Below, in pieces: positions 1 to 64,000 of a DNA stretch of 64,000 nucleotides (positions are counted from its first letter, which is position 1; the number at the start of each line of letters is the position of its first letter). The notes beneath the pieces were generated by a model that was not told where the DNA came from, searched no databases, and saw only the letters and a program-made list of their open reading frames with translations. The position numbers and the translations under genes were made by a program. The DNA comes from Bradyrhizobium oligotrophicum S58 (GTDB taxonomy: Bacteria > Pseudomonadota > Alphaproteobacteria > Rhizobiales > Xanthobacteraceae): contig NC_020453.1 in the NCBI RefSeq assembly GCF_000344805.1, positions 3,505,001-3,569,000 of the forward strand. The letters are read 5' to 3'.

Positions 1-1467
1 GGGACGTCGATGACCACCACAGCGGGGTCCGAAGCAGGGACGGCCACCGTTGCGCCGGGGTCCGCCAAACCCGACAGCTCAGCGACAGCTGCTGGCGCGG
101 CGGCATCCGTGCAGCTGTCGCCGGGCACGTCGCCTCGAATGAGCTTGACGGCACCGCTTGCGCCGAACGATCCGCGCAGCAAGCTCTTGCCTCCGATCGA
201 TACGACCAGCACTGACACAGCTGAGGCTCAGAACGCAGGCCGGCTTCCGTCGCTGTTGCCGACTATCAATCCAAGGGCAGGGCTTGCAGGGTCGAGCGCC
301 GGGGAAGCCGGCTCCAGATTCAGCCACTCGATGGCGCAGGGGCCGTGTGCATCGTGCCACAACGGAACGAGCGCGCCTGGCAAGCCGCCGAAGCACATTG
401 CGACGGCTGCGCCGTGCGAGACCTGCCATAAGAGCACGACGACGTTCAGCGGAGCCCGCTTCAGCCACACCGGAGCGGCGGCAGCCTGCGCGAGCTGTCA
501 CAACGGCATGACTGCGACCGGCAAGCCGCAGAAGCACGTTGCGACGAACGCGCCGTGCGAGACCTGCCACAAGAGCACGACGACGTTCAGCGGAGCGCGC
601 TTCAGTCACACCGCGACGACGGCGGCTTGTGCGAGCTGCCATAACGGCATGGCCGCGAGCGGCAAGCCGCAGAAGCACGTCGCGACCAATGCGCCGTGCG
701 AGACCTGCCACAAGAGCACGACGACGTTCAGCGGAGCGCGCTTCAGTCACACCGCGACGACGGCGGCCTGTGCGAGCTGCCATAACGGCATGGCAGCGAG
801 CGGCAAGCCGCAGAAGCACGTCGCGACCAACGCGCCATGCGAGACCTGCCACAAGAGCACGACGACGTTCAGCGGCGCCCGCTTCAGCCACTCCGGCACG
901 ATGGCGGCCTGCTCCAGCTGCCACAACGGATCATCGGCCGGCGGCAAGCCGCCGCGTCACGTGGTCACCAGCGCGCCATGCGAAAGCTGCCACAAGAACA
1001 CCGTGTCGTTCTCGGGCGCGCGGATGGATCACACCAGCCTGACCGCGCCATGCGTCAGCTGTCACAATGGCTCGAATGCGACCGGCAAGTCGCCGAAGCA
1101 CTTCGTGACCAACGTCCCCTGCGAGAGCTGCCACCGGACGGTCAGCTGGAGCTCGATCAACTACCGGCATATGTCGACGAGCTATCCGAATCACAGTGCC
1201 GCCATCGGCTGCACGGCCTGTCACAGCGGCAACTCGCAAGCCGTCTTGTTCAAGTTCGCGGCCTACAAGCCCGACTGCGCCGCCTGTCACGCCAGTGATT
1301 TCCGGCCGCAGCAGCACGCCAAGCTCGTGAAGCCGGCGCCGATGGACTACACCGTCGCCGAGCTCAAGGACTGCACCGGCGCGTGCCATATCTATGCTGA
1401 CAAGTCGCAGACCACCATCGTCACCCGCCGCCAGCGGCAGCATCGGGTCAATGGAGGTGGCTGGTGA
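1..1467 (+). CDS. Multihaem c-type cytochrome with six tandem di-haem repeats (5' partial)
   Basis: The frame is open to base 1 and no signal peptide is visible, so the true start is probably upstream; the first ATG in the window is at 10. The protein carries 14 CxxCH haem motifs plus a final CTGACH (CxxxCH), suggesting up to 15 haems. Twelve of them lie in six exact 47-residue repeats (bases 313-1158), each with one CASCH-type and one CETCH-type motif. Each repeat also has two further conserved His (in FSHT and PQKHV) that could serve as distal ligands for bis-His haem iron. An Ala/Ser/Thr/Pro-rich stretch of about 100 residues precedes the repeats. A periplasmic or outer-surface electron-transfer role is inferred from this architecture. 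It overlaps the downstream barrel gene by 4 bases, so they are probably co-translated. Confidence 0.88.
   Translation, partial: GTSMTTTAGSEAGTATVAPGSAKPDSSATAAGAAASVQLSPGTSPRMSLTAPLAPNDPRSKLLPPIDTTSTDTAEAQNAGRLPSLLPTINPRAGLAGSSAGEAGSRFSHSMAQGPCASCHNGTSAPGKPPKHIATAAPCETCHKSTTTFSGARFSHTGAAAACASCHNGMTATGKPQKHVATNAPCETCHKSTTTFSGARFSHTATTAACASCHNGMAASGKPQKHVATNAPCETCHKSTTTFSGARFSHTATTAACASCHNGMAASGKPQKHVATNAPCETCHKSTTTFSGARFSHSGTMAACSSCHNGSSAGGKPPRHVVTSAPCESCHKNTVSFSGARMDHTSLTAPCVSCHNGSNATGKSPKHFVTNVPCESCHRTVSWSSINYRHMSTSYPNHSAAIGCTACHSGNSQAVLFKFAAYKPDCAACHASDFRPQQHAKLVKPAPMDYTVAELKDCTGACHIYADKSQTTIVTRRQRQHRVNGGGW
313..1158 (+). repeat. Six in-frame 141-bp tandem repeats within the multihaem cytochrome gene
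   Basis: Six consecutive 141-bp units start at 313, 454, 595, 736, 877 and 1018, each encoding 47 residues and two haem motifs. Units 3 and 4 (595-876) are nearly identical at the DNA level, whereas units 1, 5 and 6 have diverged. This suggests recent unit duplication or homogenisation, and copy number may differ between strains. Confidence 0.93.
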
Positions 1468-4400
1468 TGCGCGGCCGCTCCGGACAAGTCGCGGCTGCGA
1501 GGTCGGCGGGATGGCGGATCAGTCTGCTGTCCGTCTTTCTTGCACTCCTGCTCGATGGCGGCTTCGGCGTCGCACCGGCCCAGCCGGTCATCGATCAGTT
1601 CGTCGCCGGCGCGAACGCCACCACGGTCGGAAACTGCAGCCTCCTGCGCGTCAATTTTCACGTCCGTGTCCGCTACACCGGGCATTTTCCGCTTGATCAG
1701 GGCAGCCAGCTCAGCGTCTCGCTGCAACTGGTGGATCGGGACGCCATCATGGCGCGGCGCCTGGTCAGGCGCGAAGGCGTGCGTGTCGACAATGCCCAGG
1801 GCTCCGGCATCCAGGACGTCTATCTGACGCTCGATCAGAACAGGGGACCGATCCTCGTCGTCCAGCTTGCCGGCGAGTTCGCCTACCAGATCGTGCAGTC
1901 CGGCAGCTTCGAGCAGGTGGCGATCGTGATTGCCCGAAAGGGCCCGGTGTCGGCTTGCAAGGTGAAAGCCCTGGTGCCGAACGTGGCCGCTCCGGATGCG
2001 CCGAAACCGGCTGCGGTCCCCGGCGCGGCGGCGTCGGTCCGCAACGACAACCGCACGATGCAGCAGCCGTCCGCAGCGGACATCCGGTTTGCGGAGGCCT
2101 CGATGGACGAGGCGCGCGCATCGATCAAGAAAGGCAATTTCAGCGCCGCGATCGATCTCTTGAGGAAGGTGCTGAAACTCCCTGAAAACGGCTCGAGCGC
2201 CGAGGCGCAGGAGCTGCTCGGCGTTGCGCGCCAGAAGGCCGGCCAGACCGCTGCCGCCCAGGCCGAATATGAGGACTATCTGCGCCGCTATCCGAGCGGC
2301 GAGGGTGCCGAGCGGGTGCGGCAGCGGCTCGCCGCACTCCTCACCGCAACCAGCAGCGCACCGGCGCGACCGCGCGACATGTCTCCTGCCACGTCCGACG
2401 GCGGAGACATGGGGATGGCGACGAAGGCGATAGGGCCGAACGGTGATACCCGCTGGACGATGTCGGGCAGCCTCTCGACGACCTTCATCACCAACGACAC
2501 GACGAGCGCCGTCAAGGACAGGGCGCTTGCGCCGAACCCGAATGCCGATCCCGATGCCCACCGGGTTCACCAGAACACGCTGCTGACCAATTTCGACTAC
2601 CTCGGAACGTCGGACAACGATCGCATCAGGACCAAGTTCAGGCTGGCCTTCACCCATGAGCGCCAGTTCGATACCGGAAACGACAAGTACGGCGTGTCGA
2701 CCGCGCAGGTCGATTATACCCTGAAGGAAGCCGACGTGACGTTGCGGGTCGGACGGCAGTCCCGCAACACCGGCGGCGTCATCGGTCGTTTCGACGGCGC
2801 GGTGCTGAGCTGGCAGAAGAGCCCCGGGCTGCGCTTGAACGTGCTCGCGGGCTCGCCGAACTGGAGCCGCTTCGACGCGCCGTTCAAGGACGGCAAGACG
2901 CTCTACGGCGCAAGCATCGACTTCGGCAAGATCCTGGGTGGGCTCGAAACCACCGTCTACCTGATCTCGCAATACGACCGCAACATCGTCGACCGCCAGG
3001 CCATCGGCGCCGAATTCCGCTACTTCGACACCAACAAATCGCTGCTCGGCCTGATCGACTACGACACGCATTTCCGCGCGCTCAATGCCGCCGTGTTCTC
3101 CGGAACCTATACGTTCGAGGACAAGTCGGTCATCAACGCCTCCTTTGACTACCGAAGAGTTCCATTTCTCTCGACCTGGAATGCGTTGCAGGGGCAGCCG
3201 TTTCTCACGATCTACGACATGATGAAGTTCAATACCGCGGGCGAGATCAGGCAACTCGCGATCGACCGGACACCGACGTTCCAGTCGGCGATGGTGAGCT
3301 ACTCGCGGCCTTTGAACGAGACCTGGCAGGTCGCCGCCGATGCCACGGTGACCAATCTGACCGGCACGCTGCCGTCCGGGGGCGTCGACGGCACGCCGGC
3401 GAGCGGTCTCGAATATTACCTGTCGGCTCAGCTGACCGGGAACGGCATCATCAAGCCAGGCGATCTGTTCATGGGCGCGCTGCGCTACGCGAGCCTGGCG
3501 GATTCGAAGTTCTACGTGCTCGATCTCGCCACGCGCTATCCGATCACGCCCGATCTCGCCATCAGCCCGCGGCTGCGCATGGGCTACAGGTCCGGGACGA
3601 AGACCGACCTGAAGGAGTACACGATCCTGCCGTCGCTGCTGGTCAGCTATCTCTGGTCGAAGGAGATCAGCATGGAAACGGAGATCGGCTATAGGTTCGT
3701 CGACAGCACGCTGGCCAACGTCAAGACGACGACCAAGGATCTGTTCGCGACCGTCACGTTGCGGCGCGACTTCAACGCCGACGGTGTCACCAAGTGCAGC
3801 GCCTCGATCGTCAGCTGCGCCTGGGCCAGGCCCGCAGCGTTGCAGGGCGGGCAGGGGGTGGGCTCGGGCGACATGCCGCTGCAGTCGCGCGCGTCGATTC
3901 CGCCGTCCTACATGCTGGAGACCGGTGTGCGCTACTGGTTCAGCTCGGGCCAGAATCGCTATCGTTATTTCGCCGACCAGGCCGCCACGCAACAAGTCTC
4001 CCGGCTCGCCTATGGCGGCATGACCGGGCACAGTGGCGAGATGTTCTTCAGGGTCGATGCGCTCGACGGACCCTTCACCAACATGTTCCTGAAGGGCTAC
4101 ATCGGAGCGGGCAAGATCAGCTCGGGCACGCTGGTCGACGAGGACTTCGCTCCGTTCGTCAATCCCTCGTCCAAGACCGTCAGCAGGATCGGCGGAGGGC
4201 TGCAATACGCGAACCTCGATGTGGGCTTCAATCTGCTGGAGACGGAGCGCTTCCGGCTTGGCGCCTTCGTCGGCTATCAGTATTGGGCGGAAACCGTCGA
4301 CGCGCGAGGCTGCACCCAGGTGGGCGGCAATCCGGTGATCTGCAGTCCGGCGCTGGGCGCTGGCGTCAAGGTGGTGACCGAGCAGGACCGGTGGCACAGC

Positions 4401-4727
4401 GGACGGGCCGGAGTCTCACTCGACACGCGGCTGTCGGATCGGCTCAACTGGCAGGTGGAGGCCGCCTATGTCTGGACCTCGCAGAACGCGATCGACACGC
4501 ACTATTTCACGTTCGGTCGCGATCCTGCTTCTGGACAAGGAAGCGGCTTCCAGACCGAGACCGTCCTGAACTATCAGCTGACCGACAATTTCCGCATCGG
4601 AATCGGTGGGCGCTGGTGGCATCTCAGCACCAATGCTGTCGACTCGTTCAATCAAGTCCTGAGATATACGACGGAGCGCTACGGCGTCTTCCTGCAGGGC
4701 TCCTACCAGTTCAATCGGGCAAAATAG
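1464..4727 (+). CDS. Outer-membrane beta-barrel protein with N-terminal periplasmic TPR-like domain
   Basis: 1087 residues. The first codons are GTG-ATG (1464/1467) after the Shine-Dalgarno-like GGAGG at 1454, and the gene overlaps the cytochrome gene. A signal peptide (hydrophobic core about 18-35, likely cleavage after PAQ) is followed by a beta-rich domain (about 45-180), then a helical tetratricopeptide-like domain (about 210-300, with Ala-rich helices and a YEDYLRRYP element). The last roughly 750 residues alternate aromatic and polar positions, as in a large outer-membrane barrel. The adjacent multihaem cytochrome suggests a porin-cytochrome pairing analogous in principle to MtrAB or PioAB. 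I see no clear MtrB signature, so the analogy is inference; a polysaccharide-export or generic porin role is the alternative. Confidence 0.72.
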
Positions 4728-4746
4728 TCGACCGGAGTGGTCCATC

Positions 4747-6024
4747 ATGAACTACCAGATACGGCCATCCGGCCTTCTTCCCGAGTACGAGGCGATGTTC
4801 CGCGAGGCATTGGATCGGCTGCATCAGGAACGACGCTATCGTGTCTTTGCGGATCTCGAACGGCTGGCGGGCCGCTATCCCTACGCGATCTGGCATTCGG
4901 AGGAGGGCGAGCGCGAGGTCGTGATCTGGTGCTCGAACGACTATCTGGGCATGAGCCAACACCCGAAGGTCATCAGCGCCATGATCGATACCGCGTGGCG
5001 CATGGGCGCAGGTGCCGGCGGCACCCGCAACATCGCGGGGACGAACCACCCGCTCGTCGCCCTCGAGAGGGAGCTGGCGGATCTCCACGGCAAGGAGGCT
5101 GCGCTGGTGTTTACCTCGGGCTATGTTTCCAACGAGGCGGGGATATCGACCATCGCCAAGCTGCTGCCGCGGTGTCTGCTGCTGTCCGACGCCTTGAACC
5201 ACAACTCCATGATCGAGGGGGTTCGCAAGGCCGGCGCCGAGAAGCAGATCTGGCAGCACAATGATACGGATCATCTCGAGCGTCTGCTGCGCGCAGCCGA
5301 TCCCGAACGGCCGAAGCTGATCGTGTGCGAGAGCCTCTACTCCATGGACGGCGATATCGCGCCTCTGCATCGAATTTGCGATCTGGCCGAGCGCTACGGC
5401 GCGCTGACCTATGTCGACGAGGTGCACGCGGTCGGGATGTACGGCGCGCGCGGCGGCGGCATCGCGGAGCGCGATGGTGTGATGGAAAGGATCGACATTA
5501 TCGAGGGCACGCTGGCAAAGGCCTATGGCTGCCTCGGCGGCTATCTTGCTGCCGGGGTGAACCTGGTCGATGCGGTGCGCTCCTACGCCCCCGGGTTCAT
5601 CTTCACGACGGCATTGCCGCCGCCGGTCTGCGCAGCCGCGACCGCCGCGATCCGGCATCTGAAAGTCTCGACGGCAGAGCGCAGCCGGCATCAGGAACGT
5701 GCCGCGCGCCTGAAGTCCACCCTGATCGCCGCAGATATTCCGGTGATGCCGAGCGAGAGCCATATCGTGCCGGTGCATGTCGGCGATCCCGAGAAGTGCA
5801 GGGCGGCGTCGGACCTGCTGATGTCGGAGCACGGCATCTACATCCAGCCGATCAACTACCCCACGGTTCGGCGAGGAATGGAACGCCTACGCCTCACACC
5901 AACGCCGTATCACGACGACGCACTGATGGACCGGCTGGTCGATGCGATGGTCGAGGTGTGGGACAGACTCCACCTCCGCTTCCGCCGGGACAGTGACCTG
6001 TCGCGCGGGAACGAGACGCGATAG
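4747..6024 (+). CDS. hemA: 5-aminolevulinate synthase (ALAS) in a cytochrome operon
   Basis: 425 residues, the usual ALAS length plus a short C-terminal tail. The enzyme condenses glycine and succinyl-CoA to 5-aminolevulinate using pyridoxal phosphate, the first step of haem synthesis in alphaproteobacteria. Seen: WCSNDYLGM near residue 65, the [12 protein letters not shown] glycine-rich stretch, YVDEVHAVG, and the PLP lysine in GTLAKAYG (Lys258). The gene starts 19 bases after the barrel gene on the same strand, so the three genes form a likely operon. Because ALAS is normally a stand-alone housekeeping gene here, this is probably an accessory copy raising haem supply for the 15-haem cytochrome. 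The housekeeping copy would lie outside this window, so its existence is inferred. Confidence 0.93.
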
Positions 6025-6335
6025 CGCTTCCAGCCAACGATTGGATCAGAAATCGGAGGTTCGGCCGGCGTGGGGGAAGGCGGTCGTGCTCCTGCTGACA
6101 CGCCCCCGACTGATCGGATGTGGGCCCGCAAATTCCACGCGCAGGCGGACTTCGCCTGAAAAGCGTCGTGGCTGATGGCCGGAATTCGTGTCCTATGTAA
6201 CGGCGGTCGGGCGAAGGTTGGCCAGCGGCGACGTGTGGTGACAAACGACGCTCCGCGAATCAATAAAGCTTTGAGATGAATAGGCTTTTCAGTGAAGTGA
6301 AAATCGATGATGGGTATGCTTGGTGGAGGTGGCCC
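6025..6335. other. Intergenic stretch without a recognisable gene
   Basis: About 310 bases between hemA and tRNA-Arg. Short open frames exist on both strands, but none has a ribosome-binding site or a recognisable product. An AT-rich patch at about 6258-6300 precedes the tRNA 3' end. I see no strong terminator hairpin. Confidence 0.4.
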
Positions 6336-6412
6336 TGGCGCGCTCGGAGAGATTCGAACTCCCGACCCTCGGAATCGAAATCCGATGCTCTATCCAGCTG
6401 AGCTACGAGCGC
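6336..6412 (-). tRNA. tRNA-Arg (anticodon UCG)
   Basis: 77-nt cloverleaf on the minus strand with a 7-bp acceptor stem (GCGCTCG/CGAGCGC), discriminator G and encoded CCA. The D arm contains AGCTCAGCTGGATAGAGC, the anticodon stem TCGGA/TCCGA encloses the loop TTTCGAT, and the T loop is TTCGAAT. The anticodon UCG reads the arginine codon CGA. Confidence 0.97.
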
Positions 6413-6542
6413 GTGCCGACGGACCAAATCTCCGTGCGACTCCGGATATCAGACTTGAACCGGCAAGGCCAGCCTTCGCAACGCATCAACCGCCAGCATG
6501 ATTGCGAGCAGGAGAGGCGCGGGCAGGGGCCGTTCGGCGCCG

Positions 6543-6806
6543 TCAGAAGCACGGATGCCGGCGCCTGTCCTGGCCGATATAGGCGGACGAGCTCTGGTAG
6601 CAGTGATTGGTCGAGGGGCCGTCATAGAACGCAAAGGTGCCCGGCATCGGACCGGGGCCGTAATTGTGCAGAAAGCTGATCGCGTAGGGCAGCCCATGGT
6701 GATGGCGGTGATGGTGGCGATGGTGGATGCGTGCCTCCGACGCCGCCGGAGCCAAGGCCGCTGCGGCGACGATGAAAGCGGCGGCGAAGGATACGAGCTT
6801 GCTCAT
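6543..6806 (-). CDS. Small exported histidine-rich protein
   Basis: 87 residues. An N-terminal signal peptide (Lys, then an Ala/Val-rich core, with an AxA-like site near residue 25) is followed immediately by a cluster of His and Arg residues (HHRHHHRHHH), then an aromatic, Gly/Pro-rich tail with two cysteines. GGAG lies just upstream of the ATG. Small secreted proteins of this style are common in Bradyrhizobium, but I do not recognise a family. The His cluster suggests binding of a transition metal in the periplasm; this is inference. Confidence 0.65.
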   Translation of the reverse strand: MSKLVSFAAAFIVAAAALAPAASEARIHHRHHHRHHHGLPYAISFLHNYGPGPMPGTFAFYDGPSTNHCYQSSSAYIGQDRRRHPCF

Positions 6807-7024
6807 GTCTTTTCTCCGGAAATGACGCTAAGGCCAGCCATCTGGCCGGTGTTCTAACCCGACAGGGGCGGAAAGGGTGCGCGAAAGCGGCCGTCCTGTC
6901 AAAATTCTGGCCTTTTCGGCGTGCTTAACCAGTTTGTGGCAAGGTCCGTCCAATGCGCCGCGCATCGGGCTGCAGAGCCTTGCCGCGCCCTTGCCGAGAT
7001 GAGACCCGGTTTCCCGTCCGATCC

Positions 7025-7468
7025 ATGAACCGCCTGATCCCCTGCGTCGTGCTTTCCCTGGTCGCCGCGACACCGGCGCGTGCGGATCTGCACATCACGC
7101 GCGATCATGGCGGCTACATCGAAGAGTACAAGGCCAAGTACAAGCACATCCGGGAAACGCGTCAGCGCGTGATCATCGACGGCATCTGCAATTCCGCCTG
7201 CACGCTGGTGTTCGGCATCGTTCCGATCAACAAGATCTGCGTCACGCCGAAGGCAAGTCTCGGCTTCCATCAGGCCTATTACGACAAGGCGTTCACCTTC
7301 GGCATCAAGGTCACCAGCATCGAGGGGACGTCCGAGCTGATGTCCTATTATCCCGACACCGTGAAGGATTGGATCCGCCGCAATGGCGGGCTGACCACCG
7401 AGATGAAGCGGATCAAGAACGGCGCCGAGCTCTGGAAGATCGTCGATCCCTGTCCTGACTCCTGGTGA
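7025..7468 (+). CDS. Exported ClpP/SppA-like predicted periplasmic protein
   Basis: 147 residues from the ATG at 7025, chosen because it begins a good signal peptide (MNRLIPC... ending AxA at about residue 19); an in-frame ATG at 6953 would bury it. The mature part has GICNSACTLVFG, resembling the nucleophile elbow of the ClpP-like predicted periplasmic family (COG3904 type), and GFHQAYY, which could supply the catalytic His. A serine-hydrolase-like fold is inferred and activity is not certain. It stands alone between a divergent His-rich gene and a repeat-containing gap. Confidence 0.6.
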   Translation: MNRLIPCVVLSLVAATPARADLHITRDHGGYIEEYKAKYKHIRETRQRVIIDGICNSACTLVFGIVPINKICVTPKASLGFHQAYYDKAFTFGIKVTSIEGTSELMSYYPDTVKDWIRRNGGLTTEMKRIKNGAELWKIVDPCPDSW

Positions 7469-7591
7469 CACGAATTGATCTCGAAGCAGGTGGTCACGGT
7501 TCGCTTCGCATCGCACCAATCCGGCTTGGCCTCCTCAGGATCTCGGCTTGTTCCCTCATGGCGTCACGTGGCGGGCAGATCGAACAACGCA

Positions 7592-7643
7592 CGAAACAAT
7601 CCAGCGCCAGATTGTCCCCACGACCGGGCACTGGATTGTTTCG
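7592..7643. repeat. Palindromic intergenic repeat, 13-bp arms
   Basis: Perfect inverted arms CGAAACAATCCAG (7592-7604) and CTGGATTGTTTCG (7631-7643). The same core (CAATCCAG/CTGGATTG) recurs in the longer palindrome at 43067-43150, so this is probably a degenerate member of one dispersed family. The rest of the gap 7469-7696 holds nothing I recognise. Confidence 0.7.
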
Positions 7644-7696
7644 CCGAGACCGTCAGTGAAGGCGATGGTCGGTCTTCAGTCCCGAACCAAGCGGGT

Positions 7697-7990
7697 TCAG
7701 CGCTTGGCCTTCTTCGTCTTCTTGGCGGCTTTCTTGGTGGCCTTCTTGGCCGTCTTCTTCGCAGCCTTCTTGGCAGCTTTCTTCACCGTCTTCTTGGCCG
7801 ACTTCTTGGTCGCAACCTTCTTGGCCTTGGCAGCGGCCCGCCTGGGTGCAGCCTTCTTGGACGTCTTCTTCGCGGACTTCTTGGCGGCGCGCCTGGTCTT
7901 GGGCGCCGTCGTGGTCACCGGATCCTTCGGTGCTTCGGCCGGCATGGTCGTCGCGGTCACGGTAGGGTCAGAGAGAGGAGTGTCGTCCAT
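7697..7990 (-). CDS. Lys/Ala-rich histone H1-like protein
   Basis: 97 residues from the ATG at 7990, which has GGGGGA upstream; an in-frame extension to 8062 lacks support. A short acidic/Thr-rich N-terminus (MDDTPLSDP) precedes about 60 residues of KKAAKK-type repeats with interspersed Thr, Val and Arg, ending KKAKR. Such tails bind DNA non-specifically and match the bacterial histone H1-like proteins. Low complexity limits the call, and a nucleoid-compaction role is inferred. It sits downstream of the photolyase gene on the same strand. Confidence 0.7.
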   Translation of the reverse strand: MDDTPLSDPTVTATTMPAEAPKDPVTTTAPKTRRAAKKSAKKTSKKAAPRRAAAKAKKVATKKSAKKTVKKAAKKAAKKTAKKATKKAAKKTKKAKR

Positions 7991-8062
7991 ATCGGGTCCC
8001 CCGATTTGTTGGAAACCCCATAACGATAGCTGGATTCTCTCTGCTGTCAAAGCGGACCCCAA

Positions 8063-9508
8063 CTAATCACTTGTGCGCAAGCTCGCATAAGCGGCCAAAG
8101 CCCGCTCGCGCCCGTGCCTGTGCTCCACGATCGGCGCCGGATAGGAGCGCCCGAGCGCAACGCCGGCCTCGGCGAGTTCGAGCGGCTTGGCGGCCCAGGG
8201 CTGGTGGATCAGGCTCGCAGGAAGCCGCGCCAGCTCTGGAACCCAGCGCCGCACATAGGTGCCGTTGGAATCGAACTTCTCGCCCTGCAGCACGGGATTG
8301 AAGACGCGGAAATAGGGCGCAGCGTCGGCGCCGGAGCCGGCCACCCACTGCCAGCTCGCCGGATTGCTGCCGGGGTCGGCATCGACCAGCGTGTCCCAGA
8401 ACCACTGTTCGCCAAGCCGCCAGTCGATCAGGAGATGCTTGACCAGCAGGGAGGCGGCGACCATGCGCACCCGGTTGTGCATGCTCCCGGTATGCCAGAG
8501 CTCGCGCATGCCGGCGTCGACGATCGGATAGCCGGTGCGCCCGCGCTGCCAGGCCTGCAGCGCTGCATCATTCTGCGCCCAGGGGAAAGCGTCGAAGGAC
8601 GCCTGCAGGTTGCGGGTGGCGAGATCGGGATTGTTGTAAAGCAGATGGCGGCTGAACTCGCGCCAGCCCAGCTCGCTCAGAAATTTCTCGATCCCCCGTG
8701 CGAAGGCGGGGTGCTCCTCCGCCGCGAAACGTGCGGCGTGCCAGATCTGGCGCGGGCTGATTTCGCCGAACCGCAGATGCGGCGACATGCGCGAGGTTGC
8801 GTCGATGTCCGGCCGGTCGCGATCGGCGGCATAGCTGCGCACCGCGGTTTCAAGGAATTTGCCAAGGCGCTCCTGCGCCGCGCGCTCTCCGGCCTGCCAC
8901 GTCGCGCGCAGGCCGCCCGCCCAATCGGGGCGGGTCGGCTCCAGCCCGAGCTCATCGATGGCAAGGCTCGCCACACCTGGGGGCGACGACAGCCTGGCTG
9001 GAATCGGCAGCGGCTTCGGCGGATCGCCCAAGGCGAGCACGCGCTTCCAGAACGGCGTGAACACACGCGGGCCGCGTCCCTCCTTGCCGCGCAACTCGGC
9101 CGGATCGACCAGCAGATCATCGGCAAACACACGTGACTTCACGTCGATCGCGTCGAGCGCAACCTCGACGTCCGCGGCAACGGCACGCGGTTCGGCCTGC
9201 GCGACATCGTTCCAGTAAACCGCGCCGGCGTTGGTCTCACGCGCCAGCGCACCGATCACCTTTGCCGCGGGGCCGCGGCGGATCACGAGCTCGACGCCGA
9301 GCGTGTGTAGTTCGCCTTGAAGTGCACGCAGCGATTGCGCGAGCCACCAGCGCGTGGCGCCGCCGAGCGAACGCAACGCAGGGCTTTCCTGATCGTACAC
9401 GTAACTACAAACGATGGGAGTGCCCGACATCGCTGCGGTATACAACGCGGGGTGGTCAGATAGCCGCAGGCTCTCGCGAAACCATACGATGATGGGGGAA
9501 GACGACAT
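8063..9508 (-). CDS. phrB: Deoxyribodipyrimidine photolyase
   Basis: 481 residues, the normal length for a class I photolyase, which uses FAD and blue light to split UV-induced pyrimidine dimers. The N-terminal alpha/beta domain begins [17 protein letters not shown]. The C-terminal helical FAD domain has [19 protein letters not shown], then [30 protein letters not shown] and [20 protein letters not shown], all characteristic. The start is set by MSSSP at 9508. It is divergent from the chemoreceptor gene, with about 125 bases between the two chosen starts. Confidence 0.95.
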
Positions 9509-9633
9509 ATTCAGGTATCTTATTGCCGTTTTTGGTGGGGGTTCCGGTATTCTACGCTCCGGAAAATAACTGCTTCGAAACCAACTACGGGCACTTTGAG
9601 ATTCAGTTGCAGTTCCCCTGGAAGGTTTATCTC

Positions 9634-11337
9634 GTGTCCGTCAAATTGAAGCTCGGCACCAAGGCGCTGATCGGCGCCGTTGTCGTGATCGCACTGAACA
9701 CAGCTCTCGTGGTCGGCGCAGCGTACTGGTCGCTGTCCTCCGATTTCACCGACCGCGCCAAACGCGACATCGAAGGTAATCTGCGCACGTTTGCGCTGAC
9801 GTTCAGCGAGACGTTCAAGGACGCCAAGGTCAGCGTGCAGAACGGCGTCGTCACGCGTATCGAGATTCCGGCAATCCCCGAGATCAAGGATCACGCGATC
9901 GTCGACCGCGCGGTGTCCTATGTCGGCGGCAGCGCCACGCTGTTCGTCGTCGACGGCAACGGCCAGTTCGTGCGCCGCTCCACCAACGTGAAGAAGGAGA
10001 ATGGCGACCGCGCGGTGGGCACGCAGCTCGCCGCTGATCACCCGGCGCAGGCGCTGCTGCGTCGCGGCGAGGCCTATAAGGGACCGGCGACGCTGTTCGG
10101 CAAGCCGTTCATGACGGCGTATTTCCCCGTCACCGATGCCGCGAGCAAGGTGATCGGCATTCTCTATGTCGGCGTTCCCATGGCCGAGCTCGACGCCATG
10201 CTGTCGCAGGCGATGCAGACCATGATCGTCGCAGCCGCCATCGCCGCGATGCTCGTGCTCGGCCTCACTTTGCTGGTCGTGCGGCGCGTGACCAAGCCCT
10301 TGACCTCCGTGACGCAGGCGCTGACCGCCATCGCCGAGGGCCGCGAGGACGTCCAGATCAAGTCCGACGACCGTGGCGACGAGATCGGCGAGATCGCCCG
10401 CAGCCTGGTCGTGTTCCGCAGTGCCGCCAGCGAGCGGCGCCGGATGCGCGAGGAGCAGACGGCGTCCTTGGCCGCGGGGATCGAGCAGCGCAAGGCCGAG
10501 CTGCAGCGCTTCGTCGATTCCTTCCAGGCCAGCATCGGCGGCATCATCGAGAACGTCTTGACCTCGTCGGGTGAGTTCGAGCGCGAGGCGCGCCAGCTGA
10601 CCCAGACGGCGCGCACGACCGCCGACCTGTCGGGACAGTCGGCCGGCGCTTCGGAAACCGCGTCCGAGCACGTCCGCACCGCGGCCGTTGCATCGGACGA
10701 GCTGTCCGGCTCGATCGCCGAGATCATCCGCCGCGTGCAGGAGTCCAACGCCATCGCCGCCGAGGCGGTCAACCAGGCGACCGCGACCGACCAGCGCATC
10801 AAGGAGCTGTCCGACGCCGGCAACCGCATCGGCGACGTCGTCAAGCTGATCACCTCGATCGCCGAGCAGACCAACCTGCTGGCGCTCAACGCCACCATCG
10901 AGGCCGCCCGCGCCGGCGATGCCGGCCGCGGCTTCGCGGTGGTCGCCCAGGAGGTCAAGACCTTGGCCGGCCAGACCGCCAAGGCGACCGAGGAGATCTC
11001 CAGCCAGATCGCCAACATGCAGACCGTGACGCAGGAATCGGTCGACGCCATCAAGGCGATCGGCTCGACCATCGAGCGCATCAACGGCATCGCCGCGTCG
11101 ATCTCGGCTGCCGTCGAACAGCAGCGCGCCGCCACGCAGAACATCACCCAGAGCGTCCGCTCGGCGGCGACCGGCACCGCCGAGGTCGTCAACAACATCC
11201 GCAGCGCGGCGCGCGGGGCCGGCGAGACCGGCGAAAGCTCCAACCGGATGTTCGCCTCGGCCCAGGCGCTGTCCAGCGAGAGCCTGCGGCTGAAGGCCGA
11301 GGTGCAGAAGTTCCTCGACGGCATGCGCGCCGCCTGA
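9634..11337 (+). CDS. Methyl-accepting chemotaxis protein with periplasmic Cache-type sensor
   Basis: 567 residues from the GTG at 9634, preceded by GGAAGG; the frame is open back to 9523, but that extension does not look like membrane-protein sequence. Order: TM1 (about 8-30), a periplasmic single Cache-like domain (about 35-190), TM2 (about 195-218), HAMP (about 218-270), then a long helical signalling domain. The hairpin-tip motif [19 protein letters not shown] begins near residue 410 and is followed by [15 protein letters not shown]. It signals to CheW/CheA and controls flagellar rotation. The ligand cannot be read from the sequence. No che genes are adjacent. Confidence 0.93.
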
Positions 11338-11346
11338 CATGGCGGC

Positions 11347-12651
11347 TCACCCGTAGAGCAATCGTGGCAGGATGGTCACGATGCCCGGGAACAGGGTGAG
11401 CAGCAGCACGAAGGCGATCATGATGGCGAGATAGGGGGCGGTCACGCGGGCGATGTAGCCCAGGCCGTCCTCCGTCAGGCCCTGGATCACGAACAGGTTG
11501 AAGCCGACCGGCGGCGTGATCTGGGCCATCTCGACGGCGAGCACCAGGAAGATTCCGAACCAGACCTTGTCAAAGCCGGCGCCCTTCACGATCGGGAGCA
11601 CGATCGGTAGGGTCATCACGATCATCGAGAAGCCGTCGAGGAAGCAGCCGAGGATCAGGTAGAACACGATCAGCACGGCGATCAGCATCAACGGCGACAG
11701 GCCGAGGCCCTTCACGAAGGCGGCCACGGCTTGCGGAATGCCGAGGAACGCCGCGGCGTTGCCGAGGATAGACGCGCCGAGCACGATCAGCGCGATCATC
11801 GAGCAGGTGATGACCGAGCCGATCATCACGTCGCGCACGACCTGTCGCGACATTGCGCCCTGAAAATAGGCCACCAGCGCCGCGCCCAGCACGCCGACAG
11901 CTGCGGCTTCCGAGGGGGTGGCGAGGCCGCCATACATCGAGCCGAGCACGCAGGCGATCAGGAACAGGGCAGGCGCCAGGTCCTTCAGCGCGGCAAAGCG
12001 CTCGGCCCACGGCACCTGCGACAGCAGCGCTTCGGCCTTCGGCACCATTGCCGGTTTCAGCGTCGTGTGCAGCATCACCCAGCCCATGAAGGTGCCGGCC
12101 AGCAGCAGGCCCGGCAGCACGCCGGCGGTGAACAGCTTCAGGATCGAGACGTCGCCGAGCACGCCATAGATGATCATGATGTTCGACGGCGGAATCAGGA
12201 AGCCGAGCGTGCCGGCGCCGGCGAGCGAGCCGATCGCGATGTCGCGCGAATAGCCGCGGCGCAGCAGCTCGTTCAGCGACATCCGGCCGATGACCTGCGT
12301 GGTTGCCGCCGACGAGCCTGAGATGGCCGCGAAGATGGTGCAGCCGATGACGTTGACGTGCAGCAGGCGGCCGGGCAGCAGGCCGGCCCATGGCGCCAGG
12401 CCCTGGAACAGCGAGCGCGACAGCCGGGTGCGGAACAGCAACTCGCCCATCAGGATGAACAGCGGCAGCGCCAGCAGCTCCTGGGTGGTCAAGATGTTCC
12501 AGGCATATTGCGGAAGCAGCTTGTCCAGCGGGATCGAACGGAACATCGCCAGCAGCAGGGTCGCGGTGAAGGCAAGCGTGAGCCCGATCCACAGGCCACC
12601 GGCCAGCAGTGCGAACAGGATGACGAACAGGCTGATGACTTCGATGGTCAT
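11347..12651 (-). CDS. dctM: TRAP transporter large permease subunit (DctM)
   Basis: 434 residues with about 12 hydrophobic helices and no signal peptide, as in DctM. It forms the sodium-coupled transport channel with DctQ, fed by the periplasmic binding protein DctP. Conserved features include GELLFRT near residue 70, ISGSSAATTQVIG and IPPSNIMIIYG. dctQ lies upstream but is separated by about 365 bases carrying an intergenic repeat; in most TRAP operons dctQ and dctM abut or overlap. It converges with the chemoreceptor gene, leaving only 9 bases between the ends. Confidence 0.93.
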   Translation of the reverse strand: MTIEVISLFVILFALLAGGLWIGLTLAFTATLLLAMFRSIPLDKLLPQYAWNILTTQELLALPLFILMGELLFRTRLSRSLFQGLAPWAGLLPGRLLHVNVIGCTIFAAISGSSAATTQVIGRMSLNELLRRGYSRDIAIGSLAGAGTLGFLIPPSNIMIIYGVLGDVSILKLFTAGVLPGLLLAGTFMGWVMLHTTLKPAMVPKAEALLSQVPWAERFAALKDLAPALFLIACVLGSMYGGLATPSEAAAVGVLGAALVAYFQGAMSRQVVRDVMIGSVITCSMIALIVLGASILGNAAAFLGIPQAVAAFVKGLGLSPLMLIAVLIVFYLILGCFLDGFSMIVMTLPIVLPIVKGAGFDKVWFGIFLVLAVEMAQITPPVGFNLFVIQGLTEDGLGYIARVTAPYLAIMIAFVLLLTLFPGIVTILPRLLYG

Positions 12652-12770
12652 GGGGCGAGGGTGTCCGCGGTGAGGGGGGCGGGCGGGATGGGGCGGGCCG
12701 AGGAGGGGCCGGCCGAGCGGTCACCCGCTGAATGCTCGAGGTGGGTACACCTCGCGCGGCGAGCACGTCT

Positions 12771-12910
12771 CCACCTCGCCCCGCTTGCGGGGAGAGGTCG
12801 GATTGCATCGTTAGATGCAATCCGGTTGAGGGGGTACAGGTCTCTCCACGCACACTTCCCGTGCGTCTGCCCCTCACCCCACCCCTCTCCCCGCAAGAGC
12901 GGGGCGAGGG
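12771..12910 (+). repeat. Dispersed intergenic repeat, copy 1
   Basis: About 140 bases with an internal perfect hairpin (GATTGCATC loop GATGCAATC) and terminal CCCCGC...GCGGGG-type arms. It matches, in inverted orientation and with few differences, the element at 14741-14882. The flanks (12652-12770 and 12911-13015) show no gene. Confidence 0.9.
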
Positions 12911-13015
12911 AGCGCACCGCATGCGAGGCGAGAACTCTCCTATTAGTTAGCAGACAACTACGAAGGTCGGCTGCCACCAGCGGCGAGATGATCGACTCGA
13001 TGTACAATCGTCCCC

Positions 13016-13627
13016 TCATTCGACCGGCGACGCCTTCATCCGGTGATCCTCCAGCGGCAGGCCCAGCGCGGCCTGGATGGCGCGGGCGAGGAATTGCAGG
13101 GTCAGGAGCAGCATCCCGAAGGTGACGACGGCCTGCGGAAACCATAGCGGCGTGTCGCTCGAGGTCGAGACCTGGCCGCGGACGAACGATCCCCACGCGA
13201 ACTTCGTCATCGCCCATGTGAGGAACGTCATGAAAGCGAAGCCGGCGGCCGCGGCCAGCACCTCCAGTGCGCGCTGCAGCGGGGCCGGCACGTTCTTCAG
13301 CAGTAGCACGACGCGGATGTGACCGCCGACCCGGAGCGTCATGGCGGCGCCGAAGGTGAACGAGGCCGCCATCAGGTAGGACGAGTATTCCCAGGCGATC
13401 GAGATCGTCGGCGGGAAGAACGGCAGCACGTTGGACAGCGCCCGTGTCGTGACCTCGGCGAGCATCAGGCCCGTCAAGGTCAGCAGGCAGCCGCCGCCGA
13501 TCCAGCCGTCGAGCCGGCCGAGGCGATCGATGCCGTCGAGCAGGATGCGCAGCGGCGCTGGCGCTGCGGCGTTGAGACTCTGCTGTGCGGGGGGCGATAC
13601 GCTCGCCACGGCGATACCCTCAGCCAC
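13016..13627 (-). CDS. dctQ: TRAP transporter small permease subunit (DctQ)
   Basis: 203 residues with four hydrophobic helices, the DctQ topology. The N-terminal extension of about 35 residues is Ala/Pro-rich. Typical features are the first helix region (GGGCLLTLTGLMLAEV) and the following SIAWEYSSYLM segment, where DctQ proteins carry a conserved WxxE-like patch. Its start overlaps the end of dctP by 8 bases, indicating translational coupling. DctQ is the accessory membrane subunit needed for DctP-dependent uptake. Confidence 0.9.
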   Translation of the reverse strand: MAEGIAVASVSPPAQQSLNAAAPAPLRILLDGIDRLGRLDGWIGGGCLLTLTGLMLAEVTTRALSNVLPFFPPTISIAWEYSSYLMAASFTFGAAMTLRVGGHIRVVLLLKNVPAPLQRALEVLAAAAGFAFMTFLTWAMTKFAWGSFVRGQVSTSSDTPLWFPQAVVTFGMLLLTLQFLARAIQAALGLPLEDHRMKASPVE

Positions 13628-14621
13628 GCTTCATCTCGGCGAGATAGGCTTTCACCGGCTGCTCGGCCGCCGGCACGCGCTTGATAAACGTCTCCAGAAG
13701 CGGGGCGGTCTTGCCGCGAATCTCCGTCATCATGGCGTCCGAGACCGGCACCACCTCCATGCCGCCTTCCTTCAGCCGGCTGAGGCTGTCGGCGTCGGCC
13801 TTGAGCGAGTTGGTCCAGAAGCCGGGCTCCATCTTCGCCGCGACCTCAGTGATCGTCTTCTGCTGCTCGGCGCTGAGTGCCTTCCAGGAATCGAGGTTGA
13901 CGGTCAGCATCTGCGACGACCAGACGTGGTTGGTCGGATAGATGTATTTAAGGAACTCCCAGAACTTGCCGTCGACGCCCGACACCGCCGAGGTGGAGAC
14001 GCCCGCGACCGCGCCCGAGGCCAACGCCGGGATCGTCTCGCCCCAGGGGATCATCACCGGCGCCATGCCGATCACGTTGAGCATGTCGACCGCGTTCTTG
14101 TCGGGCACCCGGATCTTGATGTTCTTCAGGCCCGCGACGTCGGCGACCTTGGCCTTGAGGTGCAGGTACTGCGTCGGCCACGGCACGATGTAGAGGATCT
14201 TCTGGTTGTTGCGCGCGGCGACCTTTTCGTATTCGGGCCGCACATATTTGTGCAGCACCTTGAGCTCGTCCATCGAGCTGCACAGGAACGGGATGCTCTC
14301 GACGCCCATGAATGGCTCGTCACCGACCTGCTGGATGTTGAGCACGTCGGCGAGCGGCACCAGGCCGTCGCGCACCGCGCGCAGATGCTCCGGGCCCTTG
14401 AAGCCGAGCTGGCCGCCGGCTTTCACCGTGATGACGACGGCACCATTGGTCTGCGTCTTGACCGCCTCGGCGAACGCCATCGCGTTCTGGGTGTGGAAAT
14501 TGCCGTCGGGCCAGACAGTCGACATGTCCCAGTTGGTCGTCGCGGCGCGTGCCTTTGTCGGGACCTGGGTGCTGGCGAGCAGGGTGGCTGCACCTGCCGT
14601 GAACGTCCGTCGCGTGATCAT
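13620..14621 (-). CDS. dctP: TRAP transporter solute-binding protein (DctP family)
   Basis: 333 residues. The N-terminus MITRRTFTAGAATLL has a twin-arginine motif and a hydrophobic core, so export may be by Tat. The mature protein has the DctP pattern, with an Arg-containing ligand-site stretch (IKIRVPDKNAVDMLNVIGM) at about 170-188 and the following PALASGAVAGVSTSA segment. It captures a carboxylate-type ligand for DctQM. The hydantoinase genes upstream on the same strand suggest a hydantoin, oxoproline or carbamoyl amino acid ligand; this is inference. Confidence 0.92.
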   Translation of the reverse strand: MITRRTFTAGAATLLASTQVPTKARAATTNWDMSTVWPDGNFHTQNAMAFAEAVKTQTNGAVVITVKAGGQLGFKGPEHLRAVRDGLVPLADVLNIQQVGDEPFMGVESIPFLCSSMDELKVLHKYVRPEYEKVAARNNQKILYIVPWPTQYLHLKAKVADVAGLKNIKIRVPDKNAVDMLNVIGMAPVMIPWGETIPALASGAVAGVSTSAVSGVDGKFWEFLKYIYPTNHVWSSQMLTVNLDSWKALSAEQQKTITEVAAKMEPGFWTNSLKADADSLSRLKEGGMEVVPVSDAMMTEIRGKTAPLLETFIKRVPAAEQPVKAYLAEMKRG

Positions 14622-14740
14622 GGGTGTCTCCGGTATTGTTGAAATGCGAGGGTCGGGATGTCGGTGTGTTGAATTGTTTCGTTGTGAGCTGGGCCTTGTT
14701 GTTAGTTGGATCCTTAGCGGGCGCCGCGACCGCGCTGCGC

Positions 14741-14882
14741 TCCCTCTCCCCGTTCTTCACGGGGAGAGGGTTGGGGTGAGGGGCAGACGCACGGGGAGTG
14801 TTCGTGGTGAGACCTGTACCCCCTCACCCGGATTGCATCTTCGATGCAATCCGACCTCTCCCCGCAAGCGGGGCGGGGTGGA
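14741..14882 (-). repeat. Dispersed intergenic repeat, copy 2 (inverted relative to copy 1)
   Basis: The reverse complement of this stretch aligns with 12771-12910 over its full length with few changes, including the hairpin GATTGCATC/GATGCAATC. The two copies bracket dctQ and dctP in opposite orientation. The remaining gap bases (14622-14740 and 14883-14940) contain no recognisable gene. Confidence 0.9.
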
Positions 14883-14940
14883 GATCGCCGCGACAGCGCG
14901 GCTCAAATCAACATTGAGAGTGCAGGAGAGGATGATCATC

Positions 14941-16596
14941 TCACCGAGCCTGCCCATAGACCGCCGTAGCATTCTCCGCCGACACCAGACCGCTCTCGAC
15001 ATCGCTCCGCACCAGCTCTGCGGCGCGCTCCCTGGGATCGCCGATGCCCGCGCCGCCCGGTGTCAGCACCACCAGCCGGTCGTCCGGCGGTACGGTCTGG
15101 AAACCCTTTCCGCGCAGCTTCTGGCCGGACTTGAGCCCGACGTAGCCGGCCTGGCCATTGTGGCCGCCGTCGCGGCCGCGGGGTGGGTGGTCGATGCGGT
15201 CGAAGGCGGCGAGGATGTCGAACGGGGCGTCGACGCCGCTGCCGACCTCGATGATCTGGCCGAGGCCGCCGCGGGTGCGGCCGGGGCCGCCGGAATCCGG
15301 GCGCAGCTCCTTGCGCCAGAAGATCAGCGGCGTCTGCGTCTCGGCGATCTCCACCGGCGTGCCACGCACGCCTGAGGGATAGGCGGTCGCCGACAGTCCA
15401 TCCTTGTCGTAGCGCGCGCCGGTGCCGCCGTTCGACGTCACCGCCATCGAGAACCCGTAATTGCCGCCAGCGCCCGAGCGGGTCTGGCCGCGGACGTTGA
15501 GATTCCACAGGCAGGAGGTGCCTTCCGCCGGCACGCGCTCGGGGATGATCTGGCGGAGGCAGCCGAATACGACGTCGGGCAGCATCTGCCCGATGACATG
15601 GCGCGAGGCGACCGGCGCCGGCTTCGGCGCATTCAGGATCGCGCCCGAGGGCGCCGAGACCGTGAGCGGCGACAGCGAACCGGCGTTGTTGGGGATGTCA
15701 GAGGCCACCACGCAGCCAAGCCCGAAAACCGTGTAGGCCGTGGTGTAGGACAGCGGCACGTTGATGCCGAACTTCGAGGCTTGCGAGGTGCCGTCGAAGT
15801 CGACGTGGATGCCGCTCTCCGAGATCGTCAGCGCAGCCTTGAGCGTCACCGGCGCATCATAGCCGTCGACGACCATCTCGTTGCGCCAGGTGCCCTTCGG
15901 CAGCTTGGCGATCTCGGCGAGAACGGCCTCGCGCGATCGGTCGCAGACATAGTCGCCGAGCTCATCCAGCGAGGCGATGCCGAACTCGGTCATCATCTCG
16001 ACCAGGCGCTGGCAGCCGACATCGTTGCAGGCGGCGAGCGAATAGGTGTCGCCTTCGGTATCGACCGGCAGCCGGGTGTTGGCGCGGATCATCGCCATCA
16101 GCGTGTCGTTGACGACGCCCTGGTCGATCAGCTTCAGCATCGGGATGTACAGCCCCTCCATGAACACGTCGGTGCCATCAGGGCCGAAGCCAATGCCGCC
16201 GATGTCCATCAGATGGCTGGTGCACGAGAACAGGGCGACCGGCTGGCCGTCCTTGAAGCAGGGCGTGGTGACGACGAAGTCGTTGAGATGGCCGGTGCCC
16301 ATCCAGGGATCGTTGGTGATGTAGGCATCGCCCGGCTTCATCGTATGAAGCGGGAAGTGCGTGATGAAGTGCTTCACCGACTCCGCCATCGAGTTGACAT
16401 GGCCCGGCGTGCCGGTGACGGCCTGCGCCAGCATGCGTCCCTTCAAGTCGAACACGCCGGCGGAGAGGTCGCCGCATTCGCGCACGATCGGGCTGAAGGC
16501 TGTGCGCAATAGCACCTGCGCCTGCTCCTCGACCACGGCGATCAGCCGGTGCCACATGATCTGCAGGTCGATCAGGCTGGTTTGCGATGAGCTCAT
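14941..16596 (-). CDS. hyuB: Hydantoinase B / oxoprolinase family protein
   Basis: 551 residues, typical for HyuB. Family features: LIAVVEEQAQVLLRTAFSPIVRE at the N-terminus, an NDPWMGTGHLNDF metal/substrate loop near residue 90, and a GGxGARxDxDGxS-like stretch near residue 420. With HyuA it forms an ATP-dependent enzyme of the hydantoinase, oxoprolinase and acetone/acetophenone carboxylase group. Exact substrates in this family cannot be assigned from sequence. It begins only 2 bases after hyuA ends, so the two are co-transcribed, and the TRAP genes follow downstream. Confidence 0.92.
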   Translation of the reverse strand: MSSSQTSLIDLQIMWHRLIAVVEEQAQVLLRTAFSPIVRECGDLSAGVFDLKGRMLAQAVTGTPGHVNSMAESVKHFITHFPLHTMKPGDAYITNDPWMGTGHLNDFVVTTPCFKDGQPVALFSCTSHLMDIGGIGFGPDGTDVFMEGLYIPMLKLIDQGVVNDTLMAMIRANTRLPVDTEGDTYSLAACNDVGCQRLVEMMTEFGIASLDELGDYVCDRSREAVLAEIAKLPKGTWRNEMVVDGYDAPVTLKAALTISESGIHVDFDGTSQASKFGINVPLSYTTAYTVFGLGCVVASDIPNNAGSLSPLTVSAPSGAILNAPKPAPVASRHVIGQMLPDVVFGCLRQIIPERVPAEGTSCLWNLNVRGQTRSGAGGNYGFSMAVTSNGGTGARYDKDGLSATAYPSGVRGTPVEIAETQTPLIFWRKELRPDSGGPGRTRGGLGQIIEVGSGVDAPFDILAAFDRIDHPPRGRDGGHNGQAGYVGLKSGQKLRGKGFQTVPPDDRLVVLTPGGAGIGDPRERAAELVRSDVESGLVSAENATAVYGQAR

Positions 16597-16598
16597 CG

Positions 16599-18683
16599 TT
16601 AGGCCGCCTTCCGTTCCATGACGATGCTGCCGGCACCGTCGATATGCGCATCGAAGCTGTTGGAGATGAAGGTCGAGGTCTCGTCCTCCGCGATGACAGC
16701 GGGTCCGGCAATCACAGCACCGGGCGCCATCTGCTCGCGGCGATACAGCGGGATGTCGATGAAGTGCCCGGCGCGGCCGTCGAAGAATTTGCGGTGGCCG
16801 GCGGCCTTGCCCTCGGGCTTGCGCGTTACTGCGGGGACGGCGGGCGGCTGGTGCGCGTCAGTCGTCGCCAGCACCGACCAGCTCAGCACCTCGATCGCGG
16901 CACCCGGGATCGGGCGCTCGAACAAAGCGGCGTAGCCGGCCTCGAAGGTTGTACGCAGGGCGGGCAGGTCGTCGGCGGTCAGAGGACGGTTGGGTAGTTC
17001 GACGCTGATCTCGTGGCCTTGGCCGACATAGCGCATGAAAGCGGCGCGGCGCTCGCGCACCGGTGCGCCGGCCGCACCTGGCTCGACCAGTGCGCGGGCC
17101 TCGTCCGCCATCTCCTGCAGCAAGCCGGAGACGAGCGCCGTGTCGAAATCATCCAGTCGCGCATGGCGGCTGCGCACCAGCTCATAGGCGATCGGCGCGG
17201 CGAGGAAGCCGACCGCCGAGCCGACGCCGGCATTGGACGGCACGATCACCCTGGACACGCCGATCTTCTCGGCGACCCGGGCGGCGTGCAGCGGCGCAGC
17301 GCCGCCGAACGCGATCAGCGTGTGCTGGCCGATCACGGCGCCGCGCTCGACGGCGTGGACGCGTGCTGCGCTCGCCATGTTCTCGCACACCACTTCATGC
17401 ACGGCGTAGGCAGCTGTCTCCGCGTTCAAGCCGAGCGGCGCGCCGACGTCGCGGAGCAGAGCCTGCTTCGACAGTTCGGGATCGAGCTTGATGGTGCCCC
17501 CGGCAAAGGCATCCGGGTCGATCATGCCGAGCGCGACGTCGGAATCCGTCACCGCGGGACGCAGGCCGCCGCGGCCGTAGCAGGCAGGTCCCGGCTCGGA
17601 GGAGGCGCTTTCCGGTCCCACTGTGACGCGCTTCATCGCATCGATGCGCGCGATCGAGCCGCCGCCGGCGCCGATCTCGACCATCTCGATGACGGGGATG
17701 CGCACCGGCAGGCCTGAGCCTTTCAGGAAGCGCGCGGCGCGGTCGACCTCGAACACGCGCGAGCTCTCCGGCTCGAAGTTTTCGATCAGACAGATTTTTG
17801 CGGTGGTGCCGCCCATGTCGAACGACAGCACCTTGCGCTCGCCGAGCGTAGCTGCGATCTGGCCCGCGAAGATGGCGCCGCCGGCCGGGCCGGACTCGAC
17901 GAGGCGCACCGGAAAGCGCCGCGCCGTCGCGATCGAGGTCACGCCGCCGCCTGAGGTGACCAGATAAATTGCGCCGCGGAACTGCTCGATCCTCAGCGCC
18001 TGCTCCATGCGCGCGAGATAGCTGTCCATCAGCGGCTGCACATAGGCGTTGGCGACCGCGGTCGAGGTGCGCTCATATTCCCGGATTTCGGGACAGACGG
18101 CCGAGGAGAGTGTGATCGAGACGCCTGGCATCTCCTCGGCCAGGATCTCGCCCGCCCGCCGCTCATGGGCGGGATTGGCGTAGGCGTGCAGGAATGCGAT
18201 GGCGATGCTGGCGACATTCTGCGCGCGCAGCTGCGGCGCCAGCGCACGCACTGCCGCTTCGTCGAGCGGCAGTCTGGCGTCACCATGAGCATCGACGCGC
18301 TCGGGCGCGGTGAAGCGAAGGCTGCGCGGCACCAGCGGTTTCGGCTTGTCGATCGAGAGATCGTATTGGTCGTAGCGGCTCTCAGTTCCAATATCCAGAA
18401 CATCGCGGAAGCCTTCCGTCGCGATCAGCGCCGTCCTGGCGCCGCGGCGCTCGATGATGGCGTTGGTCGCAAGCGTGGTGCCGTGGATGAAGACGTCGAT
18501 GTCTGAGATGTGGGCCTTGGCGTCGGCAAGGATGAGGCGGGTGCCGTCCAGCACGGCCTGCTCCGGCTGCGTCGGCGTGGTCAGCAGCTTGCGCGTCCGG
18601 CGCTTACGGCCGATGTCGAGAACGATGTCGGTGAACGTGCCGCCGATATCGACGGCCAGCCGGACTTCGGCTCCTTCAAGCAT
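16599..18683 (-). CDS. hyuA: Hydantoinase A / oxoprolinase family protein
   Basis: 694 residues from the ATG at 18683, which has GGAG 7 bases upstream; an ATG 15 bases further out lacks this. It has the actin-like ATPase fold of HyuA: VDIGGTFTDIVLD near the N-terminus (phosphate 1), DMGGTTAKICLIE in the middle (phosphate 2), GAGGGSIARID, and EPGPACYGRGG. It partners HyuB (2-base gap). The pair probably hydrolyses a cyclic amide or carbamoyl compound imported by the TRAP system; this is inference from gene order. No regulator is adjacent. Confidence 0.92.
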   Translation of the reverse strand: MLEGAEVRLAVDIGGTFTDIVLDIGRKRRTRKLLTTPTQPEQAVLDGTRLILADAKAHISDIDVFIHGTTLATNAIIERRGARTALIATEGFRDVLDIGTESRYDQYDLSIDKPKPLVPRSLRFTAPERVDAHGDARLPLDEAAVRALAPQLRAQNVASIAIAFLHAYANPAHERRAGEILAEEMPGVSITLSSAVCPEIREYERTSTAVANAYVQPLMDSYLARMEQALRIEQFRGAIYLVTSGGGVTSIATARRFPVRLVESGPAGGAIFAGQIAATLGERKVLSFDMGGTTAKICLIENFEPESSRVFEVDRAARFLKGSGLPVRIPVIEMVEIGAGGGSIARIDAMKRVTVGPESASSEPGPACYGRGGLRPAVTDSDVALGMIDPDAFAGGTIKLDPELSKQALLRDVGAPLGLNAETAAYAVHEVVCENMASAARVHAVERGAVIGQHTLIAFGGAAPLHAARVAEKIGVSRVIVPSNAGVGSAVGFLAAPIAYELVRSRHARLDDFDTALVSGLLQEMADEARALVEPGAAGAPVRERRAAFMRYVGQGHEISVELPNRPLTADDLPALRTTFEAGYAALFERPIPGAAIEVLSWSVLATTDAHQPPAVPAVTRKPEGKAAGHRKFFDGRAGHFIDIPLYRREQMAPGAVIAGPAVIAEDETSTFISNSFDAHIDGAGSIVMERKAA

Positions 18684-18906
18684 TCCATGTCTCCGCAAGC
18701 GACGAATTGATGTGCGAGTTGAGCAAGTCCCATGCCATTGCGCCAGTGGAGAAGCAGTTTGCTGCTCTGCGTTTGGTGCGGCGCGGACTTGAAGTCGCGG
18801 TGGGGTGAGCGCTCAACCTTGCTGATCGTGGGCGATTGTTTGCTCCAGACATCGTCATGTTCATGCGCGTGAAGATGAGTATGAGACGGATGATCTTCTC
18901 CAAGCC

Positions 18907-19003
18907 GTCATTCCGGGGCGGCGCGAAGCGACGAGCCCGGAATCCATAAACACGATCGGGAGTATGGATTCCGGGCTCGCGCTCCGCGCGCCCCGGAATG
19001 ACA
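18907..19003. repeat. Long palindromic intergenic repeat
   Basis: Two arms of about 40 bases face each other around a short spacer: the left arm begins GTCATTCCGGGGC and the right arm ends GCCCCGGAATGAC. Inner segments also pair (GAGCCCGGAATCCATA with TATGGATTCCGGGCTC). As RNA this would be a very stable hairpin. It has the form of the dispersed palindromes found between genes in Bradyrhizobium. It lies just upstream of the structured element at 19082. Confidence 0.88.
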
Positions 19004-19081
19004 GCGCGCATGTTGAGCGAGCGCTCCAAACATGACCTCGCGTTCCCGCGGCATGATTAGCCCGAGTTCTGCGGCCTCATT

Positions 19082-19380
19082 CACCCTCTCTCAAACGAGA
19101 GGGTGCAGGGAATGCCGGGTGAAGGCCTCACCCATGGCCCGCCTGCGAAAAAAATGCAGGCGGCAGGAACCACAGGTAAAGCCGATCACCGGCATTCCCT
19201 GCGCGATGGTCTTCACGCTTATACGCAGTCTCCCTGGTGCGCCGGGCTGTTTGGCCACCATGATCCGCGCGATGCGTCAGCATCGGCACGAACGTGACAC
19301 CAGCTTCGGGGTGTCAGGACGCTGCGACTTCACGTCCGCAATCATGCCGGTCGTCTGCGCTGAAAAGCGCGTCCGGCATG
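19082..19380 (+). ncRNA. Candidate structured non-coding RNA or repeat element
   Basis: This stretch has a dense set of pairings. A 9-bp hairpin (19082-19090 with 19097-19105, loop TCAAAC) is followed by a long-range stem in which 19105-19121 pairs with 19187-19202 over 16 bp with one bulged G, enclosing an 8-bp hairpin (19139-19146/19156-19163). Further 3' are a 7-bp hairpin (19295-19301/19310-19316) and a nested stem (19343-19350/19373-19380) whose inner GCGCT/AGCGC arms close a GAAA tetraloop. An open frame at 19032-19514 runs through it, but its translation is Arg/Cys/Pro-rich with no domain. From memory, similar sequence recurs in Bradyrhizobiaceae genomes; this is unverified. Strand is assigned from the GAAA loop and is uncertain. 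Confidence 0.5.
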
Positions 19381-19644
19381 GCTCGCGGCCACCGCATCCC
19401 GCACCGACGTTCGTGACGACGCGTACGTCCCTCTGCATGGGGCAGGACGACGCGGATCATACATTGTTTTCGAAAAAGCGAAATAGAAAACTTCGGCGAA
19501 ATCGAAAAATCTGACCGTCACCGAACCGTCGCGTCAGGCTTCGTCTCCGGCAACCGGGAGCTCCATTGATCTTGCTCAAGCCGTGATGTCGCCGGCCGCT
19601 TAGGTTGCACGCATACAGCGATACCACAGCAAGGGAGTTTCGCC

Positions 19645-20151
19645 ATGCGAGTCCAGATCCGTGCGCTCATGCTGGCCGCCGCCGTCGTGATGGCGGCCGC
19701 TTCGCCTTCGGCTGCCCAACCAGGCTCTGGTGGACCGGGCTGGGGCCCGGGCATGATGATGGGGCCGGGAATGATGGGCGGCCGAGGGTTCGGCTTTCTC
19801 TGCAATCCCCGCATGGCGGGCTTCGCCGAATGGCGCATGTCGCAGATCGAGGCGGCCATCAAGCCCACCGAGGCGCAGCGGGCGCGTCTCGACGAGCTGA
19901 AGGCGGCGTCGGCCAAGGCGGCCGAACTGATCACCAAGGACTGTCCGGCCACGCCGCCGGTCAAGGCCACCGACCGCCTTGCCCTGGTCGAGCAACGCCT
20001 CGATGCCATGCAGCAGGCGATCAAGACCGTACGGCCGGCGTTTCAGGCGCTCTACGATTCGCTCGATGACAAGCAGAAGGCGGCGATGGATGCCAGCGGG
20101 CCGCGCAATTGGGGCTGGCGCCACTGGCACTGGCCGTGGAGCGACGAATAG
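19645..20151 (+). CDS. Periplasmic Spy/CpxP-like LTXXQ-family protein
   Basis: 168 residues. The signal peptide (MRVQIRALMLAAAVVMAAASPSAAQ) precedes a Gly/Met-rich linker with GMMMGPGMMGG and then a helical region (about 65-145) of the LTxxQ type with EAQRARLDELKAASAKA. Spy/CpxP relatives are periplasmic chaperones or metal/stress sensors, and the Met-rich linker could bind copper; this is inference. AAGGGAG precedes the ATG. It stands alone between the structured element and the helicase gene. Confidence 0.78.
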   Translation: MRVQIRALMLAAAVVMAAASPSAAQPGSGGPGWGPGMMMGPGMMGGRGFGFLCNPRMAGFAEWRMSQIEAAIKPTEAQRARLDELKAASAKAAELITKDCPATPPVKATDRLALVEQRLDAMQQAIKTVRPAFQALYDSLDDKQKAAMDASGPRNWGWRHWHWPWSDE

Positions 20152-20258
20152 CGCGCAGCCGGGGGTGGGGAGCGCCGCGTTGATCGGGTGCGGGCGGGCA
20201 TGGTGATTTCGCTCGGCATGGCGTAAAGCCATCCGAATCAAACGAGGTTTTCCGTCAA

Positions 20259-22226
20259 TTGCCCTTTCCCGCGACACATCCGCCGCTCGCCCGCGCCCTG
20301 GCCGAGCGCAATTACGACAATCCAACGCCCGTTCAGCTTGCGGTGCTGGCGGACGACGCCGTTGATCGCGACCTCCTGGTTTCGGCCCAGACCGGCTCGG
20401 GCAAGACCGTGGCCTACGGGCTGGCGATGGCGAAAGACCTGCTGGGCGAGGCCGAGCGGTTCGAGCGGGCGGCTGCGCCGCTGGCGCTGATCGTGGCGCC
20501 GACGCGCGAGCTTGCCTTGCAGGTCCATCGCGAGCTCGCCTGGCTGTATCAACACGCGGGCGCGCGGGTCGTCTCCTGCGTCGGCGGCATGGATCCGCGC
20601 CGCGAGCAGCGCGAACTGGAGGCGGGCGCCCACATCGTGGTCGGCACCCCCGGGCGTCTCTGCGATCATCTGCGGCGCGGCCGCCTCGACATCTCGGAAT
20701 TGAAGGCCGTGGTGCTCGACGAGGCCGACGAGATGCTCAATCTCGGCTTTCGCGAGGACATGGAGTTCATCCTCGAGACCACGCCGGAGACGCGCCGCAC
20801 CCTGCTGTTCTCGGCGACCTTCCCGCGCGGCATCGTGGCGCTGGCCAAGGAATATCAGGACGACGCGTTCCGGATCGAGGTCGAGGGCGACGAAGGCGGG
20901 CATGCCGACATCGAGTACCGCGCCATCCGCATCGCGTCCGGAGATGTCGAGCACGCGGTCGTCAACGTGCTGCGCTTCTACGAATCTCCCAGCGCGATCG
21001 TGTTCTGCAACACGCGCGAGGCCGTGCGGCATCTGCAGGCGGCGCTGCTGGAGCGCGGCTTCTCGGTGGTCGCGCTGTCCGGTGAATTGACGCAGAACGA
21101 GCGAACGCTGGCGCTGCAGTCGCTGCGCGACGGGCGCTCGCGGGTCTGCGTGGCCACCGACGTGGCGGCGCGCGGCATCGACCTCGCCAAGCTCGATCTC
21201 GTCATTCATGCCGAACTGCCGAATGATCCGGAGGTGATGCAGCATCGCTCGGGCCGCACCGGCCGTGCGGGGCGCAAGGGCGTCAGCGTCCTGCTGGTGC
21301 CGCCGGCCCGGCGGCGGCGCGCGGAAGTGCTGTTGAACATGGCCGGCATCGATGCCGTCTGGGGCGCAACGCCGCAGGCCGAGGACATCCGCAAGCTCGA
21401 TCAGGAGCGCATGCTGCAGGATCAGGTCTTCACCGAGGAGACGACACCGGAAGATCTGGCGCTCGCGCAGGCCCTGCTCGCGGAGCGCTCTCCCGAGGAC
21501 ATCGCCGCGGCCCTGGCGCGGCTCTATCGCGCCCGGCTGCCGTCGCCAGAGGACATTCTCGATCCAGGCCAGGACAACGGCCGCTCGCGCCCCGATCGCG
21601 GTCGCGACATCGTGAGGCCGGCGCGTGGCGACGATCGCCCGCCGGCTCCGCGAACGAAGACGGGCAAGCCGTCGGCACGCCACGGCATGGGCGAGCCCAG
21701 CGTCTGGTTCCGCGCGGCGATCGGACGCAAGAAGAATGCGGAGGCGCGCTGGCTGCTGCCGATGATCTGCCGCCGCGGCGGCATCGACAAGCACGACATC
21801 GGCGCCATCAAGATTTCCGAGACGACGACCGAGTTCGAAATCGCCGCGCGCGTTGCGGACGCCTTCGCCGCCAACATCCGCCGTCCCGACAAGGAGGATA
21901 ACATCCGCATCGAGACGCTGTCGGGACCGCCATCGGGGCAGGGCGCACCGGAACGGCCGCGGCAGGACAAGCGGCCGCCGCGGCGCGAGGACAACGAGAC
22001 CGCGTACCATCCGCTGCGACGTGATGAGCCGCGGGCCGGTAAGGACGCCAAGCCGCGCAGCAAGCCGCACCGCGACGGCCCGTCGAAATCCAGCCATGAG
22101 CCGGCCTTCGCGAAGAAAAACAAGCATCGCGACAAGTCCAGCCACACTGGACAGGCGTTCTCAGACAGATCCTCGCGGACGAAGGCGCCGGGCGGCAAGA
22201 AGGCCAAGACCAAGCGTCGCGGCTGA
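20259..22226 (+). CDS. DEAD-box RNA helicase with DbpA-type RNA-binding domain
   Basis: 655 residues starting at TTG (20259), with GAGG upstream. RecA domain 1: AQTGSGKT (about 43-50), PTREL, TPGR, DEAD (about 154-157) and SAT. RecA domain 2: FCNTREA, ATDVAARGID and HRSGRTGRAG (about 328-337). A DbpA-like RNA-binding domain follows at about 481-560 (FRAAIGRKKNAEARWLLPMI), then a Lys/Arg/Pro-rich basic tail of about 90 residues. It unwinds structured RNA and probably acts in ribosome assembly or cold adaptation, as DeaD/CsdA/DbpA do. Confidence 0.94.
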   Translation: MPFPATHPPLARALAERNYDNPTPVQLAVLADDAVDRDLLVSAQTGSGKTVAYGLAMAKDLLGEAERFERAAAPLALIVAPTRELALQVHRELAWLYQHAGARVVSCVGGMDPRREQRELEAGAHIVVGTPGRLCDHLRRGRLDISELKAVVLDEADEMLNLGFREDMEFILETTPETRRTLLFSATFPRGIVALAKEYQDDAFRIEVEGDEGGHADIEYRAIRIASGDVEHAVVNVLRFYESPSAIVFCNTREAVRHLQAALLERGFSVVALSGELTQNERTLALQSLRDGRSRVCVATDVAARGIDLAKLDLVIHAELPNDPEVMQHRSGRTGRAGRKGVSVLLVPPARRRRAEVLLNMAGIDAVWGATPQAEDIRKLDQERMLQDQVFTEETTPEDLALAQALLAERSPEDIAAALARLYRARLPSPEDILDPGQDNGRSRPDRGRDIVRPARGDDRPPAPRTKTGKPSARHGMGEPSVWFRAAIGRKKNAEARWLLPMICRRGGIDKHDIGAIKISETTTEFEIAARVADAFAANIRRPDKEDNIRIETLSGPPSGQGAPERPRQDKRPPRREDNETAYHPLRRDEPRAGKDAKPRSKPHRDGPSKSSHEPAFAKKNKHRDKSSHTGQAFSDRSSRTKAPGGKKAKTKRRG

Positions 22227-22302
22227 TCTGCGCCTGGTTGATGCGAGGCAACCCGGGCCGGCCTGAAGCGTCGACCCGCGAACCAGGTCAGCGGAGCCGT
22301 GC

Positions 22303-22704
22303 ATGAGCCGAACCGTCGTTCTTTATCTGGCGACCCTCGCCGTGCTGCTCGGGTTCGACATTCCTTTTCTCGCCATCGTCGCCAGAGGCTTCTTCCAGTC
22401 GCAGGTCGGCGACATGCTGGGCGAGGTCCGGCCGTTGCCGGCGATGCTGTTCTATCTGGTCTATGTCGCGGGCGTGCTGGTCTTCGTCAGCGGCCAGAGC
22501 GAGGCGACGTGGCGCTCCACTTTGCTGTATGGCGCGCTGTTCGGGCTGTTCTGCTACGCGACCTTCGAGCTGACCTCGCTCGCGATGCTCAAACAGTGGA
22601 CCTGGGCGGTGGTCGCGCTGGACATCAGCTGGGGCGTGTTCGTCACCGCAGTCTCGGCCACGGTCGGACTGCTGATCGCAGACTGGGCGACGCCGCGGGG
22701 CTAG
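22303..22704 (+). CDS. DUF2177 family inner-membrane protein
   Basis: 133 residues with four predicted membrane helices. The family pattern is present: FDIPFLAIVARGFF near the N-terminus, MLFYLVYVAGVLVFV, the Gly-rich GALFGLFCYATFELTSLAML turn, and WAVVALDISWGVFV. The function of DUF2177 is unknown. It is followed by an inverted repeat that may end transcription. Confidence 0.85.
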   Translation: MSRTVVLYLATLAVLLGFDIPFLAIVARGFFQSQVGDMLGEVRPLPAMLFYLVYVAGVLVFVSGQSEATWRSTLLYGALFGLFCYATFELTSLAMLKQWTWAVVALDISWGVFVTAVSATVGLLIADWATPRG

Positions 22705-22751
22705 CCGATCATCATTACGGGAGGCGCAGAGCGCGAGGGCGGTATCTCAGG

Positions 22752-22785
22752 ATCCCGGGTCCGCCTCGACGAGGCGTCCCGGGAT
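22752..22785. terminator. Inverted repeat between convergent genes, possible terminator
   Basis: ATCCCGGG (22752-22759) faces CCCGGGAT (22778-22785) around an inner CGCCTC/GAGGCG pair. No U-tract follows on either strand. It lies between the convergent DUF2177 and peroxiredoxin genes, so a bidirectional transcript end is plausible. Confidence 0.5.
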
Positions 22786-22812
22786 GATGTCGGCAAACCT
22801 CGTTCGCTGGCG

Positions 22813-23472
22813 TTACTTCGGCTGCGGCACCACGCGCAGATAGGGCTTCGGCGCCTTCCAGCCGTTCGGATAGATCGTCTTGGCCTCGTCGTCGGACACC
22901 GAGCCGGCGATGATGACGTCCTCGCCCTGCGTCCAGTCGGCCGGCGTGGCGACGCGATGCTTGGCGGTGAGCTGCAGCGAGTCGATGACGCGGAGAATTT
23001 CCTGGAAGTTGCGGCCCGTGGTCATCGGGTAGACCAGGATCAGCTTGATCTTCTTGTCGGGCCCGATGATGAACACGTTGCGGACGGTCAGGTTGTCGGC
23101 CGCGCTGCGCTTGGCGGGATCGCCGGAGACGGCAGCCGGCAGCATGTCGTAGAGCTTGGAGACATTGTAGTCGGTGTCGCCGATCATCGGGTAGTTCGGC
23201 GCCGCGCCCTGCGTCTCACGAATGTCCTCCGCCCATTGCGCATGCTTGTCGACCGGGTCGACGGAGAGGCCCATCAGCTTGACGCCGCGCTTGTCGAATT
23301 CCGGCTTCAGCCGGGCGAGCGCACCGAGCTCGGTGGTGCAGACCGGGGTGAAATCCTTCGGGTGCGAGAACAGCAGCGCCCAGCTGTCGCCGATCCAGTC
23401 GTGGAATTTGATCTTGCCTTCGGTGGTCTGTGCCTCGAAGTCCGGGGCGGTGGAGCCGATTTGGAGAGCCAT
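22813..23472 (-). CDS. 1-Cys peroxiredoxin (Prx6 type)
   Basis: 219 residues, the size of Prx6-class enzymes. The peroxidatic cysteine is Cys45 in PVCTTE, preceded by SHPKDFTP, with a conserved Arg in TVRNVFIIGPDKKIK. The C-terminal extension (DWTQGEDVIIAGSVSDDEA) is typical of 1-Cys members. It reduces hydrogen peroxide and organic hydroperoxides in the cytoplasm. It is a single gene with its own 5' gap of about 360 bases. Confidence 0.95.
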   Translation of the reverse strand: MALQIGSTAPDFEAQTTEGKIKFHDWIGDSWALLFSHPKDFTPVCTTELGALARLKPEFDKRGVKLMGLSVDPVDKHAQWAEDIRETQGAAPNYPMIGDTDYNVSKLYDMLPAAVSGDPAKRSAADNLTVRNVFIIGPDKKIKLILVYPMTTGRNFQEILRVIDSLQLTAKHRVATPADWTQGEDVIIAGSVSDDEAKTIYPNGWKAPKPYLRVVPQPK

Positions 23473-23834
23473 GCTAGTCCTCGTGTCATTGCAAACAGCG
23501 GATAAATTCTTCTAAGCACTATAGGAAATACCGCTCTCTATGGGAACGGGTTGACGGAAAAGAGAAAATAATTCCGCCAAAACTCACGCGCGCAACAACT
23601 TCTTTTGAGTTCCCGCGGTGCGACGAAACATCCGTGAGACTACCGGTTGCCCAGATTTCGCCATGTCTCGGTCGCAACACGCCGCCCCCTGACGCCCCGG
23701 CTTTGAACCGTGATCGAGGTCACTGCGGCAAATGGGCAACCGATACAAAAACCCACAAGGCCGTTTCGAACCGTTAACCACTCGTTCAGACGCGCGCCGA
23801 CAAGGTGGGTCAACACAGCAACTGAGAAGAGAAC
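23473..23834. other. Divergent intergenic region with a weak CRP/FNR-like site
   Basis: No gene was found. At 23710-23723 the sequence GTGA-N6-TCAC has the two-fold symmetry of a CRP/FNR-family site. It is about 110 bases upstream of the unknown gene at 23835 and far from the peroxiredoxin start. A single match of this size can occur by chance. Confidence 0.3.
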
Positions 23835-24398
23835 ATGGCTACCTCTGCACCAAAAACCATCGATGGTCTCGAGCCGTCCTGTTGTGAGACCGCTGCATCC
23901 GCGCTCGGCATCGTGCGCGACGGCGTGATCACGGGTGAAGGCCCGACCACTGCGGGACGCGTGCACTTTTCCCGCGTGCTCGATGCCGATGACGTCGCAT
24001 GGTGCGCGCGCATCCTGACTGCCGCCGCGATCAACGACGCGCCGGTCAGCCGCGACGAGGCCGAGGCGCTGTTCGAGATCGACGCCGCCGCGACCGAGCG
24101 CAAGGACGACGGCCGCTTCGAGGATCTGCTCGCCAAGGCGGTCGCGCATCACACCGCCGCGGCGTCCGGCCTGCCGGTGCCGCCGCGCAGCGTCGCGCTG
24201 GCGCCGGAGACAGCGATCGAGAGCTGGGCGCCGGCCAATGCGCGCGGCGTTCGCACCGATGCGCTGGAATGGGTCGCCAAGCGCATGCGCGGCAAGCGCC
24301 AGAGCAACCGCGTCCTGCGGGCCATGGTCGCGACGATCGTCGGCGTCTCCGTGCTGCCGCTGGCGCAGCTGCCGTCGATGATCGACATCGGGATGTGA
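23835..24398 (+). CDS. Unrecognised protein with C-terminal hydrophobic segment
   Basis: 187 residues. I do not recognise a family. The body is Ala-rich and helical, and about residues 155-175 (RAMVATIVGVSVLPLAQLP) form one hydrophobic segment after a basic patch (KRMRGKRQSNR). This suggests a tail-anchored or amphipathic membrane association with the N-terminus in the cytoplasm. Its coding status is supported by long codon-consistent reading and by the strong terminator 34 bases after the stop codon. An adjacent Cys pair occurs near residue 16. Confidence 0.7.
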   Translation: MATSAPKTIDGLEPSCCETAASALGIVRDGVITGEGPTTAGRVHFSRVLDADDVAWCARILTAAAINDAPVSRDEAEALFEIDAAATERKDDGRFEDLLAKAVAHHTAAASGLPVPPRSVALAPETAIESWAPANARGVRTDALEWVAKRMRGKRQSNRVLRAMVATIVGVSVLPLAQLPSMIDIGM

Positions 24399-24431
24399 GC
24401 GCCTTGCGCCCATCCATCGGAGCGAATTCGA

Positions 24432-24461
24432 AGAGCGCGATGATGTCATCGCGCTCTTTTT
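24432..24461 (+). terminator. Rho-independent terminator
   Basis: A 12-bp perfect stem (AGAGCGCGATGA/TCATCGCGCTCT, inner bases forming the loop) is followed by TTTT. It ends the transcript of the gene at 23835. The convergent phosphodiesterase gene stops at 24470, and the stem is preceded by AA on the other strand, so it may work poorly in reverse. Confidence 0.9.
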
Positions 24462-24469
24462 GTTTCCGC

Positions 24470-26326
24470 CTACTTCGCGGCAGCCTTCTGTTTCGGCGCC
24501 TCGTCGTCCAGGCCGACGGTGCGGCCGGGGAAGCCGGCAGCGTCGAAATAGCGCTGCTGGCCTACGCGCTGCTGCTTCAGCACGGTGCGCAGGCCGCCGG
24601 CGGCCGGGTCTGATTTGACGACGTCGGACGAGGCCTTTGGCGTCGCGCCGTTCGGCATCGCCTCGGTCATGACGCGGCCGATCAACTTGCCTTTGGGAGC
24701 TACCTTGAGGTCGAGCAGCCTGGCCGCGGTGATGCCGACATCGGCATTGCTGACGGGCAGGGGATCGACGAAGCCCGCTTTGAAGTCCGGACCGATGGCC
24801 GCCATGAAGTTGTAGGTGTCGCCGCGGCCGAACGAGCCGTGCATGCCCTGACCCTGGCGCAGCACGGTGTCGGCGACCTCGACCTGGCAGTTGCTCGGCG
24901 CGTCGCAGCCGGGCGCGACATAGGAGCGGAAGTTGACCACGATCGCCGGGTGCGGCGTCACCGCCTTGCCGTCGAGGTTGACGACCGACAGCGGCAAGGT
25001 GCCGGGGATGTCGCCGAGCTTGTCGTCGACGAAGATGCCGGAAACGTAGTCCTGCGCCAGCAGCGCCTTGACGGTGCGGCGGGCGAGCTTCTTGTCGTTG
25101 TTGGGCAGATAGATCAGGTCGGAGCCGCCATTGGTGGCGACGACGAGATCGGGCTTGGTCGGGTCCTTGCCGAGCACGCCATTGCCGGCCTTCGGGTGCT
25201 TGCCGGCGGGCACGGCGGCGTTCTTGTCGTTGGGATCGAACAGCGGCAGGTCGAGCGCCTTGGCCAGATCGAGCGCCAGGAAGCCCATGGGCAGGAAGTC
25301 CTTCGGCGTGTCGTCATAGCTGACCTGGGCCGAGGAGCTGGTCTTGCTCTCCTTGGAGATGGTCGAGAAGCCGTGGTCGGCCTGGACCATGATGTTGGTC
25401 GATGCGGCCAGCCCGAGGTCGTCGAGCGCCTTTCGCAACGCCGCCAGGTTGTCGTCGGCGTTCTTGATGCCGGCCATCGAGGTCGGGCCGTTGATGCCCG
25501 GCGTGATGGTGTTGAGGCTGTCGCCGTGATTGTGCTGGCTGCCGTCGGGATCGCGCGACCAGAACACCAGCACGAACGGCTTGTTGCGCGCCTTGAACAT
25601 CGGCAGCACCACCTTGGTGGCGACGTCGGCCATGTAGGCCTGCTGGGCGACGTTGGCGGAGGTCGTGCCCGGCGTCTTGGCGTCGCCGGCCTTGCCGTTG
25701 TCGCCGCGCGACGGTGTCGCGGTCGGCAGCCCGGCCTTGGTCAGGGCGTCCTTGATCTCGTCGGTGAGGGGCACGCCGGCTTTGCCGCCGGTGGAATCGT
25801 CGATCACGATCGAGGAGGTCGCGCCCGGCTTGCAGGGGCAGCCGGTGTGGTCGAACAGATAGGTCGGGCCGAGCTTGCCGATCGCCGCGGTCGAATAGCC
25901 GGCCTTGCGGGCGAGCTTCAGGATAGTGTCCTCGTTGAGGTAGTCGCCGTTGAAATGCTCGTCGATGTCGCCGAGCACGGCGTCGTTCTCGATGAAAGGC
26001 ACGACGGTGTCGCCCGCGGGCACCGAAGTGTAGCCGGTGAAGATCGTGTTCGAGAACGTGCCGGTGTCGCCGAGATAATGGCCGGTCGCCATCGCCGAGC
26101 CGTTGGCCATGGTGAAGGTCGGGAACAGCGAGTGCGAATTCTTGAAGTTGACGCCCTTGTCGCGAACGCCGGCCATGGCTGGCGCCGTCTCCGGCGTCAC
26201 CTTCAGCGACCGCAGGCCGTCGGGAATGAACAGGATCAGATTATGGGGGGTGGCGTTCTGCGCGAATGCAGCACCGGACGACAAGAGGGTCAGTCCAGCG
26301 CACAGCAGCACGAGCGGGCGGCGCAT
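24470..26326 (-). CDS. Exported alkaline phosphatase-superfamily phosphodiesterase/nucleotide pyrophosphatase
   Basis: 618 residues with a signal peptide (LVLLCAGLTLLSSGAAFA). The N-terminal LILFIPDGLR supplies the first metal-binding Asp, and SLFPTFTMANGSAMATG contains the Thr nucleophile region. Later metal ligands include the Asp and His of VQADHGFS at about 300 and the His in QGMHGSFGRGD near the C-terminus. It belongs to the type I phosphodiesterase branch, periplasmic and Zn-dependent. The substrate is unknown; nucleotide or phospholipid head-group esters are usual. No partner gene is adjacent. Confidence 0.85.
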   Translation of the reverse strand: MRRPLVLLCAGLTLLSSGAAFAQNATPHNLILFIPDGLRSLKVTPETAPAMAGVRDKGVNFKNSHSLFPTFTMANGSAMATGHYLGDTGTFSNTIFTGYTSVPAGDTVVPFIENDAVLGDIDEHFNGDYLNEDTILKLARKAGYSTAAIGKLGPTYLFDHTGCPCKPGATSSIVIDDSTGGKAGVPLTDEIKDALTKAGLPTATPSRGDNGKAGDAKTPGTTSANVAQQAYMADVATKVVLPMFKARNKPFVLVFWSRDPDGSQHNHGDSLNTITPGINGPTSMAGIKNADDNLAALRKALDDLGLAASTNIMVQADHGFSTISKESKTSSSAQVSYDDTPKDFLPMGFLALDLAKALDLPLFDPNDKNAAVPAGKHPKAGNGVLGKDPTKPDLVVATNGGSDLIYLPNNDKKLARRTVKALLAQDYVSGIFVDDKLGDIPGTLPLSVVNLDGKAVTPHPAIVVNFRSYVAPGCDAPSNCQVEVADTVLRQGQGMHGSFGRGDTYNFMAAIGPDFKAGFVDPLPVSNADVGITAARLLDLKVAPKGKLIGRVMTEAMPNGATPKASSDVVKSDPAAGGLRTVLKQQRVGQQRYFDAAGFPGRTVGLDDEAPKQKAAAK

Positions 26327-26526
26327 CGAAAACTCCTGAAAGCCATAAACGGAATCGCGGCGTGTTGCCGCAGGGACAGGTTTAGTTTTGCCGCGTGACG
26401 GTTTTGTTACAAGGGGCTCGAGCGAGAATGGCGGCCGTCCCGAATGAATTTGTGCCGTGGTAACCGAGGGCAGGAACCAGGGTGTGGCTTTCTGGTTGTC
26501 GGCTCACAACACTCAAGGAGCACACC

Positions 26527-27021
26527 ATGCCTGCCGACAAGGACCTCAACGAACTCTTCCTCGATACCCTCAAGGACATCTACTACGCCGAGAAGCAGAT
26601 CCTGAAGACCCTGCCGAAGATGGCCAAGGCCGCGCAGTCCGACAAGCTGCAGGCCGCCTTCCTCAAGCACCAGGACGAGACCGAAGGCCAGATCGAGCGC
26701 CTCGAGCAGATCTTCGAGATGCTCGGCAAGCCCGCGCGCGGCAAGAAGTGCGATGCGATCGAGGGCATCATCGACGAGGGCAAGGAGATCATGGACGAGT
26801 ACAAGGGGACGCAGGCGCTCGACGCCGGTCTCTTGGCCGCTGCCCAAGCGGTGGAGCACTACGAGATGTCACGCTATGGCACGCTGAAGGCCTGGGCGCT
26901 CAAGCTCAACCTGCCCAAGGTCGCCAAGCTGCTCGACCAGACGCTGAATGAAGAGCGAAAGACCGACGAGACGCTGACCAAGATCGCTGAGACCGCGGTC
27001 AACTACGAGGCCGCGGCGTAA
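26527..27021 (+). CDS. DUF892 (YciE/YciF-type) ferritin-like protein
   Basis: 164 residues from the ATG at 26527, preceded by AAGGAG; an in-frame upstream ATG at 26482 is unlikely. The four-helix ferritin-like pattern carries Glu and His at metal positions: YYAEKQILK, KHQDETEGQIERLEQIF, GIIDEGKEIMDEY and VEHYEM. Homologues are stress-induced and bind a di-metal centre; the physiological role is unclear. It is followed by a 12-bp hairpin at 27069-27095. Confidence 0.92.
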   Translation: MPADKDLNELFLDTLKDIYYAEKQILKTLPKMAKAAQSDKLQAAFLKHQDETEGQIERLEQIFEMLGKPARGKKCDAIEGIIDEGKEIMDEYKGTQALDAGLLAAAQAVEHYEMSRYGTLKAWALKLNLPKVAKLLDQTLNEERKTDETLTKIAETAVNYEAAA

Positions 27022-27068
27022 GTCCGGCTGCGCAGGCAGCTTGGGCAAAAGCTTCGGGTCCCGGCTCT

Positions 27069-27095
27069 GCGGTGCGTCACTTTGTGACGCACCGC
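27069..27095. terminator. Perfect hairpin after the DUF892 gene
   Basis: 12-bp arms GCGGTGCGTCAC/GTGACGCACCGC with a TTT loop, 47 bases after the DUF892 stop codon. There is no U-tract, so termination is only possible. It may alternatively be a repeat or a protein-binding site. Confidence 0.5.
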
Positions 27096-27205
27096 GTGCT
27101 CGCAGAGTTCGGCACCGGTCGTTGCGCTCGGATCGAATTCACTTGGACGATCCCGCGCAACGCCGCCAGCACCGGAGCAAGCGCTGGCCGCGTGCCATGG
27201 GCTCG

Positions 27206-28234
27206 TCAGCGGGCGAGATGCCTGCGGATTCCATCGGCCGTCTGCCGGATCGCAGCTTCGGTTGAGGAGACGGTGCGCAGCGCGTTGAGCAGCACGAAAT
27301 CGTGAATGGTGCCGTTGTAGCGCACGGCGTCGACGCTCACGCCGGCTTCCTTGAGCTTGCGGGCATAGGCCTCGCCCTCGTCGCGGAGCGGATCGTTCTC
27401 GGCCGTGATGACCAGCGCCGGCGGCAGGCCCTTGAGCTGATCGACGCTGGCGCGCAGGGGCGAGACATAGGGGTTGTCGCGGGCCTTGGCATCCGGCGCG
27501 TAGCGGTCCCAGCCATATTTCATGAACGCGCGCGGCAGGAAACGGTCCTCGCCGTACGCCCGATAGGAGGGGCTGTCTACGCTCGCATCAGTCGCGGGAA
27601 TGAGAAGCACCTGATAGCTGATCTTCGGCCCGTTGCGGTCCTTTGCCATCAGGGTGAGAGCAGCGGTCATGTCGCCACCCACCGAATTGCCGGCCACGGC
27701 GATCCGGCTGCCATCGGCGCCGAGTTCGCCGGCATTGGCGGCGACCCATTCCAGCGCGGCATAGATCTCCTCGAGCTGCGTCGGATAGACGCCGGACGGC
27801 AACGGCGTGTATTCGACGAACACCCCGACCTGGGCGGAGCCGACGACCAGGTCGCGCAGCAGTCGCTTGTGATTGTCGAAGTTGCCGGCGATCCACACAC
27901 CGCCATGGATGAAGAGCAGCACGCCCGGTCTGGCAGTCGCGTGCTCCGGCCTCATGATGTAGAGCTTGACCTCCCGGCCGTCCTTGCTGACGGTCCGCTT
28001 CGTTGTGGTCACGCCGGACATGTCGACCGGCGTCTGGTTCTGCAGCCCGCTCAGGATGTCCTGCGGCTTTGGCTGAGGCAGTTCCCAGAACGGGCTCGCA
28101 TCTTTGTTGAGTTGCACCAAGAAGGCTCTGACCTGCGGATCGAGATCGGGATCGGTAGCGACGTTGGGCGCTGCGCTCACGGTCATGGTTGTGGCTCCAA
28201 GGATCAGAGATGATAGCAGAGTTGTCACACGCAT
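27206..28234 (-). CDS. Exported alpha/beta hydrolase (esterase/lipase, HSL-like)
   Basis: 342 residues from the ATG at 28234, which begins a signal peptide (MRVTTLLSSLILGATTMTVSAA); an ATG 21 bases upstream is also possible. Oxyanion-hole HGG is in FIHGGVWIAG. The nucleophile elbow is GNSVGG, and the terminal His lies in GTIHDFVLL after an acidic residue in TAENDPLRDE. It fits the hormone-sensitive lipase family of carboxylesterases, probably periplasmic, acting on short acyl esters. The divergent AraC gene lies over 150 bases away. Confidence 0.88.
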   Translation of the reverse strand: MRVTTLLSSLILGATTMTVSAAPNVATDPDLDPQVRAFLVQLNKDASPFWELPQPKPQDILSGLQNQTPVDMSGVTTTKRTVSKDGREVKLYIMRPEHATARPGVLLFIHGGVWIAGNFDNHKRLLRDLVVGSAQVGVFVEYTPLPSGVYPTQLEEIYAALEWVAANAGELGADGSRIAVAGNSVGGDMTAALTLMAKDRNGPKISYQVLLIPATDASVDSPSYRAYGEDRFLPRAFMKYGWDRYAPDAKARDNPYVSPLRASVDQLKGLPPALVITAENDPLRDEGEAYARKLKEAGVSVDAVRYNGTIHDFVLLNALRTVSSTEAAIRQTADGIRRHLAR

Positions 28235-28396
28235 CGGTTTTGCTCGGGCTTGCATTGAGCATGTGAGCGGTGTGTTCAGCGGTCCGCTCCCGCCAGAGCC
28301 TAGGCGAGTTGCTGCGGTGCAGGCTTTTGTGTTTTGCCTGCCGTGTTGAAAAAGGAGCAGCTTCTTGGCGTGCGGTCGCAGGACGTCTGAAACGTC

Positions 28397-29302
28397 TCAG
28401 ATCGCATTGCTGAGACGCCAGGTCCCGGGCGGGACGCCGACGATCCTGCGGAAGGTGGCGGTGAAATGGCTCTGATCAGCGAAGCCGCAGGCCAGCGCGA
28501 TGTCAGTGAGGCCTGCCTTGCCGCCGAGCAGATGGCGCTTCGCTGCTTCGATCCGTTGCAGGATCAGATATTGATGCGGCGGCAAGCCCGTCGATTGCTT
28601 GAATGCGCGAGCAAAATGCTTGGCGGTCAATCCCGTCAATGCAGCCAGATCGTCCAGACCAATGTCTTCCGACAAATGTTCGACGATGAACTCGTACGCC
28701 TGGCGCAAATGTCGCGGCGAGAGGCCGCCGGCGACCTGGGGCGCGGCAGCGGCGCGCGGCACCTGGTGCAATCGCAGCAGCCAATCGACCAGCAGAAGCG
28801 CACGGCCTTCCATCTCCAGCGACGTGGGGGGAATGATGGTGTCGAATGCGCGCCGGAGATAATCGAACGTCAGCCGATGCAAGGTCTTGTCCGGGATGAA
28901 TGACAGATCGTCGCGCAGGCGGTCGCCGAGCGGGGGAGCGTTTTCCGCCGCTGCCGCCCTGTCGAGCAACCCGTCGGGCAGGAAGACCTGTCCGAACTTG
29001 ATGCCACCGCGCGCCAGATACCGGGTCGGCGCGCCCCTGGGCTGAAGCGTGAATTCACGGCCGGGACCGCTGGTGCGGATCATCCGGCGGTTGTGATCCT
29101 CGACCGTCGCGCCGCGGAGACGCAGACCGATCACAGTCTCGGGAGCGATCGTCCAGGTGGATTCCTCGATGCCCATCGAGCAATCGTGCAGAAGCGCAGG
29201 CGCTATCCAGCGTTCGCGCGCCCCTTTGATCTGCACGATACCAACGCTGTTGCTCGCGAAAGCGAGAATATGCGGGTTCGCCGCTCTTGAGTCGTCAGCC
29301 AT
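28397..29302 (-). CDS. AraC-family transcriptional regulator
   Basis: 301 residues. The N-terminal ligand-type domain (about 1-190) is unassigned, and the C-terminal double helix-turn-helix (about 205-298) has LTGLTAKHFARAFKQSTGLPPHQYL and the family signature ALACGFADQSHFTATFRRIVGVPPGTWR. Its target is not evident. Candidates are the convergent-side esterase gene or the epimerase now decayed at 29520. Confidence 0.92.
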   Translation of the reverse strand: MADDSRAANPHILAFASNSVGIVQIKGARERWIAPALLHDCSMGIEESTWTIAPETVIGLRLRGATVEDHNRRMIRTSGPGREFTLQPRGAPTRYLARGGIKFGQVFLPDGLLDRAAAAENAPPLGDRLRDDLSFIPDKTLHRLTFDYLRRAFDTIIPPTSLEMEGRALLLVDWLLRLHQVPRAAAAPQVAGGLSPRHLRQAYEFIVEHLSEDIGLDDLAALTGLTAKHFARAFKQSTGLPPHQYLILQRIEAAKRHLLGGKAGLTDIALACGFADQSHFTATFRRIVGVPPGTWRLSNAI

Positions 29303-29519
29303 CGATGCACCCAGTCTCAGGCCTGCGCAGCGTTCGACCTCGGCCCGATATCATCGTGCCTTCTCCCTTGCGCAAGATCCGCCGTCACCGGCGGATCCGG
29401 TTTTGTCGGCGGACATATCATTCTGCATCTTATCAGAGCCGGATGTCAGGTCCGCACAACGTTGCGGAGCCTTGATCAAACCAGCAGTGTGCACGGGGTA
29501 TTGGGAGATGCAGGAGGGG

Positions 29520-29697
29520 AGGTCGGACACGCCCTCACATTCGTTGCTGCCGATCTCGGCGCGGTCAGGTGTTCGAGCAGCGCAAAGGCCCGCCAAATGC
29601 TCGGCTGGTCGCCGCGACCTGATGACGAGGCGATTTTGGCGACGGCTCAGAGCATGCTCGAACGCAACTTGCTCTCCAGCAGCGTTGTCGGCCACTG
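29520..29697 (+). pseudogene. C-terminal remnant of an NAD-dependent epimerase/SDR protein
   Basis: Only the tail survives: SSSAKARQMLGWSPRP followed by DDEAILATAQSMLERNLL matches the C-terminal end typical of extended SDR epimerase/reductase proteins, where SSxKARxxLGWxPR precedes the last helix. No Rossmann GxxGxxG domain exists upstream, and the AraC gene begins 218 bases away on the other strand. The rest of the gap 29303-29519 has no gene. It is therefore probably a deletion scar. Confidence 0.65.
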
Positions 29698-29719
29698 ACC
29701 CGTTCCGGCCAGCAATGCT

Positions 29720-30973
29720 TCACACCATCGTCGCCGCCAGCGCAGCCAGCAGCGCTGGCGGCGTGACGATGAGGCCCAGTTTCAGGAATTGCCAGGCGCT
29801 GACCTCGACCTTTTCGCGCCGCAATGCGGTCAGCCACAGGATGGTGGCGAGCGAGCCCGTCACCGAGATGTTGGGGCCGAGATCGACCCCGATCAAGATC
29901 GCCCTGATGACCTCGTGCGGCAGGTGATCGCTGGCGGCGACGGAGCCCGCGACGAGGCCGACCGGCAGATTGTTGGCGATGTTATCGGCGACCGCCGTGA
30001 TCAGGCCCGCGGCCCAGGCGGTGCCGGCCGGTGAGCTGGTGACGCCCTGGTGCAGCCAGGCGCTGAGCTGGCCGATCGCGCCGGCGCGGCTCAAACCTTC
30101 CACCATCACGAACAGGCCGCCGACCAGCGGCAGCACGCCCCAGGACACGCCCTTGACCACCGGCCAAGGCGATTGTCGGCCGAGCAGCAGGATCGCCGCC
30201 GCCGTGACCACGCCGCAGACGAAGGTGGGCAGGCCGAGCTGGACGTCCAGCGCAGAGGCGGTCAGCAGCACGGCGGCGATGGCAATGATCCCGACCGCGG
30301 CGAGCCGGCCCTCGCGGCTGAGATGCGGCTTCTCGACGTCGGTGCGCAGCGTTTCCGCGCGCAAGGCGCGGCGCTGCGTGAGCCATAGCGCCACAAAGGT
30401 GAGGGCGATCGCGGCGATCGAGGGCAGGGTGAACTGGCGCAGCCACTCGGTCAGATGCGGCATGCGCGCGCCGAACACGACGAGATTGGCCGGGTTGGAG
30501 ATCGGCAGCACGAAGCTCGCCGCATTGGCGATGAAGGCGCAGACGTAGAGATAGGGCAGCGGCGAAGCACCGGCCGCGCGGGTTGCGGCATAGACCGCCG
30601 GCGTCAGCACGATCGCGGTGGCGTCGTTGGAGAGCAGCACGGTGACCAGCGTGCCGACCGCATAGACCAGTAGGAATAAGAGCTGCGGAGAGCCGCGGGC
30701 ATGCTCGACCGCGTAGGCCGCGAGATAGTCGAACAGGCCTTCACGGCGGGCGAGCTCGGCGATCAGCATCATGCCGATCAGGAACAGATAGACGTCGATG
30801 CCCTTGCGGATGCCGGCCAGCGCATCGGCCGTCGGCAGCAGGCCGAGCGCGACCAGCAGCACTGCGCCGGCGACGGCCCAGATCGCTTCGGGCAGGCGGA
30901 AGGGCCGGATGATGACGCCAGCGGTGGCGAGGATGATGATGGCGTAGGCGAGCCAGGTGGTGTGTGCGAGCAT
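29720..30973 (-). CDS. ArsB/NhaD-type membrane permease
   Basis: 417 residues, 11 to 12 hydrophobic helices, of the ion-transporter superfamily that includes ArsB arsenite exporters. Landmarks: LFLIGMMLIAELARREGLFDYLA, LLSNDATAIVLTPAV (a conserved Asn-Asp loop), LPISNPANLVVFG, and DNIANNLPVGLVAG near the C-terminus. No arsR or arsC is adjacent, so the arsenite assignment is not secure; other anions are possible. It starts 22 bases after the MFS gene ends and is probably in the same operon. Confidence 0.82.
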   Translation of the reverse strand: MLAHTTWLAYAIIILATAGVIIRPFRLPEAIWAVAGAVLLVALGLLPTADALAGIRKGIDVYLFLIGMMLIAELARREGLFDYLAAYAVEHARGSPQLLFLLVYAVGTLVTVLLSNDATAIVLTPAVYAATRAAGASPLPYLYVCAFIANAASFVLPISNPANLVVFGARMPHLTEWLRQFTLPSIAAIALTFVALWLTQRRALRAETLRTDVEKPHLSREGRLAAVGIIAIAAVLLTASALDVQLGLPTFVCGVVTAAAILLLGRQSPWPVVKGVSWGVLPLVGGLFVMVEGLSRAGAIGQLSAWLHQGVTSSPAGTAWAAGLITAVADNIANNLPVGLVAGSVAASDHLPHEVIRAILIGVDLGPNISVTGSLATILWLTALRREKVEVSAWQFLKLGLIVTPPALLAALAATMV

Positions 30974-30995
30974 GATCAGGGATCGATAGAGGAAA

Positions 30996-32270
30996 TCATT
31001 CGGCGGGGATAGCGGGCGAGGGCGCTGCGTTCGGATGCGCGGCCTCCGTCCCGCTGGTCTCGGGCAGCAGCAGCCAGCATACGATCACGGCAAGGGCGGC
31101 CGCCGCGCCCAGCGCGAGGAACGCGGCGCTGTAGCCGCCATGGACGACGACCAGGCCGGCCAGCGCGGTCGACAGCGCAGCACCGATGCTCTGCGCCGTG
31201 ATGACCGCGCCCTGGGCAACGTTGAAGCGGCCGGTGCCCCGCATCAGGTCGGCGACGATGACGGGCATGATCGCGCCGAAGATGCCGGCGCCGACGCCGT
31301 CGAGCAGCTGCACGCCGACCAGCCAGGCCTTGTCGTCCGACAGCGTATAGAGCACCGCCCGCAACGGCAGGATCAGCAGCGCGGCCAGGAAGAAGCGCTT
31401 GTGGCCCCAGCGGTCGGCACGGGCCCCGACCAGCAGCGCCATCGGCACCATCACGAGCTGGGCTGCGGCGATGCAGGCCGACATCAGGCTGGTGCCGAGA
31501 TTCTTGTCCTGTAGCGCCAGCTTCTGGCCGACCAGCGGCAACATGGCTGCGTTGGCCAGATGAAACAGCGCGACGCAGATCGCGAAGATCAGCAATGGGC
31601 GGCACGTCAGGAGAATGCCGAGGCCGGATGGGTGCTCGCTCCGCTGCGATGCGCCGCTTTCTGCCTGCTGCGGCAGGCCCCGCGCGGCGTCATGGTCGAT
31701 GGCGCGCTCGGGGATGGCGAACACGCTGACGAGGCTGCCGACCGAGGTCACCGCCATCAGGTAGAACACCGCCGATGGGCCGAGCGCATAGGCGGCTGCG
31801 CCTGCGATCACGGCGCCGACCGCGTTGCCGGCATGGTTGAAGGTCTCGTTGCGGCCGACCCGCGCGGCGAACGCCCTGGCTCCGACGATGCCGAGCGACA
31901 CCGCCGCGATCGCCGGCGCAAAGATCACGCCGGCCGCATTGGCGATGCTCTGCGAGATTGCGACCGGCCAGAAGCTCGTCATCAATGGTAGCAGCAGAGA
32001 CGCCGCGGTGACGACGATCGCAGCTGTTATCATGACCAGGCGCTTTGCCCTGGTCGCGTCGACCAGGGCGCCGGCCGGGGTCTGCGCGACGATGCCTGCG
32101 ATCGTCGCCAGCGACATCACCACGCCGATCGAGGCTTCGTCCCATTTCTGCTCGGTCAGCAGATAGATCGCGAGGTAGGGGCCGAGGCCGTCGCGCACGT
32201 CGGCCAGGAAGAAATTGGCGGCGTCGAGCGCGTGGCCCGCGCGGCGGCCGGTGATCTCGTCCTGTGACAT
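30996..32270 (-). CDS. Major facilitator superfamily transporter
   Basis: 424 residues and about 12 helices in two halves. The N-terminus DAANFFLADVRDGLGPYLAIYL and the loop between helices 2 and 3 (AGALVDATRAKRLVM) resemble drug/proton antiporters. The mirror motif in the second half is ADRWGHKRFF. The substrate is unknown. It lies 42 bases downstream of the His-tailed repeat-module gene and 22 bases upstream of the ArsB-type gene, suggesting one transcript. Confidence 0.88.
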   Translation of the reverse strand: MSQDEITGRRAGHALDAANFFLADVRDGLGPYLAIYLLTEQKWDEASIGVVMSLATIAGIVAQTPAGALVDATRAKRLVMITAAIVVTAASLLLPLMTSFWPVAISQSIANAAGVIFAPAIAAVSLGIVGARAFAARVGRNETFNHAGNAVGAVIAGAAAYALGPSAVFYLMAVTSVGSLVSVFAIPERAIDHDAARGLPQQAESGASQRSEHPSGLGILLTCRPLLIFAICVALFHLANAAMLPLVGQKLALQDKNLGTSLMSACIAAAQLVMVPMALLVGARADRWGHKRFFLAALLILPLRAVLYTLSDDKAWLVGVQLLDGVGAGIFGAIMPVIVADLMRGTGRFNVAQGAVITAQSIGAALSTALAGLVVVHGGYSAAFLALGAAAALAVIVCWLLLPETSGTEAAHPNAAPSPAIPAE

Positions 32271-32312
32271 GCGGTCGACCTCGGTCCCTCGTTGCGTCCT
32301 GGGCGCGTGCGA

Positions 32313-32960
32313 TCACGCGTCGGCGTGATCGTGATCGTGCTTGGGCTTCGGCTTATGGCCGTGCTTGTGCTTCGGACCGTGCTCGTGTTTCGGGCCCGGC
32401 TTGCCACGCTTGAGCGGCGCGAGGGTTTTCAGGCTCTGACCTGCCTCGCGCGCATGGATGACCCGGCCGAAGCGCGTCTCGATGCCGTCGCCGCGCACGG
32501 CCAGCTTTGCGTCCGGCGCGAGCAGGTCGGCGACATCGGTGGCTTCCTTCGGACCGATCCGCACGACGGTGCCGTCGGCCAGCAGCGCGCCGCGTAGTTC
32601 ACCCTTTGGGCCGAACAACGACAGCCGCACCGTGCCCTCGGCCTCCATCTTGTGGCGGTCGTGCTTGGGATGCTCGCGATCGTGATCCGGTCCGTGGTCG
32701 AGGATCTGCCGGCCGTTCGCCGTCACCGCGACGGCGGCGATCAACTCGGCGCCGCGCGGCTTGACGCCGTGCACGCCGACCGCATCGCCGGGCTTGATGT
32801 GACGCGTCAGGTCGGTCTCCATATGCGGCGGCGTATGGACGAGTACGTCCTTGTCGGCCGCGCGCATCACGAAGCCATCGACCTCGCCGTGGGGATTGAG
32901 CACGAAGCGTTCGAGCGTGCCTTTCACGACAGGCAGGCTCTCGGGATCGATCCAATGCAT
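32313..32960 (-). CDS. Two-module OB-like protein with His-rich C-terminal tail
   Basis: 215 residues, no signal peptide. Two modules of about 65 residues (about 12-80 and 107-175) share the pattern GEVDGFVM or GELRGALLADGT, a Pro/Gly loop, then PGD or PDA followed by VxVxG, and a final beta strand; this resembles small beta-barrel (DUF5666/OB-like) folds. Residues 183-215 are Lys/His/Pro-rich (GPKHKHGHKPKPKHDHDHADA), and a second His-rich linker lies between the modules, both suggesting Ni, Zn or Cu binding. The same module occurs in the exported neighbour at 33009. Function unknown. Confidence 0.68.
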   Translation of the reverse strand: MHWIDPESLPVVKGTLERFVLNPHGEVDGFVMRAADKDVLVHTPPHMETDLTRHIKPGDAVGVHGVKPRGAELIAAVAVTANGRQILDHGPDHDREHPKHDRHKMEAEGTVRLSLFGPKGELRGALLADGTVVRIGPKEATDVADLLAPDAKLAVRGDGIETRFGRVIHAREAGQSLKTLAPLKRGKPGPKHEHGPKHKHGHKPKPKHDHDHADA

Positions 32961-33008
32961 GTTCGTTTCCTGTGTCTCGTTAGTTCGGAATAATAAGAGT
33001 GATGACCG

Positions 33009-33722
33009 TCAGCCGCGCGGCGGCGGCGGCGGAGGCCCAAGCCGGTCGGGGCCGCCCTTTGGGCCACGCGGCGGCCGCGGACCGTCGATCTCGGTCATCT
33101 GGTCCGGCGAGGCACCGATCGCCCGGACGTCGACCAGCTTGCCGAGTGCAGTCTCGAGCAGGTCGCCGCGCACCGAGATCGTCTGTCCCGGGCGTAGTGC
33201 GTCGGCGAGGCGCTCGGCTTCGGGCGGCGGCAGGCGAAGCGAGGTGCCGTCGTCGAGCACCGCGCCATTGACCTCGCCGCGCTTGCCGTGCAGCAGCGTC
33301 GCAATGCGGCCGCTGACCGTCTGATCGGCGCCGCGCCGGCCGGGCCCGTCGGGCGGGCCGTTGTCGACCACGCTCTTGCCGGTTGCGATGTTGGTGATCT
33401 GGGTGGCGTCGACCAGCGGAAGCGCTCGGGCGCGCAAGCCACGGACCGAGACGCCATCACCTGGGCGTATCGCAAACACGACCTGCGCGGTCAGATGCGG
33501 CGGCAGCTTCACCTCGGTGCCGTCATTGAGGATCAGTCCGTCGACGTCGCCGCGCGGCGTCAGCGTGTATTGCTTGACGATCCCGCGCGTCTCCGGAAGC
33601 TGCGTGGAATCCCACGTCGCATCGGGCGGAGACAGTGGCGCCTGGGCGTGGGCGGCGTAGGCGCCCAATCCTGTTGTTGCGAGCACGAGCGCGGTCATGA
33701 TCGGCTTCATCTTTCGCGTCAT
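33009..33722 (-). CDS. Exported two-module OB-like protein
   Basis: 237 residues from the ATG at 33722, which has AGGGAG upstream and opens a signal peptide (MKPIMTALVLATTGLGAYAAHAQA); the frame extends upstream without support. Two tandem modules carry GDVDGLILNDGTEVKLPP and GEVNGAVLDDGTSLRLPP, each followed by an RPGD/RPGQ turn and VSVRG/ISVRG. The C-terminus is Pro/Gly-rich. The modules are related to those of the gene 48 bases downstream. A periplasmic partner of that cytoplasmic protein is one reading, but no function is known. Confidence 0.7.
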   Translation of the reverse strand: MTRKMKPIMTALVLATTGLGAYAAHAQAPLSPPDATWDSTQLPETRGIVKQYTLTPRGDVDGLILNDGTEVKLPPHLTAQVVFAIRPGDGVSVRGLRARALPLVDATQITNIATGKSVVDNGPPDGPGRRGADQTVSGRIATLLHGKRGEVNGAVLDDGTSLRLPPPEAERLADALRPGQTISVRGDLLETALGKLVDVRAIGASPDQMTEIDGPRPPRGPKGGPDRLGPPPPPPRG

Positions 33723-33824
33723 CCTGGAACTCCCTTCGGCAGGTGGTGACGCGATCTGTTTCGCAATGGCCGTGCCAGTTGCCTGATGATGATAGATCAA
33801 TGGGTTGCATGAAGCAGGGGCGCG

Positions 33825-35167
<1,343 letters not shown>

Positions 35168-35183
<16 letters not shown>

Positions 35184-36616
35184 GGCAGGGAAATCTCGAA
35201 GCTGGAGCCGGTATGCGTGTGTCCGAGTTGCGCCTCGCCGTCATGGGCGCGCGCGATCTCGCGCACGATGGCAAGGCCGAGGCCGGTGCCGTCGGCGCGG
35301 GTGGTGACGAACGGCTCGAACAGGCAATGCTTGATGGTCTCGTCGATGCCGGGGCCGCTGTCCGTGACGCGAAACAACAGGCGTCCGGCGTCGATCTGGG
35401 CGGCGACGACGATCTCGCCGCCGTCGGGCGTATTCTGGATCGCGTTGAGGATCAGATTGTCGAGGGCGCGCTGCAACTGGGCCGGATCGAAGCAGGAGGC
35501 GTGCGGGGAGGCGGGGACGATGGTGCGAAGCTGGAGGCCGCGACGCGCGGCTAGCTCGCGATGCGGGTCGATCGTGGACTGCAGGAAGCTCGCGAGGTCG
35601 ACGCCACGAGCCTTCGGTTGGCTGGCCTGCGTCATCGCGAGCAGGTCACGCAGCAGCGCATCGAGCCGTGCCACCTGCTGCAGGATCGCTTCGAGCGCGC
35701 TGTCCTTGCGCGCAGGGTCTGAGGAGGCGAGCGCGTTTTCGGCCTTCAGCCGCATCGCCGCGATCGGGTTGCGGATCTCGTGCGCCAGGTTGGCCGACAG
35801 CCGCCCGACCGCCGCCAGCCGTTCAGCGGCCGTGGCCCGGCTACGCTCCGCCGACAGGCGCTGGCCGGCGTCGTTGACGGCATCGACGAGGCGGTCGAGC
35901 TCGCGCGCGCCGGTGTGCGGCAGTTGCGGCAGATCGGCCTTGTCTGTCGGCTTGCTCAGCGCCGTCTCGATCATGGCGATGCGGCGTGACCACGACAGCA
36001 GGATCCAGGCGAGCCAGATCGCCGAGCCGAGCAGCGTCAGCGCCAGCACGACCAGGCCGATGAGCAGATGCGTGTAGGCCGGTCCCTCGGCGATGGCGGC
36101 ACGCGTCATCGTCCACGCCGTGACGTTCTGGAGCGGTCCGCGCAACGGGCAGGCGTGAACGATCAGGCTCTGCGACCGGCCGGCATTGGCCGCCGTGGAT
36201 GGCCGCCCGCTGCGTTGCGCGTCACCATTGACCTGCTGGATCACGCTGAGCTCAGCCGCCGGGAGGTCGGTCTTGGGACCGGTGCCTTCGTAGGTCGGGT
36301 ACGCATAGGCCAGCGATCCGCTCTCGGCCTGCCAGATGCCGCCCTCGACGCCGGGCGCGCCGGACAGCGCCGAGCGGACCACGGGCAGCAGGTCCTGCTT
36401 GAGCTTGTCGTCGACCGGCGCGCCGCTCCAGCCGGAGACGAAGAACTGATAGCGGTCGGCGATGTCGCGACAAGCACGCACGACCAGATCCTGCGCACGG
36501 GCCACGCGGGCATCGGCCGACTGCTGAAACGACTCGACGAGAAGATAACCGGTCGCCGCGCCGGAAACTGCCAGCATGAGCCAGAGCGCCGACAGCCGCG
36601 AGCGAAGGGAGCGCAT
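35168..36616 (-). CDS. Membrane sensor histidine kinase
   Basis: 482 residues from the ATG at 36616, with GGAA upstream; the start opens directly into TM1 (LSALWLMLAVSGAATGYLLV). A periplasmic domain of about 140 residues follows, then TM2 (LLIGLVVLALTLLGSAIWLAWIL), a HAMP-like linker, the H box LAHEIRNPIAAMRLKAE, and the ATPase domain (NAIQNTPDGGEI, DSGPGI, GTGLGLAI). It phosphorylates the NtrC-type regulator encoded by the overlapping downstream gene. The sensed signal is unknown. Confidence 0.94.
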
Positions 36617-36738
36617 CGAATGTTCCGCAATGTCGTCAGAGGTCAGCGAGGATGCAGCGCAATGCGCGGGGCGGATCACCGCTCCTCATTCGCGGAACAG
36701 AACGCCTGATCAGCAATGTTGGTTCCGCCGCCGGGGGA

Positions 36739-39216
36739 TCACCGCGGCAGCGGCGCCTTCTCGGCCATCGCCTTGCGCAGGATGCGCGACAGCGACTCCA
36801 CCGAATAGGGCTTCTTGATCAGCTCGAAGCCGTGATGGGCGTTCTCCGCCAGCACGTGGCTGTAGCCGGACGTCAGCACCACCGGCAGGCCGGGATAGCG
36901 CTCGCGGATAATGCCGGCGAGCTCCAGGCCGTTGATGCCGGGCATGATGACGTCGGAGAAGACGAGGTCGACGGCGAACTCGTCGTTCGCCAGGATCGCC
37001 AGCGCATCGGCGCCGTTGGCGACGCGGCGCGTGACGTAGCCGAGGTCTTCGAGCAGCTCGGTCGAGAACTGACCGACCTCGTCATTGTCCTCGACCACCA
37101 GCACGCGATAGCCGCGGCCGATCGTGGCGGGCTCGATCCGCGTCAGGCCTGCGTCCGCGCTGGATTGCGGCGCCGGCACCTGCGGCAGATAGATCGTGAA
37201 GCTCGCGCCATGGCCGAGCCGGCTGTCGACGGCGATGTCGCCTTCGGATTGCTTGGCGAAGCCGAACGCCTGGCTCAGGCCGAGACCGGTGCCTTTGCCG
37301 ACCTCCTTGGTCGTGAAGAACGGCTCGAAGATCGCGTTGAGATTCTGAGGGGCGATGCCGCCGCCGGTATCGGCGACTGAGATCGCGATGAAGGCGCCGG
37401 GCCGCACGCTCTGGCCGCGCAACGGCGGGATCGCCTCGGTGCTGCGGACGCTGATCGTCAGCCGTCCTTCGCCGTTCATCGCGTCGCGCGCATTGACGGC
37501 AAGGTTGATCAGCGCGGTCTGGAATTGCGCGACGTCGGCAAGCGTGAACAGTCTGGCATCGGTGACCGCGAGCTCGATCTGGATGCGGCTGCCGACCAGC
37601 GGACGGATCAGCTGCACGACGCTATCGACCTGCTCGCAGACGTTGAACACCTGCGGCGTCAGCGGTTGCCGCCGCGCGAACGCCAATAGTTGTGCCGTCA
37701 GCTTCGAGGCCCGCTCGACTGTCTCGGAGATCGCATCGACGTAGCGCCGGCGCCGCTCTTCGGGCAGGTCGCGGCGGCGCAGGAAGTCGGTGGCGGAGCG
37801 GATGATCGTGAGCAGATTGTTGAAGTCGTGGGCGACGCCGCCGGTGAGCTGGCCCACCGCTTCCATTTTCTGCGACTGCCGCAACAGCTCCTCGCCCTGG
37901 ATCCGCTCGGTGACGTCGACGGCCTCGGCGACCGCCCCCGTGACCACATCGTGCTGGTCGAACAGAGGCCGCATCGAGAGTTCGAAATGGCGCTCGCCGC
38001 TGGCGAAATCGAGCCGCATCTCGTTGCGAAAGCTGTCGCCTTCGAGCACGTGGGCGAACGCCTTGCGCAGCATCTCGGTGATGCCCGGCGTATGGGTGAA
38101 CCACGGCGCATCCCAGAGCGGCTGGCCGATGACGTCGATCTCGCCGGCGCGCATGCCGGCGACCGCGATGCGATTGGCATGCGTCACGCGGCCCTCGATG
38201 TCGAGAATGGCCTGATACTGATTGCTGGTGTCGAAGATCGCGCGCATGCGCGCTTCGTTGGCCTCGAGCTGGGCGGTGCGCTCCCTGATCCGCTCTTCCA
38301 GCGTCTCATTGATCCGGCGCAGCTCGATCTCGGCCTGCTTGGCCGCCGTGACGTCGTGGGCCACGCCGATGAACCCGCTGTGTCGGCCGTTCGCATCCCA
38401 GCGTGGCTGCGATTCCGAGCGCAGCCAGCGCCATTGCCCGTCGGCGCGGCGATAGCGCGCTTCGAGGAAGAACGGCTTCAGCGAACATTCTCCCGATTGC
38501 TGCTGCTCGAGGATGCGCGGCAGGTCCTCGGGATGCAGCGCCTTGCGCCAGTCGAAGGCGAGCGCCTCGTCATGAGGCACGCCGAGGAAATCGACATAGG
38601 CACGATTGATGAAGGAGCGGGTGCGGTCGAGTTTGGTGACCCAGATCGGCACCGGCGCGCTGTCGGCGATCAGGCGGAAGCGCTCCTCGCTTTCGCGCAG
38701 CTTCGCCTGCGCGAGCATCTGGTCGGTGACGTCGATATGCGCGCCGACCAGGCGGATCGCGCGGCCGTTCCAGTCGCGCTCGATGCGGGCGATGACGCGG
38801 ATCCAGCGGATCTCGCCGTCGCTGGGCCTGATGATGCGGTATTCTGTCGTGTAGTCCTCTTGCTGGCTCTTGACCGCGGCGATGAAATCCTGCTCGGCCT
38901 TGGCGCGATCGTCGGGATGAACGCGATTGACCCAGTCTTCGTGCGTCTCGTGGACCGCCTCGGGCGGCAAGCCGTGAATGATCAGGTATTCGGGCGAACG
39001 GCGGTTGCGATAACCTTCGCGCAGGTCGACCTCGACGCCGCCGACGCGGGCAATACGCTGGATGCGCGCCAGTTCTGCTTCGCGCTCCTGCAGCGCCCGG
39101 TAGGCCTGATCGCGATCGCGCGCGATCTCCTCGATGTGCTGGCGCAATTCGGCCGCGGCGGCCTCCGGGACGACTTCATCTCTGGGCGCATCCGCGCTGT
39201 TCATGCTGACCTGCAT
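36739..39216 (-). CDS. PAS-domain hybrid sensor histidine kinase
   Basis: 825 residues with no membrane segment, so cytoplasmic. Order: short coiled coil (about 20-55), three PAS domains (about 60-170, 180-300 and 320-430; the first two with PAC tails such as LVGAHIDVT and FIGVAHDVT), H box GGVAHDFNNLL near 460, ATPase domain (NLAVNARDAM, DTGGGI, GTGLGLS), and a C-terminal receiver (VLVVEDNDEV, phospho-acceptor Asp in VFSDVIMPG). Ligand or cofactor is not evident. It lies upstream of the NtrC-type system on the same strand, separated by 122 bases. Confidence 0.94.
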   Translation of the reverse strand: MQVSMNSADAPRDEVVPEAAAAELRQHIEEIARDRDQAYRALQEREAELARIQRIARVGGVEVDLREGYRNRRSPEYLIIHGLPPEAVHETHEDWVNRVHPDDRAKAEQDFIAAVKSQQEDYTTEYRIIRPSDGEIRWIRVIARIERDWNGRAIRLVGAHIDVTDQMLAQAKLRESEERFRLIADSAPVPIWVTKLDRTRSFINRAYVDFLGVPHDEALAFDWRKALHPEDLPRILEQQQSGECSLKPFFLEARYRRADGQWRWLRSESQPRWDANGRHSGFIGVAHDVTAAKQAEIELRRINETLEERIRERTAQLEANEARMRAIFDTSNQYQAILDIEGRVTHANRIAVAGMRAGEIDVIGQPLWDAPWFTHTPGITEMLRKAFAHVLEGDSFRNEMRLDFASGERHFELSMRPLFDQHDVVTGAVAEAVDVTERIQGEELLRQSQKMEAVGQLTGGVAHDFNNLLTIIRSATDFLRRRDLPEERRRRYVDAISETVERASKLTAQLLAFARRQPLTPQVFNVCEQVDSVVQLIRPLVGSRIQIELAVTDARLFTLADVAQFQTALINLAVNARDAMNGEGRLTISVRSTEAIPPLRGQSVRPGAFIAISVADTGGGIAPQNLNAIFEPFFTTKEVGKGTGLGLSQAFGFAKQSEGDIAVDSRLGHGASFTIYLPQVPAPQSSADAGLTRIEPATIGRGYRVLVVEDNDEVGQFSTELLEDLGYVTRRVANGADALAILANDEFAVDLVFSDVIMPGINGLELAGIIRERYPGLPVVLTSGYSHVLAENAHHGFELIKKPYSVESLSRILRKAMAEKAPLPR

Positions 39217-39449
39217 TGGGTGGACGAGCGGTCACCCGAGAATTCCACCGCGGGTGTTCGGAAGCGTGGCGACATTGGGCTCAAGGGAAAGCAAAAGGTT
39301 CAAGGAAAGCAAACTGGCCAGAGATTGAGGCGGGCAGACGCCAGCATGACGAGAACGTCGGGGCAGATAAAAAGTTCCGCGCGCTCGGAACGGACTGTTA
39401 CTGTCGTGCGTCGTCTGGCCCTGAACACCGCAACGCGTAGGTCAATACC

Positions 39450-40577
39450 GTGAAGCTCTTTGTCTGCCAGGCTTGCAAGAACATCCTGTATTTCGAGAAT
39501 CGCAGCTGTGGACGCTGCGGCCATCAGCTTGCCTTCATGCCGGAGCGCCACACCCTTTCGGCAATCGAGCCGGCGGACGATGGCTTTCGGACGCTCGCGG
39601 ACGGCAGGGCCGGGCGCTTCTTCTGCGCCAATGCCGAGTACGATGCCTGCAACTGGCTGCTCGAAATCGGCGAGACCGCAGGCTTCTGTCGTGCCTGCCA
39701 TCACAACGGCACCATTCCCAATCTGTCGGACCCTGCGCAGCTCGCCGGCTGGCGCGAGTTGGAGGTGGCCAAGCACCGGCTGTTCTACTCGCTGATTCGG
39801 TGGAAGCTCCCCGTGAAAACACGGCTCGAGGATCCCGAGCATGGGCTGATCTTCAATTTCCTGGCCGACGATCCCGCCGGCCAGCAGAAGGTCCTCACCG
39901 GTCACGACAACGGCCTGATCACGATCGCGCTGGCCGAGGCCGACGATTTCGAGCGCGAGCGGCGCCGGCTACAGATGGACGAGCCGTACAGGACGCTGCT
40001 CGGCCATTTCCGTCACGAGGTCGGGCATTATTTCTGGGACGTGCTGGTCCGCGATGCCGGCAAGCTCGATCAATGCCGCGCCGTGTTCGGCGACGACTCG
40101 CAGGATTACGGCGAGGCGCTGAAGCGACATTACGATCAGGGTGCCCCTGCGAACTGGCAGGACAACTACGTCTCGGCCTACGCGACCACACATCCGTGGG
40201 AGGATTTTGCCGAGACCTGGGCGCACTATCTCCACATCGTGGACACGCTGGAGATGGCGTCCGAGTTCGGCATCGAGATTGACCCGCCGGCCGATCAGAT
40301 CGGGGGACTCACGGCGCGCGTCACCTTCGATCCCTATGTGGCGGAGGATTTCGACGCCATCGTCAACGCCTGGCTGCCGTTCACCTTCGCGATGAACAGC
40401 GTGGCCCGGGCGATGGGCGCCCGCGCGCTATATCCGTTCATCCTGACCCCGCCGGTTATCGGCAAGCTCGGCTTCATCCACCAGCTGGTCCGGCAGGGCG
40501 GGCAGCAAAAATCCGCAACTCTGGCGCCCGAAAAGCCGCAGGCCGAGCCCCAGCAGGAAGAGGTCGGGGCGGCGTGA
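39450..40577 (+). CDS. Zinc-ribbon putative metallopeptidase
   Basis: 375 residues. The N-terminal zinc ribbon is CQACKN with a later CGRCG, and a second Cys/His group (FCRACHH) lies near residue 90. The metallopeptidase motif HEVGHYFW is at about 189-196 (zinc ligands His189 and His193, catalytic Glu190), with a likely third acidic ligand in WEDFAETWAHYLH. It matches the putative zinc-binding metallopeptidase family formerly called DUF2248. The substrate is unknown. The 233-base gap before it (39217-39449) holds nothing I recognise. Confidence 0.85.
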   Translation: MKLFVCQACKNILYFENRSCGRCGHQLAFMPERHTLSAIEPADDGFRTLADGRAGRFFCANAEYDACNWLLEIGETAGFCRACHHNGTIPNLSDPAQLAGWRELEVAKHRLFYSLIRWKLPVKTRLEDPEHGLIFNFLADDPAGQQKVLTGHDNGLITIALAEADDFERERRRLQMDEPYRTLLGHFRHEVGHYFWDVLVRDAGKLDQCRAVFGDDSQDYGEALKRHYDQGAPANWQDNYVSAYATTHPWEDFAETWAHYLHIVDTLEMASEFGIEIDPPADQIGGLTARVTFDPYVAEDFDAIVNAWLPFTFAMNSVARAMGARALYPFILTPPVIGKLGFIHQLVRQGGQQKSATLAPEKPQAEPQQEEVGAA

Positions 40578-40617
40578 TCCGCCTTGACTCGAGAGAACAT
40601 AAAGTGAACATGGCGGT

Positions 40618-40878
40618 GTGACCGGAGCGAAGGACTGCCATCACGCCATGCCGTCTGAGCCGCAAGCCAAATCCGGTGCGAAGTCCGGTGCTCAAGCCGC
40701 GGACTGCGCGTTGGACGCCGCCATGGACGAAGCCATTGCCGCCTGCGGCGGCGATCTGCGTGCGACCATTCGCGCCCTTATTGTTGCAAACGATTATCTC
40801 GAAACCGAGGTCACCGAGCTGATGAAGGCGGTCTCGCGCGCCTATGCCCGCGGACGTTTCCACAGCTATTCCGGCTGA
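40618..40878 (+). CDS. Small conserved protein, function unknown
   Basis: 86 residues from the GTG at 40618; the ATG at 40648 is an alternative. Seen: AMDEAIAACGGDLRATIRALIVANDYLETEV followed by a helix ending AYARGRFHSYSG. It is soluble and helical. From memory this resembles small proteins common across Bradyrhizobiaceae with no assigned function. It precedes pccA on the same strand by 160 bases. Confidence 0.65.
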   Translation: MTGAKDCHHAMPSEPQAKSGAKSGAQAADCALDAAMDEAIAACGGDLRATIRALIVANDYLETEVTELMKAVSRAYARGRFHSYSG

Positions 40879-41038
40879 CGGGAGAGCTGGTCTTTGGCAT
40901 GCCTGCGAGATGCGCAGGGATCGCGCCGACAGTTCGGGTTGCGCGCGGCCGATTTTGCTATAGACGAACCGGTCAAGCTTGCGGCCTTTGCGCCTGCGCC
41001 GCCAGCGGGGAGCCCGCCCAAAGGTATCAAGAAAAAAC

Positions 41039-43054
<2,016 letters not shown>

Positions 43055-43066
43055 TAAGTCTAACCG

Positions 43067-43150
43067 CCGTCATTGCGAGCGCAGCGAAGCAATCCAGGGC
43101 TCGGCAGGAGACTCTGGATTGTTCGTCGCTTCGCTCCTCGCAATGACGGA
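43067..43150. repeat. Palindromic intergenic repeat
   Basis: Inverted arms begin CCGTCATTGCGAGCG and end CGCTCCTCGCAATGACGG, with an inner AGCAATCCAG/CTGGATTGTT pairing. This is the dispersed palindrome type found between genes in Bradyrhizobium, and the inner core matches 7592-7643. It occupies almost the whole gap between pccA and the lyase gene. Confidence 0.9.
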
Positions 43151-43162
43151 GAGAGGTAGCGC

Positions 43163-44032
43163 GTGATGACGTTCCGTACTCGCCGAGAAGCGCTCCGCAC
43201 TATCCTCGCCGGAGATCGCTGCATCCACCCGGGCTCGGTGTACGACGCGATCTCGATCCGGATCGCCGAGGATCTTGGCTTTCCGCTCGGCATGTTCGGC
43301 GGCTCGGCTGCCTCGCTTGCCGTGCTCGGCGATCCCGACATCGCGCTGATCACCTTGACCGAGTTGGCCGAGCAGATGCGGCGGATGTCGCGTGCGGCAG
43401 CGTTGCCGGTGCTGGTCGATGCAGATCACGGCTACGGCAACGCGATGAACGTGCGCCGCACGGTGCAGGAGTTGGAAGCGGCCGGCGCCGCCGGTCTCAC
43501 CATCGAGGATACGCTGCTGCCGCAGGCCTTCGGCGAATCGAAGCCGCAGCTGATCTCGCTTGCTGAAGGTGTCGGCAAGGTGAAGGCCGCGCTCGACGGC
43601 CGGGGCGATCCCGCGCTGGTCATCCTGGGACGGACGGGTGCCCTCTCGATCACCTCGCTCGATGATGCGATTGCGCGGGCGAGGGCGTATGAGGCCTGCG
43701 GCGTCGACGGGCTGTTCTTCACCGGCATCACATCGCGCGATCAACTCGATTCGATTGCTGCCGCGACGACATTGCCGATCGTGCTTGGTGGCGCGCCCGA
43801 GGAGATGTCGGATCTCGTTTATCTCGCGTCGCGCCGCGTCCGCGTCGCGCTGCAGGGCCACGCACCGATCGCCGCAGCGACGCAGGCCGTCTATGAGACG
43901 CTGAAGGCGCTGCGCGACGGCGCCTCGCCGAAGCAGCTCAAGGGTCTGCCGTCGGCCGAGCTGACCGCGCGCGTGATGCGTGATAGCGATGTGAAGACAC
44001 GCCTGCGCGCGTTTCTGGGGCTCGGATCATGA
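43163..44032 (+). CDS. Oxaloacetate decarboxylase-like enzyme (isocitrate lyase/PEP mutase superfamily)
   Basis: 289 residues; GTG-ATG at 43163/43166 preceded by GAGAGG. Superfamily features are [19 protein letters not shown] near the N-terminus, the metal site Asp-x-Asp in [18 protein letters not shown], and IEDTLLP. The pattern resembles the oxaloacetate decarboxylase group (PA4872-like) rather than isocitrate lyase, which has a KKCGH loop that is absent here. It overlaps the acylphosphatase gene by 4 bases. Confidence 0.85.
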
Positions 44033-44331
44033 CCGATCGCGCCATCGTCCACGTCACGGTCCGCGGCCGCGTCCAGGGCGTCGGCTATCGCGCCTGGGTC
44101 GAGGACCAGGCCATCCTCAACGGCCTCGACGGCTGGGTGCGCAACCGCAGCGACGGCAGCGTCGAAGCGCTGTTCGAAGGTCCTTCGGACGATGTCGCCG
44201 CCATGGTGGCGGCCTGCCGCATGGGACCGCCGTCGGCGCGCGTCGATGCCGTGACGGCAAACCCCGCGACATCAGATCAGCTCAAGCCGCGCCAGCCGGG
44301 CGGGACGTTCTCCGTGTTGCCGACGCTGTAG
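44029..44331 (+). CDS. acyP: Acylphosphatase
   Basis: 100 residues, the normal length. The [18 protein letters not shown] phosphate-binding loop holds the catalytic Arg, and [17 protein letters not shown] holds the catalytic Asn. It hydrolyses carboxyl phosphates such as acetyl phosphate. The ATGA overlap with the preceding lyase gene makes them co-translated. Confidence 0.94.
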
Positions 44332-44353
44332 CGATACGACGCGAGACCGCCGG

Positions 44354-45163
44354 TCACCTCGCCGAGATCACCAGCGCCTGGATCCGGCCCTCGATCGGTC
44401 CACCGCCGAACCGGCGCGCCAGCGCGTCCGCAGCCGCCTGGGTCACGGCCGCGAGGCCGGGCGTGCCGCGCGCTTCGATCTCGCCGCGCATCGGCGTGCC
44501 CTGGCAGAATGCCGTGGCCGGGTCCTGCGGCGACGCCGCGCGGCTGCGATGCGTGACCGTCTCGATCGCGATATCCGTGAAGCCCGCTGCGATCAGATCG
44601 GCCTCGATCCGTCCGGAATCGTAATAGCCGTGCGGAGTCCGGGTGAAGAACTGCGGCGGGCTTTCGGGGAAGACCTGCTGCAGCGTCTCGTGCACCACGT
44701 GAGGGAAGTCGTTCTCCTCGATCCGGTCCCAGACGTTGAAGACGAAACGTCCTCCAGGCCTCAGCACACGGCGGGCCTCCGCATAACCCTTGACGCGATC
44801 GGGAAAGAACATCGCGCCGAACTGACATGCGACGGCATCGAAGCTCGCATCGGCAAAGGGCAGGGCCAGTGCATCGGCCTGCTGAAATGCGATGCGGCTC
44901 TCAGCAGCCAGATGCCTCTTCGCCTGTGCGAGCATCGGCTCGTTGAGGTCGGTGGCGGTGATCCGGACCTCCGGCGGCAGCTGCGCATGCAGGGCTCGCG
45001 TGACCACGCCGGTGCCCGCCGCCGTCTCCAGCACGTCGCGTGGCTGGTGAGCCGTGATGCGCCGCGCAAGGTCCTGCGCATACGGCACGAAGATCAAGGG
45101 GACCAACAGCTGATCGTAGATCTGCGGGATCGATCCGGTGAAGGCCTTGTCGGATGCCGTCAT
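44354..45163 (-). CDS. SAM-dependent methyltransferase (class I)
   Basis: 269 residues from the ATG at 45163, with AGGAG 6 bases upstream; the reading frame extends far upstream but is only a shadow of the opposite genes. Motif I is VLETAAGTGVVTRAL and motif II about ADALALPFADASFDAVACQFG, of the UbiE/Coq5 style. It probably methylates a small molecule. It is divergent from the GbsR/MarR regulator, and the operator palindrome at 45305 may control both. Confidence 0.87.
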   Translation of the reverse strand: MTASDKAFTGSIPQIYDQLLVPLIFVPYAQDLARRITAHQPRDVLETAAGTGVVTRALHAQLPPEVRITATDLNEPMLAQAKRHLAAESRIAFQQADALALPFADASFDAVACQFGAMFFPDRVKGYAEARRVLRPGGRFVFNVWDRIEENDFPHVVHETLQQVFPESPPQFFTRTPHGYYDSGRIEADLIAAGFTDIAIETVTHRSRAASPQDPATAFCQGTPMRGEIEARGTPGLAAVTQAAADALARRFGGGPIEGRIQALVISAR

Positions 45164-45278
45164 GGCTTGCTCCTGTTGCAGGTGGGGCAGGCGGGGATCA
45201 GGCGGTCTCGCCGCGCGCAAGATGTGCGCCGTCAACATCCGTCTTGCGGGCCGCCCGCCCGGTTCAAATACGGGGCTC

Positions 45279-45307
45279 TTGACATTCGCTCTCGGCGGTC
45301 TGATATT
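45279..45307 (+). promoter_or_regulatory. Putative sigma-70 promoter of the GbsR/MarR regulator operon
   Basis: A perfect -35 TTGACA (45279-45284) is followed after 17 bases by GATATT (45302-45307, 4 of 6 matches to TATAAT). Initiation 6-8 bases downstream would fall at the A of the ATG at 45314, implying a leaderless mRNA. No Shine-Dalgarno sequence is present, which is consistent with that. Confidence 0.6.
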
Positions 45308-45324
45308 TCTGTCATGACAGAAAT
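45305..45324. promoter_or_regulatory. Perfect 20-bp palindrome, likely autoregulatory operator
   Basis: ATTTCTGTCATGACAGAAAT is an exact palindrome that includes the ATG of the GbsR/MarR gene in its centre and abuts the predicted -10. A dimeric winged-helix regulator bound here would block both initiation and early elongation. It is inferred to be the site of the gene product starting inside it. Confidence 0.75.
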
Positions 45325-45883
45325 AAAAGGCACCAGGAAGCTTCCTCCCGCCGTCGAGCGCTTCATCCTCAATTGGGGCGACATGGGCGATCAGTGGGGT
45401 GTCAACCGCTCGGTGAGCCAGATCCACGGGCTGCTGTATCTCGCGGAGAAGCCGATGACGGCGGAGGACATCGCCGACACGCTCGGCATGGCGCGCTCCA
45501 ACGTCTCGAACTCGCTGAAGGAGCTGCTCGCCTGGGACCTGATCCGGCGCGTGCCGATCCTCGGCGACCGCCGCGATCATTTCGAGGCCGAGACCGACAT
45601 CTGGGAGGTGGCGCAGCGGATCGCGGCCGGCCGCAAGGAACGCGAGATCGATCCGGCGATCGCGGCGCTGCGCGCCTGCGTTGCGGAGGCGACCGGCGAT
45701 CCCGCAATCAGCGTGGTCGCAGCCAAGCGTCTGAAAGACATGCTGGCCTTCACCGAGCTGGTCGACCGCTGGTACGTGCAGATGCTGAAGGTGCCGCGGC
45801 CACGTCTCGTCGCGCTGATCAAGCTCGGCGAGAAGATCGCAAATCTGCTGCCGTCGGGAAAGTCCAGATCCGGCAGCGCGTAG
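45314..45883 (+). CDS. GbsR/MarR-family transcriptional regulator
   Basis: 189 residues from the ATG at 45314. The winged helix-turn-helix (about 30-95) contains KPMTAEDIADTLGMARSNVSNSLKELLAWDLI and a basic wing (GDRRDHFEAE). The GbsR-type C-terminal part includes KRLKDMLAFTELVDRW. It is probably a repressor of its own operon and perhaps of the divergent methyltransferase gene. The DUF4166 gene starts 16 bases downstream. Confidence 0.88.
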   Translation: MTEIKGTRKLPPAVERFILNWGDMGDQWGVNRSVSQIHGLLYLAEKPMTAEDIADTLGMARSNVSNSLKELLAWDLIRRVPILGDRRDHFEAETDIWEVAQRIAAGRKEREIDPAIAALRACVAEATGDPAISVVAAKRLKDMLAFTELVDRWYVQMLKVPRPRLVALIKLGEKIANLLPSGKSRSGSA

Positions 45884-45899
45884 ATGAGTGGAGGGCGTC

Positions 45900-46559
45900 A
45901 TGGTGACCATGCGACATCTCGGACTTTCGACGCCCTCCAACGCCCGGCTTCATGATGATCACAGGTTTCGTGCGCTGCTGTCCGCCGAGGACTGGGGGCG
46001 ACTGCCGGTGTCGATCTGGCGCCGCTTCTCCAAGCGCCTCGCCGATGGCGCCACCGTCGTCTATGTCGGCGAGGTCGATCAGGCCGAGACCAGCCGCGCC
46101 GGCTTCTGGTTCTCGCATCTGGCGCGGTTGATCGGCGGCCCGCTGCCGACGCGCGCCGACATCGGCGTGCCGATGATCGTCGCAGTGACGGAGGACGCAG
46201 CGAGCGGCGGCCAGATCTGGACGCGCATCTGCGGACGACCGCATGGCTTCCCGCAGGTGATCCATTCCGCCAAGCGCTTCGCCGGTCCCACGGGGCTCGA
46301 GGAATATCTCGGCTGGGGCCTCAGCATGAGCCTGCGCGTCGGCGTCGCCGATGGCGCGCTTCATTTCCATAGCGCCGGCTACACGTTCGACTTCGCCGGA
46401 CGACGCTGGGCGCTGCCGGAATGGCTCACGCCCGGCGATCTCACCGTCACCCATTCCGATCTCGGCAGCGGCGCTTTTCGCTTCTCGCTCGAGATCGTCC
46501 ATCCGCGCTTCGGGCGCATCATCCGTCAGAGCGCAATATTCCGGGAGTCCACACCATGA
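45900..46559 (+). CDS. DUF4166 domain protein
   Basis: 219 residues from the ATG at 45900, with GGAGG 5 bases upstream; an ATG at 45888 is less well placed. It spans the DUF4166 pattern: WRRFSKRLADGATVVYVGEV, GVPMIVAVTE, ARRFAGP-like KRFAGPTGLEE, and the C-terminal FSLEIVHPRFG. Its function is unknown; DUF4166 is often attached to or beside SDR epimerases, as here. It overlaps the next gene by 4 bases. Confidence 0.85.
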   Translation: MVTMRHLGLSTPSNARLHDDHRFRALLSAEDWGRLPVSIWRRFSKRLADGATVVYVGEVDQAETSRAGFWFSHLARLIGGPLPTRADIGVPMIVAVTEDAASGGQIWTRICGRPHGFPQVIHSAKRFAGPTGLEEYLGWGLSMSLRVGVADGALHFHSAGYTFDFAGRRWALPEWLTPGDLTVTHSDLGSGAFRFSLEIVHPRFGRIIRQSAIFRESTP

Positions 46560-47992
46560 CGCCGTTGCTCTGGTCCCTGATTGCGCTTCAGATCGTGATG
46601 GGCGTGTTCGACACCTTCTATCACCATGAGTTCACCGAGCGCCTGGCCTGGCGTCCGTCACAGCGGGGCGAGCTCAAGCTGCACGGTGTCCGCAACGTGC
46701 TCTATGCGCTGCTGTTCGTCGTGCTCGGCTGGTGCGAGGTGCATGGACTGTTCGCGATCCTTGTGCTCGCCGTGCTCGTAGCCGAGATCGGCATCACCTT
46801 GACCGATTTCGTCGAGGAGGATCTGACGCGCAAGCTGCCGCCGAGCGAACGCATCAATCACACGCTGCTCGCCATCAATTACGGCGCCATCCTGATGCTG
46901 CTGGTGCCGCTGCTGATCGACTGGGCGACGCGGCCTTCCGCGATCGTGCCGGCCTATGCCGGCGTGCTGAGCTGGATTGCTGCTGCCGCCGCGGTCGGGG
47001 CTGCGCTGTGCGGCCTGCGCGACTTCGCCGCGGCACGGCGCCTTGCGCGGATGTCGCAGCCGGATGCTGCCGCACTGGTCGGGGCGCTGCCGCCGGCGCA
47101 GACCATTCTCATCACCGGTGCGACCGGCTTCATTGGCGCGCGGCTGGCGGCTGGTCTCACCGCGGCCGGCCATCACGTCGTTGCCCTGGTGCGCGACCCG
47201 GCCAAGGCGGCCATGTTGCCGGCGCCGCTGACCATGATCACGAGTCTGGATCAGCTCGCCTCCGACACCCGCATCGACGCGATCGTCAATCTCGCGGGCG
47301 AGCCGATCGGCAACGCGCCGTGGACTGCGGCCAAGCGCGCGACGATCCTGCAATCCCGGCTGGCCACGACAGAGGCCGTCCTATCGCTGATTGCGCGGCT
47401 CGACCGCAAGCCGAAGGTGTTGGTCAACGGCTCGGCGATCGGCTGGTACGGCCTGTGGCAGGACCAGCCGCTGACCGAATCGGCTAAGTCGCATGCCTGC
47501 TTCAGCCATGACCTCTGCGAGGCGTGGGAGCAGGCGGCGCGTCGTGCCGAGGCCCATGGTGTGCGCGTCGCGCTGCTGCGCATCGGCCTCGTGGTCGGCC
47601 GCGACGGCGGCTTCCTGTCGCGCATGCTGACGCCGTTCGAGTTCGGCCTGGGTGGCCCGTTCGGCTCCGGCCTGCAATGGATGTCGTGGATCGAGTGCGA
47701 CGATCTCGTCCGGCTGATCGCGCATGTGATCGCGACCGACGCCATCACCGGGCCGGTCAATGCGACGGCGCCGCTGCCGGTGCGCAATCTCGCCTTCGCC
47801 GCCGAGCTCGCGCGCTGCCTGCGCCGTCCGGCGCTGCTGCGCGTTCCCGCGGGCCTGCTGCGCCGGATCGGCGGCGACTTCGCCGAGGAGCTTCTACTCG
47901 GCGGCCAGCGCGTGGTGCCGAACAAGGCGCTGTCGAGCGGCTTCGTGTTCCGGCATCAGAGCCTGCGCAGCGCGCTGGAAGAGATCCTCTGA
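46556..47992 (+). CDS. TIGR01777-type SDR epimerase with N-terminal membrane domain
   Basis: 478 residues from the ATG at 46556, 4-base overlap with the DUF4166 gene. Four hydrophobic helices (about 1-165) carry TFYHHEFTERLAW with His residues at the membrane edge. Then comes an atypical extended SDR domain with GATGFIGARLAAGL (about 184) and NGSAIGWYG. The C-terminal DUF1731-like tail ends SSGFVFRHQSLRSALEEIL. Substrate unknown; the fusion implies membrane attachment. The operon comprises regulator, DUF4166 and this gene. Confidence 0.9.
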   Translation: MTPLLWSLIALQIVMGVFDTFYHHEFTERLAWRPSQRGELKLHGVRNVLYALLFVVLGWCEVHGLFAILVLAVLVAEIGITLTDFVEEDLTRKLPPSERINHTLLAINYGAILMLLVPLLIDWATRPSAIVPAYAGVLSWIAAAAAVGAALCGLRDFAAARRLARMSQPDAAALVGALPPAQTILITGATGFIGARLAAGLTAAGHHVVALVRDPAKAAMLPAPLTMITSLDQLASDTRIDAIVNLAGEPIGNAPWTAAKRATILQSRLATTEAVLSLIARLDRKPKVLVNGSAIGWYGLWQDQPLTESAKSHACFSHDLCEAWEQAARRAEAHGVRVALLRIGLVVGRDGGFLSRMLTPFEFGLGGPFGSGLQWMSWIECDDLVRLIAHVIATDAITGPVNATAPLPVRNLAFAAELARCLRRPALLRVPAGLLRRIGGDFAEELLLGGQRVVPNKALSSGFVFRHQSLRSALEEIL

Positions 47993-48010
47993 GCAGTCGT
48001 TCAATGCGCC

Positions 48011-49054
48011 CTACGATCTCTCGGCCCGCGCCATCGTCACCGACGGCAGCTCACCGAACGTGGCGCGGTAGTAGCGGGCGAAGTGTCCGGCATTGGCGAA
48101 GTTGCAGGCGGCGGCCGCCGCCGCCACGGTGACGGCCGGATCGCCGGAGCGCAGCATCTCGTGGGCGCGGCGCAGGCGCACGGATTTGGCAAACGCCATC
48201 GGCGAATAGCCGCGCACGCGCTCGAAGACGCGGAAGATCGAGCGCACGCTGACGCCGGCCTCGCGTGCGAGGCGCTCGATCGTGATCGGCTCGCGCCAAT
48301 TGGCCTCGATATAGTCCTCGAGCCGCTTGACCAGGCCGAAATCCGGCATCGGCGCGGGATCGAGGAGCATGTCGCGCAAGCGATGCCGGCTGGCGCAGAG
48401 GAAGGCGACGTGGACCGCATCCTCGAGCTCGCGGTAGACCGCAGCCGGAAAGGCGGCATCCTGCTCGTTGAGTTGGGTCGTCAGGAAATCGAGCAGCCGC
48501 AGCAGGCTGCGGGCCTGGGGATCGGCGGCCGGAACGGCGGGATCGATCGCGTAATCGGCGCGTGGCTGCACGCCGACCAGCGCCGTCAGCCGCTGCCGCA
48601 GCACCTGCGGATCGAGCCGCAGCGTGAGCCGCCGATGACCACCCTGGCAGGCCATCTGCCAGGGGACTCCAGCCGGCGCCACGGCGAACTGCTGCTCGCT
48701 GACATCGGTCGCCTCGCCACGGGCGCAACTGACCGCGCGTCCCTTCATGGCGATCTGCACCCTCATGTAATCCGCCGCCCGGTGGTCGGAGACCATGTCG
48801 CAGGTCGTGGTGCCGAAAGCGAGGCCGATCGTCTCCAGCTCGATCAGGTTGACGATCGCCTCGAAGCGTTCGGCATGGCGAAAGTCGATGCGCTCGGCGC
48901 CGAGCCGGCGGCTCGCGAGGTCGCGCAGGACTTCGGCGTTGGAGGTTCGGATCAGAGCATAGCGGTGCAACGGCTCGAGGCCGATCGAGCCCGTCGTGGG
49001 GCCCGGCTTGGGTGAAGCGCCGACGATGTCGGCTGCGGTCAAGAGACGGTTCAA
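48011..49054 (-). CDS. AraC-family transcriptional regulator
   Basis: 347 residues. The N-terminal sensing domain (about 1-215) is of the AraC_binding_2/EutR type. The C-terminal double helix-turn-helix is at about 245-340 (ERLAREAGVSVRSIFRVFERVRGYSPMAF and NFANAGHFARYYRATFGELPS). No obvious target is adjacent; the epimerase gene converges 18 bases away. Confidence 0.9.
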   Translation of the reverse strand: MNRLLTAADIVGASPKPGPTTGSIGLEPLHRYALIRTSNAEVLRDLASRRLGAERIDFRHAERFEAIVNLIELETIGLAFGTTTCDMVSDHRAADYMRVQIAMKGRAVSCARGEATDVSEQQFAVAPAGVPWQMACQGGHRRLTLRLDPQVLRQRLTALVGVQPRADYAIDPAVPAADPQARSLLRLLDFLTTQLNEQDAAFPAAVYRELEDAVHVAFLCASRHRLRDMLLDPAPMPDFGLVKRLEDYIEANWREPITIERLAREAGVSVRSIFRVFERVRGYSPMAFAKSVRLRRAHEMLRSGDPAVTVAAAAAACNFANAGHFARYYRATFGELPSVTMARAERS

Positions 49055-49113
49055 GCCGATGCTCCTGAGCTCTGGTCGTTAACATATGCTACATGAGGTT
49101 CCGTCGCCGTCAA

Positions 49114-49971
49114 TTACTTCGGCGCCAATGCGCCTCGGAATGCTGCGGCCAATGTGCGCAACGCTGCGCGCTTGGCAGCGTCACCGACCTTGGCATGAAG
49201 GATGACCTTCGATCGTCCGAGCTTCGGCAGGCCGAGGCTCGGCCCGACATCGACGAGCCCGCTTGGCGCGATTCGCCGGGCTAGCGGCGCGATCGCGAGG
49301 CCGGCCTGCGCGGCGGCAACGACTGCCGCGACGCCGCCGCCGACGAAGGCCTCGAGGAAGGGCGACTTGGCCTTGTCGAGGGCGCGGACCGCGATCGCGC
49401 GCACGCCGCAAGGCGCCGCCAATGTCGCGAGCGGCAGCGGCCCGCCTGCAGGCGCGCGAAAGCGCGGGCTCGCGAACCAGCCGAATGCGTCCTCAGTCAA
49501 GGTCTCGCCGCCGCGACGGGAAGCCTCCTGCCGCACGATGACGGCATCGAGCTGGCCCGCATCATAGAGGTCGAGCAGGTCGCGCGAGAACCCGATGCCG
49601 ACCGACAGCACGAGATCCGACGTGATGGCCTGGAGCTGTTGCAGCATCGGCACCAGCTCGGGGCCGGCGGCATGGTCGCTGATCCCCAGCGACAGCCGCG
49701 CGCGGATGCGGGTCGTTCCGGCGAGCGCGTGATCATGCGCGGCTACGAGCGCACGGGCATTCTCCAGGAAAGCCGCGCCATCCGCCGTCAGGCGGACCGC
49801 CCGCGGCGAGCGCTCCAGGAGGCGCTTTCCGAACGCGGCTTCCAGCCGCTGCAGCTTCAGGCTGACGGCGGCCTGCGTCGTGCCCAGCACCGCGGCTGAC
49901 CGCGTGAAGCTCTGCAGCTCGGAGACCAGAAGGAAGGCACGGACCGCGGAAATGTCGAGGGTCTGCTTCAT
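49114..49971 (-). CDS. LysR-family transcriptional regulator
   Basis: 285 residues: winged helix-turn-helix (1-65, with FTRSAAVLGTTQAAVSLKLQRLE) and a periplasmic-binding-like co-inducer domain. It is divergent from the tautomerase gene across 111 bases, the usual LysR arrangement, so the tautomerase gene is the likely target. TACAGAA occurs twice in that gap, at about 49974 and 50009. Confidence 0.92.
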   Translation of the reverse strand: MKQTLDISAVRAFLLVSELQSFTRSAAVLGTTQAAVSLKLQRLEAAFGKRLLERSPRAVRLTADGAAFLENARALVAAHDHALAGTTRIRARLSLGISDHAAGPELVPMLQQLQAITSDLVLSVGIGFSRDLLDLYDAGQLDAVIVRQEASRRGGETLTEDAFGWFASPRFRAPAGGPLPLATLAAPCGVRAIAVRALDKAKSPFLEAFVGGGVAAVVAAAQAGLAIAPLARRIAPSGLVDVGPSLGLPKLGRSKVILHAKVGDAAKRAALRTLAAAFRGALAPK

Positions 49972-50082
49972 TACAGAATCTTATCACTGATATCTGTGGC
50001 GATAGCATACAGAAATGATGGGGAAAGCGCTAGGTTCTGGATCACCGGCGGCGCCGCCGCCATTCAACCGGAAGACTCCATC

Positions 50083-50502
50083 ATGCCGCTCATCGCCATC
50101 ACCTACGCCAGCCAGCGCCGCTCGCCGTCGCTGAAGAAGGAAATCGCCGACACCATCACCGATCTCACCGCGCGCATTCTGCGCAAGGATCCGAAGGTCA
50201 CCGCCGTCATCGTCTCGGAAGCCGATGCGGCGAACTGGTTCGCCGGCGGCGCCTCGCTCGCCGAGCAGGGGCTCGCCAGCTATTGGATCGACGTCCATGT
50301 CAGCGACGGCACCAACACCAAGGACGAGAAGGCCGCCTATCTCGCGGCGGTGTTCGCGCGCATGGCCGAGCTGATCGGCCCGCTGCACAACGAGACCTAT
50401 CTGCATGTCGACGAGGTCAAGGCGGATGCCTACGGATTGAGCCAGGAGCGCCGCTACGTCGCCGCGCAGCTCGGGGCATCACCGCAGCGGAGCGCCGCCT
50501 GA
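50083..50502 (+). CDS. 4-oxalocrotonate tautomerase-family protein
   Basis: 139 residues from the ATG at 50083, chosen so that Pro follows the initiator Met (MPLIAITYAS), since Pro1 is the catalytic base of this superfamily. It is longer than canonical 62-residue tautomerases and probably carries a second related half (EKAAYLAAVFARMAELIGPLHNETYLHVDEV). The substrate is unknown. It is divergent from a LysR regulator. Confidence 0.85.
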   Translation: MPLIAITYASQRRSPSLKKEIADTITDLTARILRKDPKVTAVIVSEADAANWFAGGASLAEQGLASYWIDVHVSDGTNTKDEKAAYLAAVFARMAELIGPLHNETYLHVDEVKADAYGLSQERRYVAAQLGASPQRSAA

Positions 50503-50504
50503 GC

Positions 50505-51227
50505 TCATGCGCGCTCCGGCAGCGCCGCCACGGTGGCGCCGAACACCCTTTCGAACGCCTGCCGGAGCGCGACGTCGACATCGGCCATGGTCACGGGCAG
50601 GCCGAGATCGACGAGGCTGGTGACGCCGTAGCGCGGGTCGGTGACGCCGCAGGGCACGATCGCCTCGAAGTGCGACAGGTCTGGCTCGACATTGATGGCG
50701 ATGCCGTGGAAGGTCACCCAGCGCTTCAGCCGGACGCCGATCGCGGCGATCTTGTCCTCGAAGCCGGCGCCCTTGTCGGGCCGCCTGACCCAGACGCCGA
50801 CGCGATCCTCGCGCCGCTCGCCACGCACGTTGAAGGCGTCGAGCGTGCGGATGATCGTCTCCTCCAGCGCCGCGACATAGGCGCGCACATCCGGCCGGCG
50901 CCGTTTCAGGTCGAGCATGACATAGGCCACGCGCTGGCCGGGGCCGTGATAGGTCACCTGGCCGCCGCGGCCGGTCGACAAGAACGGAAAGCGCGGGTCG
51001 CGCAGATCCTCAGGCCTGCCGGAGGTGCCGGAGGTGTAGACGGGCGGGTGCTCGAGCAGCCAGACCATCTCGGCGGCTTCGCCCGCGGCGATCGCGGCCG
51101 CGCGGGCCTCCATGAAGGCAGTCGCCGCTTCATAGTCGACCAGCGAATCGGAAATGCGCCACGCGACCGCGTTGCCGGGCGGGCCGGCGAAGGTGGTCAG
51201 GTCGAGGGTTTCGCGGCTGTTAACCAT
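50505..51227 (-). CDS. lipB: Octanoyltransferase LipB
   Basis: 240 residues. LipB moves octanoyl from acyl carrier protein to the E2 and H proteins of lipoate-dependent enzymes. Seen: [16 protein letters not shown], the [13 protein letters not shown] glycine loop, [22 protein letters not shown] with the invariant Lys, and the catalytic Cys in [15 protein letters not shown]. It is divergent from the FliN-like gene, with their starts about 15 bases apart. Confidence 0.95.
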
Positions 51228-51241
51228 TGGCTAACCACAAC

Positions 51242-51538
51242 ATGGTGATGTCTCGGGTAACGGAATCCAGTGACTTTGGTGGTCCTGCAGTGTCAACCCT
51301 CGATAAAGTGACAGTCGACCTGATGGTCGTGCTCGGCACCTGTTCTATGCCCATCCATCAGGTTCTGCGCCTGTCCCGCGGGGCCATCATCGAGCTGGAC
51401 GCCACCGAGGCCGACGACGTCAAGGTGCTGGCCAACAATCTGCCGATCGCCGACGGGGTGGTGCTGGTCGACCGCAACCGCATCGCGGTCGAGGTCAAGC
51501 ACATGCTGCCGCGCTCGCCGACGCCGACATCCCGATAG
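51242..51538 (+). CDS. FliN-like SpoA-domain protein
   Basis: 98 residues from the ATG at 51242; an ATG at 51248 is also possible, and no Shine-Dalgarno sequence is clear. The SpoA domain (about 25-90) reads VTVDLMVVLGTCSMPIHQVLRLSRGAIIEL then VLVDRNRIAVEV, the FliN rotor-switch fold. It is away from other flagellar genes in this window. It may be a true orphan FliN or one copy of several. Confidence 0.85.
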   Translation: MVMSRVTESSDFGGPAVSTLDKVTVDLMVVLGTCSMPIHQVLRLSRGAIIELDATEADDVKVLANNLPIADGVVLVDRNRIAVEVKHMLPRSPTPTSR

Positions 51539-51673
51539 CGCCCTCCGGCGACGCGAAAACCATCCACAATCCGGTATTTTAGGGCAGGGCGGGCCTTGTC
51601 CCTCCGAGATCGATTTGATACACGGGCGCCACTGATCCGGTCCCGCTTTTTTCCTGGTTCCGGTTTCTCCTTC

Positions 51674-51758
51674 GCGCTCGTGGCGGAATTGGTAGACGCG
51701 CTGCCTTGAGGTGGCAGTGAGTAAAATCGTGGGGGTTCGAGTCCCTCCGAGCGCACCA
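51674..51758 (+). tRNA. tRNA-Leu (anticodon GAG)
   Basis: 85 nt including encoded CCA: acceptor stem GCGCTCG/CGAGCGC, anticodon stem CTGCC/GGCAG with loop TTGAGGT, long variable arm, T loop TTCGAGT. The anticodon GAG reads CUC. A degenerate integrase lies just downstream in the opposite direction, so its 3' end is a likely attachment site. Confidence 0.97.
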
Positions 51759-51784
51759 TAAACCCACATTTTCCCTTGAAATCG

Positions 51785-52085
51785 TTACAGTTTTTTCCGG
51801 ATGTTACCCGGGAATGACACCACTTCGTTCCCGGTCGCCGTTCCCGTCCTGTTTTCCGCGGCAGGCCGTAGAAAATCATCCAATGACTGGCCCAGGTCGA
51901 ACGTGACCGTCTTGTCCATTCCACTGATGCCAAGCTTCTCGCGGTTGGCCTGGGCGATGTAGTGCGCCGGCATCTTCGGGTTGGTCCAGCCGAACATCGC
52001 CATCATCTGGCTCTCGGTGCACTCGGCATAGGCGGCCACTTCGGCGCGTGCCTTGCGCACGCCATGGCAGCTCTTCTTAGCCTCG
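51785..52085 (-). pseudogene. C-terminal fragment of a tyrosine recombinase (phage-type integrase)
   Basis: In the minus-strand frame the sequence reads SCHGVRKARAEVAAYAECTESQMMAMFGWTN-like then HYIAQANREKL. The HGVRK segment is the HxLR catalytic box of tyrosine recombinases and the end is their usual C-terminus, although the final Tyr neighbourhood (HYIAQA) is present. An in-frame TGA occurs seven codons upstream of the HGVRK motif, and the catalytic Arg-Lys N-terminal parts are absent. It lies 27 bases from tRNA-Leu, the typical position of an island integrase. Confidence 0.8.
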
Positions 52086-52573
52086 CTTCAGGCGCTTTCC
52101 GGTGAGCACGCCAGGGCCGATGATTCCGGCGGCTCTTGCGGCTTCCGCCCTTATCCCTCGTTCTCCTTACCTGCTGCGTCGGTGCACCCTGTCTCTCCTG
52201 AGAGCTGATCGGGGCAGCGAAGCACCTTGGCTGGTCATGGCTTGATCTGACTCAAGGTCGGCTGCGCTCGACCACCTCAGCGCAACGTGGCCGGCCAATT
52301 TTCGTCCCTTAGGTTTGATGCCCATTCCTCGCGAGACCAGGAAAGACGGCGGGCAGCGTCCCCGCTCGCAGGTCGCGGAATTCCGATAAGCCGCTGAAAG
52401 GGCGATATAATCGGCTTTTAACCCCGATCCCCTCCGCCTACTACCTTCCGCCTATGAGAGCCGGGCAGGGCTGATGCTGTAATCGCTCCGGTGCTTGCAC
52501 CGCGACTGCCCATCTGGGGGCCTCGCGTGCACGCGCCATACGAACACAACAAAGACATAGGCGGAGGGAACTG
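52086..52573. other. Upstream region of the alcohol dehydrogenase gene; no gene seen
   Basis: 488 bases of low coding character between the integrase remnant and the alcohol dehydrogenase gene. TATAAT occurs at 52406-52411, a possible -10 without a matching -35, so the promoter is not firmly placed. I see no attachment-site repeat of the tRNA-Leu 3' end here. Confidence 0.4.
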
Positions 52574-54289
52574 ATGAATTTCACGAGCAGGAGATTCTTG
52601 GCTGGCATCTCGACGGTTGCCTTCCTCGTCGCCGGCACGCTAGGCGTCCGCGCCAACGAATCGGCGCGGAAGGCCGCCAGCGAGCCCGGCGCCTGGGCGA
52701 TGGCCGGACACGACTACGGCAACACCCGGTTTAGCCCGCTCAAGGAGATTAGCACCGAGAACGCCGGCAAGCTGTCGCTGGTCTACTCGTTCTCGCTGGC
52801 CTCGCTGCGCTCGAACGAGGCCTCGCCGATCGTGATCGGCAACACGCTCTACGTCTCGACCTCGTGGGGCCCGAAATACGTCTATGCGCTGGACGCCGCG
52901 ACCGGCGCACGCAAATGGACCTATGAGCCGGATATTCCGGACGACGTGCTGCAATACGCCTGCTGCGACGTCAACAACCGCGGCGTCACCTATGCCGACG
53001 GCAAGCTGTTCGTCGGCCGGCTCGACGGCAAGCTGACCGCGCTCGACGCCGTCACCGGCAAGGAGCTGTGGACGTCGAAGGTGGTCGACTACAAGCAGGG
53101 CTCGGTGATCACCTCGCCGCCGCTGGTCGTGCGCGACAAGGTCATCACCGGCTTCGGCGGCGGCGAGTATGGCGTGCGCGGCTCGCTGCAGGCCTTCGAC
53201 ATCAACTCCGGCAAGGCGCTGTGGCAGACCTACACAGTGCCCGCGCCGGGCGAGCCCGGTAGCGAGACCTGGAAGGGCGACACCGGCCTGCATGGCGGCG
53301 GCGCGGCCTGGCTGGTCGGCTCCTACGATCCGAAGACCGACACGGTCTATTGGGGCACCAGCAATCCCGGCCCCTGGAACACCGCCGTGCGCTCGACCGG
53401 CAACGGCGATTTCGGCAAGCTGACCAATCTCTACACCGCCTCCACGCTGGCGATCGATCCGAACAACGGCGCCATCAAATGGCACATCCAGGGCACGCCG
53501 GCGGATGCCTGGGACTACGACGGCGTCAACGAAGCTCTGCTGGCTGACCTGAAGATCGGCGGCGCAAGCGTTCCGACGCTGATGAAGGCCGACCGCAACG
53601 GCTTCTTCTTCGTCGCCAACCGCGAGACCGGCAAGGTGATCTCGGCCGAGAAATACGTCTTCGCCAATTGGGCGCAGAAGTGGGACATCGCGACGTCACG
53701 CGCGGTCGAGGACCCGGACAAGCGGCCGGGCCCGGGACATCCGGCCAAGGACATCTGCCCGAACCTGATCGGCGGCAAGAACTGGCAGCCGATGTCGTAC
53801 AGCCCGGACACCGGCCTGGTCTACATCCCGGCCAACAATGTCTGCATGGACTGGTCGGTCGGCGACGTCTCGTACAAGCGCGGCGTGTTCTATCTCGGTG
53901 CGGAGTTCCCGACCAAGGAAGGCCCGGGCGGCTTCCTCGGTGAACTCGTTGCCTGGGATCCGGTCGCCAACAAGAAGGTCTGGTCGATCAAGGAAGACCT
54001 TCCGTTCAACGGCGGCACGCTCAGCACCGCAGGCGGCCTGGTGTTCTCCGGCAACCTGCACGGCGACTTCCGCGCGATCGACGCCAAGACCGGCAATATC
54101 CTGTGGAAGAAGAATCTCGGCTCCGGCATCGGCGCCGGTCCGGTGACCTACTCGGTCGACGGCAAGCAGTACGTTGCCGTCGTCGTCGGCCGCACCGCCT
54201 CGATCCCGGCGTTCCTGGGCGAGATCGGCAAGAAGATGACCAACGCGGCTCCCGAAGGCGGCGCCCTGTTCGTGTTCGCGGTCCAATAG
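52574..54289 (+). CDS. Lanthanide-type PQQ-dependent alcohol dehydrogenase (XoxF/ExaF/PedH-like)
   Basis: 571 residues with a signal peptide (SRRFLAGISTVAFLVAG; ends near ANES) and GGAGG before the ATG. The eight-bladed quinoprotein has the vicinal disulphide pair Cys130-Cys131 (YACCDVNN), Glu198 in GGEYGVRG, Asn264 in SNPGPWN, and catalytic Asp314 followed at +2 by Asp316 (WDYDGVNE). The extra Asp is the hallmark of lanthanide-dependent enzymes, whereas MxaF has Ala there. It oxidises methanol or other primary alcohols in the periplasm and passes electrons to cytochrome c. The GNPGPW stretch also resembles ethanol dehydrogenases, so the alcohol range is open. Confidence 0.93.
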   Translation: MNFTSRRFLAGISTVAFLVAGTLGVRANESARKAASEPGAWAMAGHDYGNTRFSPLKEISTENAGKLSLVYSFSLASLRSNEASPIVIGNTLYVSTSWGPKYVYALDAATGARKWTYEPDIPDDVLQYACCDVNNRGVTYADGKLFVGRLDGKLTALDAVTGKELWTSKVVDYKQGSVITSPPLVVRDKVITGFGGGEYGVRGSLQAFDINSGKALWQTYTVPAPGEPGSETWKGDTGLHGGGAAWLVGSYDPKTDTVYWGTSNPGPWNTAVRSTGNGDFGKLTNLYTASTLAIDPNNGAIKWHIQGTPADAWDYDGVNEALLADLKIGGASVPTLMKADRNGFFFVANRETGKVISAEKYVFANWAQKWDIATSRAVEDPDKRPGPGHPAKDICPNLIGGKNWQPMSYSPDTGLVYIPANNVCMDWSVGDVSYKRGVFYLGAEFPTKEGPGGFLGELVAWDPVANKKVWSIKEDLPFNGGTLSTAGGLVFSGNLHGDFRAIDAKTGNILWKKNLGSGIGAGPVTYSVDGKQYVAVVVGRTASIPAFLGEIGKKMTNAAPEGGALFVFAVQ

Positions 54290-54438
54290 CCGCAACGCTC
54301 ACGACGGCTGCGCGTGTCTCCGCAAGCGGGACACGCGCACCGCCCAGCCAATCCGCATCAAGCGGAGGAAGACGGCCGGCCGCGAGGACCGAGCGGCGCC
54401 GTACAAACGTACAAACAAGACAAGACGAGGGATCGAGG

Positions 54439-55647
54439 ATGCGCCCAAATCGCCGTCAGACTGGCTCGAATTGGCGGGCCGCCGCCGAACCATCAGCACG
54501 CGCGACGGCTCTCGTCGCCTTGATGGCCTCCACTCTGCTGGCCTCGTCGGCGGCGGGCCTCGCCAACGAGGCGGAGCCGCTGCGACTCTGCGCGGATCCG
54601 ACCAACCTTCCGTTCTCGAGCGACAACCCGACGCAGCCGGGATTCTACCTCGAGGTCGGCCAGGCGCTGTCACGTGAGCTCGGCCGCCCGGTGACGTATG
54701 ACTGGTACAAATCCTATTTCGGCAAGCGAACCGTGCGGGTGACGCTGCTCGGCAAGCAGTGCGACGCGATGATCGGCCTGCCGCTGTCGTCGGACTTCAT
54801 GGGACCGGCAGTGATCTTCTCGAAGAAGATCGCGACCGAGACTTACGCGCTCGTCAGCCGCGGAACGCTGGTCGTCCACGGCATCGACGACCTGCGAGGC
54901 AAGCGCGTCGCGGTGCAGTACCAGACCACGCCGCAAAATCTGCTGGCCGGGCGCGACGACATCGAGAAGGTGACGGTGCTGACGCCGGACGAGGGCTTGG
55001 CGGCGCTGGCCCACGGCAAGGCCGACGCTGCCTTCGTCTGGGGACCGGTCGCCGGCTGGCTGAACAAGACGACCTACGAGAGCAGCTTCCGGATCCAGCC
55101 GGTCGAAGGCGACGGTCTGTCCTGGGATGCCGCGATCGGCTTCGCCAAGAACTCCACGCAGTTGCGCGATCAGGTCGACGCCGCGTTGCCGCAGCTCGCA
55201 CCGCGAATCGCCGAGCTGGCCGCCAAATACGGGCTGCCGGGCGCGCCGCCGATCAGACTCGGCGCCGTGCGGTATCCGATCAAGCTGGCCTCGCTCACCG
55301 GCCCTGCCCAGCTTCTCCGTCAGCCGGACGCCGATGCCGTGATCACGGTTTCGGACTCGACTGCGAGCGCGCCAAAGACCGAGGCGGTGGCGCTGGGCAA
55401 AGAGATCTTCAACGGTACCTGCGCACATTGCCACGGCCCCGACGCCGTGCAGGCGGAACGGCGGATCGACCTGCGGCGGCTGCAGACGCGCTACGGCGAG
55501 GACATGCGCGACAAATTCTGGACTACCGTGCATGAAGGCCGTCCCTCGAAGGGCATGCCCGCCTGGAAGGAGGTCTTTACCGACGACCAGTTCGAGGGCA
55601 TCTATTCATTCCTGCTGACCGTGCAGTCGTCCGAAACGGCCAATTGA
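54439..55647 (+). CDS. Substrate-binding-like protein fused to a C-terminal cytochrome c domain (XoxJ/XoxG-like)
   Basis: 402 residues from the ATG at 54439, with GAGG upstream; the frame is open further upstream without a signal sequence. The signal peptide (about 18-45) is followed by a periplasmic binding domain (about 50-270; LRLCADPTNLPFSS, TYDWYKSYFGKRTVRVTLL, DAMIGLPLSSDF) of the quinoprotein-dehydrogenase-associated family seen as XoxJ. A class I cytochrome c domain follows, with haem motif CAHCH at 328-332 and likely axial Met373 in GMPAW. The fusion places an electron acceptor beside the dehydrogenase partner in one chain. It is co-directional with the dehydrogenase gene, 149 bases downstream. 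Confidence 0.88.
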   Translation: MRPNRRQTGSNWRAAAEPSARATALVALMASTLLASSAAGLANEAEPLRLCADPTNLPFSSDNPTQPGFYLEVGQALSRELGRPVTYDWYKSYFGKRTVRVTLLGKQCDAMIGLPLSSDFMGPAVIFSKKIATETYALVSRGTLVVHGIDDLRGKRVAVQYQTTPQNLLAGRDDIEKVTVLTPDEGLAALAHGKADAAFVWGPVAGWLNKTTYESSFRIQPVEGDGLSWDAAIGFAKNSTQLRDQVDAALPQLAPRIAELAAKYGLPGAPPIRLGAVRYPIKLASLTGPAQLLRQPDADAVITVSDSTASAPKTEAVALGKEIFNGTCAHCHGPDAVQAERRIDLRRLQTRYGEDMRDKFWTTVHEGRPSKGMPAWKEVFTDDQFEGIYSFLLTVQSSETAN

Positions 55648-55718
55648 AGGAGGCGGACACCGGCCGAAACGAACTGCCGGATCACCTGGTACGTGCTTGC
55701 GGCAAGTGAGAGTCGGAC

Positions 55719-56408
55719 ATGACGCGCTTTCTGATCATCGACGATCATCCGCTGTTTCGTGAAGCGCTCGGCAATGCGGTGCGTCTGGCGCATCCCGGCG
55801 CCGAGATCTTCGAGGCGCTGTCGATTGCCGATGCGCTCACCACCCTCGCGCTGGAGCCCGACATCGACCTGGCGTTGCTCGACCTGACGCTGCCCGATGC
55901 CGTGGGCTTCTCGGGATTCCAGCGACTTCGCGCCGCGCATCCGCGGCTTCCGGTCGCGATCGTCTCGAGTGACGAGGACCAGAACGTCGTGCGCGAGGCG
56001 CTTTCGCTCGGCGCGGCCGGCTATCTGCCGAAGTCGACCTCGAAGCGTGAGCTGACGTCCGCGATCGAGCGCGTGCTCAGCGGCTCGGTCTCGGTCCCCA
56101 AGGACTTCGTGCCCGTGGCGGAGCGCCACGGCAACGGCTCCTCCCGCGCGCTGCAGGCGCGCCTCGAGGAGCTCACCCCTCAACAGCTTCGCGTCCTCGA
56201 CCTGATCAGGCGTGGCTATCAGAACCGGGAAATCGCCGGCGAGCTTCAGCTTGCGGAGTCGACCGTCAAAGCGCACATCACCGAGATCCTGAGAAAACTC
56301 CGCCTGTTCAGCCGCAACAAGGCCGTCATCGAGATCGGCAAGATCGCGCTGCCCGTTCCGGCGGACCGTCAAGGATCGCGCACCGCCTCGGGCAGAAAGC
56401 ACTCGTAG
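55719..56408 (+). CDS. LuxR/NarL-type response regulator, copy 1
   Basis: 229 residues: receiver (1-120; acidic Asp8/Asp9, phospho-acceptor Asp55 in LLDLTLPD, Lys in LPKSTSK) and C-terminal LuxR helix-turn-helix (LTPQQLRVLDLIRRGYQNREIAGELQLAESTVKAHITEILRKL). It is paralogous to the gene at 56617. Such regulators (AgmR/ExaE/ErbR in Pseudomonas) switch on PQQ alcohol dehydrogenase genes. Position 71 bases after the fused cytochrome gene supports a shared transcript. Confidence 0.92.
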   Translation: MTRFLIIDDHPLFREALGNAVRLAHPGAEIFEALSIADALTTLALEPDIDLALLDLTLPDAVGFSGFQRLRAAHPRLPVAIVSSDEDQNVVREALSLGAAGYLPKSTSKRELTSAIERVLSGSVSVPKDFVPVAERHGNGSSRALQARLEELTPQQLRVLDLIRRGYQNREIAGELQLAESTVKAHITEILRKLRLFSRNKAVIEIGKIALPVPADRQGSRTASGRKHS

Positions 56409-56616
56409 CGGATTGTTGCGCCGCAAGACGCCGCGGCCACCGCAGGCGTCGCGACGTCGATGGCGTCTTGGTCGTTGATTGATGCCAACCAACGCGGTAT
56501 CGCTGATGCTCCGGTCCTGACATTCATTCGAAGACGCAGCGTGCACGCTGGTTGAACGTCAGATCCGCGACGCTGAATAAACCCGACCTTCGATCCGGCC
56601 GAGAGGGGACAGGCAC

Positions 56617-57357
56617 GTGGCTCGATTGCTCATCGTCGAGGACCATCCGCTGTTTCGCGAGGCGCTGGAGAGCGCGATCCGTGCCGCACTGGTTGATGCC
56701 GAGATCCGCGAGGCGATATCGATCGACATGGCCGTCGATCTTCTGTCATCGCCGGCGAGATTCGACCTGATCCTGCTCGATCTCTCGACACCCGGAACGA
56801 CAGGACTCTCCGGCGTCATCCGTATCCGCAAGACCGCGCCGCGCATACCGATCCTGGTTGTTTCAGCGCATCGGGACCCGGGCCTCGTCGCCCATGTTAT
56901 CGCGCTGGGCGTCTCCGGCTACATCTCGAAATCGACCTCGAAGCAGCAACTGGCCGACGCGATCAAGGCGGTGCTGCGCGGCGAGGTCCACGTCGAAGGC
57001 GGCGCTCCGTGTGCCAGCGCGCGCCGTGGCCGACTACCTGCTCACGATCTCCTGAAGCGTCTTCACGAGCTGACGCCGCAGCAGCTGCGCGTGCTCGACC
57101 TGATCCGCTGCGGGTTGCAGAACAAGCAGATCGCCTATGAGCTCGGGATCTGCGAGACGACGGTGAAGGTCCACGTCTCGGAGATCCTGCGAAAGCTCCG
57201 CGTCATGAGCCGGACCAAGGCCATCATCGAGATGGAAAAGATCGACTTCGTGAACCTGATGAGCGGGCCGCGCGCGCCGGCTCAGGCGCGAGCGAGCGGC
57301 GCCGACGCGCTCATGACAGCAGGAACGACAACAACGCGCGAAGCTCCGCGGGCCTGA
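56617..57357 (+). CDS. LuxR/NarL-type response regulator, copy 2
   Basis: 246 residues from the GTG at 56617. Receiver with phospho-acceptor Asp55 (LLDLSTPG) and Lys in ISKSTSK; the LuxR domain reads LTPQQLRVLDLIRCGLQNKQIAYELGICETTVKVHVSEILRKL, closely paralogous to copy 1. A C-terminal tail of about 30 residues rich in Ala, Thr and Arg is unlike copy 1. Its 3' end overlaps the 3' end of the convergent hybrid kinase gene by 47 bases. Confidence 0.92.
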   Translation: MARLLIVEDHPLFREALESAIRAALVDAEIREAISIDMAVDLLSSPARFDLILLDLSTPGTTGLSGVIRIRKTAPRIPILVVSAHRDPGLVAHVIALGVSGYISKSTSKQQLADAIKAVLRGEVHVEGGAPCASARRGRLPAHDLLKRLHELTPQQLRVLDLIRCGLQNKQIAYELGICETTVKVHVSEILRKLRVMSRTKAIIEMEKIDFVNLMSGPRAPAQARASGADALMTAGTTTTREAPRA

Positions 57358-58663
57358 CCGGCTTGGTCAGGATCTCGAGCCCGTATTGGCTCGCTTCCCT
57401 GGCTGCGTCTTCGGAATAGTCGGCGGTCACGATCATGGCGGCAACATCTCGGCCGAAGAACTGCCTGATGTCCCGGATCGCGGCAAGCCCGCTCTCGTCG
57501 CCATCCAAGTGGAGATCTGCAATGATCGTCTCGGGGACCGCGCCGAGCGCGCTCAGGCGCTGCAGCGCGTCCTTCGATGACGCCGTGGCGACGACGTCGC
57601 AGCCCCATTTTTCCAGCAGGCTGACCATCGCGTCGGCGGTGGCCAGATCGTTTTCGATCAGCAGGATCTTGGCGCCTTCGAGCCCGCCATAATCGTGGTC
57701 GACGTGCTCGGCTGGATGCGGATCCGGCAGTACGGCGGCGGGGTCAGCCCGGTCGAGCGCGAGCTTGAAGGTAGATCCATGGCCGACGCGCGACGTCAGC
57801 CGGACCTCATGGTCCAATGCATTGGCGAAGCGACGGACGATCGACAGGCCGAGCCCGAAGCCGGCCTGGTCCTCGGCGCTCGGCTGGCCGCGCTGGAATT
57901 CGAGAAAGATCGCCTCCTGTTGCGGCCCGGGAATGCCCGGGCCGGTGTCGTAGACTTGGATGCGAACCCGGTCTGCCCCCGGTCCTCGCCGACATCCCAT
58001 GACGACTCCGCCTCGCCGCGTGTAGCGCAGCGCGTTCGCGAGGAGATTCTGCAAGATCCGCCGCAGCATCATGGCATCCGAGATGACCGCGATCGAGCAC
58101 GGACAAATGCGCAGGGACAAGCCGCGTTTGGCTGCGATCGGAGCGAATTCGCGTTCGAGCGGCTCGAACAGGCTCGAGAGCAGAAGGGGCCTCACGTCGG
58201 GGCGCAGGGCTCCGGCATCGAGCTTGGCGATCTCCAGCAGGGACCGCAGCAGATCCTCGAGCATCGCCAGCGAATGGTCGACCTGGCCGACCATGGCCGT
58301 TCCGCGATCGGACGAGACCTCGTCCGCCAACGTCGACAGCGTCAGCCGCGCCGCGTTGAGTGGCTGCAGCAGATCGTGGGTGACGGAGACTAGAACCGAG
58401 GATTTCAGGGAGCTAGCCGCTTCTGCCTGCTGCTTGGCGCGAAACAGGTCCTTGTTGGCGGTTTCGATCGAACGCAGCGCATCGCGCAACTGCCGCGTTC
58501 GCTCGCGCACCTGCTGATCGAGCGCGATCGCCGTTTCGAACAGCGAGAAAGCATTGAACTGCTGGTCCATCGAGCGTTCGACCCGGGACATCAGCGCGGC
58601 GTTGATCTTCCTGAGCTTGGCCGCCTCGCGCTGCAGGTCTTCCGGAGACCCGGCACCGGTCAT
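57311..58663 (-). CDS. Cytoplasmic hybrid sensor histidine kinase
   Basis: 450 residues from the ATG at 58663, which overlaps the FIST gene stop as ATGA; the frame extends to 58837 inside FIST. No membrane segment. An N-terminal coiled coil (about 10-100) is followed by H box VTHDLLQPLNAARL, ATPase domain (NALRYTRRGGV, DTGPGI, FGLGLSIV), and a receiver (about 330-450; Asp in IIADLHLDG, VTADYS, Lys in LTKPVR). It is translationally coupled to the FIST protein, which is likely its sensory partner. It probably phosphorylates one or both neighbouring LuxR-type regulators; this is inference. Confidence 0.92.
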   Translation of the reverse strand: MTGAGSPEDLQREAAKLRKINAALMSRVERSMDQQFNAFSLFETAIALDQQVRERTRQLRDALRSIETANKDLFRAKQQAEAASSLKSSVLVSVTHDLLQPLNAARLTLSTLADEVSSDRGTAMVGQVDHSLAMLEDLLRSLLEIAKLDAGALRPDVRPLLLSSLFEPLEREFAPIAAKRGLSLRICPCSIAVISDAMMLRRILQNLLANALRYTRRGGVVMGCRRGPGADRVRIQVYDTGPGIPGPQQEAIFLEFQRGQPSAEDQAGFGLGLSIVRRFANALDHEVRLTSRVGHGSTFKLALDRADPAAVLPDPHPAEHVDHDYGGLEGAKILLIENDLATADAMVSLLEKWGCDVVATASSKDALQRLSALGAVPETIIADLHLDGDESGLAAIRDIRQFFGRDVAAMIVTADYSEDAAREASQYGLEILTKPVRPAELRALLSFLLS

Positions 58664-59832
58664 TGCTGCGCCCCTGGACGCTTGCCGATCGCGACGCCCG
58701 TCAGCGTCTGATTGAAGTGCATCGAGCCGTACTGCTCGCCATAGGTATGGAAGCCGACGATCCGGCTGTCGCGATAGAGCTCGGACATTTCCCGCGCAAA
58801 CTGATGCTGCTCGGCGTCGAGACGCCTGAGGATGCACTCGAAGCCGATGAAGATCGAGACCTCGCCGATGTCGTCGCGAACCTCGGCTAGCATCTCGCGG
58901 GCGGCCGCCACGGAGTTGCGCGACCTCGCCGCCGTCAGCACCATGCCTTCGTCGATCGCGCAGAAGAACCGGAGCGAGCCGTCCGGGTTAACGCGCTGAA
59001 TCGAGCGCGCGAAATACGAGCCGCCGACGCGCACCAGGACCGGATGGGCTGCGAACAGGAACGGGTCGAGCTCGGAATCCGCGATGCCGACCGCGCGGCA
59101 ATATTCCTCCGCCGCCGGCTCGGCATTGAGCTGCTTGACGATGCGCTGCTCGAGATCGGCCTCCGTCACCACCATCTTGGTCGAAGTCGGCTCGAAATTG
59201 TCGCACTTGAACAGTCGGAACGGCAATGACGTTCTGATCAGAATCAGCACCGCCATGTCCGTGTGCGCCTTGCCGTCGTGAAACACCCAGGTGCGCTCGA
59301 AGCGCAGGCCGTCGCCGGCCGAGCCGCCAACCAGGGGAATATTGTCGAGCGACGCATAGATCGCCGACATGATCGCCTCCTCGCGCTGGCACATGCCGTC
59401 GATCAGGACGAGCCCGAACACGCCGTCATCGTCGCGGGCGCCGTGCCGGGCCAGCTCCTGCTTCAACTGAACGCCGAGGCGCCGGCCTTCGTCGACGCGG
59501 AAGCCCGACAATCCGAAGATGGGCTGTGCGAACACGGTGAAATCATCGGCGGCAAAGCCGAGAGCGACGACGCTGTTGTCGTCCCAGCCATCGGGTGACA
59601 GCTCTCCAGCCGTCGTACAGCCATGCACGGGAACGTCTGCCAGACGGGTCGTCACCTCCGCCATGAACGTGTGTGGATCGTAGTGCGGCGACAGGAAGAT
59701 CAGCACCATCGCCAGGCAATCGGCCGGCAGCTGGCTGCAGATGTCGGCCGCTGCGGCAGCCTCCGTCGCAGCCTTCGACTTTGCCGCAATCACGCCAGAC
59801 GGACGCGCGGGCCGAGCATCGGCGTCTGCCAT
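58660..59832 (-). CDS. FIST-domain sensory protein
   Basis: 390 residues: FIST N domain (about 40-235; VPVHGCTTAGELSPDGWDDNSVVALGF) and FIST C domain (about 235-385; GFHTYGEQYGSMHFNQTLTGVAI). No signal peptide or membrane segment. FIST domains are predicted small-ligand sensors paired with kinases. Here it overlaps the hybrid kinase gene by 4 bases and lies beside an alcohol dehydrogenase cluster, so an alcohol, aldehyde, amino acid or lanthanide-related signal is possible but unproven. Confidence 0.92.
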   Translation of the reverse strand: MADADARPARPSGVIAAKSKAATEAAAAADICSQLPADCLAMVLIFLSPHYDPHTFMAEVTTRLADVPVHGCTTAGELSPDGWDDNSVVALGFAADDFTVFAQPIFGLSGFRVDEGRRLGVQLKQELARHGARDDDGVFGLVLIDGMCQREEAIMSAIYASLDNIPLVGGSAGDGLRFERTWVFHDGKAHTDMAVLILIRTSLPFRLFKCDNFEPTSTKMVVTEADLEQRIVKQLNAEPAAEEYCRAVGIADSELDPFLFAAHPVLVRVGGSYFARSIQRVNPDGSLRFFCAIDEGMVLTAARSRNSVAAAREMLAEVRDDIGEVSIFIGFECILRRLDAEQHQFAREMSELYRDSRIVGFHTYGEQYGSMHFNQTLTGVAIGKRPGAQQ

Positions 59833-60049
59833 TGGGCACCTCCCTGAACGACACTTTGGACTTCGTGTCGGTGATCGTTCGTTTTTTTAGAAGATTAGGC
59901 CAGTTGAGCAGCAACGGCAACTATGCGGCTTGATCCAGGACAAGGACGGGGCCGGGCTGATCGTCCGATCATCTGTGCGGATCTGCTCACCGGCTTGGCC
60001 CAGGGGGCTGGCCCGCGCCCGCTCGGGATCGAAAAGGGAAAGATTTCGC

Positions 60050-60421
60050 ATGTTCCGCCGCATCGCTCTTGTCGCCGTTCTAGCCAGCCTGTCACCGAGC
60101 GCCCTCGCGCTCGACGGAAATCCGGTCGCCGGGAAAAGCATCTTCCAGCGTATCTGCCAAAACTGCCACTCTGCCGAGATCGGCGTCAACAAGGTCGGTC
60201 CGAGCCTCTGGAACATCGTTGGACGGCAGCCAGCGGCTGTGCCGGACTACGCCTATTCGGAGAGCATGAAAAAGAACAATGCGCCTTGGACCGCAACGGC
60301 TCTGGATGCCTATATCGCCGATCCGCGCGGGGACGTTCACGGGGTCAAGATGTACTTCAAAGGATTAGCGGACGCGAAGGAGCGGGCCGACGTCGTCGCC
60401 TATCTGTCGACTCTGAGATAG
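60050..60421 (+). CDS. Small soluble class I cytochrome c
   Basis: 123 residues from the ATG at 60050, which has AAGGGA upstream and opens a signal peptide (MFRRIALVAVLASLSPSALA). The haem motif CQNCH is at 36-40; KVGPSLWNIVGRQPA and the axial Met101 in GVKMYFKGL fit the cytochrome c2 group. It is about 120 residues, as expected. It could carry electrons from the dehydrogenase or fused cytochrome to the oxidase. It is divergent from the FIST gene. Confidence 0.92.
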   Translation: MFRRIALVAVLASLSPSALALDGNPVAGKSIFQRICQNCHSAEIGVNKVGPSLWNIVGRQPAAVPDYAYSESMKKNNAPWTATALDAYIADPRGDVHGVKMYFKGLADAKERADVVAYLSTLR

Positions 60422-61250
60422 CGCAGCCGGAGCTGCGGGCGATTTTGCCGACGCTGCTGGCCGCGCTTTTGGAAAAGGAGCCTCTCAGCGATTACGGTTG
60501 GCATCGTTGGCGCGCTGGCCCAGGGCATCATCGCTATGGTGATTTCGTGCTCGACTGGCCTCGTGCCGTATGCCGCTGAGGTCGCCTTTCCCTTCGTGAT
60601 GCTGTTCACCCAAGCGTAGACCCAAAGCCGCCCATCTTGGTTCGTATGCGGCCGGGATCGAACACAGGGATTGGCGTGTTCATCAGCAAAGAGGTGGCTG
60701 GAGAACACGTTCTTCTTGCGCCCTTGATGCTGAAATGCACTTGAAGGCCGGACCATGCGCCTCAACACGCATTCCAACCGATCAAGCGGCTGCAGATGCG
60801 CACCTTTTCTCCGCCCTCCGAACGCACCACGAAACCTCATATCCAGAATCTTCAAGGATTTGAAATTAATACCATTTCTGAGCTGTTTGATGGTAGCCGA
60901 AGCGGTTGAACACCTTGGCGAGCGGGCTCCGCTGAGCCGACAATTCCCTCAAGACTGACGACATTGCTGTTGCGCGGTCGCAGCGCGACTTGCTCGAGGC
61001 CGCCAATCGCGAAAGGTGGGCGTCGCTGCTGGGCGGCGAAGGCTCGGCAGATAGCGCTCTCGCGGGCTATCAGGCGGCGCGCAAATCGGACGGCGGCGTT
61101 GGACCAAATCCTGCGCCGAATCGGCGCCATCAGCGACGTTCGCGCGCCGTCGAGACTGCCGTGCCCGGCGGCATCGAACAGCCCAAGGTCAAGATGACAT
61201 CGGAAAATGCATACTCAACAGATCTGCAGAGTCAGGCCGCAGGGACGACA
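60422..61250. other. Decayed or non-coding stretch
   Basis: No intact gene is convincing. One frame from about 60461 to 60619 encodes a hydrophobic run (SLSAITVGIVGALAQGIIAM and on to LFTQA then a stop) with no start codon or ribosome-binding site, so it may be the tail of a lost membrane protein. A frame at 60990-61337 gives an Ala/Arg-rich protein without a recognisable domain and overlaps the PAP2 gene end. Confidence 0.4.
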
Positions 61251-62426
61251 TTAGTCGCCGGATTGCGTGCCAATGGCGGCCTGACCCATGCTGAACGCGA
61301 GTTGATCGCGCGACGCATCGCTTCGCCTTCCGGGTGACGCTGCCGACCATCGCGGAGATATCATTGCAACGGCAATCAGGGTCGCGACCAGCCACAAGAC
61401 CACACCGCATGGAAGGTCGATTGCATAATGTCCGCCGATGGGCAATGTCGACGTGATAGCGAGGGCGTTCCAGCTCAATGAAATGGGGAGTAGCCATTTG
61501 AGGTGCCAGGTCGCGAATATGATCATCAGGGCAAGGCAGCAATGAAAGGAAGGAAAAGTCACAACGCCCTGCAGATTGGCGAATGACAGCAACGGGGAGA
61601 CGTTGTTGCGGAAGTACTCCAACTTCAACAGGTGATACGTTCCCGCACCCGTCGGGAGATGCTCGAGCAAGCTGGCCGGATACTCGAAGAACGCGAAAGC
61701 GCCTTTCGCCGGCCAGATCACGGAGACGCTCGCACATACGATGATCGTCGTGGTGAACACGAACGTCAGTATCCATAACTGATCGAAACGGCGCATCACC
61801 GCCAGCAGCAAGGCCGCGCCGAACAGCAGAAGGAACGAACTCTCATAGGCGATCGACAGGAGATGAGACCACGAGGGGTGATCAGCCGCCCAAGCGATGA
61901 CAGCCGGCAGGTCGACGCCCGCCGCTCGATCCCATTTTGCAAGCTCTGCGTCGATGAACGGCGCGTTGTTGCGCAGTCCGACAAGGCTGACGATGCCGGC
62001 TATTGCTCCCGACCACAACATTGCGGCAAGCGCCCCGCACAAGTTGCTCAAGATCGGCGACCGGCGCCATCGGCCGTAGACGATGTGAACGGCGAGGAGG
62101 AACCCCAGTATCGCGGATGCAGCCAAGAGGCTCGCAAGGTCAATGATGACCGCGGACCGCTGGATCAAAAAGATCGCAAAAGCGGTTGCGGCTACGCAGA
62201 GGACCCATACGCTTGCTTCCACAAGTCCGGTGGCGTGCCTTGCTTGGGACGGCCAGGCGCAAACCATCCGGGGCGAAGGTTGTAGACGACGAGACATGGA
62301 GCTTTCCGTCCGCGCTCCCGCGGTGGTCGGTCGATGCTTCTCCTCGATCCGCGCCATGGCGGATGACAAGAAGTGGCGGCGGCGAAAGAATTCCGGCAAT
62401 AGGGCGCCTATGGCGGGCTCCATCAT
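61251..62426 (-). CDS. PAP2-superfamily membrane protein
   Basis: 391 residues from the ATG at 62426, which has AGGAG upstream; an ATG at 62480 is alternative. About ten hydrophobic helices. The PAP2 catalytic motifs appear as FPSFHCCLALMI and GGHYAIDLPCG, the second and third phosphatase motifs, resembling the Aur1/Ipt1-like group. It likely hydrolyses or transfers a phosphoester on lipids at the membrane. No partner is adjacent. Confidence 0.82.
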   Translation of the reverse strand: MMEPAIGALLPEFFRRRHFLSSAMARIEEKHRPTTAGARTESSMSRRLQPSPRMVCAWPSQARHATGLVEASVWVLCVAATAFAIFLIQRSAVIIDLASLLAASAILGFLLAVHIVYGRWRRSPILSNLCGALAAMLWSGAIAGIVSLVGLRNNAPFIDAELAKWDRAAGVDLPAVIAWAADHPSWSHLLSIAYESSFLLLFGAALLLAVMRRFDQLWILTFVFTTTIIVCASVSVIWPAKGAFAFFEYPASLLEHLPTGAGTYHLLKLEYFRNNVSPLLSFANLQGVVTFPSFHCCLALMIIFATWHLKWLLPISLSWNALAITSTLPIGGHYAIDLPCGVVLWLVATLIAVAMISPRWSAASPGRRSDASRDQLAFSMGQAAIGTQSGD

Positions 62427-63124
62427 GGATGTCCGCTCCTGTGTCAGTCTGTTTCGAATTGTTTCCGTCGATCCGTACATACGTAAAAGGGACGGACAGA
62501 GGCAATCTCAACGTGTATTTTATTATGATACCGTGCCGGGATGCTTAATGATCTTCTACCGCGCTTTGCGAGATGCGCGTTGGGCCTCGTTCGGGCAACC
62601 CCGTTCGGAAAAGCCGCCATCACGTGGCGAGGAATTCGAGCAGTGTCGTAGCTTGGATGGAGAGACGGAGTCTTGATATGGACTGTCTCTGCGGCGCCGA
62701 TGTTTGATCCAGGCTTTCAGAGATTGTCGAATATGCCAGTTGTTCCGGCGAGACCGGATGTGCATGCCGTAACGACTCGCAATGATCTGGTTCGCGATGA
62801 TCGCCGGAAGCCTTGCGTGATAGGGGGCTGTGATGCCGTGCTTAACGGTGGGCAAGGTCAGGTGGGTGTCAAACAGCGGCAGTTGAATGAACTGGCCGAG
62901 CCGCGGGCCGATCTCTTCGTCGATCTTGCGCGCTGCCGGCCATGACGTGTCGCGGGGGGTCTCCAACGGACGGTCGTGATCCCCTGCGGATGAATGCACT
63001 CATGACGCGAACTGCTTGGGTATTTCGCGCGTTCAAAAATATCCTGGATGAAAACGTGGCAGATCTTGTCTAATCGTTTCCCGTGGTACATGAATCCTGT
63101 GCGACTTGAGGTAGTGCTGGGGCG
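62427..63124. other. Intergenic region without a firm gene
   Basis: A minus-strand frame (62556-62999, 147 residues) includes KIDEEIGPRLGQFIQLPLFDTHLTL-like sequence but has no recognisable domain or clear ribosome-binding site, so it is not called. An AT-rich patch at about 62500-62540 lies just upstream of the PAP2 gene and could be its promoter. The last 120 bases precede the transporter gene. Confidence 0.35.
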
Positions 63125-64000
63125 ATGGACGCGGGGCAGAGGGATACGGGGCTTGACTGCCTGACATTGCTGCTGCGGTTCCATCAGGTTGCCGTCGATC
63201 CGGCGCAGATTGCACATCAGCTTGCGGGAGAGCCGGTCGGCGTGACCGAGATGCTTCGCTGCGCCAAGCAGCTGAAGCTCAAGGCGCGTGCGGTCCGCCA
63301 GAGTTGGGACGGGCTTGCCAAGCTGCCGCTGCCGGCGATTGTGGCGCGGTCGGATGGCACGTTCGCCATATTGGGACAGGTCACCGCCGAGGCGGCGTTG
63401 ATCCAGGACCCGCTGGTCCACCGGCCGCAGAGCCTCAAGCGCGCCGAGTTCGAATCCAATTGGACCGGCATGGTGGTGCTGATGGCGCGCCGCGCCTCGC
63501 TCACCGACCTCGCGCGGCGATTCGACATCACCTGGTTCCTGCAGGCGATGCACAAATATCGCCGGCTGCTCGGCGAGGTGCTGCTGGCCTCGTTCTTCCT
63601 GCAGCTGTTCGGCCTGGTTACGCCGCTGTTCTTCCAGGTCGTCACCGACAAGGTGCTGACGCATCGCGGCTACACCACGCTCGACGTGCTGGTGTTCGGA
63701 CTCGTCACCGTCACCATCTTCGAGACCGTACTCGGGGGTCTTCGAACCTACGTCTTCTCCCACACCACCAACCGCATCGACGTCGAGCTCGGCGCGCGGC
63801 TGTTCCGGCATCTGGTGGCGCTGCCGATCGCCTATTTCGAGGCGCGGCGGGCGGGCGATTCGGTGGCGCGGGTGCGCGAGCTGGAGAACATCAGGAACTT
63901 CATCACCAGCTCGGCGCTGACCCTGGTGATCGACCTCGCCTTCACCTTCGTCTTCCTCGGGGTGATGTTCTACTATTCGCCGTTCCTCTCCTGGATCGTG
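63125..64000 (+). CDS. Type I secretion ABC transporter, N-terminal part (runs off window)
   Basis: At least 292 residues starting at the ATG at 63125. The N-terminal C39-like domain (DTGLDCLTLLLRFHQVAVDP) has Thr where the protease Cys would be, as in HlyB-type transporters that do not cleave a leader. The membrane domain then begins (LLGEVLLASFFLQLFGLVTPLFFQVVTDKVL, helices and LPIAYFEARRAGDSVARVRELE). The nucleotide-binding domain lies outside the window. The family exports RTX-type proteins with HlyD and an outer-membrane partner. Confidence 0.9.
   Translation, partial: MDAGQRDTGLDCLTLLLRFHQVAVDPAQIAHQLAGEPVGVTEMLRCAKQLKLKARAVRQSWDGLAKLPLPAIVARSDGTFAILGQVTAEAALIQDPLVHRPQSLKRAEFESNWTGMVVLMARRASLTDLARRFDITWFLQAMHKYRRLLGEVLLASFFLQLFGLVTPLFFQVVTDKVLTHRGYTTLDVLVFGLVTVTIFETVLGGLRTYVFSHTTNRIDVELGARLFRHLVALPIAYFEARRAGDSVARVRELENIRNFITSSALTLVIDLAFTFVFLGVMFYYSPFLSWIV

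What the first reader, a model, noticed from the sequence alone, without database searches (positions are those of the whole stretch)
1..6024. Multihaem cytochrome, outer-membrane barrel and dedicated haem-synthesis enzyme in one operon
A 15-haem repeat cytochrome, a 1087-residue barrel with a periplasmic helical domain and an ALAS gene sit head to tail with a 4-base overlap and a 19-base gap. Porin-cytochrome conduits for extracellular electron transfer are known (MtrAB, PioAB), but I do not know one in this form or with its own hemA. The cytochrome is a simple 47-residue repeat rather than an MtrA-like decahaem protein. This could be an undescribed electron conduit of Bradyrhizobium-type bacteria.
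Basis: partly seen in the sequence, partly recalled or inferred. Interest (0 to 1): 0.85.

Follow-up and report, generated by a model that had tools for sequence, protein, structure and literature searches.

The report
Giant haem-wire outer-membrane electron conduit
A soil bacterium carries genes for a very long chain of haem groups that probably wires the cell to its surroundings; the wire itself was reported in 2017, but its neighbouring haem-making gene and the protease-like second barrel fused to its outer-membrane pore were not found in the papers searched.

Summary
In the genome (8,264,165 bp, the published size of Bradyrhizobium oligotrophicum S58) the '15-haem' cytochrome is the tail of a 2,581-codon frame with 86 haem motifs. 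The cluster runs inner-membrane protein, 18-haem cytochrome, 86-haem cytochrome, porin, ALAS; divergently upstream lie an FeS/flavin oxidoreductase, an ankyrin protein, ccmFGHI and a two-component pair. This is PCC3, a porin-cytochrome system proposed by He et al. 2017, who name this strain's 85-haem protein, so the conduit is not undescribed. Three points go beyond the text of the PCC3 papers opened. (1) Porin residues 814-1084 model as a separate ten-strand omptin-fold barrel that keeps all four omptin catalytic positions; 9 of 80 related loci have this fusion. (2) ALAS lies near PCC3 in 11 of 38 alphaproteobacterial loci, from several origins, and ccmF in 13 of 38. (3) A relative has 124 haem motifs in one frame. 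Most likely it is an extracellular electron conduit with linked haem supply. Direction of flow, proteolysis and the haem-supply role are untested, and Fe(II) expression data from another PCC3 host are unfavourable. New variant of a known kind.

The parts
1..1467 (+). C-terminal part of the 86-haem extracellular cytochrome (whole frame: genome C1:3498722-3506467); bases 1-345 belong to an Ala/Ser/Thr/Pro-rich stretch without haem motifs (213 residues in all), then 15 haem motifs
1464..4727 (+). PCC3-type outer-membrane protein, 1087 codons
1602..1934 (+). porin residues 47-157: N-terminal beta domain (predicted)
2073..2351 (+). porin residues 204-296: TPR-like helices (Pfam TPR matches all under the curated cut-offs; fold matches to TPR chains)
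2448..3791 (+). porin residues 329-776: first barrel, 22 predicted strands; the part shared with the other PCC3 porins
3903..4715 (+). porin residues 814-1084: second barrel, omptin fold, 10 predicted strands
4137..4145 (+). D892-E-D894, aligned to OmpT Asp83/Asp85
4494..4502 (+). D1011-T-H1013, aligned to OmpT Asp210/His212
4747..6024 (+). 5-aminolevulinate synthase (ALAS) next to PCC3

Best explanation
It is a PCC3-type porin-cytochrome conduit for extracellular electron transfer, in a Bradyrhizobium form with a linked haem-synthesis gene and a second, omptin-like barrel. Proposed path (inferred): a cytoplasmic FeS/flavin oxidoreductase and an inner-membrane protein with two WX3HX13H motifs (probably two b haems) exchange electrons with the quinone or NAD(P)H pool; an 18-haem periplasmic cytochrome carries them to the outer membrane; the porin, whose TPR-like domain probably docks a cytochrome in the periplasm, lets haems meet across the membrane; the 86-haem protein sits outside as a 15-haem base, a flexible linker and a 71-haem arm that grows by tandem duplication of a 112/113-residue four-haem unit. 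The linked ALAS raises haem precursor supply and the linked CcmFGHI set attaches haem, because each molecule would consume 86 haems. The omptin-like barrel keeps the catalytic positions and may be an outward-facing protease that trims or clears proteins at the conduit. Shown: gene order, haem-motif counts, homologies, catalytic-position conservation, conservation of linkage. Inferred: direction of flow, complex formation, protease activity, haem-supply role.
Against: No experiment on a PCC3 in Bradyrhizobium turned up in the paper searches. In Sideroxydans ES-1 both PCC3 clusters are downregulated on Fe(II) (PMC8788666 passages) and the extracellular PCC3 cytochrome listed reads 0 in all eight proteome columns (PMC12016527 passage). 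The IMP model has no PDB match at E<=0.001, so the b-haem idea rests on motifs. The window's own domain scores 14.7 against Pfam Omptin's 22.6; PDB sequence searches with the domain and its profile found no omptin. All Pfam TPR matches are under their cut-offs. ALAS was not found in 20 of 28 alpha loci with room for it, is reduced to remnants in B. aeschynomenes, and is on the opposite strand in 3 of the 11. No background frequency of ccmF near other genes was measured. Porin model pTM only 0.59.
Confidence: 0.75

Rival explanations
1. The TPR-plus-barrel protein is an exopolysaccharide exporter (PgaA/BcsC/AlgK-AlgE style; these names recalled) and the cytochromes are neighbours with another job.
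For: TPR-like domain followed by a barrel; AlgE appears among Foldseek matches.
Against: The AlgE matches (E about 1e-6, TMt 0.37-0.38) are of the same weak order as those to many other barrels; the profile scans of the genes around it show no polysaccharide synthase; 74 of 80 related loci have a multihaem frame upstream of the porin.
Confidence: 0.05
2. The giant protein is mainly an electron store (capacitor) or haem/iron reserve rather than a conduit.
For: Very high haem load and a linked haem-synthesis gene; storage is also raised for PCC3 in PMC10734462 (passages).
Against: Storage alone does not need a conserved porin, periplasmic cytochrome and inner-membrane partner, which recur in many lineages.
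Confidence: 0.15
3. The omptin-like domain is only a structural second barrel (anchor, LPS contact, adhesin) without protease activity.
For: Window domain below the Pfam Omptin cut-off; other genomes of the family fuse the same domain to further barrel-like stretches.
Against: The four catalytic positions are kept in 27 of 27 rows with identities to the window down to 37% and in 62 to 65 of 65 fused rows.
Confidence: 0.4

Closest known systems
PCC3 porin-cytochrome system (He et al. 2017, PMC5566968)
   Same: Porin, extracellular and periplasmic multihaem cytochromes with many haems, ~300-aa IMP with the same three motifs; the paper names this strain's 85-haem protein
   Different: Its main text has no hits for hemA, aminolevulinate, ccm, omptin, protease, TPR, tetratricopeptide or ankyrin; the omptin-like barrel and the ALAS, ccm and FeS/flavin neighbours are additions here. 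Its supplements were not read, and its figure 6 was seen only as a legend
MtrAB/MtoAB/PioAB
   Same: Outer-membrane barrel plus periplasmic multihaem cytochrome
   Different: No MtrB_PioB profile match; cytochromes are repeat proteins with 18 and 86 haem motifs, not decahaem
Omptin outer-membrane proteases (OmpT; Pfam PF01278)
   Same: Ten-strand barrel fold and Asp-x-Asp / Asp-x-His catalytic positions
   Different: Below the Pfam cut-off, fused behind a TPR-porin; own group, related to stand-alone proteins of the same bacterial family
R. sphaeroides hemA/hemT-type ALAS duplications (recalled)
   Same: Extra ALAS copies in an alphaproteobacterium
   Different: Here one copy sits next to a giant cytochrome conduit, and so it does in several other lineages

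Membership tests
PCC3 (He et al. 2017) | Porin + extracellular MHC + periplasmic MHC + IMP in one cluster | tested here: met
   order IMP, 18-haem, 86-haem, porin; locations inferred, not tested
PCC3 (He et al. 2017) | IMP about 300 aa, five helices, WX3HX13H on helices 3 and 5, SGXXG on helix 4 | tested here: met
   292 aa; motifs at 84, 267 and 125, which fall in the third, last and fourth hydrophobic helices
PCC3 (He et al. 2017) | Amino acid to haem ratio 22-39 | tested here: met
   about 30 for the giant frame (2581 codons / 86), 25 for the 453-aa/18-haem protein
PCC3 (He et al. 2017) | Electron transfer across the outer membrane | not testable with these tools
   a prediction for PCC3 in the papers opened as well
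MtrB/PioB porins | Match to Pfam PF11854 | tested here: not met
   E<=0.5; E<=1
MtrB/PioB porins | MtrB fold | tested here: inconclusive
   Foldseek lists the MtrB chain 6r2q_B at E 3.9e-8 but with TM 0.16/0.25 and rmsd 24.7
Omptin family (Pfam PF01278) | Score above the curated cut-off | tested here: not met
   14.7 against 22.6 bits for the window domain; 15 of 27 A2 members match at E<=1, best 1.1e-9
Omptin family (Pfam PF01278) | Omptin ten-strand barrel fold | tested here: met
Omptin family (Pfam PF01278) | Catalytic Asp83, Asp85, Asp210, His212 (roles recalled) | tested here: met
   align to D892, D894, D1011, H1013; 27 of 27 rows
Omptin family (Pfam PF01278) | Protease activity | not testable with these tools
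   bench test needed
5-aminolevulinate synthase | NCBIfam TIGR01821 over cut-off | tested here: met
   671.4 bits against 338.55

The most novel reading that the evidence does not exclude
A self-maintaining electron conduit: one outer-membrane polypeptide joins a TPR-porin for a haem wire to a catalytically competent omptin-like protease barrel that matures or clears the surface cytochrome, in an operon that also makes its own haem, with a wire whose length evolves by repeat number (44 to 124 haem motifs among Bradyrhizobium).
Probability: 0.3. Interest if true: 0.8.

Novelty: new variant of a known kind. Interest (0 to 1): 0.6.

Why it matters
PCC3 is found in many lineages, yet the papers opened treat its function as a prediction. 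A cultured host with a complete genome and one such porin would let it be tested by deletion. A haem-synthesis gene that appears beside the same conduit in several lineages points to haem supply as a cost of giant cytochromes. A porin fused to an omptin-like barrel is an architecture not found in those papers for electron conduits and suggests that surface proteolysis belongs to their assembly or upkeep. Repeat-number variation from 44 to 124 haem motifs gives a natural series for asking what wire length is for.

Tried and rejected
A 15-haem cytochrome: rejected, window edge. An MtrB/PioB porin: no profile match; the Foldseek row for MtrB is not a usable superposition. Omptin processing of the cytochrome's RR tail: the CxxxCH + RR...HR tail also occurs in PCC3 loci without the omptin domain, so it is no specific evidence. 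A single origin of PCC3-linked ALAS: not what the tree shows (12 linked and 23 other rows; six rows that repeat the same genes left out, hits under 48% identity or 200 aligned residues not used; a tree of this kind cannot tell gain from loss). IMP as a known cytochrome b fold: no PDB match, inconclusive. FNR/FixK-type, sigma-54 and sigma-70-like sites before the IMP and giant genes: a simple mismatch scan gave only weak sites, no FNR/FixK or sigma-70 one. PDB sequence searches with the domain and its profile: only chance-level hits.

Literature: search terms. 'Omptin + multiheme + porin' and '5-aminolevulinate synthase + multiheme cytochrome + gene cluster' gave 0 papers each. All seven papers listed for PCC3 were searched for 'omptin' and 'aminolevulinate' in the main text: 0 hits. 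'Ccm' occurs in three of the seven: a culture-collection number, ccm genes in a Mn-oxidation paper and CcmA/CcmH in a gene table, none of them said to lie in PCC3 in the passages shown. Two searches for a larger published haem count gave nothing usable, and the papers listed were not opened for this, so 124 haem motifs is not claimed as a record.

Full report
WHAT IS THERE. The window is G000:C1:3505001-3569000 of an 8,264,165-base genome. That is exactly the size printed for B. oligotrophicum S58 in a table of PMC4861915 (passage); I take the strain to be S58.

THE CYTOCHROME. The first frame continues 6.3 kb upstream of the window. The whole frame has 2,581 codons, a hydrophobic signal-like stretch near its start (by eye) and 85 CxxCH plus 1 CxxxCH motif. 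It consists of a 71-haem part, a 213-residue Ala/Ser/Thr/Pro-rich stretch without haem motifs, and the 15-haem end seen in the window. The 71-haem part holds 15 tandem units of 112 or 113 residues; their DNA identities run from 76 to 99%. The motif spacing shows four haems per unit. This fits growth by duplication.

THE REST OF THE CLUSTER. Upstream on the same strand lie a 453-residue protein with 18 CxxCH motifs (L009:10891-12252) and a 292-residue membrane protein (L009:10003-10881). Divergently lie a protein with a 4Fe-4S dicluster domain and a pyridine-nucleotide/FAD domain (433 aa), a Sel1/ankyrin protein (501 aa), CcmF, CcmG, CcmH, CcmI, a response regulator and a histidine kinase. The genome has a second ccmF elsewhere, in a set that by eye looks like the canonical ccm operon. 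No MtrB/PioB match is found in the genome.

IT IS PCC3. He et al. 2017 (PMC5566968; [quoted passage not shown] These sequence features are met here. They name 'Agromonas oligotrophica S58' with an 85-haem protein, to their knowledge then the largest reported. The conduit is therefore not new. Later papers keep PCC3 as a predicted system (PMC10734462, PMC12442390, PMC13386937; passages). In Sideroxydans CL21 both copies are expressed above the mean and the IMP of one rises with iron oxidation. In Sideroxydans ES-1 PCC3 genes fall on Fe(II) (PMC8788666 passages) and the extracellular PCC3 cytochrome listed reads 0 in all eight proteome columns (PMC12016527 passage), which speaks against Fe(II) oxidation as its job there.

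THE HAEM SUPPLY. TIGR01821 identifies ALAS with 671 bits. The genome holds five ALAS-like genes at 58-100% identity; a sixth, more distant hit at 38% is not counted. Only the window's copy was tested against TIGR01821. One copy lies among genes that by eye belong to the photosynthesis cluster. In the 80 loci, an ALAS hit of at least 45% identity and 200 residues lies inside the fetched stretch in 11 of 38 alphaproteobacterial and 0 of 42 other loci (class read from record titles); with at least 2.5 kb downstream, 8 of 28 and 0 of 34; for Bradyrhizobium 5 of 6. In 8 of the 11 it follows the porin on the same strand within about 140 bases; in 3 (Methylocystis, two Caulobacterales) it is on the opposite strand. 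A shorter, 61-residue hit at a contig end (L091) was not counted. In the sixth Bradyrhizobium (B. aeschynomenes) only remnants match. Seven of the 8 lie within 3 kb downstream; with five ALAS genes in 8.26 Mb a given 3-kb stretch would hold one in about 0.2% of cases (my estimate), but the Bradyrhizobium loci are not independent. In a tree of 35 ALAS rows, the six Bradyrhizobium PCC3 copies join three unlinked copies (94/92, not starred), apart from eight other copies (100/100); linked copies of Methylocystis, Caulobacterales, Hyphomicrobiaceae and Marinicaulis sit elsewhere; 7 label changes, at least 5 forced by starred branches. So the link arose several times, or copies were exchanged, and it is not universal. 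CcmF lies near in 13 of 38 alpha and 2 of 42 other loci, and ccmFGHI with the regulators lies upstream in SSBR45G and BR13661 as in S58. The FeS/flavin gene accompanies 28 of 34 loci in which the IMP was found, the ankyrin gene 19 of 34.

WIRE LENGTH. Frames in Bradyrhizobium hold 44 (AUGA SZCCT0283), 54 (MAG 1901), 74 (SSBR45G), 86 (S58) and 124 motifs (BR13661: 123 CxxCH + 1 CxxxCH in a 3,721-codon frame on one contig). Three further Bradyrhizobium frames are cut by contig ends (L050, L051, L053). A Hyphomicrobiales MAG frame, open at the start of its fetched stretch, holds at least 115. Haem counts are motif counts; repeat copy number in draft assemblies may be wrong.

MECHANISM AND LIMITS. 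The arrangement fits electrons moving between a cytoplasmic flavin/FeS enzyme or the quinone pool, the IMP, the 18-haem protein, the porin and the external 86-haem protein. Which way they move is not known. TPR docking, b haems in the IMP (no PDB match), protease activity and the ALAS role are inferences.

SURVEY NOTE. In 391 genomes sampled from the family, 121 match the porin query; seven of the rows listed cover the porin part, the other listed rows only residues from about 760 on (the list is cut at its weak end). PCC3 is thus rare in the family, while the omptin-like domain is common. 74 of the 80 loci have a multihaem frame upstream of the porin; the six without one are L093, L105, L115, L116, L123 and L128, five of which hold little sequence upstream, L105 being the exception.

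Noticed in passing
L028, L030, L033-L035, L039, L040 (other genomes of the family): The same omptin-like domain stands after small Omp25/31-looking stretches (judged by eye) in frames of 800-1000 residues, so multi-barrel fusions may be common in this family.
   Followed up: partly
L049-L128, end of the cytochrome gene before the porin: Many PCC3 extracellular cytochromes end in a CxxxCH haem motif followed by a TIxxRRxxxHRxxxGxW/F-like tail, in several phyla; it may be an anchoring or sorting end.
   Followed up: partly
L165, from 6247 (B. aeschynomenes): The PCC3-linked ALAS is reduced to remnants although the porin frame is open.
   Followed up: partly
G000:C1:4282783-4283979, 857286-858506, 6666605-6667810, 6845169-6846380: Four further ALAS-like genes in the genome; the first is 82% identical to the PCC3 copy but away from it, the last lies in a region of low third-position G+C.
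   Followed up: partly
L009:6854-9647 (minus strand): A Sel1/ankyrin protein and a FAD/4Fe-4S oxidoreductase accompany PCC3 in many lineages; ankyrin has no hit in the PCC3 paper's text.
   Followed up: partly
window 6336-6412 (minus strand): tRNA-Arg(TCG) just downstream of ALAS, a possible insertion point for the cluster.
   Followed up: no
L057 13297-13932 (minus strand): A further multihaem frame (9 motifs in the fetched part) downstream of the porin in a Hyphomicrobiales MAG.
   Followed up: no
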